DNA of 38,009 bases from Phycisphaerae bacterium (lineage in GTDB: Bacteria > Planctomycetota > Phycisphaerae > Tepidisphaerales > Tepidisphaeraceae), in assembly GCA_025936175.1 (NCBI GenBank), contig JAICTV010000024.1, forward strand, positions 1 to 38,009, in the 5' to 3' direction. A program made the position numbers and the translations under genes. The notes under the pieces are model-generated. The model worked only from the letters and a program-made list of their open reading frames with translations. It was not told where the DNA came from and ran no database searches. Shown one piece after another: positions 1-38,009 of the stretch. Positions within the stretch are counted from its first letter, which is position 1; the number at the start of each line of letters is the position of its first letter.

Positions 1-1593
1 AGTTTCTCCTGGCCTACGCCGGTCGGCGGATTCTGCCAGCGGGCGCAGCTCGCGCGTGACCGCTTCCATGACCGCCTTCCAATCGCCCTTCCGCCGCTGA
101 CGAAACAGTCGCATCGTCGGATACCACGGGCTGTCGTCGCGATCCAGCAGCCAGCGGAAATCAGCGATGTACGGATGAATCGTCCACACCGCTCGCGCCA
201 GCGCGCCGGCGAGATGCGCGGGAGAGGAATCGACCGAGACGATCAGATCGAGCCGCGACATGAGCGCCGCGGTGTCGGAGAAATCCGTGATGCGCGAGCC
301 GGCGTCGTCGATCGGAAACGTCGCATCGCCGAGTTGTTGCGAGGACGGGCCGACCTGGAGGCTGATCAGTCGCACGTTCGCGACGCCGCCGAGCGGCGCG
401 AAATCCGCCAAGCGACAACTGCGGTTGCGATCGTTCTTGTGGACGGCGCTCCCCGCCCAGACGACGCCGATGTTCAGCACGTCGTCCGACAGCTTCAGCT
501 CCTCCCGCCAGCGCGCGGCACGGTCGCGATCGAACCCGACGTACGGAACGCGATTCGGAATCGACGCGATCGTCGTCTTGAACCGATACGGCGTCGACGC
601 CAGCGCGCAGCGCACATCAAACGCCGGGCGCGGATCGCCCTCGGCGATCACTTCATCGACGCCGTGCACCGTTTGGATCAGTGACACGAGTGGCCGATCG
701 CACTCGACGATGATTCGCCCCGCGCCGCGCGACTCGCGCAGCAGCGACGCGTAGCGGACGAACTGGATCGTGTCGCCCAGGCCCTGCTCGGCGAAGAGCA
801 GGATCGATCGGCCGCCGAGGTCTCCGCCGTCCCATTCCGGCTCGCCAAATGCCGGCGGGTTTACGCCGATCTGACGCCAGCGCCATTCGTACTCGGCCCA
901 CCCGCGCTCGAAATCCTCGCGCGCGAGCAGGATCATCGCCAGGTTCAGGCGCGGGTTGCCGATCTCCGGGGTCAGGCGGATGGCCTGGCGAAGATACTTC
1001 TCCGCCTCGTCAAATCGGCCGAGTTTTCGATACGCTTCGCCGAGGTTGCAGATCGCTTCGCCCCAGCCGGGCCGCGCGCGAAGCGCGGCTTGGTAGGAGG
1101 CGATCGCCTCGTCCGTGCGATCGAGGTCCGCCAGGGCGTTCGCCAGCGCGCTCAATGCCTCGGGATGATTCGGATGCCGCCGCAGCGCCTCCCGCGCCGT
1201 CCGCTCGGCTTCATCCAGTTTCCCCGCGGTGCGCAGGCATGCCGACAGCTCGACCAGCGCCTCCGGCCACGTCGGGGCGAGCTCGGCGGCGCGTCGCGCG
1301 CTCGCCAGCGCCTCATCCTCCGCGCCGATCGCGCGGTACGCCTTGGCGAGATTGAGGTGATACAGCGGCACCTTCGGCGCTTCGCGGATCGCCGCCGACA
1401 TGAGCTGGATCGCCGGCTTGGGCTGACCTGCGTGATGTGCGATCAGACCGAGCAGGTGCAATGCATCGGGATTGCTCGCATCCCGCGCGAGTACTTGCCG
1501 ATAGATTTGCTCCGCGTCCGCGATCCGGCCCGCCTGGTGCAGGCGGATCGCCCGTTCGATCTCCGGCTGAAGTTGATCGCGAATCCTCGCCAC
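1..1593 (-). CDS. TPR protein with C-terminal GT9/GT41-like glycosyltransferase domain (3' end outside window)
   Basis: An open frame of 531 codons has no stop before the window edge, so the C-terminus is missing. A GTG at 1593 is the only reasonable start after an in-frame stop at 1609-1611; its ribosome site is weak. The first ~260 residues are tandem TPR units with the usual A/G/Y spacing (for example EAICNLGEAYRKLGRFDEAE). From about residue 265 the sequence changes to a glycosyltransferase-like domain, with FAEQGLGDTIQFVRY and later VSVDSSPAHLAGAL, the nucleotide-sugar-binding pattern of heptosyltransferase-like (GT9) and OGT-like folds, then WLLDRDDSPWYP near the edge. Such TPR-GT proteins are common in planctomycetes and are presumed to glycosylate proteins or glycans; the substrate is unknown. 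It is divergent from the operon at 1684. Confidence 0.85.
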   Translation of the reverse strand, partial: MARIRDQLQPEIERAIRLHQAGRIADAEQIYRQVLARDASNPDALHLLGLIAHHAGQPKPAIQLMSAAIREAPKVPLYHLNLAKAYRAIGAEDEALASARRAAELAPTWPEALVELSACLRTAGKLDEAERTAREALRRHPNHPEALSALANALADLDRTDEAIASYQAALRARPGWGEAICNLGEAYRKLGRFDEAEKYLRQAIRLTPEIGNPRLNLAMILLAREDFERGWAEYEWRWRQIGVNPPAFGEPEWDGGDLGGRSILLFAEQGLGDTIQFVRYASLLRESRGAGRIIVECDRPLVSLIQTVHGVDEVIAEGDPRPAFDVRCALASTPYRFKTTIASIPNRVPYVGFDRDRAARWREELKLSDDVLNIGVVWAGSAVHKNDRNRSCRLADFAPLGGVANVRLISLQVGPSSQQLGDATFPIDDAGSRITDFSDTAALMSRLDLIVSVDSSPAHLAGALARAVWTIHPYIADFRWLLDRDDSPWYPTMRLFRQRRKGDWKAVMEAVTRELRPLAESADRRRPGET

Positions 1594-1611
1594 GTCGTGC
1601 CTGCGAAATCA

Positions 1612-1640
1612 TGCTTTTTTCGCAACGATTTGGCTACAAT
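1612..1640 (+). promoter_or_regulatory. Possible promoter of the small GG protein/DUF4132 operon
   Basis: TACAAT at 1635-1640 is a good -10 hexamer (5 of 6) in the 90-bp gap between the divergent gene at 1593 and the ATG at 1684. The matching -35 (around 1612-1617) is poor. No experiment supports this; it is the only -10-like sequence in the gap on this strand that stood out. Confidence 0.3.
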
Positions 1641-1683
1641 GCCCGCCGATCTTTCACCTTAACTCCAGCGCGGGGTGCGCGAC

Positions 1684-2082
1684 ATGGCGACGGCAACACT
1701 GACCATCCGTGACGAGACGGCCTCCGGCAAGAACGTGGGCGAGACGGTGCTCGAGTTTCTGACCGAACGGACCACCGTCCGCGAGCTGGTCCGCTCGCGG
1801 GTCTACCAGGAAGTGCAGGACTACAACCTCAAACGCCCGGAGATCTTCCGCGGCCTGGTGCAGCCGACGGACGCCGAGCAGGCGCTCAACGGCTTCAAGC
1901 TGCGCAAGGCGCGCGAGATCGACTGGAAGAAGCAGTTCGAGAAGGCGTGCGACGCGTTCGAGCGCAACGGGTTCTTCGTCCTGATCGACGACAAGCAGGC
2001 GGAAAGCCTCGATCAGGAGTTTACGATTCATTCGCCGACGACCGTGACGTTCGTGAAGCTCGTTCCGCTCGTCGGGGGATAA
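1684..2082 (+). CDS. Small protein, probable beta-grasp (ubiquitin/MoaD-like) fold, C-terminal Gly-Gly
   Basis: 132 residues from the ATG at 1684; a GTG at 1675 is an alternative start. The N-terminus reads as strand (ATLTIRDE), strand (TVLEFLTER) and helix (VRELVRSRVYQEVQDYN), the beta-beta-alpha opening of a beta-grasp fold. A ~45-residue insert follows with a second helix (DWKKQFEKACDAFERNG). The protein closes with strands FFVLIDDKQ and TTVTFVKLVPLVGG, stopping exactly at Gly-Gly, as ThiS, MoaD and mature ubiquitin do. It is first in an operon with a DUF4132 gene. I infer a ubiquitin-like or sulfur-carrier-like protein; no E1, E2 or JAB-type gene is visible in the window, so activation would need a partner elsewhere. 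The coding call is firm; the fold is inferred by eye. Confidence 0.8.
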   Translation: MATATLTIRDETASGKNVGETVLEFLTERTTVRELVRSRVYQEVQDYNLKRPEIFRGLVQPTDAEQALNGFKLRKAREIDWKKQFEKACDAFERNGFFVLIDDKQAESLDQEFTIHSPTTVTFVKLVPLVGG

Positions 2083-2156
2083 TTTTCCTTCCGCGAGAAC
2101 ATTCCGAGATCACCTTGAGCCGCGTCCCTCGCGACGCGCGTCTGGAGGCCTTCAGC

Positions 2157-2258
2157 ATGCTGACGAGCGCCCGCCCCGTGCCTGAAGACTTCAATCCCGC
2201 CGCACGACTCACACCGTTGATCATGAAGCAGATCAAGACCACCGCGAGTCAGATGTGA
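2157..2258 (+). CDS. Possible 33-residue ORF coupling to DUF4132 gene
   Basis: An ATG at 2157 has a perfect GGAGG at 2144-2148, eight bases upstream, one of the best ribosome sites in the window. The ORF encodes a short peptide (MLTSARPVPEDFNPAARLTP and 13 more residues) and ends in TGA inside ATGTGA, where the GTG at 2255 opens the DUF4132 frame. The overlap would let ribosomes terminate and restart, as in leader or coupling ORFs. No family is recognised. An alternative is that only the Shine-Dalgarno is used, or that the peptide is the remains of an N-terminal extension of the next gene. Confidence 0.35.
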   Translation: MLTSARPVPEDFNPAARLTPLIMKQIKTTASQM

Positions 2259-4900
2259 AACTTCCGGCGCAGCGAGATTCGACCTTCACCGAAACCGCCG
2301 CCGAGGCGGCGCGAAATGGCTGGCCCGACGTCGTCGCCGTACCCGATTTCTCGGACGAGTTCGCGGAGATCGACGCCTACGTCGCCGGCTGCAAGACGGC
2401 GCACCAGTCGAATCACTTCGACACCGAGGCGAAGTTCAAGCAGCTCACCGTCGTCTCGCGCGGCCCTGAGAAACTAAAGAGGCTCGCGCTCGCCGCGATG
2501 CAGGGCGTGATCTGGGCCTTCTGCACCGACGAGCGCCGCGTCTTCAATCTTTACTACCCCGGCCGGATGGTCGCGATCACGCTGCTGGCGCGCAAATTCC
2601 CGCCGGACGAGACGTACGTGCGGACCCTGCTCAAGCTTCTCGACGAAGTTCCACCGGGCAAGAGCGGTTATGTCGTCGAGCTGGCCGCTTCGATCGTGAA
2701 GACTACCGAGCATTTCGCGGACGCCGGCGGCGCGATCGATGACGAGATGAAGAAGTTCCTGCGTCGCACCGCGGTCGTCATCGAAACGTGTCCGCACAAG
2801 GACAAGAAGATGCGGCAGGCGGTCGATGTCGCGCGCTCGCTTTGCGGCGAAGCCGCGGCGTGGCCGATGAGCGCGGGCGAGGCGTGGTCGGATGTCGCGC
2901 TGGCGGACCTGAACAAACTCGACGCCGCGGCACAATCACAATGGCGCGAGCTGCTCGATCATGCCATCGAGTGCAACGACACGCGGCCGGGGAACAAGTG
3001 GCTCGACGCCGCCCGACGCTTCATCCGGGACGGCGAGGCTCCCGCCGAGCCGCGAGTGCGGAACAAATCTCGGCTCGGCAGGAGCCTCGCCCTCCCACCT
3101 CCAATCGATCGCAACGTGCTTGCCGAGCATCTCGAGCGCTGGCTCACTGAGATCGGTCAGCCGGGAACGGTCGCGCAACCGGTCGAATTCCGCGGTATGT
3201 CGAACAATACCATCCCGCCGGGTTCGAGCCAGGACCTGCTCGGCGGCTTGTGCTGGTTCGCCGCTCTGACCGGCCATCCGCAAGCATTAAGGTCTCTCGC
3301 CGACGCGGCGGAGGCGAGCTTCCGCGTCATCCCCAAGCTCGGCCCGCGCTGCGTTCGTCTCGGCAACGCCGCGGTTCGCGCGCTGGCCTCGGTCGGCACG
3401 ATGGACGCGATCGCGCAGCTCGCGCGCCTTGAGCTCCGCGTCCGCACGCCCAAGGGACGCAAGATCGTCCGCAAGTTCATGGACGAGGCGATCGAAAAGT
3501 CGGGCCTGACCCGACAGGACGTGGAAGAAACGACGGTGCCGGATTTCGGCCTGCGCGACGGCCGGGCCACCATCGCCGTCGCCGACTGGACCGCCGAGAT
3601 CGCGATCGACGGCTTCGAGCCGACGCTCGTCTGGAAGAAGCCCGACGGCTCCGCCGCCAAGACCGTCGCCGCGATCAAGAAAATTCATCCCGGCCAGGTC
3701 GAATCGATCCAGCGCACGCTCAAGGACATCGAATCGATGCTCCCCGCACAGCGCAGGCGCCTCGAGCTGCTCCTTCGCGACACGCGCACCTGGCGGATCG
3801 ACGACTGGCGAAGGCGCTACCTCGACCACGGCCTGCTCGCGCCAATGGTCCGCCGGCTCATCTGGCTCATCGACGGCACGCCCGCGCTCTTCGTCGATGC
3901 CTCGCCGCAGGACGTTCAAGGCAACCCGATCGAAATCGGACAAACCGCCGAGATCGCGATCTGGCATCCCGTCGGGCGAAGCGTTGACGAAGTCGTCGCG
4001 TGGCGGCGGCGTCTGGAAGGTCTGCGCATCACGCAGCCCTTCAAGCAGGCGCATCGCGAGGTCTATCTGATCACCGACGCGGAATTGGCGACGTCAACTT
4101 ACTCCAACCGCTTCGCCGCCCACATCGTCAAGACGCAGGTCTTCATCGCCATCGGCCAGACGCGCAAGTGGACCGTCACGCTCTACGGCCAGGCGTCGCT
4201 CGAGCTGCCGCAGTTCGATCTCCGCGCCGAGTACTGGGCCAACCAGGCGGGCGATGAGTTCAGCCACATGGGCGGGCCGCGCTATCTCTCGACCGACCAG
4301 CTCCGCTTCTACGCGACGAGTGAAACCGCCGCCCGCGCCTACAAGCATCGCGGGCTGACCACCGAGCCGCTGGAGCTGGCGCATGTCCCGATCCTCGCCT
4401 TCTCCGAAGTGATGCGCGACTGCGATCTCTTCGTCGGCATCTCCAGCGTCGGCGCCGATCCCACTTGGCGCGACGCCGGCAGCGCCGACCCGCGCTACCA
4501 GCGCTACTGGCACGACTTCAGCTTCGGCGATCTGACCGAGAGCGCAAAAACCCGCAAGGCGGTGCTTGATCGCCTCGTGCCGAGATTGAAAATCGCGCCG
4601 CGCTGCTCGGTGACGGAAAAATTCCTCGTCGTCCGCGGCGATCTGCGCAAGTACAAGATCCACCTCGGCAGCGGCAACATCCTGATGGAGCCGAACGATC
4701 AGTACCTCTGCATCGTCCCCGCGCGCGGCGGCCTCGCGCCGAGCGGCGCGGCGACCGGCGAGACGGTCTTCCTGCCGTTCGAGGGCGATCAGATGCTCTC
4801 GGTCATCCTCAGCAAGGCGTTTTTGCTCGCCGACGATAAGATGATCTCCGACCCGACCATCACACGTCAGATAGGCAATGAACAAGGGGTAAGGGCATGA
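2255..4900 (+). CDS. DUF4132 (MolR/YehI-like) protein with DUF7737-type C-terminus
   Basis: 881 residues from a GTG at 2255. The N-terminal ~550 residues are helical and HEAT-like. The DUF4132 signature QPFKQAHREVYLITDAE is near residue 594, followed by YSNRFAAHIVKTQ. The C-terminus carries FSEVMRDCDLFVGISSVG and a strongly conserved end near residues 800-822 (KIHLGSGNILMEPNDQYLC), which I recognise from DUF4132/DUF7737 proteins. E. coli MolR/YehI belongs here; the molecular function is unknown. No signal peptide or membrane segment is seen, so it is probably cytoplasmic. Residues ~260-279 are encoded by an in-frame palindromic repeat (separate entry). It overlaps the next gene by ATGA (4897-4900) and follows the Gly-Gly protein, so the three are probably co-translated. 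Confidence 0.85.
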   Translation: MKLPAQRDSTFTETAAEAARNGWPDVVAVPDFSDEFAEIDAYVAGCKTAHQSNHFDTEAKFKQLTVVSRGPEKLKRLALAAMQGVIWAFCTDERRVFNLYYPGRMVAITLLARKFPPDETYVRTLLKLLDEVPPGKSGYVVELAASIVKTTEHFADAGGAIDDEMKKFLRRTAVVIETCPHKDKKMRQAVDVARSLCGEAAAWPMSAGEAWSDVALADLNKLDAAAQSQWRELLDHAIECNDTRPGNKWLDAARRFIRDGEAPAEPRVRNKSRLGRSLALPPPIDRNVLAEHLERWLTEIGQPGTVAQPVEFRGMSNNTIPPGSSQDLLGGLCWFAALTGHPQALRSLADAAEASFRVIPKLGPRCVRLGNAAVRALASVGTMDAIAQLARLELRVRTPKGRKIVRKFMDEAIEKSGLTRQDVEETTVPDFGLRDGRATIAVADWTAEIAIDGFEPTLVWKKPDGSAAKTVAAIKKIHPGQVESIQRTLKDIESMLPAQRRRLELLLRDTRTWRIDDWRRRYLDHGLLAPMVRRLIWLIDGTPALFVDASPQDVQGNPIEIGQTAEIAIWHPVGRSVDEVVAWRRRLEGLRITQPFKQAHREVYLITDAELATSTYSNRFAAHIVKTQVFIAIGQTRKWTVTLYGQASLELPQFDLRAEYWANQAGDEFSHMGGPRYLSTDQLRFYATSETAARAYKHRGLTTEPLELAHVPILAFSEVMRDCDLFVGISSVGADPTWRDAGSADPRYQRYWHDFSFGDLTESAKTRKAVLDRLVPRLKIAPRCSVTEKFLVVRGDLRKYKIHLGSGNILMEPNDQYLCIVPARGGLAPSGAATGETVFLPFEGDQMLSVILSKAFLLADDKMISDPTITRQIGNEQGVRA
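3032..3091. repeat. Palindromic repeat inside the DUF4132 coding sequence (family D)
   Basis: Left arm 3032-3055 and right arm 3068-3091 are inverted copies matching at 22 of 24 positions, separated by 12 bases. The element is open in the gene's frame and encodes EAPAEPR...RLGRSLALP, a low-complexity sequence I associate with intergenic repeats in planctomycete genomes. It lies in a linker-like part of the protein, so it looks like a repeat that inserted without breaking the frame. Confidence 0.8.
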
Positions 4901-6426
4901 ACCTGATTTCGATCGTCATCGCATTGGCGGCGATCACGCCGCCGAACACCGGTCAATGGAAAACCGCGCCCACGCCACAGGTGCAGGCGGCCGCACAAAA
5001 CGGCGACGCCAAGGCCGCGCTGGAACTTGGGCTCCGCTACGACCAGGGCCGCGCCGGTGTCAGCAAAGATCCAGACGAGGCGATCAAGTGGCTGCGCAAG
5101 GCCGCCGACGCCGGCGACGTCGATGCCCAGAGCGCGGCCGCCGTCCACCTCGCCTACGGCAACGGTCCGGAATCCGACAAGGTCGATGCCTTCAATTATC
5201 TCAAGCAAGCGGTCGCCAAAGGGGACGTGCAGGCGACGTACGAGCTGGGGCTGGCGTACAAGCTGGGCCGCGGCACCGTCGCCAACGACGCCGAGGCGCT
5301 GCCGCTTCTGACAAAAGCCGCCGGCGCCGGAATCCCCGCCGCACAATTCGAGCTGGCCGACAGTCAGGAGACCGGCAAGGGCACGCCCGCCAATCCGGCC
5401 GACGCGCTGAAGAATTTCCTCGCCGCCGCGAATCAGAATTATCTGCCGGCGATGCATCGTCTCGGCCAGATGTATCTCAAGGGCGCGCCCGGCGTCCCCG
5501 CCGATCCGCGCGAGGGACAGAAGTGGCTGCTCAAAGCCGCGACGGCCGGCTACGTCCCGGCGGAGTGGGACATCGCCAAGCAATTCGAAGCGACCGGACC
5601 GTCCGGCAAAGAGAAAGCCGCCACGTGGTACAAGAAACTCGCCGAGCAAAAGGACCTCAACGCGCAGGTCGCGCTCGGCAACGCCTCGCCCGAAACGGTC
5701 AAGAAGATGGCCCGCCCGCTGCAAATGACGTCGCGCGGGCCGGACGAGACGCTGGTCGGCGGGATCGTCGCGGTCGAAGGAACGCTGCACAATCCGGTCC
5801 AGGCTGCCGCCGCCGCGGCGACGGCGGAGAGAACGCCATCGCAGACGAGCGCCCGCCGACCCACGCGCGCCCAAACCCCGACCCCTCCGCCAACGCCCGC
5901 GCGCCGCGGAATTCCTGACACGCCCGCTACTCGCGCCGCCGAGAACAAGTGGACCATCGAAATGACCTCCCACGGCAGCGCGTTCTCGCTGCCTGTGGAC
6001 GTCTCTCACATGCAGCTCTTTAAGGGCCAGGACCAGATGCACGTCACGCTTTACGCCGCGCTCGATGCGACCGACCGCAAGACGCTGCACGCGCTGGCGA
6101 TGGACACGACGGCGCCCAGGTTCGAGTGGCGATACAACCTCAAATCCCCCACCGGCGGCGGCGTGGCCGCGGGGCACAACAAGACCTGGATCGTCGAAGG
6201 CGCGGTGAAGAACACCGGCAAACAGTTGATCAAGAACATGAAGGTGCAGGTGCGCGTCTATCAGCAGAGCAGCCCCAACGACGCCAAGACCACGCTCGAC
6301 ATCAAACAGATCCCGGCGGGCGCGGTGCAGCCCTTCAGCGTCAACGTCGAGATGTACAACTTCGAGTACATCGGCGCCACCAGCACGCCGAAGGTGGAGA
6401 TCACGGTGCTGGACTACTCATACTGA
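4897..6426 (+). CDS. Sel1-like repeat protein with C-terminal FxLYD-like beta domain
   Basis: 509 residues; the ATG at 4897 overlaps the DUF4132 stop and has an AAGGGG-type site upstream. A weak hydrophobic start (MNLISIVIALAAI) may be a signal peptide, suggesting periplasmic location, but this is not certain. Residues ~35-265 hold about six Sel1-like repeats (for example AALELGLRYDQGRAGVSKDP, with the alternating WLRKAADAGD pattern), a scaffold for protein-protein contacts. A Pro/Thr/Ala-rich linker follows (~300-345). The last ~160 residues contain WIVEGAVKNTGKQLIKNMKV and end FEYIGATSTPKVEITVLDYSY, resembling the extracytoplasmic FxLYD/DUF3426-type beta sandwich. Partner role for the two genes before it is inferred only from the operon. 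Confidence 0.8.
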   Translation: MNLISIVIALAAITPPNTGQWKTAPTPQVQAAAQNGDAKAALELGLRYDQGRAGVSKDPDEAIKWLRKAADAGDVDAQSAAAVHLAYGNGPESDKVDAFNYLKQAVAKGDVQATYELGLAYKLGRGTVANDAEALPLLTKAAGAGIPAAQFELADSQETGKGTPANPADALKNFLAAANQNYLPAMHRLGQMYLKGAPGVPADPREGQKWLLKAATAGYVPAEWDIAKQFEATGPSGKEKAATWYKKLAEQKDLNAQVALGNASPETVKKMARPLQMTSRGPDETLVGGIVAVEGTLHNPVQAAAAAATAERTPSQTSARRPTRAQTPTPPPTPARRGIPDTPATRAAENKWTIEMTSHGSAFSLPVDVSHMQLFKGQDQMHVTLYAALDATDRKTLHALAMDTTAPRFEWRYNLKSPTGGGVAAGHNKTWIVEGAVKNTGKQLIKNMKVQVRVYQQSSPNDAKTTLDIKQIPAGAVQPFSVNVEMYNFEYIGATSTPKVEITVLDYSY

Positions 6427-6454
6427 GCCGAGAGGACGCTCGTTAGTGAAGACT

Positions 6455-6524
6455 TGTCATGCTGAGGTAGTCCGACGCATCTGGCTGATCCCACGCGGAT
6501 CCTTCAGAGTAGCTCGGGATGACG
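6455..6524. repeat. Palindromic repeat, family A (TCATSCYGAG arms)
   Basis: Arms run from TGTCATGCTGAGGTA on the left to the inverse of CGTCATCCCGAGCTACTC on the right. The element fills the gap between the convergent Sel1 gene (+) and the gene at 6551 (-), where it could also work as a transcript-end hairpin. It belongs with copies at 8986, 11850, 16798, 32235, 33424 and 33541. Confidence 0.7.
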
Positions 6525-6550
6525 TTCGCTTGGGCCGCGATCCTTTACGG

Positions 6551-6943
6551 CTACGGCGCGCGCTTGTACGCCTCGCGCTCGAAGGGGTTGTCGAAGTACG
6601 CGTTCTTCCCGCGTAGCAGCGCGACCAGCGACGCCAGCAGATACGCCGGGATGAACAGCGGCCCCCAGCGCTCGGCCTGGCGGACGTGGACGCGCTCGTG
6701 AGCGCGCGTCAGCTCGAGTACGGTGCGATCCTGCCCGAGCACGACGTGCCCCAGCGTCATCGCGCTCGCTCCACCCTTGAGCAGCGTGCAGCGCCGCAGC
6801 AGCCTGCGTACGATCCCGCCGTGGATCTCGATCACACCGTCGATGCGCTGCACGCCGCCGCCGGTGAGCAGCGCCAGCGGCGCGAGCCAGAGCCCGACGA
6901 GCGTCGTCGGCGCGGTCCAGAGGTAAACGAGGAGGCGCTTCAT
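6551..6943 (-). CDS. Small membrane protein with HExxH motif
   Basis: 130 residues. Residues 5-28 form a hydrophobic segment, followed by a short beta-rich stretch with GHVVLGQDRT. Then comes AHERVHVRQAERWG, whose His82-Glu83-x-x-His86 matches the zinc-metallopeptidase HExxH, with FIPAYLLASLVALL (a second membrane segment) and the conserved-looking tail NPFEREAY, where Glu124 could be a third ligand. I recognise this as a widespread uncharacterised small family with the same HERVH and N-PFE-EAY pattern; protease activity is not shown. Its 5' side faces the probable origin of replication. Confidence 0.7.
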   Translation of the reverse strand: MKRLLVYLWTAPTTLVGLWLAPLALLTGGGVQRIDGVIEIHGGIVRRLLRRCTLLKGGASAMTLGHVVLGQDRTVLELTRAHERVHVRQAERWGPLFIPAYLLASLVALLRGKNAYFDNPFEREAYKRAP

Positions 6944-6989
6944 CGTGCCGCGATGCAGTGTAATCGCGCGGGAAGTGCACGGGCGCAGA

Positions 6990-7373
6990 TGACAGATGAA
7001 TCGGGACGAGACGTGGATAAGTTATCGGAAGCGCGCGAGCGGATGATGCGGCGTTCGGGCCTTCAGATCATGCGCGCGATGATGAGCGATGCGCGCCGCC
7101 GCGAGCGGTCGGTTTGCCCGCTCGCGTCACGCGCGCCTGCTCACACCTCGTCCACACATGTGGTCCGATAAAAGCGCATGCAAAGTCATTTTGACAATAG
7201 ACTTGCGTGTGAGCGGGAAGAGTTATCCACATTGCGCCAGCACTCATCATCACGTCTGCTGGCTAAAGCTTCTCTTATTCAATACGTGAAGTTAAAGTAG
7301 CCCCCCCGCACAAATCCCCGCATCAAATCACCGTGGGGAAAATGCTGTGGCCGGAAAGGTAGAGTGAGCTGCG
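6990..7373. other. oriC: Probable chromosomal origin region (oriC) upstream of dnaN
   Basis: This ~380-bp gene-free stretch holds a perfect DnaA box TTATCCACA at 7223-7231 (+) and a one-mismatch box in the other direction at 7012-7020 (CGTGGATAA). Weaker candidates are TCGTCCACA at 7148-7156 and TTATTCAAT at 7275-7283. An AT-rich patch at 7261-7300 could be the unwinding element. A consensus -35-like TTGACA lies at 7191-7196 but I see no partner -10. dnaN follows at 7374. The position beside dnaN and the DnaA boxes support oriC; only two good boxes and no dnaA nearby lower confidence. Confidence 0.6.
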
Positions 7374-8477
7374 ATGAAAGTGATCTGCAACCGGGGCGCG
7401 CTGCTCGAAGCGCTGTTGATGGCGGGGAACGTGGTCGCCGCGCGCACGCCTAAGCCGGTCCTTCAGTGCGTCAAGCTCACCGCCGCCGACAACGCCCTCA
7501 CCATCGCCGCAACCGATCTTGAAGTCGCCATCCGATACTCCGATGCCCAGGTGCAGATCGAGCAGGCGGGCGAAGCGCTGCTTCCCGCCGACAAGCTCCG
7601 CGACATCGTCCGCGAGAGCGTCGACGACACGCTCTCGATCGAGCTCGCCGGCGAGCAGGCCGTCATCAAGGGGCAGGATTCGAAGTTCACCATCTACACG
7701 CAGAACCCGCGCGAGTTCCCGCCCGTCCCTGACTTCGAAGGTCAGGCCGATTTCGAAATCGCCGGCGGACACCTCAAGCAGCTCATCGGTCAAACGCTCT
7801 TCGCCGCGGCGAAGGAATCGACGCGCTACGCGTTCAACGGCGTGCTCGTCGTCGCCAAGGGAAAGAAGATCAACCTTGTCAGCACCGACGGCAGGCGGCT
7901 CGCCCAGGCGAAAGGCGATCTCTCAAATGAGAAGCTGCCGAAGGACGGCGCGCGGGCGATCGTCCCGGCCAAGGCGCTTCAGCTCATCGACAAGCTGATC
8001 GATGATCCCGATGCGCCGGTCAGTTTTCAGATCCGCGAGAACCAGGTCATCTTCCACACCGCCGACGCGACGCTGACGAGCAATCTCGTCGAAGGCCAGT
8101 TCCCGCCGTACGAGGATGTAATCCCGAAAGACACCGACAAGAAGATGACCGCCGGCACCGCGGATTTTCTTTCCGCCGTCCGCCGCGCCGCGCTGCTGAC
8201 GACGGAAGAATCCAAGGGCGTGCGTCTGACCTTCAACAAGACCGGCCTGAAGCTGCAAAGCCGCAGCCCCGAGAGCGGCGAGGCGGAGGTGAACTTCGCG
8301 TGCAAGTTCGAAGGCAGCGACGTCGAGATCGGCTTTAATCCGCAGTTCCTGACCGAGGCCCTGCGCGTCGTGGACACCGACGAGATCACGCTCGAGTTGA
8401 CCGCGCCCAATCGGCCCGGCCTGCTCAAGGGCGGGCAGAACTTCCTCTACGTGATCATGCCGGTGAATCTGCAGTGA
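7374..8477 (+). CDS. dnaN: DNA polymerase III subunit beta (sliding clamp)
   Basis: 367 residues, the normal length. The start MKVICNRGALLEALLMAGNV fits the family, and GGAAAGG at 7353-7359 is a plausible ribosome site. Recognisable features are the N-terminal FEIAGGHLKQLIGQTLFAAA block of domain 2, STRYAFNGVLVVAKG, LVSTDGRRLAQAKG, and the C-terminal end PGLLKGG...FLYVIMPVNLQ, matching the bacterial clamp terminus (I/V-MPM/V-R/N-L). It forms a dimeric ring that tethers polymerase III to DNA and recruits mismatch repair, ligase and translesion polymerases. It follows the probable origin and leads into dciA. Confidence 0.97.
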   Translation: MKVICNRGALLEALLMAGNVVAARTPKPVLQCVKLTAADNALTIAATDLEVAIRYSDAQVQIEQAGEALLPADKLRDIVRESVDDTLSIELAGEQAVIKGQDSKFTIYTQNPREFPPVPDFEGQADFEIAGGHLKQLIGQTLFAAAKESTRYAFNGVLVVAKGKKINLVSTDGRRLAQAKGDLSNEKLPKDGARAIVPAKALQLIDKLIDDPDAPVSFQIRENQVIFHTADATLTSNLVEGQFPPYEDVIPKDTDKKMTAGTADFLSAVRRAALLTTEESKGVRLTFNKTGLKLQSRSPESGEAEVNFACKFEGSDVEIGFNPQFLTEALRVVDTDEITLELTAPNRPGLLKGGQNFLYVIMPVNLQ

Positions 8478-8486
8478 TCTGTGCCG

Positions 8487-8543
8487 GTGGCACGGGCTTG
8501 TAACCCGTGCACGCGATTCGCATGGGTTGAAAACCCGTGCCAC
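8487..8543. repeat. Palindromic repeat, family C (GGCACGGGTT arms)
   Basis: Arms at about 8487-8510 and 8521-8543 are inverted copies of GTGGCACGGG-TT--AACCC. The element sits between dnaN and dciA and ends 12 bases before the dciA ATG. It is open in the dciA frame from an upstream ATG at 8481, so it could wrongly be annotated as 25 extra N-terminal residues. Confidence 0.75.
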
Positions 8544-8555
8544 GGAAAGGCGCCG

Positions 8556-8957
8556 ATGGGACGGATCCCGCGAGATTTCGAGCTCGAACGGCTGAGCGCC
8601 GTCAAGCGCCTCGACCAGCGCACCGGCGTCGCGATCGGCCCGGAGCTCATCCACTTCTTCAAGCAATCGGTCGAGAAACCGCACGCGAGGCTCGGCAAGA
8701 TCGCCGACTGCTGGCAGCGCCTCATCCCCGACACCCTCAGCGAGCACTGCGCGCTCGAAGGTTTCTCGCGCGGCACGCTCACCGTCATCGTCGACAGCTC
8801 CTCCCACCTCTACGAGCTGAAACAACTGCTCCTTGCCGGGCTGCAACAGCAGCTCCTCATCGCCTGCAAATCCGCCGGCCTGCGCAAGATCAACGTCCGC
8901 CACGGCCGCTGGTACGACGCCGGCGAAGCGGGCGGGAAGAAGCTGCGGTTTGATTAG
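8556..8957 (+). CDS. dciA: DUF721 / DciA-like replicative helicase loader
   Basis: 133 residues. I chose the ATG at 8556 because GGAAAGG (8544-8550) lies just upstream and because the 25 codons before it are palindromic repeat. The DUF721 core is visible: WQRLIPDTLSEHCALEGF, then GTLTVIVDSSSHLYELKQ and LRKINVRHGRW, a KH-like fold. DciA is known to load the DnaB helicase in bacteria lacking DnaC or DnaI, and it is often found between dnaN/recF and gyrB. Here it follows dnaN directly; recF and gyrB are not in the window. Confidence 0.85.
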   Translation: MGRIPRDFELERLSAVKRLDQRTGVAIGPELIHFFKQSVEKPHARLGKIADCWQRLIPDTLSEHCALEGFSRGTLTVIVDSSSHLYELKQLLLAGLQQQLLIACKSAGLRKINVRHGRWYDAGEAGGKKLRFD

Positions 8958-8985
8958 CGTGTCGCGCGAAACGCGGTCCGCGATG

Positions 8986-9075
8986 ATTGTCATCCCGAGG
9001 TACTCCGAGGGATCTCGGCGTATGACAATCGTTCGACTTCGAGATCCCTCGCGGAATACCGCTCGGGATGACAAT
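8986..9075. repeat. Palindromic repeat, family A
   Basis: Left arm 8986-9020 (ATTGTCATCCCGAGGTACTC and on) and right arm 9040-9075 are near-perfect inverted copies, with a ~20-base loop. The element lies between the convergent dciA (+) and the PagL-like gene (-). It is the best-preserved member of the family in the window. Confidence 0.85.
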
Positions 9076-9129
9076 TGATGGCGAGCGCTCGCTCGCGGCT
9101 CGCTCGCTCATGCCGGACGAACGCTTGCT

Positions 9130-9708
9130 CTAAAACGTCCACATCAATCCGACATATCCTTCGACCCCGTTGTAATTGGGATTCTGATCCCTCCCGTGAA
9201 TCTGGCCGTTGGAGAGGTGGAAGTAGCGCGTCCCGCCGATGAGGAACAGGTGCTCGCGCAGCTCGTAGGTCGCGCCGAATCCCGCCTTGCCGACGAAATT
9301 GAAGTGCGTGCCGAAGACCGGCACCTCGTGATCCGCGTAGGTCACCATCCCGCCGCCGTCGATGAAGAGCGTCCACTTGTCGAAGCGGAAGAGGTGCGTG
9401 CGCCCGAGGATGCCGAAGCCGCCGAGCATCGCGTTGCTCTCCTGCGTGTTGACCTGCTCGACGTAGGAGCCCATCAGCTCGAAACTGAGTGACGTGTTGT
9501 CGAAGAGGTATTTCCCGCCGGCGAGGGTGAAGTTGTAGAAGCGCGCATCCGCGGCGGCGACGGGAAAGACCGTGCCGCCGGTGAGCGAGATGTCCCAGGT
9601 GCCCTTTTCGAACGGCCCCGGCGGGTTCTGTTCCGCCGGCCTGGTCTGCGCGCCCGCGAACGATGTCATCCCGAGCACGAGGAGCGAGACGAGTGTGATC
9701 AACTTCAC
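9130..9708 (-). CDS. PagL-like lipid A 3-O-deacylase, outer-membrane beta-barrel
   Basis: 192 residues from a GTG at 9708 with AAAGGA ten bases upstream. The signal peptide is MKLITLVSLLVLGMTSFAGA with likely cleavage before QTRP. The rest alternates in beta-barrel fashion and ends in Phe (GLMWTF), as outer-membrane proteins do. The segment RYFHLSNGQIHG carries the His-x-Ser-Asn pattern of PagL, whose catalytic triad is His-Ser-Glu; a Glu follows in NGVEGYVG. PagL removes the 3-O acyl chain of lipid A in the outer membrane. The family assignment is good; the true substrate in this organism is unknown. Confidence 0.75.
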   Translation of the reverse strand: MKLITLVSLLVLGMTSFAGAQTRPAEQNPPGPFEKGTWDISLTGGTVFPVAAADARFYNFTLAGGKYLFDNTSLSFELMGSYVEQVNTQESNAMLGGFGILGRTHLFRFDKWTLFIDGGGMVTYADHEVPVFGTHFNFVGKAGFGATYELREHLFLIGGTRYFHLSNGQIHGRDQNPNYNGVEGYVGLMWTF

Positions 9709-9737
9709 GCGGCGTAATCCTTTCGACCTGTCGCAAC

Positions 9738-9766
9738 CTTATAATCCCGCCGACACGATCTGACAG
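9738..9766 (-). promoter_or_regulatory. Predicted sigma70-type promoter for the PagL-like gene
   Basis: On the minus strand CTGTCA (9766-9761, 4 of 6) and TATAAG (9743-9738, 5 of 6) are separated by exactly 17 bases. Transcription would begin near 9731, about 23 bases before the GTG at 9708, with the AAAGGA site inside the leader. Confidence 0.45.
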
Positions 9767-9872
9767 CGCTGCGGTCGATCGGTTTGCGTCTTGACTCCCT
9801 CTCCCTCCGAAAGAGCGTCGAGGTGAGGACGAACATCGAACGGCGTGCGTCATCGGAAAGGTTTGAAGCGGA

Positions 9873-11837
9873 ATGTGTGGATTCGCTGGCGTCGTCGCGT
9901 GGGACTCCCGCTTCGCGGTGACGCGCGAGCAGCTCGCGCGCATGAGCGCGGCAATCGCGCATCGCGGCCCCGACGGCGAAGGAACCTTCTTCATCGATTC
10001 CCTCGCGCCCGCCGCCTGCGGTTTGGCGCATCGTCGCCTCGCGATCATCGATCCCGACCCGCGCGCCAACCAGCCCTTCGCCGACGAGCGCCGCCGCCAG
10101 CTCGTCTACAACGGCGAGATCTACAATTTCCGCGAACTGAAGTCCGAAATTTCGAATCTCAGATCCGACTACCCGTGGCGCACCAGCTCCGACACGGAGG
10201 TTCTTCTCGCCGCCTACGACGTCTGGGGCCAGGCCTGCTGCGAGAAGCTCGACGGCATGTTCGCCTTCGCGATCTTCGACCCGTCGGACAACTCGGTGTT
10301 CCTCGCGCGCGATCGGATGGGCCAGAAGCCGCTGTACCTGGCGATCGCGCCGCCGACGAGCGGCAACACGATCGGCGCGATCGCTTTCGCCAGCGAGCTG
10401 CCGGCGCTGCGCGCGCTGCCATGGTTCGATTCTGAGATCGACTTCACGGCGCTGGGCCATTATTTCCGCTGGGGTTACATCCCTTCGCCGCTGACGATCT
10501 GCCGCGGCAGCGAAAAGCTCCCGCCCGCGCGCTGGATGCGCGTCCGCCCGCGCCGCGTCGAGGTGCAGGAGTACTTCGACGCCAACGCCAAGCCCGCCGA
10601 GATCGAACCGCCGACCGGCGTCCGCGTCCGCGCGCTCGTCACCGACGCGGTCCGCCGCCAGCTCGTCTCGGATGTGCCGCTCGGCTGCTTCCTCTCCGGC
10701 GGGATCGACAGCTCCATCATCGCCGCCGCCATGAAGGCGTCGGTCGGCGCGGATCAGCCCGTGCACACATTCTCGATCGGGTTCGACGACCCGCGCTACG
10801 ATGAGACGCGCTACGCCGCCGACGTCGCGCGCCATCTCGGGACACAACACCAGCAGTTCACCGTCAAGCCCGACGCCGCCGCCGATCTTCCCAAGCTCGC
10901 ACAAGTCTTCGGCGAACCCTTCGCCGACTCCTCCGCGCTCCCCACACACTACCTCTCGCGCGAGACGCGCCGTCACGTGAAGGTTGCCCTCAGCGGCGAC
11001 GGCGGGGACGAACTCTTCGGCGGCTACGACCGCTACCGCGCCATGTGGCTCGGCGAAAGTTTCAAATCGATCCCCGCGGGCCTGCAGAAGATCGCGATGA
11101 GCAAGATCTGGGAGCACTTGCCGTCCGGAACGCACCCGAAATCCAAAATGGTACGGCTGAAGCGGATGCTCTCATCGCTCCACCTCCGTCCCGGCCAGCG
11201 CTACGACGCCTATATGCGGCTCTTCGATGACGCGACGATCGCGACGATGTTCCCGCAGGACACGCACGATTCGAAATGGCTGGCGAATGAGTTCGAGGCG
11301 GTCCACCAGGATCGCGACGTCGTCACCGCAGCGATGGCGCTCGACCGCGTCACCTATCTGCCGGAAGACCTGCTGACGAAAGTCGATCGCGCCGCGATGC
11401 TCCACGCGCTGGAAGTCCGCAGCCCGTTCATGGATCCCGCGCTCGTGCGCTTCGCATCCGGATTAACGACCGACCAGCTCTTCGGCTCCCGCTCCACCGC
11501 CCGCGCGTTCATGCAATCCCCGATGACCGCACCGGCAAAGATCCTCCTGCGCGACGCCTTCGCCGCCGACCTCCCGCAGTTCGTCTTCAAGCGCCCCAAG
11601 ATGGGCTTCGCCGTCCCCGTCGGCGAATGGTTCCGCACGTCGTTGCGATCGCTGCTCCACGACACGCTCGCGTCGAGCGATTCCTTCGCCGCCAGATACC
11701 TCCACCGCCCCACCATCGCCGAGCTTATCGCCGAGCACGAACAGTCGCAGGCGGATCACTCGCAGCGTCTCTACGCGCTGCTGATGCTGGAGCTGTGGTG
11801 GCGGAGCGATTCCGGCCGCACTTCCATGTCCTCATAG
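9873..11837 (+). CDS. asnB: Asparagine synthetase (glutamine-hydrolysing)
   Basis: 654 residues, the usual length. The protein starts MCGFAGVV so that Cys2 becomes the N-terminal nucleophile of the glutaminase domain; AHRGPDGEG and RLAIIDP follow. LVYNGEIYNFREL is typical. The synthetase domain has the pyrophosphate loop LSGGIDSSIIAA (near residue 275), ALSGDGGDELFGGYDRY (near 373) and the late motifs ALEVRSPFMDP and KRPKMGFAVPVGEWFR. It makes asparagine from aspartate, ATP and glutamine; paralogs in polysaccharide clusters amidate sugars. A glycosyltransferase gene follows after a repeat, so either role is possible. Residues ~90-100 are encoded by an unusually AT-rich stretch. Confidence 0.92.
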   Translation: MCGFAGVVAWDSRFAVTREQLARMSAAIAHRGPDGEGTFFIDSLAPAACGLAHRRLAIIDPDPRANQPFADERRRQLVYNGEIYNFRELKSEISNLRSDYPWRTSSDTEVLLAAYDVWGQACCEKLDGMFAFAIFDPSDNSVFLARDRMGQKPLYLAIAPPTSGNTIGAIAFASELPALRALPWFDSEIDFTALGHYFRWGYIPSPLTICRGSEKLPPARWMRVRPRRVEVQEYFDANAKPAEIEPPTGVRVRALVTDAVRRQLVSDVPLGCFLSGGIDSSIIAAAMKASVGADQPVHTFSIGFDDPRYDETRYAADVARHLGTQHQQFTVKPDAAADLPKLAQVFGEPFADSSALPTHYLSRETRRHVKVALSGDGGDELFGGYDRYRAMWLGESFKSIPAGLQKIAMSKIWEHLPSGTHPKSKMVRLKRMLSSLHLRPGQRYDAYMRLFDDATIATMFPQDTHDSKWLANEFEAVHQDRDVVTAAMALDRVTYLPEDLLTKVDRAAMLHALEVRSPFMDPALVRFASGLTTDQLFGSRSTARAFMQSPMTAPAKILLRDAFAADLPQFVFKRPKMGFAVPVGEWFRTSLRSLLHDTLASSDSFAARYLHRPTIAELIAEHEQSQADHSQRLYALLMLELWWRSDSGRTSMSS

Positions 11838-11849
11838 CCACGGACGCGC

Positions 11850-11962
11850 ATTGTCGTCCCGAGGTACTCCGAGGGATCTCGGCGTACGAGAGCGGTGCGG
11901 CTCCGGGACCCCTCGCGGAGTACGACGCGACTGAGCTCGCCGAAGTCGGCTCGGGATGACAT
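11850..11962. repeat. Palindromic repeat, family A (longer, with internal insert)
   Basis: The left arm begins ATTGTCGTCCCGAGGTAC at 11850. The right arm ends GGCTCGGGATGACAT at 11962 but is interrupted by about 25 extra bases (ACGCGACTGAGCTCGCCGAA). It separates asnB from the GT2 gene. Confidence 0.7.
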
Positions 11963-12029
11963 CGGCTTTGGACACTAGCGCCGCCGCGAAGACCTCTCGT
12001 GTATGATCCGCCGGCCGATCGAGCGATCC

Positions 12030-12962
12030 ATGATCTCTGTCGTCGCCCCCATCTTCAACGAGCAGGAGAACCTGCCGGAGCTGCGCCGCCGGCTTGTCGC
12101 GGCGCTGGAGACGACCGGCCAGCCCTTCGAGATCGTCCTGGTCAACGACGGCAGCCGCGATCGATCGGGCGAGATCGCGCGGCAGTTTCATGCCGAAGAC
12201 GCACGGATCAAGCTCGTCGAGCTGTCGCGGAACTTCGGCCACCAGCCCGCCGTCACGGCGGGCGTGCACCACGCGCACGGCGACTGCGTCGTCCTGATCG
12301 ACGCCGATCTGCAGGACCCGCCGGAGGTCATCCCCGAGATGATCAGGAAGTGGCAGGAAGGTTTCGAAGTGGTGCTCGGCGAGCGAAACAGCCGCGCCGA
12401 GCACGGCGTGCGCGGGATCGGATTTCGCCTCTTCTATCCCGTCCTCCGCGCGCTCAGCGATCTGCCGAGCGCGCCGGACGCCGGCATCTTCGGGCTGATG
12501 GACCGCCGCGTCGTCGAGGAGTTCAACCGACTGCCGGAGCGCAACCGCTTCATCCCCGGCCTGCGCTCGTGGCTCGGATTCAAGCAGGCCAGCGTGATGT
12601 ACGATCGCAACGACCGCGCCGCCGGCAAACCCAAGCAAACCCTCCGCCGGCTCATTCATTACGCGATGGACGGCATCTTCAGCTTCAGCTACCGCCCGCT
12701 GCGCTGGGTCACGTGGATGGGCATCTTCGTCTCGACCGTGACCTTCGGCCTCGCCGCGTTCTACCTGCTCCAGTTCATCGCGCGCGGCGGGCGAACCTAC
12801 GGCAGCGGGTTCACGACGACGATCCTCTCCATCCTCTTCCTCGGCGGCGTGCAGATGATCGCCATCGGCATCCTCGGCGAATACGTCGGCCGGATCTACG
12901 AAGAGATCAAGCAACGCCCGCTCTACGTCGTGCGCGACAAAGTCGGCATCGACGGACGGTGA
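12030..12962 (+). CDS. GT2 glycosyltransferase, DPM1/GtrB/ArnC-like, with two C-terminal TM helices
   Basis: 310 residues if started at the ATG at 12030 (MISVVAPIFNEQENL), where family members usually begin; an in-frame ATG at 12003 would add nine residues. Neither has a strong ribosome site. Motifs: VLVNDGSRDRSGEIA, ELSRNFGHQPAVTAG and VLIDADLQDPPEVIPEM (metal- and nucleotide-binding DxD-type site). The GERNSR segment is followed by a juxtamembrane stretch, and two TM helices lie around WMGIFVSTVTFGLAAFYLL and TTILSILFLGGVQMIAIGIL. The end GEYVGRIYEEIKQRPLY is typical. Such enzymes transfer sugar from a nucleotide donor to polyprenyl phosphate at the inner membrane. It may act with asnB in surface polysaccharide synthesis; that link is inferred. 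Confidence 0.88.
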   Translation: MISVVAPIFNEQENLPELRRRLVAALETTGQPFEIVLVNDGSRDRSGEIARQFHAEDARIKLVELSRNFGHQPAVTAGVHHAHGDCVVLIDADLQDPPEVIPEMIRKWQEGFEVVLGERNSRAEHGVRGIGFRLFYPVLRALSDLPSAPDAGIFGLMDRRVVEEFNRLPERNRFIPGLRSWLGFKQASVMYDRNDRAAGKPKQTLRRLIHYAMDGIFSFSYRPLRWVTWMGIFVSTVTFGLAAFYLLQFIARGGRTYGSGFTTTILSILFLGGVQMIAIGILGEYVGRIYEEIKQRPLYVVRDKVGIDGR

Positions 12963-12982
12963 CCACGGACGTCTCGCCCGCC

Positions 12983-13058
12983 TTCCGTAGCATGGGCGTC
13001 CCGCCCATGCCGTTTCCCATGCGAGAGGGCATGGCCGAGACGGCCATGCTACGAAAGC
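12983..13058. repeat. Palindromic repeat, family B (TTCCGTAGCATGG arms)
   Basis: Left arm 12983-13011 and right arm 13030-13058 are 29-base inverted copies with few mismatches. It lies between the convergent GT2 gene and the small lipoprotein gene. A second copy is at 21380-21456. Confidence 0.8.
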
Positions 13059-13067
13059 GGTCGAGGA

Positions 13068-13391
13068 CTACTCGTCGTGAAAGTTCACTTCGCGCGTCTT
13101 CCCATCGAACCCGACGAACACCAGATGCGACGGCTTCGGCGGCGTCCCGCCGGCGCCCGCCATCTCGTTGCCGACGTATCCGACGAGATACCCGTCCCCC
13201 GTCTTCTGCGCGAACTTCGGCAGCGTCGCCTCCATCCCGTGCCGATCGACCAGGCTGACGTCCGCCATCCGGTACGCCTGCAAATCGCTAAACGGCGCCG
13301 GCACCGGCGAAGCGGGATAATGCCCGGAAGAACAACCGACGATCGCCGCACCAGCGGCGCTTACGGCGAGAACGAAAACTCTGCGCATCAT
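13068..13391 (-). CDS. Small lipoprotein of unknown function
   Basis: 107 residues. The signal sequence RRVFVLAVSAAGAAIVGC ends in a lipobox (AIVGC), so Cys20 should be lipidated. The mature part is short and beta-rich (HLVFVGFDGKTREVNFHDE). No family is recognised. The sequence before the ATG on this strand is AAGGAGGAAAG, an excellent ribosome site. It is upstream-facing toward gyrA on the same strand but its own unit is unclear. Confidence 0.75.
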   Translation of the reverse strand: MMRRVFVLAVSAAGAAIVGCSSGHYPASPVPAPFSDLQAYRMADVSLVDRHGMEATLPKFAQKTGDGYLVGYVGNEMAGAGGTPPKPSHLVFVGFDGKTREVNFHDE

Positions 13392-13455
13392 CTTTCCTCC
13401 TTAAGGTCAGATGACGCAGATATAGCAGCAATTCGTCGATGTCGACTAGGTCAAA

Positions 13456-16155
13456 TCACGCATCGGGCGCTTGGCCGTTGCCTTCGGTCGCGGGCGGCGG
13501 CTGATCGGACGGCGGTTCGTCCGGCGAGGACTGATCAGTCGGAGCCGAACCCTCAGCCGGCGGCGGAGTTGCACCCGCGCCGTTCTTCTCGTCTTCCTCG
13601 TCCGGCTCCACTTTCGCCAGCGTCACCAGCTTGTCCCCCTCGTCCAGCTTGATCAGCCGCACGCCCTGTGTGTTGCGGCCGATCGAGCTGATGTCAGCGA
13701 CGCGCGTGCGCATCAGGATTCCTTTTTCGGTGATGAACATGACGTGGTCGCTGTCGGCGACCAGCTTCATGCCCACCACTTCCCCGTTGCGCTCGGAGGT
13801 GATGATGTCAATCACGCCGCGCGTGCCGCGGCCTTTGACGGGGTACTCATTCAGCGGCGTGCGCTTGCCGTAGCCGTTGACGCACGCGGTCAGCACGCAG
13901 CAGCCGTCCTGGCCGCCGGGGATGATGATCATGTCAATCACCTCATCACCCTCGCGCTTGAAGCGCGCGCCGGTGACTCCGCCGGCGGGACGACCCATCG
14001 GGCGGACGTCGTTCTCGTCGAAGCGGATCGCCAGCCCGCTCCTGGTGCCGAGGATCACGTGGTCCTTGCCGCTGGTGATTTCCACCCCGATGAGCGAATC
14101 GCCTTCGTCCAGCCCGATCGCGATCAGGCCATTGGTGCGGATGTTGGAGTAGGCGTTGAGCACGGTCTTTTTCACCACGCCCTTGCGCGTGGCGAACATC
14201 AGGAAGTGCTCTTCCTTGCCGAAATCCTTGATCGCCAGAACATTGGCGAACTTTTCTCCCTCCTGGAACTCACACAAGTTGGCCATCGAGCGGCCTTGCG
14301 ATGTGCGCGACATCTCCGGCACGTCGTAGACCCGCCGCTCGTACACCCGGCCCTGGTTGGTGAAGAACAGCAGATAATCGTGCGTGTTGGCGACGAACAG
14401 GTGCTCGACGAAATCGCCTTCCTTCGACTCCGTTCCCTTGATCCCGCGCCCGCCGCGGCCTTGCGCGCGGTAGGTGTCCACCGGCAGCCGCTTGATGTAG
14501 CCTTCGTGCGAGACCGTGACGACCACGTCCTCCGCCGCGATCAGCTTGTCCATGTTGAAATCGCTCACCGCGCCGGTGATCTCGGTGCGTCGGTCGTCGC
14601 CGTACTTCTCCTTCATCTCGTACGTGTCTTCGCGAATGATGTCGAGCACGAGCGACTCGTCCGCGAGGATGCGCTCGTAGCCTTCGATCTCCTCCGCCAC
14701 CTCGCGATATTCATTGACGAGTTTTTCGATCTCCAGCCCGACGAGCTGGATCAGTTGCAGCCGCCCGATCGCCTCCGCCTGCGCCTGCGAAAGCACAACG
14801 TCACGATCGGTCGCCTTCTTCAGCAGCACCTCCGGAATCCGCGCCGCGTACGGATGATGCGGCGGGATGCGGAAGCCGCGGGCGCGCAGCTTCGCGATCG
14901 CCTCATCGCGCGTCTTGCTCGAGCGAATCAGCTTGATCACCTCGTCGATATCGACGACGGCGAAGATCAAACCTTCGAGGATGTGTCCGCGCTGCTGCGC
15001 CTTCCTCAAAAGAAACCGCGTCCGCCGCGTGATGACCTCTTTGCGGTGCTCGATGAAGTGCTGGATCAGCTCCTTGAGCCCCATCGTCCGCGGCTGGCGG
15101 TTCACCAGCGCGATATTGATCATCGACACCGTCACCTGGCACGGCGTGTATTCATAGAGCTGGTTCATCACCACCTGCGGATCGGCGTCGCGCTTCAGAT
15201 CGACGACGATCCGGCACTTGTGCTGCCGCCCGCTGTGGTCGTTCGCGTCGCTGATGTCCGTGATGATGTCCTTCTTCACGCACTCGGCGATCGATTCGAG
15301 GATCGTGCGCCGGATGATGCCGTAGGGAATCTCCTCGATGATGATGCTGGCGCGGCTGCCCTTCTTCTCCTCCTCGATGCTCATCTTCGCGCGGAGCGTG
15401 AGCTTGCCGCGGCCGGCCTTGTAGGCTTCGACGATGCCATCGCGACCGCAGATCACGCCGCCGGTCGGAAAATCCGGACCCGGGACGATGTTCAGCAGCT
15501 CGGCGAGCTGGCAGTCGGGATGATCGATCACGTAGACGATCGCGTCGCAGATCTCGCGCAGGTTGTGCGGCACGAGATTGCACGCCATGCCGACGGCGAT
15601 GCCGGTCGAGCCGTTGACGAGCAGGTTCGGGAACTTGCTCGGAAAAACCGTCGGCTCGGTGCGCGTCTCGTCGTAGTTGGGGATGAAATCGACCGTGTCG
15701 TATTCGAGATCGGCGAGGAGCTCCATCGCCGGCGCGGCCATGCGCGCCTCGGTGTATCGCATCGCCGCCGGCGGATCGCCGTCGGTCGAGCCGAAGTTGC
15801 CCTGCCCATCGATGAGCGGATAGCGCAGGCTCCACTCCTGCGCGAGGCGCACGAGCGTCGGATAGATGACCGCTTCACCGTGGGGGTGATAGTTGCCCGA
15901 GGTGTCGCCGGCGATCTTCGCGCATTTGCGGTGCTTCGATCGCGGCCCCAAGCCCAGATCGTTGCACGCGACGAGGATTCGCCGCTGCGACGGCTTGAGC
16001 CCGTCGCGGACGTCGGGCAGCGCCCGGTCCATGATCGTGCTCATCGCGTAGGTCAGGTAGCTGTCCTGCAGCTCCTGCTCGATCTGCAAATCTTCGATGC
16101 GGTCGGCCGGTTCGGCAGCACCGCCGGCGGCGGCCGTCGGGTCAGTTTCTGACAT
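13456..16155 (-). CDS. gyrA: DNA gyrase subunit A
   Basis: 899 residues from the ATG at 16155 (MSETDPT); an upstream in-frame ATG at 16206 would add 17. The core begins [20 protein letters not shown]. The catalytic Tyr134 is in AMRYTEARM. The C-terminal pinwheel carries a GyrA box QGRGGRG at residues 565-571, marking gyrase rather than topoisomerase IV, although the second residue differs from the usual R/K. The last ~50 residues are an acidic, Pro-rich tail. With GyrB it introduces negative supercoils; gyrB is not in the window. In the quinolone region the residues equal to E. coli Ser83 and Asp87 are Ala95 and Pro99 (see findings). Confidence 0.97.
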
Positions 16156-16332
16156 CGTTTTTTCTCGCGTTTCGCTTGAGGAATCGCGGGACCTGAAGTG
16201 ATCCATCCGGTCCCAAAATCACGCCGCTTCTACGCCCGCGGCGAAGCGCAGAATTGTAGGTGAAAACGGGTGAGAAGGCGAACGATCGGACGCGGGAAAA
16301 GACGAGCAAAATCAGCCGCTTTGACGACGATT

Positions 16333-16764
16333 TCAACCCACGTGCAGGAGCGTCCAAATCACCATCACGAGGACCGTCGCGAGACAGGTCGCCAAGAGCA
16401 GCGTAACCGCCTTAGGCGCCGAGTAATCTGTGGCATCGACCACCACGAGTTGCCCCGGCGGCGGCAGCGTCCTCGCATAATCCCAAGGCATCACGTACTG
16501 CCGCTCCGGCGCCCGGACCAGCACCCCGCGCACGTATGCCGGCACCCGGACTTCCTCGCCGCAGCGCGGACACGTCAACGCCTCGGGAACGAAGTCCAGA
16601 TCGAGCGGCATCACGTCGATCTCGCGTCCGCAGCGCAGGCATCGAGCCGTCGGCCGATCGACCGGCGCGCGGTACTCCACCGCCTGCGCCGCGCGCATCG
16701 CCTCATGCGACGCCCGCAGGCGCCCCACCGTTCGTCGGATCGATTGTGCCTTCTCCCGCTTCAT
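16333..16764 (-). CDS. Zinc-ribbon protein with C-terminal membrane helix (paralog of next gene)
   Basis: 143 residues from the ATG at 16764 (MKREKAQSIRRTVGRL). A GTG at 16884 overlapping the previous stop is an alternative, but its extra 40 codons mostly translate a family A repeat (16798-16864). Two CxxC pairs (CLRCG and CPRCG) form a zinc ribbon followed by VRVPAYVRG. The C-terminus is a single hydrophobic helix (AVTLLLATCLATVLVMVIW). The order CxxC-CxxC-VP-TM is shared with the gene at 16881, and the N-termini align (TVGRLRASHEAM against SVGPSRESM), so they are a tandem duplication. Role unknown; a membrane-anchored, cytoplasmic zinc ribbon is inferred. Confidence 0.7.
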   Translation of the reverse strand: MKREKAQSIRRTVGRLRASHEAMRAAQAVEYRAPVDRPTARCLRCGREIDVMPLDLDFVPEALTCPRCGEEVRVPAYVRGVLVRAPERQYVMPWDYARTLPPPGQLVVVDATDYSAPKAVTLLLATCLATVLVMVIWTLLHVG

Positions 16765-16797
16765 GCGCACCGTGTTGCGATCGATTTCTTCGTGCTC

Positions 16798-16864
16798 GTC
16801 ATCCTGAGGTACCTCGAAGGATCTGCGTCCGTCCCCCAGATGCTTCGGCGTACCGCAGCATGAC
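16798..16864. repeat. Palindromic repeat, family A
   Basis: Left arm GTCATCCTGAGGTACCTC from 16798, right arm ending GCAGCATGAC at 16864. It sits at the junction of the two zinc-ribbon genes and is open in the frame of the downstream one, which can mislead start prediction. Confidence 0.75.
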
Positions 16865-16880
16865 AGGCCATCCAGCTCCT

Positions 16881-17282
16881 TCACATCACGCGGAGCACCC
16901 CGCGCGAGATCATGTCAGACACAATCAGCCCGACGACCAGAACCAGCATCGCCAGCAGCATGAACAGGTACACCCACGCCCCGAGCAGTCCCTCGCGGCA
17001 CGGATACGGCCGCGGCAAAGGATCCGGCTCATCTCGTTCGCGCTCCGCCAGCAGGAGCTTGGCGCGGAGGTGCGGCGGCACTTCGGTCGGCTTGCCGCAC
17101 GCGGGACAGAAGATCGTCGTCCCGATCGCGCGCTTGCGCCAGTTGAGCTCCGTCCCGCAGGTGGGGCAGAAGGCGCGGTCGGCATTGACGCGGGGATAGG
17201 CGACATCCGTCGCGATGCGAAAGGCGGTATGCGCCGCCCGCAGGGCGATCATCGATTCGCGGCTCGGACCGACGCTCTTCAA
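16881..17282 (-). CDS. Zinc-ribbon protein with C-terminal membrane helix
   Basis: 133 residues from a TTG at 17282; an ATG at 17252 is an alternative, but similarity to the neighbouring paralog extends to SVGPSRESM, favouring the TTG. CPTCG and CPACG form a zinc ribbon followed by TEVPPHLR, an acidic/basic linker, and a long C-terminal hydrophobic helix (LGAWVYLFMLLAMLVLVVGL). No enzyme motif is present. The neighbouring PrsW-like protein opens with a similar ribbon, so the three adjacent genes may share a role. A perfect TATAAT lies just upstream (separate entry). Confidence 0.75.
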   Translation of the reverse strand: MKSVGPSRESMIALRAAHTAFRIATDVAYPRVNADRAFCPTCGTELNWRKRAIGTTIFCPACGKPTEVPPHLRAKLLLAERERDEPDPLPRPYPCREGLLGAWVYLFMLLAMLVLVVGLIVSDMISRGVLRVM

Positions 17283-17291
17283 GGCAAGCCG

Positions 17292-17348
17292 ATTATATCG
17301 CGTTCATAAGTCCTCGATTGCACGTTTGTGATCACGATCGTGCAATCG
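17292..17348 (-). promoter_or_regulatory. -10 element plus 10-bp dyad upstream of the zinc-ribbon genes
   Basis: The minus strand has a perfect TATAAT at 17297-17292 with no good -35. In its place is a perfect 10-bp inverted repeat, CGATTGCACG (17315-17324) and CGTGCAATCG (17339-17348), around a 14-base centre containing GTGATCAC. A dyad replacing the -35 is the layout of an activator-dependent promoter. No regulator is known. Confidence 0.45.
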
Positions 17349-17452
17349 CGCAGTAAGTATGGAGACGTGTTCTTTGGCAAGTGAATAGCAATGTGCGGAC
17401 GCGGCATGCGCCGCGCAAAGCCCGTCACTCCGTGCGAGGTATTCAGCCGGGA

Positions 17453-17488
17453 TGCAACGCCGTGCAACCGGGTGCAACGTGGTGCAAC
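17453..17488. repeat. Four TGCAAC hexamers with exact 10-bp spacing
   Basis: TGCAAC starts at 17453, 17463, 17473 and 17483, i.e. on the same helical face at each turn. The stretch is upstream of the zinc-ribbon promoter (-) and just beyond the 3' end of the PrsW-like gene. The related half-site TTGCAC/GTGCAA also occurs in the dyad at 17315-17348. Confidence 0.7.
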
Positions 17489-17552
17489 AAAAACATCGAA
17501 TGCGCAAAACGAACTCACCTGCCAATTCGGCATGAGGGCGCCGGGGTCGTTG

Positions 17553-18941
17553 CTACTGCACCAGTCGCGTTCCCTTGTGCGTTTTGATCAGCTTCGGCCC
17601 GGACTGGATGATCTGCGACGCCCGGATCTCCTTCATCCGCGAGTCGTGGATCAGCCACGCCAACCACCCGAAGCACGCCAGCCATGCGACGATCGCGCCG
17701 GCGTCCATGTGCTTCTTGAGGAAGGTGTCGAAGAGCCCGTGCAGGAAGATGGGGACGATGAGGATGGCGGTCATGAGCAGCAGCCAGTCGATCGGGTCCT
17801 TCCATTCCGCCAGGAACTTTTGCTTGCGGAAGATGAGGATGCCGCAGCAGCCGCTGAGCATGACATGGAAGGCGATGCAGGAGAGGAAGCGCTCGACGTA
17901 AATGTCCGCGCCGGTGATCCCGTTGTAGAAGGTGGTGCAATAATGAATTCCTTCGGAAATGCCGAAGCCCGCGCCGCTGGCCATCCCGATCAGGCACGCT
18001 TCGCGCCAGCCGATGTACTCGCGGCGGAGTTTCCACAGCACCGGGATGCACTTGGTGACCTCTTCGCACACCCCCACGCCGAAGACGAACCCGAGCAGGC
18101 TCGGGCCGAACGGCGCATCAGGGTGCAGCGCGGCCATGTACCAGATGCCGATGCAGCAGCATCCGCCGAAGTATTGGAAGGTGAGCAAGATCGCCACGCC
18201 GATGGTTGAGGTGAACAGGCCCGCGAGGAACAGGTCCTTGGGCTCGGCGGATTCGGAGGGGATGGCGACGGCGACGATCAGGAACCACACCAGCGTTGCG
18301 ACGACCGCGATCGGCCAGTGTGCCCACGTCTCGCGCGCGAAGGCGGCGCCTTCGAGACGATGGCCGGGCAGTCCATGCAGCGCCTCGTCCAGCGCTTCGA
18401 AGCCCTTGTAGTTTTTCTGATCGTCGAACTTCTCCTTCAGCGCCGGATATTTCTCCAGCGTCTTGTTGATGAGCTGCTCGAGGTCCGGCTTGCCGGAGAC
18501 CGTCACGAAGATCAGCGGGAGGATGAAGATCAGCATCACCCAGTAGACGTGCGCCCGCCAGGATTGCTCGCGCCGCTTCACCTCTTCATCGACCGAAGGC
18601 AGCGGCCCGGGGACGACGCGATCGGGGAGCTTGACCGCCTTGCGCGCGGGGATGATGGTCGTTTGCGGCGGCGGAAAGTACGGCGGCGGCTCGATGTACT
18701 GCGGTTGCTGCGGCGCGACCGACTTGCGCTTGGACGGTTTCGGCGGCGGCGGCCACTGCGTCGGGATCTCAGGATCCGCCGCCGGCGCGGGCGCGGAGAA
18801 GTCCGGCGGATCGATCGCCCTGGCGACCGGGTACGGCACGAAGACCATCTGCCCGCACGACGGGCAGCGGCACTCGCGTCCCGCCTGGTCGTCGCGGGCG
18901 CGCAGCTTCTTGCCACAGGAGCAGGCAACTACGATCGGCAT
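17553..18941 (-). CDS. PrsW-family intramembrane metalloprotease with N-terminal zinc ribbon
   Basis: 462 residues. An N-terminal zinc ribbon (CSCGKKLRA...CPSCGQMVFVP) is followed by a Pro-rich linker (~45-105) and about eight hydrophobic segments. The PrsW motifs are present: CEEVTK near residue 290, GFGISEGIHY near 327, AFHVMLSG near 355 and LHGLFDTF near 398, supplying the Glu and His residues of this glutamic/metal-type membrane protease. In Bacillus subtilis PrsW cuts the anti-sigma factor RsiW; no sigma or anti-sigma gene lies in this window. The ribbon-plus-PrsW arrangement appears to be a planctomycete-style variant; whether it cleaves a neighbouring ribbon-TM protein is speculation. 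Confidence 0.85.
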   Translation of the reverse strand: MPIVVACSCGKKLRARDDQAGRECRCPSCGQMVFVPYPVARAIDPPDFSAPAPAADPEIPTQWPPPPKPSKRKSVAPQQPQYIEPPPYFPPPQTTIIPARKAVKLPDRVVPGPLPSVDEEVKRREQSWRAHVYWVMLIFILPLIFVTVSGKPDLEQLINKTLEKYPALKEKFDDQKNYKGFEALDEALHGLPGHRLEGAAFARETWAHWPIAVVATLVWFLIVAVAIPSESAEPKDLFLAGLFTSTIGVAILLTFQYFGGCCCIGIWYMAALHPDAPFGPSLLGFVFGVGVCEEVTKCIPVLWKLRREYIGWREACLIGMASGAGFGISEGIHYCTTFYNGITGADIYVERFLSCIAFHVMLSGCCGILIFRKQKFLAEWKDPIDWLLLMTAILIVPIFLHGLFDTFLKKHMDAGAIVAWLACFGWLAWLIHDSRMKEIRASQIIQSGPKLIKTHKGTRLVQ

Positions 18942-19051
18942 CGTCTCGCGCGCGAACTTAAAAAAGCCCCACCGCCCGCAATTGGCGGATGTGAACGTCG
19001 GCGCGAAATCGTATCAAGGCGACCTCGACGATCACAGGGGAAAGTGAAGGT

Positions 19052-19083
19052 CCAACAACTCCCGCGATCCCGCGGGGAGTTGG
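19052..19083. promoter_or_regulatory. Strong hairpin in the gap upstream of glycogen synthase
   Basis: CCAACAACTCCCGCG and CGCGGGGAGTTGG form a stem of about 13 pairs with one bulge and a 4-base loop. It lies between divergent genes, has no T-run, and is ~60 bases before the ATG at 19141, so a leader structure or protein site is more likely than a terminator. Confidence 0.35.
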
Positions 19084-19140
19084 AACGTCACATGGTTGCG
19101 AGCGATTTCACAAATTGATCGCTTTGAAGGGAGGGTGATA

Positions 19141-21375
19141 ATGGCGAGCATGGCAAGACGCGGTCGCGGCGACGAAGCGGGCGGCGGAACGAAGCAGGCG
19201 GCGAAGGATCAGAAGCCGTCGCAGGCGCCGCCGTCATCGCCGCAGAAGAAGTCGGATGGCGCGCAGCCATCATCGAACGGACCGGTCGCGAAGCAGCAAC
19301 CGCCGCCCGCGCCGGTGATCGCGAAGGTTGTCGCGCGCAAGCCTCCTCCTCCGCCGCCGGCGCCGTCGACCGCGCCATCAACGCAGCCTCCGATGACTGC
19401 TCCTGTTGCGAAGACGCCCTTCGGGTCCGAGCCTCAGGGTCGAGGACAAGCGGCGCCGGCTCAGTTCAAGGTCCCTGCGACTCCGCCTCCGGCACCGCCC
19501 GTGCACGCAGCACCGCCCGCGCCCGCGCCGGCGACATCACCGTCATCCCCTCCCCTCCCCCCACTCCTCTTCGAGATCGGCTGGGAAGTCTGCTGGCAGC
19601 TCGGCGGGATCTACACCGTGCTCAAGACCAAGGCCGATTGCATGATCGATCGCTGGGACGATCGATACTGCATGATCGGCCCGTACAACCCCGCGACCGC
19701 CGCGCTGGAATTCGAAGAGCGCCCGACGGAAGGAATCATCCGCGAGACGCTCGATCGCCTGCGCGCACAGGGCATCCCCTGTCACTTCGGCCGCTGGCTC
19801 ATCCCCGGCCGGCCGCGCGTCATCCTGCTCGACTACCGCGCGCGCTACCAGCACCTCGACCACGACAAGTACCTGATGTGGAAGGACCACGGCATCTCCG
19901 TCCCCAACAACGACGGCGAGGTGAACGAGGTGGTCGCCTTCGGCTTCACCGTCGCCGAGTTCTTCCGCGAGCTGGCCAACGTCGCGCAGGGACGAACCGT
20001 GCTGGCGCACTTCCACGAGTGGATGGCCGGCGTCGCGGTCCCGCGCATCGCGCACAACCAGCTCCCGATCACCACGATCTTCACCACGCACGCGACGCTG
20101 CTCGGGCGATACCTGGCGAGCAACAGCCCGAGCTTTTACGACAGCCTGCCCTTCATCAAGCCGGACGAGGAAGCCGCGCGCTACCAGATCTGGCCGCGCT
20201 TCGCGATCGAGCGCGCGGCGGCGCACGCGTCGGTCGTCTTCACGACCGTCAGCGAAGTCACCGCGTTCGAGGCGGAGAAACTCCTCGGCCGCCGGCCGGA
20301 CGTCATTCTTCCCAACGGCCTGAACATCCAGAAATTCGCCGCTTTGCACGAGTTCCAGAACCTGCACCGCCAGTACAAGGAGCGCATCCACGATTTCGTG
20401 ATGGGGCATTTCTTCCCCAGCTACACGTTCGATCTCAACAACACACTCTACTTCTTCACCAGCGGGCGCTACGAGTACACGAATAAGGGGATCGACCTGT
20501 TCATCGAGTCGATGTACCGGCTGAACCAGCGGATGAAGACGCTGCCCGCGATGCTGCCGCGGCCGACGGTCGTCGCGTTCATCATCACCCGCGCGCCGAC
20601 GCGCAGCATCAACGTCGCCACGCTGCAGAACCAGTCGATGCTCAACGACCTGCGGCAGACGTGCATCGAGCTGCAGACGGAGATGGGCCGCCGCCTCTTC
20701 AATTCCGCCGCCACCGGCCGCATCCCCGGCTATCCGGAATTACTACCGGAAGATTCACAGGTGCGCCTCAAGCGCGCGATCCACGCGTGGCGGAGTCATT
20801 ACCAGCCGACCATCGTCACGCACGATCTCGTCGATGATGCCGGCGATCCGGTGCTCAAGCATCTGCGTCACCGCGGCCTGTTCAATGCCGAGGACGATCC
20901 GGTGAAGGTCGTTTTCCATCCCGACTTCGTGACCGCGGTAAGCCCGCTGATCGGGATGGACTACCCGCAGTTCGTCCGCGGGTGTCACCTGGGGATCTTC
21001 CCGAGCTACTACGAGCCGTGGGGTTACACGCCGATGGAGTCGATCGCGATGGGCGTGCCCGCCGTGACGACCGACACGAGCGGCTTCGGCGCGTACGTGC
21101 AGCGCCACATCCCCGATGCGGCGGAGAACGGCTGTCTCGTTCTCAACCGTCGCACGTCCGGCTTCGATCGCGCGGCGGACGATCTGACCACGTACCTCTT
21201 CGACTTCGTCCGCCTCAACCGCCGCCAGCGCATTGAGCTGCGCAACAAAACCGAGCGGTTGGGGGAACAGTTCGACTGGTCAACGCTGGTCAAGCAGTAT
21301 CACGCCGCCCACGATCTGGCGATGGAACGCGTCGGCGCGCCCAAGCCGGGGAAGCTGGAATTGAGAATGGTGTGA
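19141..21375 (+). CDS. Glycogen synthase, GT3 (animal/fungal GYS) type, with Pro/Ala-rich N-terminal extension
   Basis: 744 residues from the ATG at 19141, preceded by AAGGGAGGG. The first ~140 residues are low-complexity (Pro, Ala, Lys, Gln) and probably disordered. The GT3 domain begins EIGWEVCWQLGGIYTVLKTK and contains HFHEWMAGVAVPR (near 289), TTHATLLGRYL, TVSEVTAFEAEKLLG, LPNGLNI and IFPSYYEPWGYTPMESIAMG (near 620), which closely follow the eukaryotic GYS pattern, not bacterial GlgA (GT5). It would elongate alpha-1,4-glucan from UDP-glucose. The regulatory C-terminal tail of animal GYS is absent. No branching enzyme or phosphorylase gene is nearby. Confidence 0.92.
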   Translation: MASMARRGRGDEAGGGTKQAAKDQKPSQAPPSSPQKKSDGAQPSSNGPVAKQQPPPAPVIAKVVARKPPPPPPAPSTAPSTQPPMTAPVAKTPFGSEPQGRGQAAPAQFKVPATPPPAPPVHAAPPAPAPATSPSSPPLPPLLFEIGWEVCWQLGGIYTVLKTKADCMIDRWDDRYCMIGPYNPATAALEFEERPTEGIIRETLDRLRAQGIPCHFGRWLIPGRPRVILLDYRARYQHLDHDKYLMWKDHGISVPNNDGEVNEVVAFGFTVAEFFRELANVAQGRTVLAHFHEWMAGVAVPRIAHNQLPITTIFTTHATLLGRYLASNSPSFYDSLPFIKPDEEAARYQIWPRFAIERAAAHASVVFTTVSEVTAFEAEKLLGRRPDVILPNGLNIQKFAALHEFQNLHRQYKERIHDFVMGHFFPSYTFDLNNTLYFFTSGRYEYTNKGIDLFIESMYRLNQRMKTLPAMLPRPTVVAFIITRAPTRSINVATLQNQSMLNDLRQTCIELQTEMGRRLFNSAATGRIPGYPELLPEDSQVRLKRAIHAWRSHYQPTIVTHDLVDDAGDPVLKHLRHRGLFNAEDDPVKVVFHPDFVTAVSPLIGMDYPQFVRGCHLGIFPSYYEPWGYTPMESIAMGVPAVTTDTSGFGAYVQRHIPDAAENGCLVLNRRTSGFDRAADDLTTYLFDFVRLNRRQRIELRNKTERLGEQFDWSTLVKQYHAAHDLAMERVGAPKPGKLELRMV

Positions 21376-21379
21376 ACGG

Positions 21380-21456
21380 CTTCCGTAGCATGTCCGTTTC
21401 CGCCATGCCGGCTCGACAGGGAAAACAGCATGGGCGTGGACGCCCATGCTGCGAAG
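21380..21456. repeat. Palindromic repeat, family B
   Basis: Left arm 21380-21408 (CTTCCGTAGCATGTCC...) and right arm 21428-21456 (inverse of CTTCGCAGCATGGGCG). It starts four bases after the glycogen synthase stop and could end that transcript. Confidence 0.8.
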
Positions 21457-21676
21457 GGGAAAAGGGGGAATTCAGTGCGATCTCTCCGCCAGCCGCCGGC
21501 ACACTTGCGGCGCACCCTCCGCCGCGCCTTCGATCCGACGGCCGAGCCGACCAGACCGTTGAACGGCGCGCTCTGGCTGCACGGCACGAGGTCAGCGCGC
21601 TGCGCCATCAGGTTCACGGTCGGGCGGGTGATCTCCTTGAGGTTCACCGTGTGTTTGCCGGGCGCTGCCGGCGCAA
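21457..21676 (-). other. Coding-like stretch, possibly a remnant or a short gene (not firm)
   Basis: Between the repeat and the terminator, the minus strand reads KEITRPTVNLMAQRADLVPC and SAPFNGLVGSAVGSKARR with GC-rich third positions, so it looks protein-like. The open frame continues across the repeat into the 3' end of the glycogen synthase gene (to 21300), which is unlikely for an intact gene, and its apparent start lies inside the terminator stem. I do not recognise a family. It may be a decayed gene or a chance frame. Confidence 0.25.
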
Positions 21677-21677
21677 T

Positions 21678-21718
21678 AAAAAAAGGATCCGGCACCTGAA
21701 CCAGCGTGCCGGATCCTT
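21678..21718 (-). terminator. Intrinsic terminator of the helicase gene
   Basis: A perfect 13-bp inverted repeat, AAGGATCCGGCAC (21683-21695) and GTGCCGGATCCTT (21706-21718), has a 10-base loop. On the minus strand the stem is followed by a run of Ts (complement of the A7 at 21678-21684). It lies 29 bases after the stop of the minus-strand helicase gene. Confidence 0.85.
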
Positions 21719-21746
21719 CAACGTCTCTAATTCTTCTATCGGCCGA

Positions 21747-24700
21747 TCAGGCGGCGTTCTTGTCCTGCTCCTTGAGCTTTCTTCGCCGCGAGATGATCTC
21801 GCGGACGCTCGACCCGGTCGCCGTCGCTGCGGCGTTGCCGGCGGCGTTCAGTTCCGCGGCGCGCTCCGCCGCCTCCTTCTCCGTTTCCAGCGCCTGCTCG
21901 ATGTCCTTGAGGATACCGGCCATGCAGCCGTTGGGATCGCGGAAGAAGTGCGGCGTCCAGACGCGATGCACCTTCCATCCCTGCTGCTGCAGCATGTGCG
22001 TGCGGAAGACTTCCCATTCGACCGGGTCGTCCGTCACGTAGCGCGTCGTGTCGCAAAGCACGCCGATCGAGACGTCCTCGGCACGCTCGGGATGATGAAC
22101 CGCGAGATCGACGCAGAACCCTTCGTTGCCCCAGTGCACATCCGAACCGACGTTGTGCAGCGTCACCAGCCGACCGGCGAGCGATTTGGCGAACTGCGAC
22201 GGCGCCTTCGCCGGGCGCGGGTTGACCGCCTGCCGCTCGTCCGCCTTGGCGTTCTTGAGGATCCGCCAGGCGGTTTCGTAATCTTCCGCCAGCCGCTCGG
22301 CGTAATTCAGGTACGCGAAGAGCAGCCAGGTTCCGCTGGGCGTCTGACCCTGCGGGATCGGGTGCATCGTCGCGTACTCGCTGCGCGGGATGCTGGTGAC
22401 GATGTGGATTTGCTCGCGGGCGCGCGTGACGAGCACGTTCAAGCGCCGCCCGCCGCCCGGCTTGCCGACGGGGCCGAAGTTGCGACGGAAGCGGCCCTGC
22501 TTATCCGGGCCGTACGTCGTGCTGATGATCAGGTGATCGCGCTCGTCGCCCTGGACGTTCTCCAGGTTCTTGACGAAGAGGCCCTCGGTCGAGTTCTCGC
22601 CGCGGCGGCAGCGCGCCTCGGCGAGCTTGGCGGCGAACTCCGCGTCGCTCTCCGCCGCCTCTTCCAGCTTCTCCACGATCAGCTCGCGCTGCGGGAGATT
22701 GAAGCAGGCGATGCCGATGCTCGGCGGCTGCGGGCGCTTGAGCAGTTCCTTGACGATCTTGATGACCGCGTCCGCCTCGGTCTCGTTCTTGCGTTTTTCA
22801 TAAAGGCCTTCGGCGCGATAGAGCGTGAGCGGCGCGTGGCGCGATCGCTTGTGCGGATGCTCCGGAATCGCCTGCAGGCGCGAGCCGTAGAACTGCTCGT
22901 TGCTGAAGCCGATCAGGTCCGCGTGGCGCGAGCGGTAGTGCACGTCGAGGTAGCACTGATGGATGTCGAGGCCGAGCGCGGCGCCGAGCACGTCCTCGAT
23001 CTCCCCCTGGTGCGCCTCGAACAGCTCCTGATCGCTCTCGGTCTCCTCGTCGTCCGCGCTGGCGGCGATGGAGGATTCGAAGAAGCGCGTCGGCGGAAGC
23101 TGCTTCGGATCGCCGGCGATGACGACGCGCGTCGCGCGGGTCAGGACCGGCAGCGCCTCTTCCAGCCGGCACTGCGAGGCTTCGTCGAAGACGATCAGGT
23201 CGAAGATCGCCTGCCGCGGGAAGAGCTGGGCGACGGTTTCGGGCGACGCCATCCAGACCGGACGGAGCTCGAAGAGCGGATCGCCGCCCTCGACGCCGGC
23301 ACCGTGCTGGATGACCTGGCGAAGGCGCATCGCGCGGTCGCCCCGCCCGGTGAGCCGGCGGCGGAGGTCCGCGCCGATCGCGTTGAGCCGCGTGCCGGCG
23401 TTGATGAGCAGGCGCTCCTTCTGCCGGGCCGTCCACTTGCTGAGGATGACGTCGCGGACGAGGTGTTTCTTCCGCGCGCTCAGCTCGAGGTAGCGGTCGA
23501 ACGTGTTCTTGAGACGATGACCGTCGACGGCTTGAAGATTGGGCTCGGCGCGGAGTCGGCGGACGATTTCGCCCGCGAGGACGGCGCGTCGGCAGGCGGA
23601 ATAACCCGCATCCGCGCTGACGCCCGCATCGAGCAACGTCGCCGCGGCTTCGGCGAGCGGACCCGGCAAAAGCGCCAGGCCGTCGCGAACGCGCAGCACG
23701 CCTTCGAGCGAGTCCAGCTTCGTCGCCAGCGCGTGGATCGTCGGCAGCGCCTCGGCTCCGCCGCGCACTTCGGCGGCGAAATTATTCAGCCACTTGAGAT
23801 CGAACAGGAACGTCCCGGACAGCGTTTCTTCCAGCTTCACCAGCGCCAGGGCGCGCCGCGGCGCATCCTGCATCGCGCGGATGATCCCCTCGGCCGCCGC
23901 GGGTTCGCGGAGCGCACGCAGGACCGAATCCGTCACCGACACCTTCGCCGCCTCGGCGCGCACGCCGATCAGCAGGTCGAGCAGCGTTCCGTGCGTGTCG
24001 ATCGTCGAGATCAGCGCGTCATCGTTCGGCGGGAGCGGCGCGTTGGGCTCGGCGAGCGTCTGCTTGAAGACTTCGATCAGCCGCGCCCGAGCTTCGAGCC
24101 GACGCAATGCGGTCTCGAGGCGCTTGGCGTCCTTCGGCGAGGTCTCGAGGCCGAAGTTGCTCAGCACCTTCGTCGCCGGCCCGGCGGCGGTGGCGATCAG
24201 GCCGTTGATCGTCGTCACATGTTCATCCGGCACGGAGATCTCTCCGCCCGCTTGCGTCTTCGCGCCAGGATTCTTGCACAGGGTCTGGACGACCGCGTGG
24301 TGACGGCGGAAATCCGTGATGAGCGTGTCGTCATCGACGCGCCGGCCGTACGCCTCGCCGGTGATGTTCTCGATCACCGTCTGCAGATCGAGCCGCGCCT
24401 GCAGATTGAGGAGGAAATCCTTGATCTCGGCGGCGGACTGCGCGCCGAGCGGCTTGTTGAACTGCTTGCACACCGTCTCGGCGGCGCCCTTCTTGCCGAA
24501 GGCAAGCCCGCCGAACATCTTGCCGGCGACTTCGATGTACGCATCGAGCGCGCCGATCCACTCGTTGATCTGCGCGGCATCGATCTTCACGCGCTCGATC
24601 TTCATCGCCATGCCGGCGTCGAGGTGGCTCTGCTCGATCGCGGCGGCGATGGACTGGGCGGCGTCGAGGCGCTTGAGGGCGCTCGTCGCGGCTTTGCTCC

Positions 24701-26807
24701 CGGCTTCGAGCCAGTGCAGGATCGTCTCATCGTCCGCATCGGCGCCGGCGGCGCGCTGGACGCGCGCGAAGTCCGCGGCGATCGTGTTGAACGCCTTCAC
24801 GTAGCGGCTGGTGATCTCGCGATCGCGCGCGATCTGATCGGCGGTCGCGGTCGTCGGCGCTTCCAGCACGTTGTCCGGCGGCTCAAACCGCAGCACGTCG
24901 GCCCAATCCTTCACCTGCGTGATGCGATCGCGCGCCGCCTGAACGAGGTTCTCGGCGCGGCTGGCCCAGCGGATGCGGTCGGCCGTCGGGACCTTGGCGA
25001 TCACGTCGCGGATTTGCTGCGCGAGCTTGACGCGCTCGTCCGCCTCGGCCGCCGGGAACGCGCCGGCAGAGTACGCGGGCGCGAGCGGATCGCGCGCGGC
25101 GTCGGCGTCGGTCGCGTACTTCACGCACGCGGCCAGCGCCTGGCGGAATTGCTCCATCGGCGTGGCGAGGAAGTCCGCCAGCGGCACGCCGGCGGCGTCC
25201 TTCCACGGGTTGGTCGCGAAGCCGCACTGCATCCCGCGCTCGAGCACTTCCTTGAAGCGCGTGCCCTGCGTGCGCAGATCGGCGGCGGAAGACTCTGCCA
25301 GCGTCCGCTCGTCGATGTTGACGCCTTCCAGCGGAACTTCCTGCAGCCACAGGCCGACCAGGTGATGGAACGATCCGGGGCCGCCATTGCTCTGCACCAG
25401 CAGCTTGTGATACTCCGTCAGGTCCGCGTGAAGCGTCTGCAGATCGGCGTCGATCTTGGCCAGTTCCTCGGCGACGCGCTGCTTGGGCTGCGCGTCAACG
25501 AGACCGTCGAGCTGCTCGCGGATCGACTTGTACAGATCGCGCTGGTCCTTCTGCGGGTCGTGGATGATCGCGCACAGGTCGCCCAGCCCGAGCACGGCCA
25601 GGCGATCGGCGACGACGTCGAGCGCGGTGCGCTTGTCGCAGACGAACAACACGCGCTGCCCGCGGCCGAGATGATCGCTGACGATGTTGGTGATCGTCTG
25701 CGACTTGCCGGTGCCGGGAGGGCCGTGAATGACCAGGCCGCGATACTCGCGGGCGAGGCGGACGGCTTTCGCCTGGCACGGGTCGGCGTCGGTCACCATT
25801 TTCTCTTCGCCGAACGCGCGCTTGATCGATTCGTCCGCGGGCTTGGCCTTGGTGCTGTCGTGATCGGGGATGATCGGCGCGGCGGCGCTGGGACGATTGT
25901 CGAGGTTCACGCCCAGACGAACGAACGACGAGAGCGGCCCGTCGCCTGCGCCGGCGGCGACCATCTCGCGCATGTCGCGCAGCAAGCCCTGGTTCGACGC
26001 GGGATAGAGGCCCAGCACCGCGGCGGAGAGGATGCACGGGCCGGCTTCGTCGTCGGTCTTCGGGGTCGCTTCCAGCGGGAAGGTCGTCGGGAATTTCTCC
26101 GTGTTCAGCTCATCCGGGATCGCCAGCTCGACCAGCTCCGCCAGCGCGCGGACGAGCTGCACGATGTCGCGCCACGGGTCTTCGCCGCGCTCGGCGCCGG
26201 CCAGGTCCGCCAGCGCCTTGCCGGTTTCCTTTTCCAGCCACGCGAGCAGCGCCTGGTTCGGCACGATCGCATCGGCGCCTTCGCGGCGGCAGATTTCGAC
26301 CGCCTGCTGCGCGCCGGTCTTCACCATCATGGTCAGCGGGATGAAGGTGATCGGCGCGAGCACGCGCCGCGAGGGCGGCATGCCGAAGCGCCCGCCGAAC
26401 GTGCCTGGCGGGAGGCTCAGCAACGGAAAACCGAGGTTCAGCGCGCACACGCCGGTGTCCTGTTCATAGGTGCGGGCGTCGTCGGCGATCACGCGCAGCT
26501 TGGTGCGGACATACTGCTGATCCGCCCACGCCTCGGCGGCGGCGACCTGCTCGGGCGATTCCGGCTCGCCGTTGGTGTTCTTGCGGGTCACGATCGGCAC
26601 GCGGGCCGCGAGCTTGACCGAACCTTCCTTGCCCAGCAGCGCCATGAGCACGTCGCCCGGCGGGATGTCCTTGAGCTTGGCGAGGTGCAGCAGATCGAGC
26701 CGCTGCCGCGATGCGTGCGGCCGGCAGTTCATCGACGGCCCGTTCAACATCGCCGCGAACAGGCGATCGAGCATCTTCGAGAGGATCGGGTTGTTCGGTT
26801 CGATCAT
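21747..26807 (-). CDS. Large superfamily 1 (UPF1/DNA2-like) helicase with C-terminal restriction-endonuclease-like domain
   Basis: 1686 residues; AGGAG lies 11 bases before the ATG at 26807. Motif I is GPPGTGKSQTITNI near residue 361. Motif II is DLIVFDEASQC near 1205, then AGDPKQLPPTRFF, HYRSRHADLIGFSNEQFY, NVQGDERDHLIISTTYG and LNVLVTRARE near 1456. Motifs I and II are ~840 residues apart; the insert is mainly helical and coiled-coil-like. The N-terminal 340 residues are unassigned. Near 1555-1640, VDLAVHHPE...IGVLCD...GWKVHRVWTPHFFRDP resembles the Vsr/MTES_1575-type nuclease end of DUF4011-type helicases, but the usual ECDG...YH residues are not conserved. Such helicase-nuclease proteins include defence proteins (Hhe-like), yet this one stands alone and may be a core gene. 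Substrate unknown. Confidence 0.85.
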   Translation of the reverse strand: MIEPNNPILSKMLDRLFAAMLNGPSMNCRPHASRQRLDLLHLAKLKDIPPGDVLMALLGKEGSVKLAARVPIVTRKNTNGEPESPEQVAAAEAWADQQYVRTKLRVIADDARTYEQDTGVCALNLGFPLLSLPPGTFGGRFGMPPSRRVLAPITFIPLTMMVKTGAQQAVEICRREGADAIVPNQALLAWLEKETGKALADLAGAERGEDPWRDIVQLVRALAELVELAIPDELNTEKFPTTFPLEATPKTDDEAGPCILSAAVLGLYPASNQGLLRDMREMVAAGAGDGPLSSFVRLGVNLDNRPSAAAPIIPDHDSTKAKPADESIKRAFGEEKMVTDADPCQAKAVRLAREYRGLVIHGPPGTGKSQTITNIVSDHLGRGQRVLFVCDKRTALDVVADRLAVLGLGDLCAIIHDPQKDQRDLYKSIREQLDGLVDAQPKQRVAEELAKIDADLQTLHADLTEYHKLLVQSNGGPGSFHHLVGLWLQEVPLEGVNIDERTLAESSAADLRTQGTRFKEVLERGMQCGFATNPWKDAAGVPLADFLATPMEQFRQALAACVKYATDADAARDPLAPAYSAGAFPAAEADERVKLAQQIRDVIAKVPTADRIRWASRAENLVQAARDRITQVKDWADVLRFEPPDNVLEAPTTATADQIARDREITSRYVKAFNTIAADFARVQRAAGADADDETILHWLEAGSKAATSALKRLDAAQSIAAAIEQSHLDAGMAMKIERVKIDAAQINEWIGALDAYIEVAGKMFGGLAFGKKGAAETVCKQFNKPLGAQSAAEIKDFLLNLQARLDLQTVIENITGEAYGRRVDDDTLITDFRRHHAVVQTLCKNPGAKTQAGGEISVPDEHVTTINGLIATAAGPATKVLSNFGLETSPKDAKRLETALRRLEARARLIEVFKQTLAEPNAPLPPNDDALISTIDTHGTLLDLLIGVRAEAAKVSVTDSVLRALREPAAAEGIIRAMQDAPRRALALVKLEETLSGTFLFDLKWLNNFAAEVRGGAEALPTIHALATKLDSLEGVLRVRDGLALLPGPLAEAAATLLDAGVSADAGYSACRRAVLAGEIVRRLRAEPNLQAVDGHRLKNTFDRYLELSARKKHLVRDVILSKWTARQKERLLINAGTRLNAIGADLRRRLTGRGDRAMRLRQVIQHGAGVEGGDPLFELRPVWMASPETVAQLFPRQAIFDLIVFDEASQCRLEEALPVLTRATRVVIAGDPKQLPPTRFFESSIAASADDEETESDQELFEAHQGEIEDVLGAALGLDIHQCYLDVHYRSRHADLIGFSNEQFYGSRLQAIPEHPHKRSRHAPLTLYRAEGLYEKRKNETEADAVIKIVKELLKRPQPPSIGIACFNLPQRELIVEKLEEAAESDAEFAAKLAEARCRRGENSTEGLFVKNLENVQGDERDHLIISTTYGPDKQGRFRRNFGPVGKPGGGRRLNVLVTRAREQIHIVTSIPRSEYATMHPIPQGQTPSGTWLLFAYLNYAERLAEDYETAWRILKNAKADERQAVNPRPAKAPSQFAKSLAGRLVTLHNVGSDVHWGNEGFCVDLAVHHPERAEDVSIGVLCDTTRYVTDDPVEWEVFRTHMLQQQGWKVHRVWTPHFFRDPNGCMAGILKDIEQALETEKEAAERAAELNAAGNAAATATGSSVREIISRRRKLKEQDKNAA

Positions 26808-27011
26808 GGCCGCTCACACTCCTGGGCTGCTGCTGTCTCTTCAATGCCAACGGCGACGTGCGGATCGCCGCCTTACGGTTATCGTCCCTTGTATATCGGG
26901 CCTTAACTTGAGGGAGATGGAGAGATTTTGACGCCGGCGAGGGCGTCGAATCGCGTGATGCTGATCGTCGCGAAGTTATCGGTCGCACGCTCGCGACGCG
27001 CCGCGTCGCGG

Positions 27012-27329
27012 CTACACGAACTTGGCGCCGACGTCGAAGAACCCGTCCGCCCGGTCGCGCGAGGAGATGATGCGGATGGTGCTGGTCAGGTGCAGCGGGC
27101 CCGCGCCGATCCGCATGGTGTAGGCGGCGCCGGGGCGATAGCCGACGGGCGCGCGGAACGCGCAGCCGTGCAGCGAGACGTTCAGGACGCTCACTTCGAG
27201 CTGCTTGTCGGAGTTCGCTTCAGTCAGGATTCCGACGACGCCGAGTGGCTGACGGTTTCCACGCCGGCGTTCGCGCGGCGGGATCGGGATGTTCGGATGG
27301 ATCGACGGGCTGGCCGCGGCGCGCGCCAT
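27012..27329 (-). CDS. PilZ-domain protein
   Basis: 105 residues. The c-di-GMP binding signature is visible: an arginine cluster RERRRGNR (19-26) and NVSLHGCAFRA (50-60), the (D/N)-x-S-x-x-G motif. The remainder is a single beta barrel ending FFDVGAKFV. It should be a stand-alone c-di-GMP receptor in the cytoplasm; the target process is unknown. It is divergent from gatB, and the N-terminal start is not certain because no clear ribosome site precedes it. Confidence 0.82.
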   Translation of the reverse strand: MARAAASPSIHPNIPIPPRERRRGNRQPLGVVGILTEANSDKQLEVSVLNVSLHGCAFRAPVGYRPGAAYTMRIGAGPLHLTSTIRIISSRDRADGFFDVGAKFV

Positions 27330-27355
27330 GCATCATGTATCGGCTGGCCGGTGTC

Positions 27356-27384
27356 CTGACTTGCAGCGAATCGCGTCGTATACT
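27356..27384 (+). promoter_or_regulatory. Predicted sigma70-type promoter for gatB
   Basis: CTGACT (27356-27361, 4 of 6) and TATACT (27379-27384, 5 of 6) are separated by 17 bases. Transcription would begin near 27391, giving a leader of about 27 bases before the GTG at 27418. Confidence 0.45.
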
Positions 27385-27417
27385 CCGCGCCGCATCGTTT
27401 TTATCGGAGTCGAAGAA

Positions 27418-28896
27418 GTGAGCGAGCGCGTCTGCACGTCCTATAAAGTTTTGGTCGGGATGGAGATTCACGTCCAGCTCGCGACCAGGACCAAGATGTT
27501 CACGTCCGCCCCCAACGGCGCGACCAACTTCGGCGCCGCGCCGAACTCGCTGGTTGATGAAGTCATCCTCGGCCTGCCCGGCGTGCTGCCGGTGATGAAC
27601 AAGCGCGCGGTCGAGTATTCGATCATGGTGGGGCTGGCGCTCGGGTGCAAAATCGCCAGGCACACCAAGTGGGACCGCAAGAGCTACTTCTATCCCGATT
27701 TGCCGAAGAACTATCAGATCAGTCAGTACGACCTGCCGCTCTGCGGCGAAGGTCTATTCGAAATCGCGGGTGAGGACGGATCGACGAAGAAGGTGCGGAT
27801 CCGCCGCGCCCACCTGGAAGAGGATGCGGGCAAACTGCTGCACGAAGCGCCGGGCGGGCACAGGATCGATCACAGCATCGTCGATCTCAATCGCGCGGGC
27901 ACGCCGCTGCTGGAGATCGTGACGGAACCGGATCTCTCCTCGCCGAAGGACGTGGCGACGTTCGGGCAGGAGCTGCAGAAGCTGGTGCAGTTCCTCGGCG
28001 TATCGGAAGGTCAGATGCAGATGGGCCACATGCGCTTCGAGCCGAACATCAACGTGCACATCACCGATCAAACCGGCCAGGTGCACAAGACGGCGATCAC
28101 GGAAATTAAAAACCTCAACAGCTTCAACGTGCTCGAGCGCGCGACGGCGTATGAGATCCAGCGGCAGATTCAGAACTGGATCGATACCGGCTCGCTCGGC
28201 AAGAAAAGCACGATGGGCTGGGACACCGGAAGTGAGACAACCTTCCTGCAGCGCGAGAAGGAAGAAGCGCACGACTATCGTTACTTCCCCGATCCGGACC
28301 TCGTGCCGGTCGAGGTGAGCGACCAGTGGCTGGCGGAGCTGATAGCGCAGGTCGGCGAGCTGCCCGCCGCGCGGCGGGTGCGCTATGTTGATGCGCTGGG
28401 ACTTTCTCCGGCGGATGCTGCAACGCTTGCAGGTGATCGCGCCACCGGCGATTACTTCGAGAAGGCGCTACTCGCCGCGGGCGGAAGTCGCCGCGTTGCG
28501 ACGCTCGTCCTCACGCACGGCCGCCGCCTCTGCAACGAGCGCGCGTGCTCGCTGAGTGAGCTGGGAATCCTCCCCGAGCGCATCGCGGAGATCGCAAAGC
28601 TCATCGACGACAACAAACTTGCCCCCAGCAGCGCCGGCGCCGTCTTCGACAAGCTGATGGACGAAGACGCCCCCGCCGAGCAAATCGCCAAATCGCTTAA
28701 TTTGATCCAGTCCAGCGACAGCAGCGCGATCGACGCGGCGATCGGCGATCTGATCGCTAAAAACCCCCCGCCTCTCCAGGATTTTCGCGCCGGGAAGCAG
28801 GCGGCTCTCGGCGCGCTGGTCGGCATGATCATGAAGAGCGGCAAGGGTTTAAATCCGAAGCTGGTGCAGGAGCGGCTCAAGCAGCGGCTCTCATGA
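27418..28896 (+). CDS. gatB: Aspartyl/glutamyl-tRNA(Asn/Gln) amidotransferase subunit B
   Basis: 492 residues from the GTG at 27418. An open frame continues upstream to 27289 but crosses the predicted promoter and the divergent PilZ gene, so I reject it. The start KVLVGMEIHVQLATRTKMF, GLPGVLPVMNKRAVEYSIMV, RKSYFYPDLPKNYQISQYD and RIRRAHLEEDAGKLLH are diagnostic, as are LNRAGTPLLEIVTEPD and EKEEAHDYRYFPDPDL. The C-terminal Yqey-like helical domain ends GLNPKLVQERLKQRL. With GatA and GatC it amidates mischarged Asp-tRNA(Asn) or Glu-tRNA(Gln). gatA and gatC are not in the window. Confidence 0.97.
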   Translation: MSERVCTSYKVLVGMEIHVQLATRTKMFTSAPNGATNFGAAPNSLVDEVILGLPGVLPVMNKRAVEYSIMVGLALGCKIARHTKWDRKSYFYPDLPKNYQISQYDLPLCGEGLFEIAGEDGSTKKVRIRRAHLEEDAGKLLHEAPGGHRIDHSIVDLNRAGTPLLEIVTEPDLSSPKDVATFGQELQKLVQFLGVSEGQMQMGHMRFEPNINVHITDQTGQVHKTAITEIKNLNSFNVLERATAYEIQRQIQNWIDTGSLGKKSTMGWDTGSETTFLQREKEEAHDYRYFPDPDLVPVEVSDQWLAELIAQVGELPAARRVRYVDALGLSPADAATLAGDRATGDYFEKALLAAGGSRRVATLVLTHGRRLCNERACSLSELGILPERIAEIAKLIDDNKLAPSSAGAVFDKLMDEDAPAEQIAKSLNLIQSSDSSAIDAAIGDLIAKNPPPLQDFRAGKQAALGALVGMIMKSGKGLNPKLVQERLKQRLS

Positions 28897-28972
28897 TCAG
28901 AGGGTGATTCACTCCCGTATTGCACGCGGCTGGTCCGATGAGTACGTTGTGTTTCACACTTCGCATACAAAG

Positions 28973-29284
28973 ATGAAGACGCAGACGTCCGAGCGACCGT
29001 CGCTTCCCGCCGCCATCGGCATGCACTGCGCGTTGCTTTCGCTCGCCAGCGGATGTGTCGGATTGGCCGTCTCCTTCATCCTCTGGTGGCGGAGCCTGCC
29101 GCGCGACATCCAGCGCATCGGCGAACAAGCCGGGATGTTCTCGGCGGCGATGGGGCTGGTGCTGGCGGGGATCGCGCTTGCCGCCCCGCGGAAACTCGTG
29201 CATTGGCTCGGACTGATCGCTCTGATCATCAACCTCGCCATTCTCAGCGTCGTGCTCGACAAGATCTTCATGATCGTCCACTAG
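28973..29284 (+). CDS. Small three-TM membrane protein, unknown function
   Basis: 103 residues from the ATG at 28973 (MKTQTSERPSL); an in-frame upstream start at 28904 would add 23 residues of unlikely composition. Three hydrophobic segments: MHCALLSLASGCVGLAVSFI, SAAMGLVLAGIALAA and LGLIALIINLAILSVVLDKI. The second and third are joined by PRKLVHW. No family is recognised. It lies 24 bases before the DUF971 gene and 76 after gatB, so they could be one transcript. Confidence 0.7.
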   Translation: MKTQTSERPSLPAAIGMHCALLSLASGCVGLAVSFILWWRSLPRDIQRIGEQAGMFSAAMGLVLAGIALAAPRKLVHWLGLIALIINLAILSVVLDKIFMIVH

Positions 29285-29308
29285 CCGCCGCCCTCCTACT
29301 GTTCATCG

Positions 29309-29656
29309 ATGAGCCCAGAGACCACGCCGACGCGCCTCGATCTGAAGAAGACCGAGCAATTGACCATCGAGTGGCAGGACGGGCGGACGTGCACGTACTC
29401 CGTCTCGCTGTTGCGCTCGATGTGCCCGTGCGCGTTGTGCAAGCTGCAGCGCGATCAGCGCGATCCGCACCAGCTCATGACGGAGCAGAAGAAGAAAAAA
29501 ACGGCGCTGACGGTCTTACCGGGGAATTACGCGGAGCCGATCGTGGTGAAGGACGCGTCGCTCGTCGGCAACTACGCGATGAAGATCGAGTGGTCGGACG
29601 GGCATGATTCGGGGATTTACTCCTTCGAGTATTTGAGATCGATTTGCCCGACATAG
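29309..29656 (+). CDS. DUF971 domain protein (GBBH-like N-terminal domain)
   Basis: 115 residues, all of it one DUF971 domain: LRSMCPCALCKLQ with three Cys that resemble a metal site, VGNYAMKIEWSDGHDSGIY and FEYLRSICPT at the end. This domain is found in gamma-butyrobetaine hydroxylases and as a stand-alone protein, and in some bacteria near the Mrp/ApbC Fe-S carrier. The role is not settled. Its stop codon TAG (29654-29656) is the first part of a palindromic element. Confidence 0.85.
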   Translation: MSPETTPTRLDLKKTEQLTIEWQDGRTCTYSVSLLRSMCPCALCKLQRDQRDPHQLMTEQKKKKTALTVLPGNYAEPIVVKDASLVGNYAMKIEWSDGHDSGIYSFEYLRSICPT

Positions 29657-29730
29657 CCCGCCGTTTACGGCGGGGCATTTCGTCTTTCGCGTACTCGACG
29701 CGAAAGACCCCGCCGCAAGCGGCGGGCTAT
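29653..29730. repeat. Palindromic repeat, family E; supplies both flanking stop codons
   Basis: Left arm 29653-29675 and right arm 29708-29730 are 23-base inverted copies (ATAGCCCGCCG...GGCGGGG), with an inner stem TCTTTCGCG/CGCGAAAGA. Each end reads ACATAG toward the centre, so DUF971 (+) and radA (-) both stop at TAG codons inside it. It probably also ends both transcripts. A relative is at 34359-34428. Confidence 0.85.
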
Positions 29731-31223
29731 GTGGTTGCGAGCGCCTGCGATAAGCGTCTCACCTCGTGCAACGCCATTCCTCCCAGCTTCGGGATGTTGT
29801 TGCCGACGTGGGGAACGATCGCGTGGCCGAGTCCGAGCCGCGCGGCTTCGCGCAGGCGCGTCTCGAGCTGCGGGACGGAGCGCACTTCTCCTCCGAGGCC
29901 CAGCTCCCCTACCGCGAAGGTTCCCGGCGAGAGCGGACGATTCGAGTGCGCCGACGCAATCGCCAGCGCGATGGCGAGATCGATCGCCGGCTCGGCGACT
30001 TTCACGCCGCCGGCGACATTGACGAAGACGTCTTCCGCCGCCAGCCGCATCTCGGCGCGCTTTTCCAGCACGGCGATGATCATGCCGACGCGGTCGGAGC
30101 TGGCGCCGCTCACTTTTCGCCTGGCGGCGCCGATGACGCTTGATGCGGTCAGCGCCTGCACTTCCACGAGGAGCACGCGCGAGCCCTGCATGGCGGCGGT
30201 GATGACCGAGCCGCTGGGCTGGCCTTGCGGGCCGTAGTGTTCCATGAACAGGTTGCCGGGATCGATGACCTCGCGCAGGCCTTCCCCGGTCATCTCGAAG
30301 AGGCCCACCTCGTGCGTCGAGCCGAAGCGGTTCTTCATGCAGCGGACGATTCGGTGCGAGTGAAATCGGTCGCCTTCGAAGTACACGACGGTATCGACGA
30401 TGTGCTCAATGATCTTCGGCCCCGCCAGCGTGCCGGCTTTCGTTACATGTCCGACGAAGATGACCGCGACGCCGCTCGATTTGGCGAGGTAGACCAGGTC
30501 CATGCAGCAATCGCGAAGCTGCGTCACCGACCCCGGCGCGGCGGGCAGATCAGGCTTGTAGATCATCTGGATCGAGTCGATCACGACGACCGCGGGCTGC
30601 GTCTTGTGGATCTGATTGATAATCCGCTCGACGTTGGTCTCCGCGAGGACGAGGAGATTGGATGAAGTGACACCGAGACGCCCAGCACGGAGCTTGGTCT
30701 GTCGCGCCGACTCTTCGCTCGTCACGTAGAGGACGCGCGCGCCTCCGTCTTCGGAGGAAGACCCCGAACTGGCGTTCGGGGCTGCGAAGCCCGCTTTGCG
30801 CAGCGCTTTGTCCTGCTTCGACAGAACCGCTTCCGCGACCCCCGTGCCGCGCGCGAGATCGTTGGCGACCTGGAGCAACAGCGTCGATTTTCCGATCCCC
30901 GGTTCACCACCGACCAGCACCGCGGATCCCGGGACGATTCCCCCGCCGAGGATCCGATCGAACTCCCCGATCCCCGTCGGCGTGCGCGGCGCTTCCGCCT
31001 GATCGATCTGATCCAGCGTCAGCGCTTCCGCACCGGTTGCGACGTCGCTGTGTTGGAACGACGTTCCCGGCGCGGGACGAACCGCCGCCGCGCGGGCATC
31101 GGGCGTCGGCGCTTTGTACTCCTGCAGCGAATCCCACGTCCCGCAATCCGGGCACTTGCCCATCCACTTGGGGTGCAGGCTGCCGCAGTTGGAGCAGAGG
31201 AACTCTTTTCGCGCCTTGGCCAT
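29727..31223 (-). CDS. radA: DNA repair protein RadA/Sms
   Basis: 498 residues, longer than the usual ~450. The zinc finger CSNCG...CPDCG lies at 10-27, Walker A GGEPGIGKST at 105-114, VVVIDSIQMIY, the RadA motif KNRFGSTHEVGLF, and a C-terminal Lon-like domain (VNVAGGVKVAEPAIDLAIAL). RadA is a branch-migration helicase in recombination. Between the helix after Walker A (LARGTG) and RVLYVTSEES there is an insert of ~34 residues (129-162), where most RadA proteins have none; it is partly encoded by two tandem hairpins (separate entry). The stop lies in a palindromic element. Confidence 0.95.
   Translation of the reverse strand: MAKARKEFLCSNCGSLHPKWMGKCPDCGTWDSLQEYKAPTPDARAAAVRPAPGTSFQHSDVATGAEALTLDQIDQAEAPRTPTGIGEFDRILGGGIVPGSAVLVGGEPGIGKSTLLLQVANDLARGTGVAEAVLSKQDKALRKAGFAAPNASSGSSSEDGGARVLYVTSEESARQTKLRAGRLGVTSSNLLVLAETNVERIINQIHKTQPAVVVIDSIQMIYKPDLPAAPGSVTQLRDCCMDLVYLAKSSGVAVIFVGHVTKAGTLAGPKIIEHIVDTVVYFEGDRFHSHRIVRCMKNRFGSTHEVGLFEMTGEGLREVIDPGNLFMEHYGPQGQPSGSVITAAMQGSRVLLVEVQALTASSVIGAARRKVSGASSDRVGMIIAVLEKRAEMRLAAEDVFVNVAGGVKVAEPAIDLAIALAIASAHSNRPLSPGTFAVGELGLGGEVRSVPQLETRLREAARLGLGHAIVPHVGNNIPKLGGMALHEVRRLSQALATT
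30738..30839. repeat. In-frame insert in radA carrying two tandem hairpins
   Basis: CCCCGAAC-TGGC-GTTCGGGG (30762-30781) is a perfect 8-bp stem with 4-base loop, and CCTCCG-TCTT-CGGAGG (30742-30757) a 6-bp stem beside it. Together with adjacent sequence they encode residues ~129-162 of RadA, which interrupts a conserved alpha-to-beta connection. I infer an inserted palindromic repeat kept in frame. Confidence 0.65.
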
Positions 31224-31301
31224 GGCGGGGCATTTTAGGTTGTCGTTTGGGTAAAGGCGATTCGATTGCGCGCGACCGATCCGTTAGATTCAGCCGCACG
31301 C

Positions 31302-32216
31302 ATGAACGATCGTTCCCACCTGCTGACGGAACAGCGTCTTCCCGAATCGATGAACCTCGACGCGATGAGCGTCGAGGAGTGCGTCGCGCTGATGAACGCG
31401 CAGGACCTGCGTGCCGTGCGGGCGGTCGGCGCCGTTCGCGAATCCGTCGCGGCGGCGGTGGAGATCGTCGTCGCTCAGCTCAAAGCCGGCGGGCGATTGC
31501 TCTATTTCGGCGCGGGGACGAGCGGGCGATTGGCCGTCGTCGATGCATCGGAGTGTCCGCCGACGTTCCGCACCGATCCGGACATGGTGCAGGGCGTGAT
31601 GGCCGGCGGGATGGAGGCGATGTTCAAGGCCAAGGAAGGCGCCGAGGACTCCGCCGAGGGCGGCGCCGCCGCGGTCGATGAGAAACACGTCGGCAAGAAC
31701 GATGTGGTGATGGGCATCGCCGCCGGCGGGACGACGCCTTATGTCCACGGCGCGCTGCGTCGCGCCGCCGAGCACGGGGCGAAGACGATTTTTCTCTCCT
31801 GCGTTCAGCCGGTCCCCGGCGAGCCGAAAGTGGACGTCGTGATCCGCCCGCTCACGGGGCCGGAGGTCGTCACCGGCTCGACGCGACTCAAAGCCGGCAC
31901 CGCGACCAAGCTCGTGCTCAACATGATCACGACGATCACGATGGTGCAGCTCAACAAGGTGTACGAGAACCTGATGGTGGACCTGCGCGCGACGAATGCG
32001 AAGCTGTGGGACCGCGGCGCGCGGATCATCGCGACGCTGACAAACCTGCCGCGCGATCAGGCGATGGATCTGCTCAAGAAAGCGGACGGGCACGTGAAGG
32101 TCGCCATCGTCATGCACCGCCGCAACGTCAGCGCGGACGATGCGCGGACGCTGCTCGATCGGCACGACGGGAAGATGCGGGATGCGATCGGCGACCGCGG
32201 CCTCGAGGGGCTGTAA
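31302..32216 (+). CDS. murQ: N-acetylmuramic acid 6-phosphate etherase
   Basis: 304 residues from the ATG at 31302. The SIS domain is clear: RLLYFGAGTSGRLAVVDASE and CPPTF, where Glu84 corresponds to catalytic Glu83 of E. coli MurQ. GIAAGGTTPYVHGAL, GSTRLKAGTATKLVLNMITT and VAIVMHRRNVSADDAR complete the family pattern. It cleaves the D-lactyl ether of MurNAc-6-phosphate to give GlcNAc-6-phosphate during peptidoglycan recycling, which implies that this organism handles peptidoglycan. It is divergent from radA across 78 bp; no anmK or murP is seen nearby. Confidence 0.95.
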   Translation: MNDRSHLLTEQRLPESMNLDAMSVEECVALMNAQDLRAVRAVGAVRESVAAAVEIVVAQLKAGGRLLYFGAGTSGRLAVVDASECPPTFRTDPDMVQGVMAGGMEAMFKAKEGAEDSAEGGAAAVDEKHVGKNDVVMGIAAGGTTPYVHGALRRAAEHGAKTIFLSCVQPVPGEPKVDVVIRPLTGPEVVTGSTRLKAGTATKLVLNMITTITMVQLNKVYENLMVDLRATNAKLWDRGARIIATLTNLPRDQAMDLLKKADGHVKVAIVMHRRNVSADDARTLLDRHDGKMRDAIGDRGLEGL

Positions 32217-32234
32217 CGGGGCAGCGCGAGAGCA

Positions 32235-32323
32235 ATTGTCATCCCGAGCGGTACTCCGCGAGGGATCTTGGCGTAGGAAAACCGTTCGACTCCGAGATCC
32301 CTCGGAGTACCTCGGGATGACAG
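32235..32323. repeat. Palindromic repeat, family A
   Basis: Left arm from 32235 (AATTGTCATCCCGAGCGGTA) and right arm 32292-32323 are inverted copies of the family A consensus. It sits between the convergent murQ and the gene at 32348. Confidence 0.85.
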
Positions 32324-32347
32324 TATTCGGTGCGGGTCGGGTGCGGA

Positions 32348-33202
32348 CTATTCCTGCTTTTTCTTCGCCCCGCGATCGACGGGATAGAACTCGCCCTTGT
32401 ACTCGTGCTCCTCGCCGGGCCCCTGCGGGCCGGCGGATTCGAGCGGGCCGCCGTCGAGCTTGCGGACCTGACCTGATCCGTTCGCGCCGGCGCCGACGGT
32501 TTCGTCCTCCGGGATCGGCATCCCCGCGCGCTGGGCGGCAAGCTTTTTCTCCAGTTCGTCCTCCAACTCGTGCAGGTGCTGCATGTCGGCGGCGGTCGTT
32601 TCGGGCCGGGCGCCCGGTTTCTTCTGCTCCTCACCCTTGAAGCGCGACAAATCGTATTCGGGGCCCTTGTCTTCCTTCTTGAATCCGAGCCCCGCGCCGA
32701 CCATCAGGCTGACGATGCTCGGCCACACGCCGCCGATCAGCAGGATCGACGCGCCGGTCCACAGCGCGTAGATCGCCCAGGTCTGCTTGTACCAGGCGTA
32801 CTTCCAGCTCACGTCCGGCTCGTTCTGCTTGACGCTCTTCAGATACTCGATGACGTTCGGAAAGCTCTCCCCTTCGCCGCGCCATTGCCCGGCCTTGTAG
32901 GGAGACTCGGCGACGAACGCGACGGGGCGCAGGTCGACCACGCCGGGCGTCTTGGTGTTGCGCACCTGCTCGGCGACGATCTTGTACATCCCGCCCTGCA
33001 CCGGCGGCATGACGGTGACGTTGTCGAGGTGTCCCTGTTGCGGGAATTTCACCACGAGTCCGGCTTCGAAATCGCGCTGGCCGATGGTCGGGAGGTTCTC
33101 ATCCCACTCGACGCTGGACCAGACGTACGAAAGCGCCAGCCCCACGCCGATTGCGATCAGCACCCAGTGCCAGCGTTTGAGATCTTGTATGTGAAAGTCC
33201 AT
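32348..33202 (-). CDS. Two-TM protein with coiled-coil C-terminal tail, unknown function
   Basis: 284 residues. One TM helix near the N-terminus (WHWVLIAIGVGLALSYVW), about 100 residues predicted outside with VEWDENLPTIGQRDF and VTVMPPVQGG, a second hydrophobic stretch of one or two helices (WAIYALWTGASILLIGGVW), then a charged cytoplasmic tail (KKEDKGPEYDLSRFKG) with a short coiled coil (HLHELEDELEKKLAAQRAG). The N-TM/beta domain/C-TM topology recalls SURF1, but no SURF1 motif was recognised. I have seen EYDLSRF-type tails in planctomycete hypothetical proteins; no function can be given. Confidence 0.7.
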   Translation of the reverse strand: MDFHIQDLKRWHWVLIAIGVGLALSYVWSSVEWDENLPTIGQRDFEAGLVVKFPQQGHLDNVTVMPPVQGGMYKIVAEQVRNTKTPGVVDLRPVAFVAESPYKAGQWRGEGESFPNVIEYLKSVKQNEPDVSWKYAWYKQTWAIYALWTGASILLIGGVWPSIVSLMVGAGLGFKKEDKGPEYDLSRFKGEEQKKPGARPETTAADMQHLHELEDELEKKLAAQRAGMPIPEDETVGAGANGSGQVRKLDGGPLESAGPQGPGEEHEYKGEFYPVDRGAKKKQE

Positions 33203-33423
33203 CGGTAGCCCCGCGGAAATGCCTTAGTCAGTTTTAACCCAGAGTAGTTCGACGAATGGCACACTTTATTACGCGCAGCCGGGGCGCAAGTTGCCACCGG
33301 GCAATAAAGAAATGTCGCCGGGACCACCCAAGCGGACAGAAAAACGCCCCTTTCACTGCCGCATCTCCGCCCGATGTCATCCTGAGCGGGTGTCTGAGAA
33401 GCCGAAATGATGCGACGGCAGCG

Positions 33424-33514
33424 ACGTCATGCTGAGGTACTGGTTACTCGCGCAGCGGGCGATCCGAGCATCTGCCCGCCCGCACCCGGATGCTTCGGGG
33501 TCACCTCAGCATGA
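33424..33514. repeat. Palindromic repeat, family A
   Basis: GACGTCATGCTGAGGTAC begins the left arm and CACCTCAGCATGAC ends the right arm; the middle is divergent from other copies (GCATCTGCCC...GGATGCTTCGGGG). Confidence 0.75.
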
Positions 33515-33540
33515 CTACCCTCGCACGTCGCGCTTCTTTA

Positions 33541-33621
33541 GACACGCTCTGAGCGCTACTCCGGGAAGGATCTCGGACGCGACGGGTCAGCGAGATCCGT
33601 CGGAGTACCTCGGGATGACAT
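33541..33621. repeat. Palindromic repeat, family A
   Basis: Divergent left arm (CTGAGCGCTACTCCGG) and well-preserved right arm ending GTACCTCGGGATGACAT, next to the 3' end of the prepilin gene. Confidence 0.75.
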
Positions 33622-33639
33622 CTTTCGACCACCCTGCGG

Positions 33640-34434
33640 TCAACCACCTGCCGCTGTCACATCTCCCCAATCCACGCCCACATTCTGCGGGTCATAGGTC
33701 ATGTACGCCGGATCGAAGCGCTTGAACGGCGCGACGTGTCCGTCGCCGAAGAGGACATTGTTGCCCGCCGGGTGCGCGTTGAAGCCGTATTCTTCGCCGA
33801 AGAAAGAGAGGCACTTCCAGCGGACATCGTCCTTGTCACAGTCCTGCGTGCTGAACTTGGTCTGTGCCGCGCCCCAGGGCGGCGGGTAGAGGCGCTGGTG
33901 CGTACACTCGCCGCCGAGCACGAACTCGCTCGAACGCTTCACGTCCGTGACGAGCAGACACTCGTGCCCGCGCGCGGCGTTCCAGTGCGCGCCCATGAAA
34001 TAATTGAACTGCGTCTCCGGCGGGAACGACGGGCACCAGTAGATGCCTCCGGTCGGCTTGCCGAGGTATTGCTCCATGCGCTCGCACCACCCGAGCTGGT
34101 CGTCATCGTCCTCGCCGCTCCCCGGGTTGCCGTAGACCTCCCAGTTGTTGTACGGCGGATAGCGGCCCTGATTCGCGTTGGCGTACATCGTGAAGGCGTA
34201 GCCGACCTGTCGGAGCTTGGCCATGCACTGGAGCTGCTGCGCGTGCAGGCGGACGCGTGTAATGGTCGGCAGGAGGATGCCGAGCAGGATCGCGATGATG
34301 CCGAGGACGACCAGGAGCTCGATCAGGGAGAATGCGCGCGGAGGATGATGACGGACGCGATCACACAGCCCCGGCTTTAGCCGGGGGCATTCGCAAGTGC
34401 CCCCGGGCAAGCCCGGGGCTATGTGATCATGCAT
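33640..34434 (-). CDS. Type II secretion prepilin-like protein, H-x9-DG family
   Basis: 264 residues from the ATG at 34434, which overlaps the end of the upstream gene. The class III signal PPRA|FSLIELLVVLGIIAILLG has Glu at +5, with cleavage expected after Ala34. The C-terminal motif NAHPAGNNVLFGDGHV is His-x9-Asp-Gly, which defines the large planctomycete pseudopilin group. Typical mid-region features are CPSFPPETQFNYFMG and several Cys. The leader is unusually long and residues ~3-26 are encoded by a palindromic repeat (34359-34428). It is probably exported and assembled at the membrane by a type II/IV pilus-like system, whose genes are not in the window. Confidence 0.85.
   Translation of the reverse strand: MHDHIAPGLPGGTCECPRLKPGLCDRVRHHPPRAFSLIELLVVLGIIAILLGILLPTITRVRLHAQQLQCMAKLRQVGYAFTMYANANQGRYPPYNNWEVYGNPGSGEDDDDQLGWCERMEQYLGKPTGGIYWCPSFPPETQFNYFMGAHWNAARGHECLLVTDVKRSSEFVLGGECTHQRLYPPPWGAAQTKFSTQDCDKDDVRWKCLSFFGEEYGFNAHPAGNNVLFGDGHVAPFKRFDPAYMTYDPQNVGVDWGDVTAAGG
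34359..34428. repeat. Palindromic repeat, family E, inside the prepilin leader
   Basis: Left arm 34359-34389 and right arm 34398-34428 are 31-base inverted copies with about four mismatches (GATCACATAGCCCCGGG). It is open in the prepilin frame, encodes part of its leader, and its right end overlaps the stop of the upstream zinc-ribbon TPR gene. Confidence 0.85.
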
Positions 34435-35158
34435 GCTGCTGGCGCGCACGTGATTCGGCCTCCCGCACAAGTTGATCGGCGTCCGGATAACCGTTCGAGC
34501 GCGCGATCCGCGCGCTCGCGGCGGCCGCGTCGCAGTTCGGCGGCGACGCGGTCAGTAGCGCGACGCCGCGAAAATAGTGCGCCTCCGCCAGCGTCAAATT
34601 TCGCGCGATCGCCCGATCGAACCAGCCGATCGCCTCGCCGTGCTCATTTCGAGCCAGGTACACGCGCCCGAGCGTCACCATGCACTGCTCGCTGGCATCG
34701 AGCGCCTGCGGGAAATCCCGCGCGGCGGAGACCGCCTGATCGTACTCGCCGATCGAGGCATACATGGTCATCAACTCATTGAGCGTGACGGAATTCCCCG
34801 GGGAATTGCGCAGGCTGTTGTAGAGCGCGATCGCCCGCTGCATCTGCTGCTGATCGGCGGCGGCGACCTGCCGGCCGAGCTGTCTGGCTTCGATCGGGAA
34901 CTGCGCGCCGCACTGGGTGCACTGCGAGAAGCGCTTGGCGCTGCCGACGGGGAAGACGGGAATGAAAAAGACCGTGAACCAGGGGCGATACACCTTGCCG
35001 ACGATCTGCGCGCGTTGCCCGCAGCGCGGGCAGACGGCTTCAACGGGATCGACCGACGCGTCGTTGGAGGTGATCGCGCGCGTGCCGAAGAGCAGGATAA
35101 ACCCGTCAGGACGGTGGCGGGCGCGGCGGCAGGCTCGACCGGTCCGCTTGGTATGCAA
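34427..35158 (-). CDS. Zinc-ribbon plus TPR protein
   Basis: 243 residues from a TTG at 35158. I chose it because AAGGAG (35170-35165) lies six bases upstream; the longer open frame to 35986 crosses the divergent lipoprotein gene and has unlikely composition. CPRCG (43-46) and CTQCG (80-83) flank a membrane-like hydrophobic stretch (WFTVFFIPVFPVG), the pattern of the zinc-ribbon 15 family. TPR units follow (LNELMTMYASIGEYDQAVSA; MVTLGRVYLARNEHGEAIGW; EAHYFRGVALL). Function unknown; a membrane-associated scaffold is plausible. Its stop TGA overlaps the start of the prepilin gene (ATGCATGA), so they are likely coupled. Confidence 0.75.
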   Translation of the reverse strand: MHTKRTGRACRRARHRPDGFILLFGTRAITSNDASVDPVEAVCPRCGQRAQIVGKVYRPWFTVFFIPVFPVGSAKRFSQCTQCGAQFPIEARQLGRQVAAADQQQMQRAIALYNSLRNSPGNSVTLNELMTMYASIGEYDQAVSAARDFPQALDASEQCMVTLGRVYLARNEHGEAIGWFDRAIARNLTLAEAHYFRGVALLTASPPNCDAAAASARIARSNGYPDADQLVREAESRARQQHA

Positions 35159-35305
35159 TTCGCTCTCCTTCGCCCTGGCGTCCTCGCCTTTGTCGCGCAG
35201 CCTGGCAGCGGCGACGGTTGCGTCGTCCTTCGCGCACAGGGCGACGCAGGCGTCGCCCCTGCGACCGTCGCGAGCCGCGCTACACCCTAACCGAAGGAGT
35301 CTGTC

Positions 35306-35872
35306 ATGTGGAAAAAATCGATCTCGACGACGCTGACGGCGGCGCTGGTTTTGGGTCCCGCCATCGCCGGCTGCCAAAGCCTCCCGGGCAATTCCAAGGA
35401 GCAGGGTACGGTCATCGGCGCCGCCGGCGGCGCTGCCGCGGGCGCCGCCGTCACCAAGCACCACGTCACCGGCGCGCTGATCGGCGGTTTGCTGGGCGCC
35501 GGCGGCGGATATCTCATCGGCGCCAACGTGGACAAGCACAAGGGCGACGACAAGTCCAAGACCGCCGCCGCCGACGCCGCGCGCAAGGCCACCACCCGTC
35601 CCGCCACCGCCGCCGACGTGATGAACTCGAGCACCGCGGACCTGAACGACGACGGCTTCGTCACGCTGGATGAAGTGGTCGCGATGAAGGACGCCGGTGT
35701 CGGCGACAAGGAGATGATCAAGCGCCTGCAGGCGACGCAGCAGTACTTCCAGCTCACCGGCGACCAACAGAAGTATCTCCGCGATCACGGCGTCGATGAG
35801 AAGGTCGTCACCGCGATGAAGGACATGAGCCCGACGCGCGATGAAGCGCGTACCGCGAGCGGGAACGAATAA
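35306..35872 (+). CDS. Glycine-zipper lipoprotein with EF-hand-like loop
   Basis: 188 residues; AAGGAG precedes the ATG at 35306. The signal sequence ends in a lipobox (AIAGC), so Cys23 should be lipidated. Residues 33-74 are a Gly/Ala-rich zipper (GTVIGAAGGAAAGAAV and GALIGGLLGAGGGYLIGA), as in Omp-type glycine-zipper envelope proteins. DLNDDGFVTLDE (112-123) matches a canonical EF-hand loop with Asp, Asn, Asp and Glu at 1, 3, 5 and 12. The tail is charged and helical. It is probably in the outer membrane or periplasm; a calcium role is inferred from the loop. Confidence 0.85.
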   Translation: MWKKSISTTLTAALVLGPAIAGCQSLPGNSKEQGTVIGAAGGAAAGAAVTKHHVTGALIGGLLGAGGGYLIGANVDKHKGDDKSKTAAADAARKATTRPATAADVMNSSTADLNDDGFVTLDEVVAMKDAGVGDKEMIKRLQATQQYFQLTGDQQKYLRDHGVDEKVVTAMKDMSPTRDEARTASGNE

Positions 35873-35876
35873 AACA

Positions 35877-35951
35877 CGTGGATCGTAGATGGTGGATAGT
35901 GGATGGTCAGTCGCGTTTTTAGCATCTACTATCCACGATCTACTATCCACG
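35877..35951. repeat. Palindromic repeat, family F (GTGGATAGTAGAT arms)
   Basis: Left arm 35877-35905 and right arm 35923-35951 are 29-base inverted copies with about four mismatches, around a 17-base centre. It begins four bases after the lipoprotein stop. Confidence 0.85.
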
Positions 35952-35996
35952 CTTTTAGCGGGTGTCTGAACGCCAAACCGGTGCAATAATCATCGT

Positions 35997-36617
35997 ATGC
36001 GAGCATCCAGCCCGGTCCTCGTGCTGCTCCTCGTCAGCGCGGGCGGTTGCGCCAGCTACGAATACGACCTGACGCAGCCCGCCGACCTGCGCCGTCACGT
36101 CGCGACCAAGACCGACACCATCGTTCCCATCGACCCGCTCGAGTACCGCCTGCGCACGGTGGACAACCGCCTGGTCATGCGCATCTTCAACCCGACCGAT
36201 GACGCGATCCAACTGCTCGGCGAGCGCAGCACCGTGGTCGATCCTTCGGGACAGAGCCATCCGCTCCGCGCGCAGACGATGGCGCCGCACTCGTTCATCA
36301 AGCTGATCTTCCCGCCGATCAAGCCCTACGTGTACGACCCCGGCCCGACCTTCGGCTTCGGCGTCGGCACGCACATCGGCTCGGCGTACGGCCCGCGCTG
36401 CGCGCCGGGCTTCTACCCGTACTCTCCCTACTACTACTCCCGCTACCCGTCGTACGACTCGTTCTACTACGAGCCGCGCTATCTCTATGTCTCGGACGAT
36501 GTGGACAACCGCTACTGGAGTTGGGACGGCGAGAGCGACGCGCGGATGACGCTGGTGTTTCAGCGGGGCGACAAACAGTTCACGCACGAGCTGGGGTTTC
36601 ATCGGCGGAAGATGTGA
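35997..36617 (+). CDS. Lipoprotein, Tyr/Pro-rich, unknown function
   Basis: 206 residues. The signal sequence PVLVLLLVSAGGC ends in a lipobox; Cys18 should be lipidated. An N-terminal beta-rich part (LRTVDNRLVMRIFNPTDDAI) resembles an immunoglobulin-like domain. A Tyr/Pro-rich segment follows (FYPYSPYYYSRYPSYDSFYY), then a beta-rich end (MTLVFQRGDKQFTHELGFHR). No family is recognised. It follows the glycine-zipper lipoprotein and is separated from it only by a repeat. Confidence 0.78.
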   Translation: MRASSPVLVLLLVSAGGCASYEYDLTQPADLRRHVATKTDTIVPIDPLEYRLRTVDNRLVMRIFNPTDDAIQLLGERSTVVDPSGQSHPLRAQTMAPHSFIKLIFPPIKPYVYDPGPTFGFGVGTHIGSAYGPRCAPGFYPYSPYYYSRYPSYDSFYYEPRYLYVSDDVDNRYWSWDGESDARMTLVFQRGDKQFTHELGFHRRKM

Positions 36618-36701
36618 ATGTTGATTGTGGATTGTTGATGGTTGATTCTGGGTTGACGGGATCGCACCTTGATCAACAATCAACGCCCGACAATCAACAT
36701 T
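36617..36701. repeat. Palindromic repeat, family G (AATGTTGATTGT arms)
   Basis: Left arm 36617-36646 and right arm 36672-36701 are 30-base inverted copies with five or six mismatches. It starts at the lipoprotein stop and ends 12 bases before the ThuA start, immediately before its ribosome site AAAGGA. Confidence 0.8.
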
Positions 36702-36713
36702 CAAAGGAATTCG

Positions 36714-37445
36714 ATGATCCGCCTCACCGTCTGGAACGAATACCGTCACGAGAAGAAGAACCCGAAGATCGCCGAAATTTATCCCCAGGGGATGCACGGC
36801 GCGATCGCGTCGGCGCTGGCGAAGGACGCCGATCTGAAGATCCGCACCGCCACGCTCGATGAGCCCGAGCACGGGCTTACGCAGGAGGTCGTGGACGCCA
36901 CCGACGTCTTCATCTGGTGGGGCCACATGCACCACCAGGACGTGACCGACCCGATCATCGAGCGCGTGCACAAGCGGGTGGTCGTCGGCGGCGCGGGGAT
37001 CGTCGTCCTCCATTCCGGCCATTTCTCGCGCATCTTCAAGCGGCTGATGGGCACGACCTGCGACCTCAAATGGCGCGAGGCGAACGACCGCGAGATTCTA
37101 TGGGTGACGCGCCCCGGCCATCCGATCGTCGCCGGCCTGGACGATCACTTCGTCCTCGCGGCCGAGGAGATGTACGGCGAATACTTCGACGTCCCCGAAC
37201 CGGAGACGACGTTCCTCATCAGCAGCTTTACCGGCGGCGAAGTCTTCCGCAGCGGCTGCACCTGGCAGCGCGGCGCCGGCAAGGTCGTCTACTTCCGCCC
37301 GGGCCACGAGACGTATCCGACCTATCACGACAAGAACGTGCTCAAAGTGATCCACAACGCCGTCCGCTGGGCGGCGCCGAACGCCGGGCTGAAATCGCCG
37401 ACCTTCGGGAACCGCAAGGTCGGATGGATCGATCAGACGAAGTGA
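36714..37445 (+). CDS. ThuA-like (trehalose utilisation family) protein
   Basis: 243 residues from the ATG at 36714, with AAAGGA upstream; an ATG at 36669 lies inside the repeat and is rejected. The fold is the glutamine amidotransferase-like ThuA type: [78 protein letters not shown] and the end [19 protein letters not shown]. ThuA proteins take part in disaccharide and keto-sugar metabolism, and planctomycetes encode many. The exact substrate is unknown. Confidence 0.88.
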
Positions 37446-37612
37446 TGTCGTGATCGTCTTGTGGTGTCGAGATTCATTGAGCTTCTGATTTGAAGACGCA
37501 GAACGAGAGAAGGAGGCGGAAGAGGCACCATCGCCCGGCACCATCGCCCTAAGTTTCCTCTCCCGCCGCCTTCTCTCGTGCTCTCATCCTCCACCCTCAC
37601 CTTCTTCCCCTT
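37446..37612. repeat. Gap with palindromic repeat, family H, and a tandem 13-mer in its loop
   Basis: Arms at 37503-37525 and 37557-37580 (ACGAGAGAAGGAGGCGG-type) are inverted copies. Its loop holds two perfect adjacent copies of GGCACCATCGCCC (37524-37536 and 37537-37549). No gene is seen in this stretch. Confidence 0.7.
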
Positions 37613-37774
37613 TCATGCCCCCCTCGATCGAAATGATCTGCCGGGGATCCGAAAGATTGCCGTGATAATCGATCCCACGCAGAGAATGAGCGCGAACACG
37701 ATCAGCACCCACAGGGCGATCGTATCGCCCCACGATATGCGCGGGTGCTTCAGCCGCATGAGCAGGCGTCGCAT
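37613..37774 (-). CDS. Short single-TM membrane protein (53 residues)
   Basis: From the ATG at 37774 the minus strand encodes a basic N-terminus (MRRLLMRLKHPRISWGD), one strong hydrophobic helix (TIALWVLIVFALILCVGSII) and a basic tail ending RSRGA. The stop is at 37613-37615. The clean helix with positive flanks on both sides makes chance unlikely. No family is recognised and the ribosome site is weak. Confidence 0.55.
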   Translation of the reverse strand: MRRLLMRLKHPRISWGDTIALWVLIVFALILCVGSIITAIFRIPGRSFRSRGA

Positions 37775-37829
37775 CGCGAGCAGGCCACACGACTACAACC
37801 AACTGAATCACTGCGGGGGGCATGAATGG

Positions 37830-37895
37830 GGGAAGTGGAAGAGGAGAGTGGAGAGAAGGAGCGCGAGGAGGAGAGGCGAGAGGAGAAAACCTTGG
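37830..37895. repeat. Purine-rich low-complexity stretch
   Basis: A long run of GAGGAG, GAGAGAAGGAG and similar units on the plus strand resembles the arms of the family H palindrome (37503-37580) and may be a degenerate relative. It lies between the short membrane gene and the partial gene. Confidence 0.4.
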
Positions 37896-37913
37896 GGCCT
37901 GATGGAATGGCGT

Positions 37914-38009
37914 TCACTTAGCGCCTCCTTTGGTCGTAAGCCGCAGCCGGGCGCGGAGTTGGTGACGCGGGCGTTTCATCCGCGGGAATGAGACGTAGTC
38001 CTTCACGCA
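37914..38009 (-). CDS. Possible C-terminal end of a gene entering from the right
   Basis: Read on the minus strand from the window edge, the frame gives VKDYVSFPRMKRPRHQLRA and ends LTTKGGAK before a TGA at 37914-37916. Only 31 residues are visible, so neither the family nor the coding status can be settled. A plus-strand frame here (from 37902) is equally open. Confidence 0.25.
   Translation of the reverse strand, partial: CVKDYVSFPRMKRPRHQLRARLRLTTKGGAK

Follow-up and report, generated by a model that had tools for sequence, protein, structure and literature searches.

Several described systems pair a small protein ending in Gly-Gly with a larger partner. MoaD serves MoaE and ThiS serves ThiG as a carrier subunit, and the prokaryotic modifiers SAMP1/2, TtuB and others are likewise Gly-Gly-ended beta-grasp proteins, whose E1 can also serve sulfur pathways. 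The pair described here resembles MoaD-MoaE and ThiS-ThiG in that a small, here predicted, beta-grasp protein with a Gly-Gly end is encoded next to a larger one, and a MoeB/ThiF-type E1 is available in another part of the genome. It differs from them in its partner, which is a DUF4132-DUF7737 protein rather than MoaE or ThiG, in that the window-type small protein lacks a sequence-level match to MoaD/ThiS, and in a modelled insert of ~30 residues between the two helices of the small protein. The likeness to SAMP1/2 and TtuB lies in the Gly-Gly-ended beta-grasp, known in our case from sequence and predicted fold. MolR/YehI-type WGR-DUF4132 proteins have the DUF4132 domain in common with the partner. 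The D. radiodurans pair DRA0165 (SEP068184)/DRA0166 consists of a homologous 134-residue protein beside a DUF5724-DUF4132-DUF7737 protein, but belongs to a divergent clade and has a much longer partner than the window pair. The MoaD-like nature of this one member is already in print (PMC9650054); the excerpted text of that paper treats the peptide as limited to Deinococcus and mentions neither the Gly-Gly end nor DUF4132. Among the open-licence literature matches listed, none ties DUF4132 to a ubiquitin-like protein.

The window, by which we mean the whole 38,009-nucleotide stretch from a Phycisphaerae bacterium, is one contig of a 5.5 Mb genome assembled in 384 contigs. The initial annotation had proposed that it encodes a 132-residue Gly-Gly-ended protein followed by a DUF4132 gene, and both genes are real (Table 1). 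The small protein terminates in VTFVKLVPLVGG, directly followed by the stop codon. In the second gene, DUF4132 matches with an E-value of 1.1e-41 (143.2 bits against a cut-off of 27), and the C-terminus additionally matches DUF7737 (E 7.8e-40, 135.5 bits against a cut-off of 27).

Table 1. Positions of the gene pair and its parts in the window.
Feature	Position	Strand	Basis
Predicted beta-grasp (ubiquitin-like) protein, 132 aa, Gly-Gly end	1684..2082	+	ORF, predicted structure, homologs
LVPLVGG C-terminal tail codons (residues 126-132)	2059..2079	+	ORF, conservation
DUF4132-DUF7737 partner protein, 881 aa	2255..4900	+	Pfam, adjacency
Helical (HEAT/ARM-like) solenoid, residues 1-426, predicted	2255..3532	+	AlphaFold2; VIA matches to HEAT/ARM proteins
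DUF4132 domain, residues 472-639	3668..4171	+	Pfam PF13569
DUF7737 domain, residues 764-873; presence tracks ubiquitin-like partner	4544..4873	+	Pfam PF24879
Lys854 codon, candidate contact/acceptor for Gly-Gly tail	4814..4816	+	DUF7737 conservation

The small protein is predicted to adopt a beta-grasp, ubiquitin-like fold. In the predicted structure, two strands (residues 4-12 and 17-25) and a short third one (29-31) precede a helix (32-50). The chain then passes through an insert containing two short strands into a second helix (81-93), which is followed by strands 97-101, 112-114 and 120-125. The tail (128-132) is modelled at low confidence. This arrangement agrees with the beta-beta-alpha, insert and strand layout proposed from the sequence, and the comparison with MoaD, ThiS and ubiquitin that had been suggested as a check returned MoaD and ubiquitin-like proteins as the top VIA structure matches. 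The predicted model thus has the beta-grasp fold of the ThiS/MoaD family (PF02597), and the chain has the exact C-terminal Gly-Gly of that type.

At the level of sequence, the window protein gave nothing above cut-off against Pfam, NCBIfam and PADLOC families, and membership in ThiS/MoaD (PF02597) or Urm1 by sequence was therefore rejected. Among 80 members of the family, Pfam matches were weak throughout: ThiS in three (PF02597 at E up to 1, best E 0.13) and Urm1 in one. Profile-profile comparison with ThiS/MoaD yielded 2.5%, 0.7%, and 5.2% together. A PDB sequence search with the single small protein found nothing, and one with the family profile gave a single chance match (E 1.4). UniRef labels two Deinococcus-type members as 'MoaD/ThiS family protein'. 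A viral or phage origin was considered and rejected, as neither small-protein relatives in viral contigs nor partner relatives in phage records were found.

The Gly-Gly end is close to invariant, as the initial annotation had asked to be verified. A search of 5.8 billion proteins returned 4463 homologs, and 118 of the best 120 terminate in Gly-Gly. A separate GTDB genome scan yielded 449 relatives, and the best 80 loci were retained; these hold 82 copies of the small gene. Gly-Gly ends 81 of them with nothing behind it, and the last copy runs off its contig. PLVGG was part of one of the two patterns used to search for these copies, yet 22 of the 23 copies that do not fit this pattern still end in Gly-Gly, and the twenty-third is the cut copy. 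By comparison, 142 of 6260 ORFs of at least 80 residues in the same loci end in Gly-Gly, these proteins included. At either terminal position, the 81 copies draw on all four glycine codons (27/20/19/15 and 27/21/19/14), so the constraint acts on the protein and not on the DNA. Deinococcus-type homologs end in the same way in 98 of 99 cases, and the remaining one is a partial entry. A few distant members lack the terminal Gly-Gly and end in LAGA, LSG or LSGRLW. The LSGRLW end is found on a Bacteroides finegoldii plasmid (L103:2392-2811), though a DUF4132-DUF7737 partner comes next; this variant perhaps cannot be activated, or is perhaps trimmed. The eighth residue from the C-terminus is Lys or Arg in 81/81 copies. 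Trypsin would therefore leave LVPLVGG on a target of the window protein and not Gly-Gly, so that the Gly-Gly-remnant mass spectrometry proposed earlier would miss conjugates. The calculated mass shift of a lysine with LVPLVGG attached is +635.40 Da, and with the Deinococcus tail LTALAGG it is +583.33 Da.

The two genes are paired in many phyla, which answers the concern that their adjacency might be confined to one lineage. By record titles, from which we assigned phylum names, the best 80 of the 449 loci come from Planctomycetota, Verrucomicrobiota, cyanobacteria, Bacteroidota, actinobacteria, Armatimonadota, Acidobacteriota and others, and include the isolates Adhaeretor mobilis, Adonisia turfae, Micromonospora avicenniae and a Hymenobacter sp. 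The DUF4132-protein profile matches in 75/80 loci. The DUF4132 gene lies directly downstream of the small gene in 69 of them and directly upstream in five, and one locus carries a mere DUF4132 fragment about 2 kb upstream. With start codons picked by script, 21 of the 69 downstream genes overlap the small gene, 33 follow after 0-20 nt and 15 after 21-120 nt. Five loci have no DUF4132 match; two run up against contig ends (L063 and L038, the latter judged from gene order in close relatives) and three have DUF4132 elsewhere in the genome. Natural fusions of both genes were absent from the 80 loci, where every match terminates its own ORF. Copy number varies on both sides: a Verrucomicrobiia MAG (L032) has three small-gene copies, one of them partial as called, before one DUF4132 gene, and another locus (L091) has a single copy with three tandem DUF4132 genes. 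A distant relative ending in MIQVAGG (L019:1207-1665, genome G058) follows a gene for an NTP_transf_5 nucleotidyltransferase, and its genome is absent from the listed DUF4132 carriers; NTP_transf_5 is possibly a third partner for this small-protein fold.

Pairing follows the DUF7737 domain. In the window's phylum, 32 of 288 genomes have DUF4132, and we retrieved with flanks all 46 listed matches besides the window's own, a sample in which four loci had no match to the DUF4132 profile. Nineteen of the 46 align to a profile of the DUF7737 region, and the partner adjoins 17 of these, including one locus (L161) where a tail ...RLTFLAGG alone remains at the contig start. It is missing beside the other two, which are a second paralog from the genome of the window itself (L158) and a protein from a genome that is 67% complete, where none was found (L167). 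The former (L158:6184-8787) is a DUF4132-DUF7737 protein on contig C3 whose gene overlaps that of a YchF-type GTPase and has no small gene of its own; it could share the genome's single small-protein copy. Unlike the DUF7737-type matches, none of the 27 without DUF7737 has a small ubiquitin-like partner within the sequence retrieved, which in some cases is cut by contig ends; the MolR/YehI type differs from the window pair in this respect. Rescanning eight of the 27 with Pfam recovered DUF4132 and no DUF7737, and two of these unpaired proteins carry WGR. In a tree of 51 DUF4132 regions, paired proteins fall into two principal clades, and the labels change 4 times, compared with 17.3 times when they are shuffled; the paired L161 was counted there as unpaired, and the deepest forks are weak (81/57, 88/45).

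AlphaFold2 predicts the partner as a solenoid followed by a C-terminal part. Only the solenoid found structure matches. Many charged residues of the C-terminal part are invariant, and DUF7737 carries an HLGSxN motif, which may resemble one of ADP-ribosyltransferases. Lys854, within DUF7737, is Lys in 101 of 104 unique DUF7737 proteins. It is Glu in one paired protein (L026) and Arg in two, on an Acetobacter plasmid (L104) and in L167, and these two are the only DUF7737 proteins for which no partner was found, at the locus or, where searchable, in the genome. Both are divergent lineages, with Acetobacter represented by plasmid records alone, and 4 of 47 conserved positions are altered in both, so Lys854 is not unique in this respect. 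From this conservation pattern, Lys854 is a candidate contact or acceptor for the Gly-Gly tail.

The Deinococcus relatives link the family to published work. A D. radiodurans plasmid record (L101:634-1038) holds a 134-residue ORF ending in LTALAGG behind trxC, and the DUF5724-DUF4132-DUF7737 protein is encoded directly downstream. Three further Deinococcus records have the small gene directly before the DUF4132 gene, and the single one translated ends alike. Window-type and Deinococcus-type small proteins share common descent (profile-profile 99.1%, E 2e-18; reversed controls 0.1%), which places the window protein in the DRA0165 (SEP068184) family. We identified the D. radiodurans pair as DRA0165-DRA0166 by the thioredoxin neighbour, the motif and the R1 protein P0204. 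According to excerpts of PMC8533742, a DdrO motif lies 83 nt in front of this operon, and mitomycin C induces DRA0166 in the wild type and not in an irrE mutant. We found the palindrome in the sequence about 80 nt before the 134-residue start. SEP068184, which is DRA0165, is reported in the excerpted text of PMC9650054 to be upregulated under gamma rays and peroxide, to bind Trx1, to increase peroxide survival when deleted, and to resemble MoaD-type proteins including MOCS2 and SAMP1 in an I-TASSER model. The same excerpts describe it as lacking conservation outside Deinococcus and lacking the motif, and give 157 pull-down proteins common to N- and C-tagged baits. The R1 entry (P0204) has 83 residues, 51 short of the genus-conserved 134-residue form, and judging from this difference the annotated start of DRA0165 is likely wrong. 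Both negative statements probably stem from the short form. In Deinococcus the homologous operon is reported to belong to the radiation/desiccation response, so its product probably acts there when DNA is damaged or the cell is under oxidative stress. LexA-type DNA-damage control outside Deinococcus was considered and rejected, with few boxes upstream (1 against 0.56 expected, 1 against 0.11, and 0 for three other patterns), as was a sulfur neighbourhood, because the trxC and YeeE genes of D. radiodurans are not listed at the three other Deinococcus loci.

Analysis of the 80 loci did not reveal a recurring E1, E2, ligase or JAB gene near the pair, and an operonic type of ubiquitin-like modifier was accordingly rejected. 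In neighbourhood clusters made by BLAST, whose members were not named singly, those lying entirely outside the pair reach at most 8/80 loci, and the representative of the largest, with 8, resembles an ABC-type ATPase. The clusters above this number are the pair's own genes (clusters 0 and 1) and clusters 2-5; of the 420 members of the latter, 404 lie inside the pair's ORFs. The 16 outside them are 15 from cluster 2, spread over 14 loci, and a single one from cluster 4. In the window, a Sel1-repeat gene (4897-6426) shares 4 nt with the DUF4132 gene at its stop codon, and no recurrence of such a gene beside the pair was seen in the 80 loci. Further downstream, an 1844-residue ORF (21372-26906, +) lies opposite a 1686-residue open frame (21747-26807, -). 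A ThiF-type protein is present in 16/16 genomes searched, out of 17 matched (in one as a single match), and a shared E1 encoded elsewhere is possible. The window's genome also has a separate MoaD-MoaE.

We propose, with a probability of roughly 0.48, that the DUF4132-DUF7737 protein uses the small protein as its carrier subunit, by analogy with MoaD/MoaE and ThiS/ThiG. A MoeB/ThiF-type E1 encoded elsewhere would adenylate the terminal glycine of the small protein, which would perhaps be converted to a thiocarboxylate. The flexible LVPLVGG tail would then enter the DUF4132-DUF7737 protein near Lys854 and hand over sulfur or an acyl group. This reading fits best because it accounts for a Gly-Gly carrier beside one large protein, with no recurring E1, E2 or protease and with ThiF in all genomes searched. 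Alternatively, the small protein may be a true modifier that, like SAMP or TtuB, would be joined through its terminal glycine to lysines, with the DUF4132-DUF7737 protein as ligase, receptor or main target. We consider this somewhat unlikely: the exact end, the strong constraint on the protein and the near-invariance of Lys854, replaced by Arg where no partner was found, agree with it, but no recurring E2, ligase or JAB gene was seen and the two Arg854 proteins are both altered at four of the 47 conserved positions. The DRA0165 pull-downs could be cited in its favour, but the 157 proteins are no argument for conjugation, because they are common to the C-tagged bait and a C-terminal tag would block conjugation. 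The D. radiodurans JAMM peptidase DR0402, reported in excerpts of PMC8832034 to cleave MoaD-MoaE, is a further point for a modifier.

An unlikely alternative, to which the tight gene coupling and the single partner lend themselves, is that the small protein serves as a subunit, fixed or regulatory, whose tail is just a docking peptide and is never activated. The distant pairs without Gly-Gly (LSGRLW in Bacteroides; LSG) and the missing measurable link to the MoaD/ThiS families agree with this; yet a docking peptide needs no exact stop at Gly-Gly, which all complete close copies and nearly all Deinococcus-type ones have. The carrier subunit thus remains our preferred explanation. More speculatively, and in our view improbably, the pair could be an ancient two-gene bacterial ubiquitin-like system of many phyla, in which the small protein would be joined through its terminal glycine to Lys854 of its own partner, or passed on from there to further proteins. 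This would switch the solenoid protein in the stress response, as a self-contained ubiquitin-type device that borrows only a housekeeping E1.

Taken together, predicted fold, terminal Gly-Gly and adjacency all support the initial annotation, and none of its three computable refuting conditions came true. The family joins two separate Deinococcus reports, a DNA-damage-induced operon and a MoaD-like stress peptide, and its analysis flags the likely wrong start of DRA0165 and supplies candidate residues and mass shifts. It would add a broad carrier or modifier family and would give the widespread, unexplained DUF4132-DUF7737 proteins a defined partner and a testable chemistry. If our reading is true, the pair would represent an overlooked carrier-and-enzyme system.
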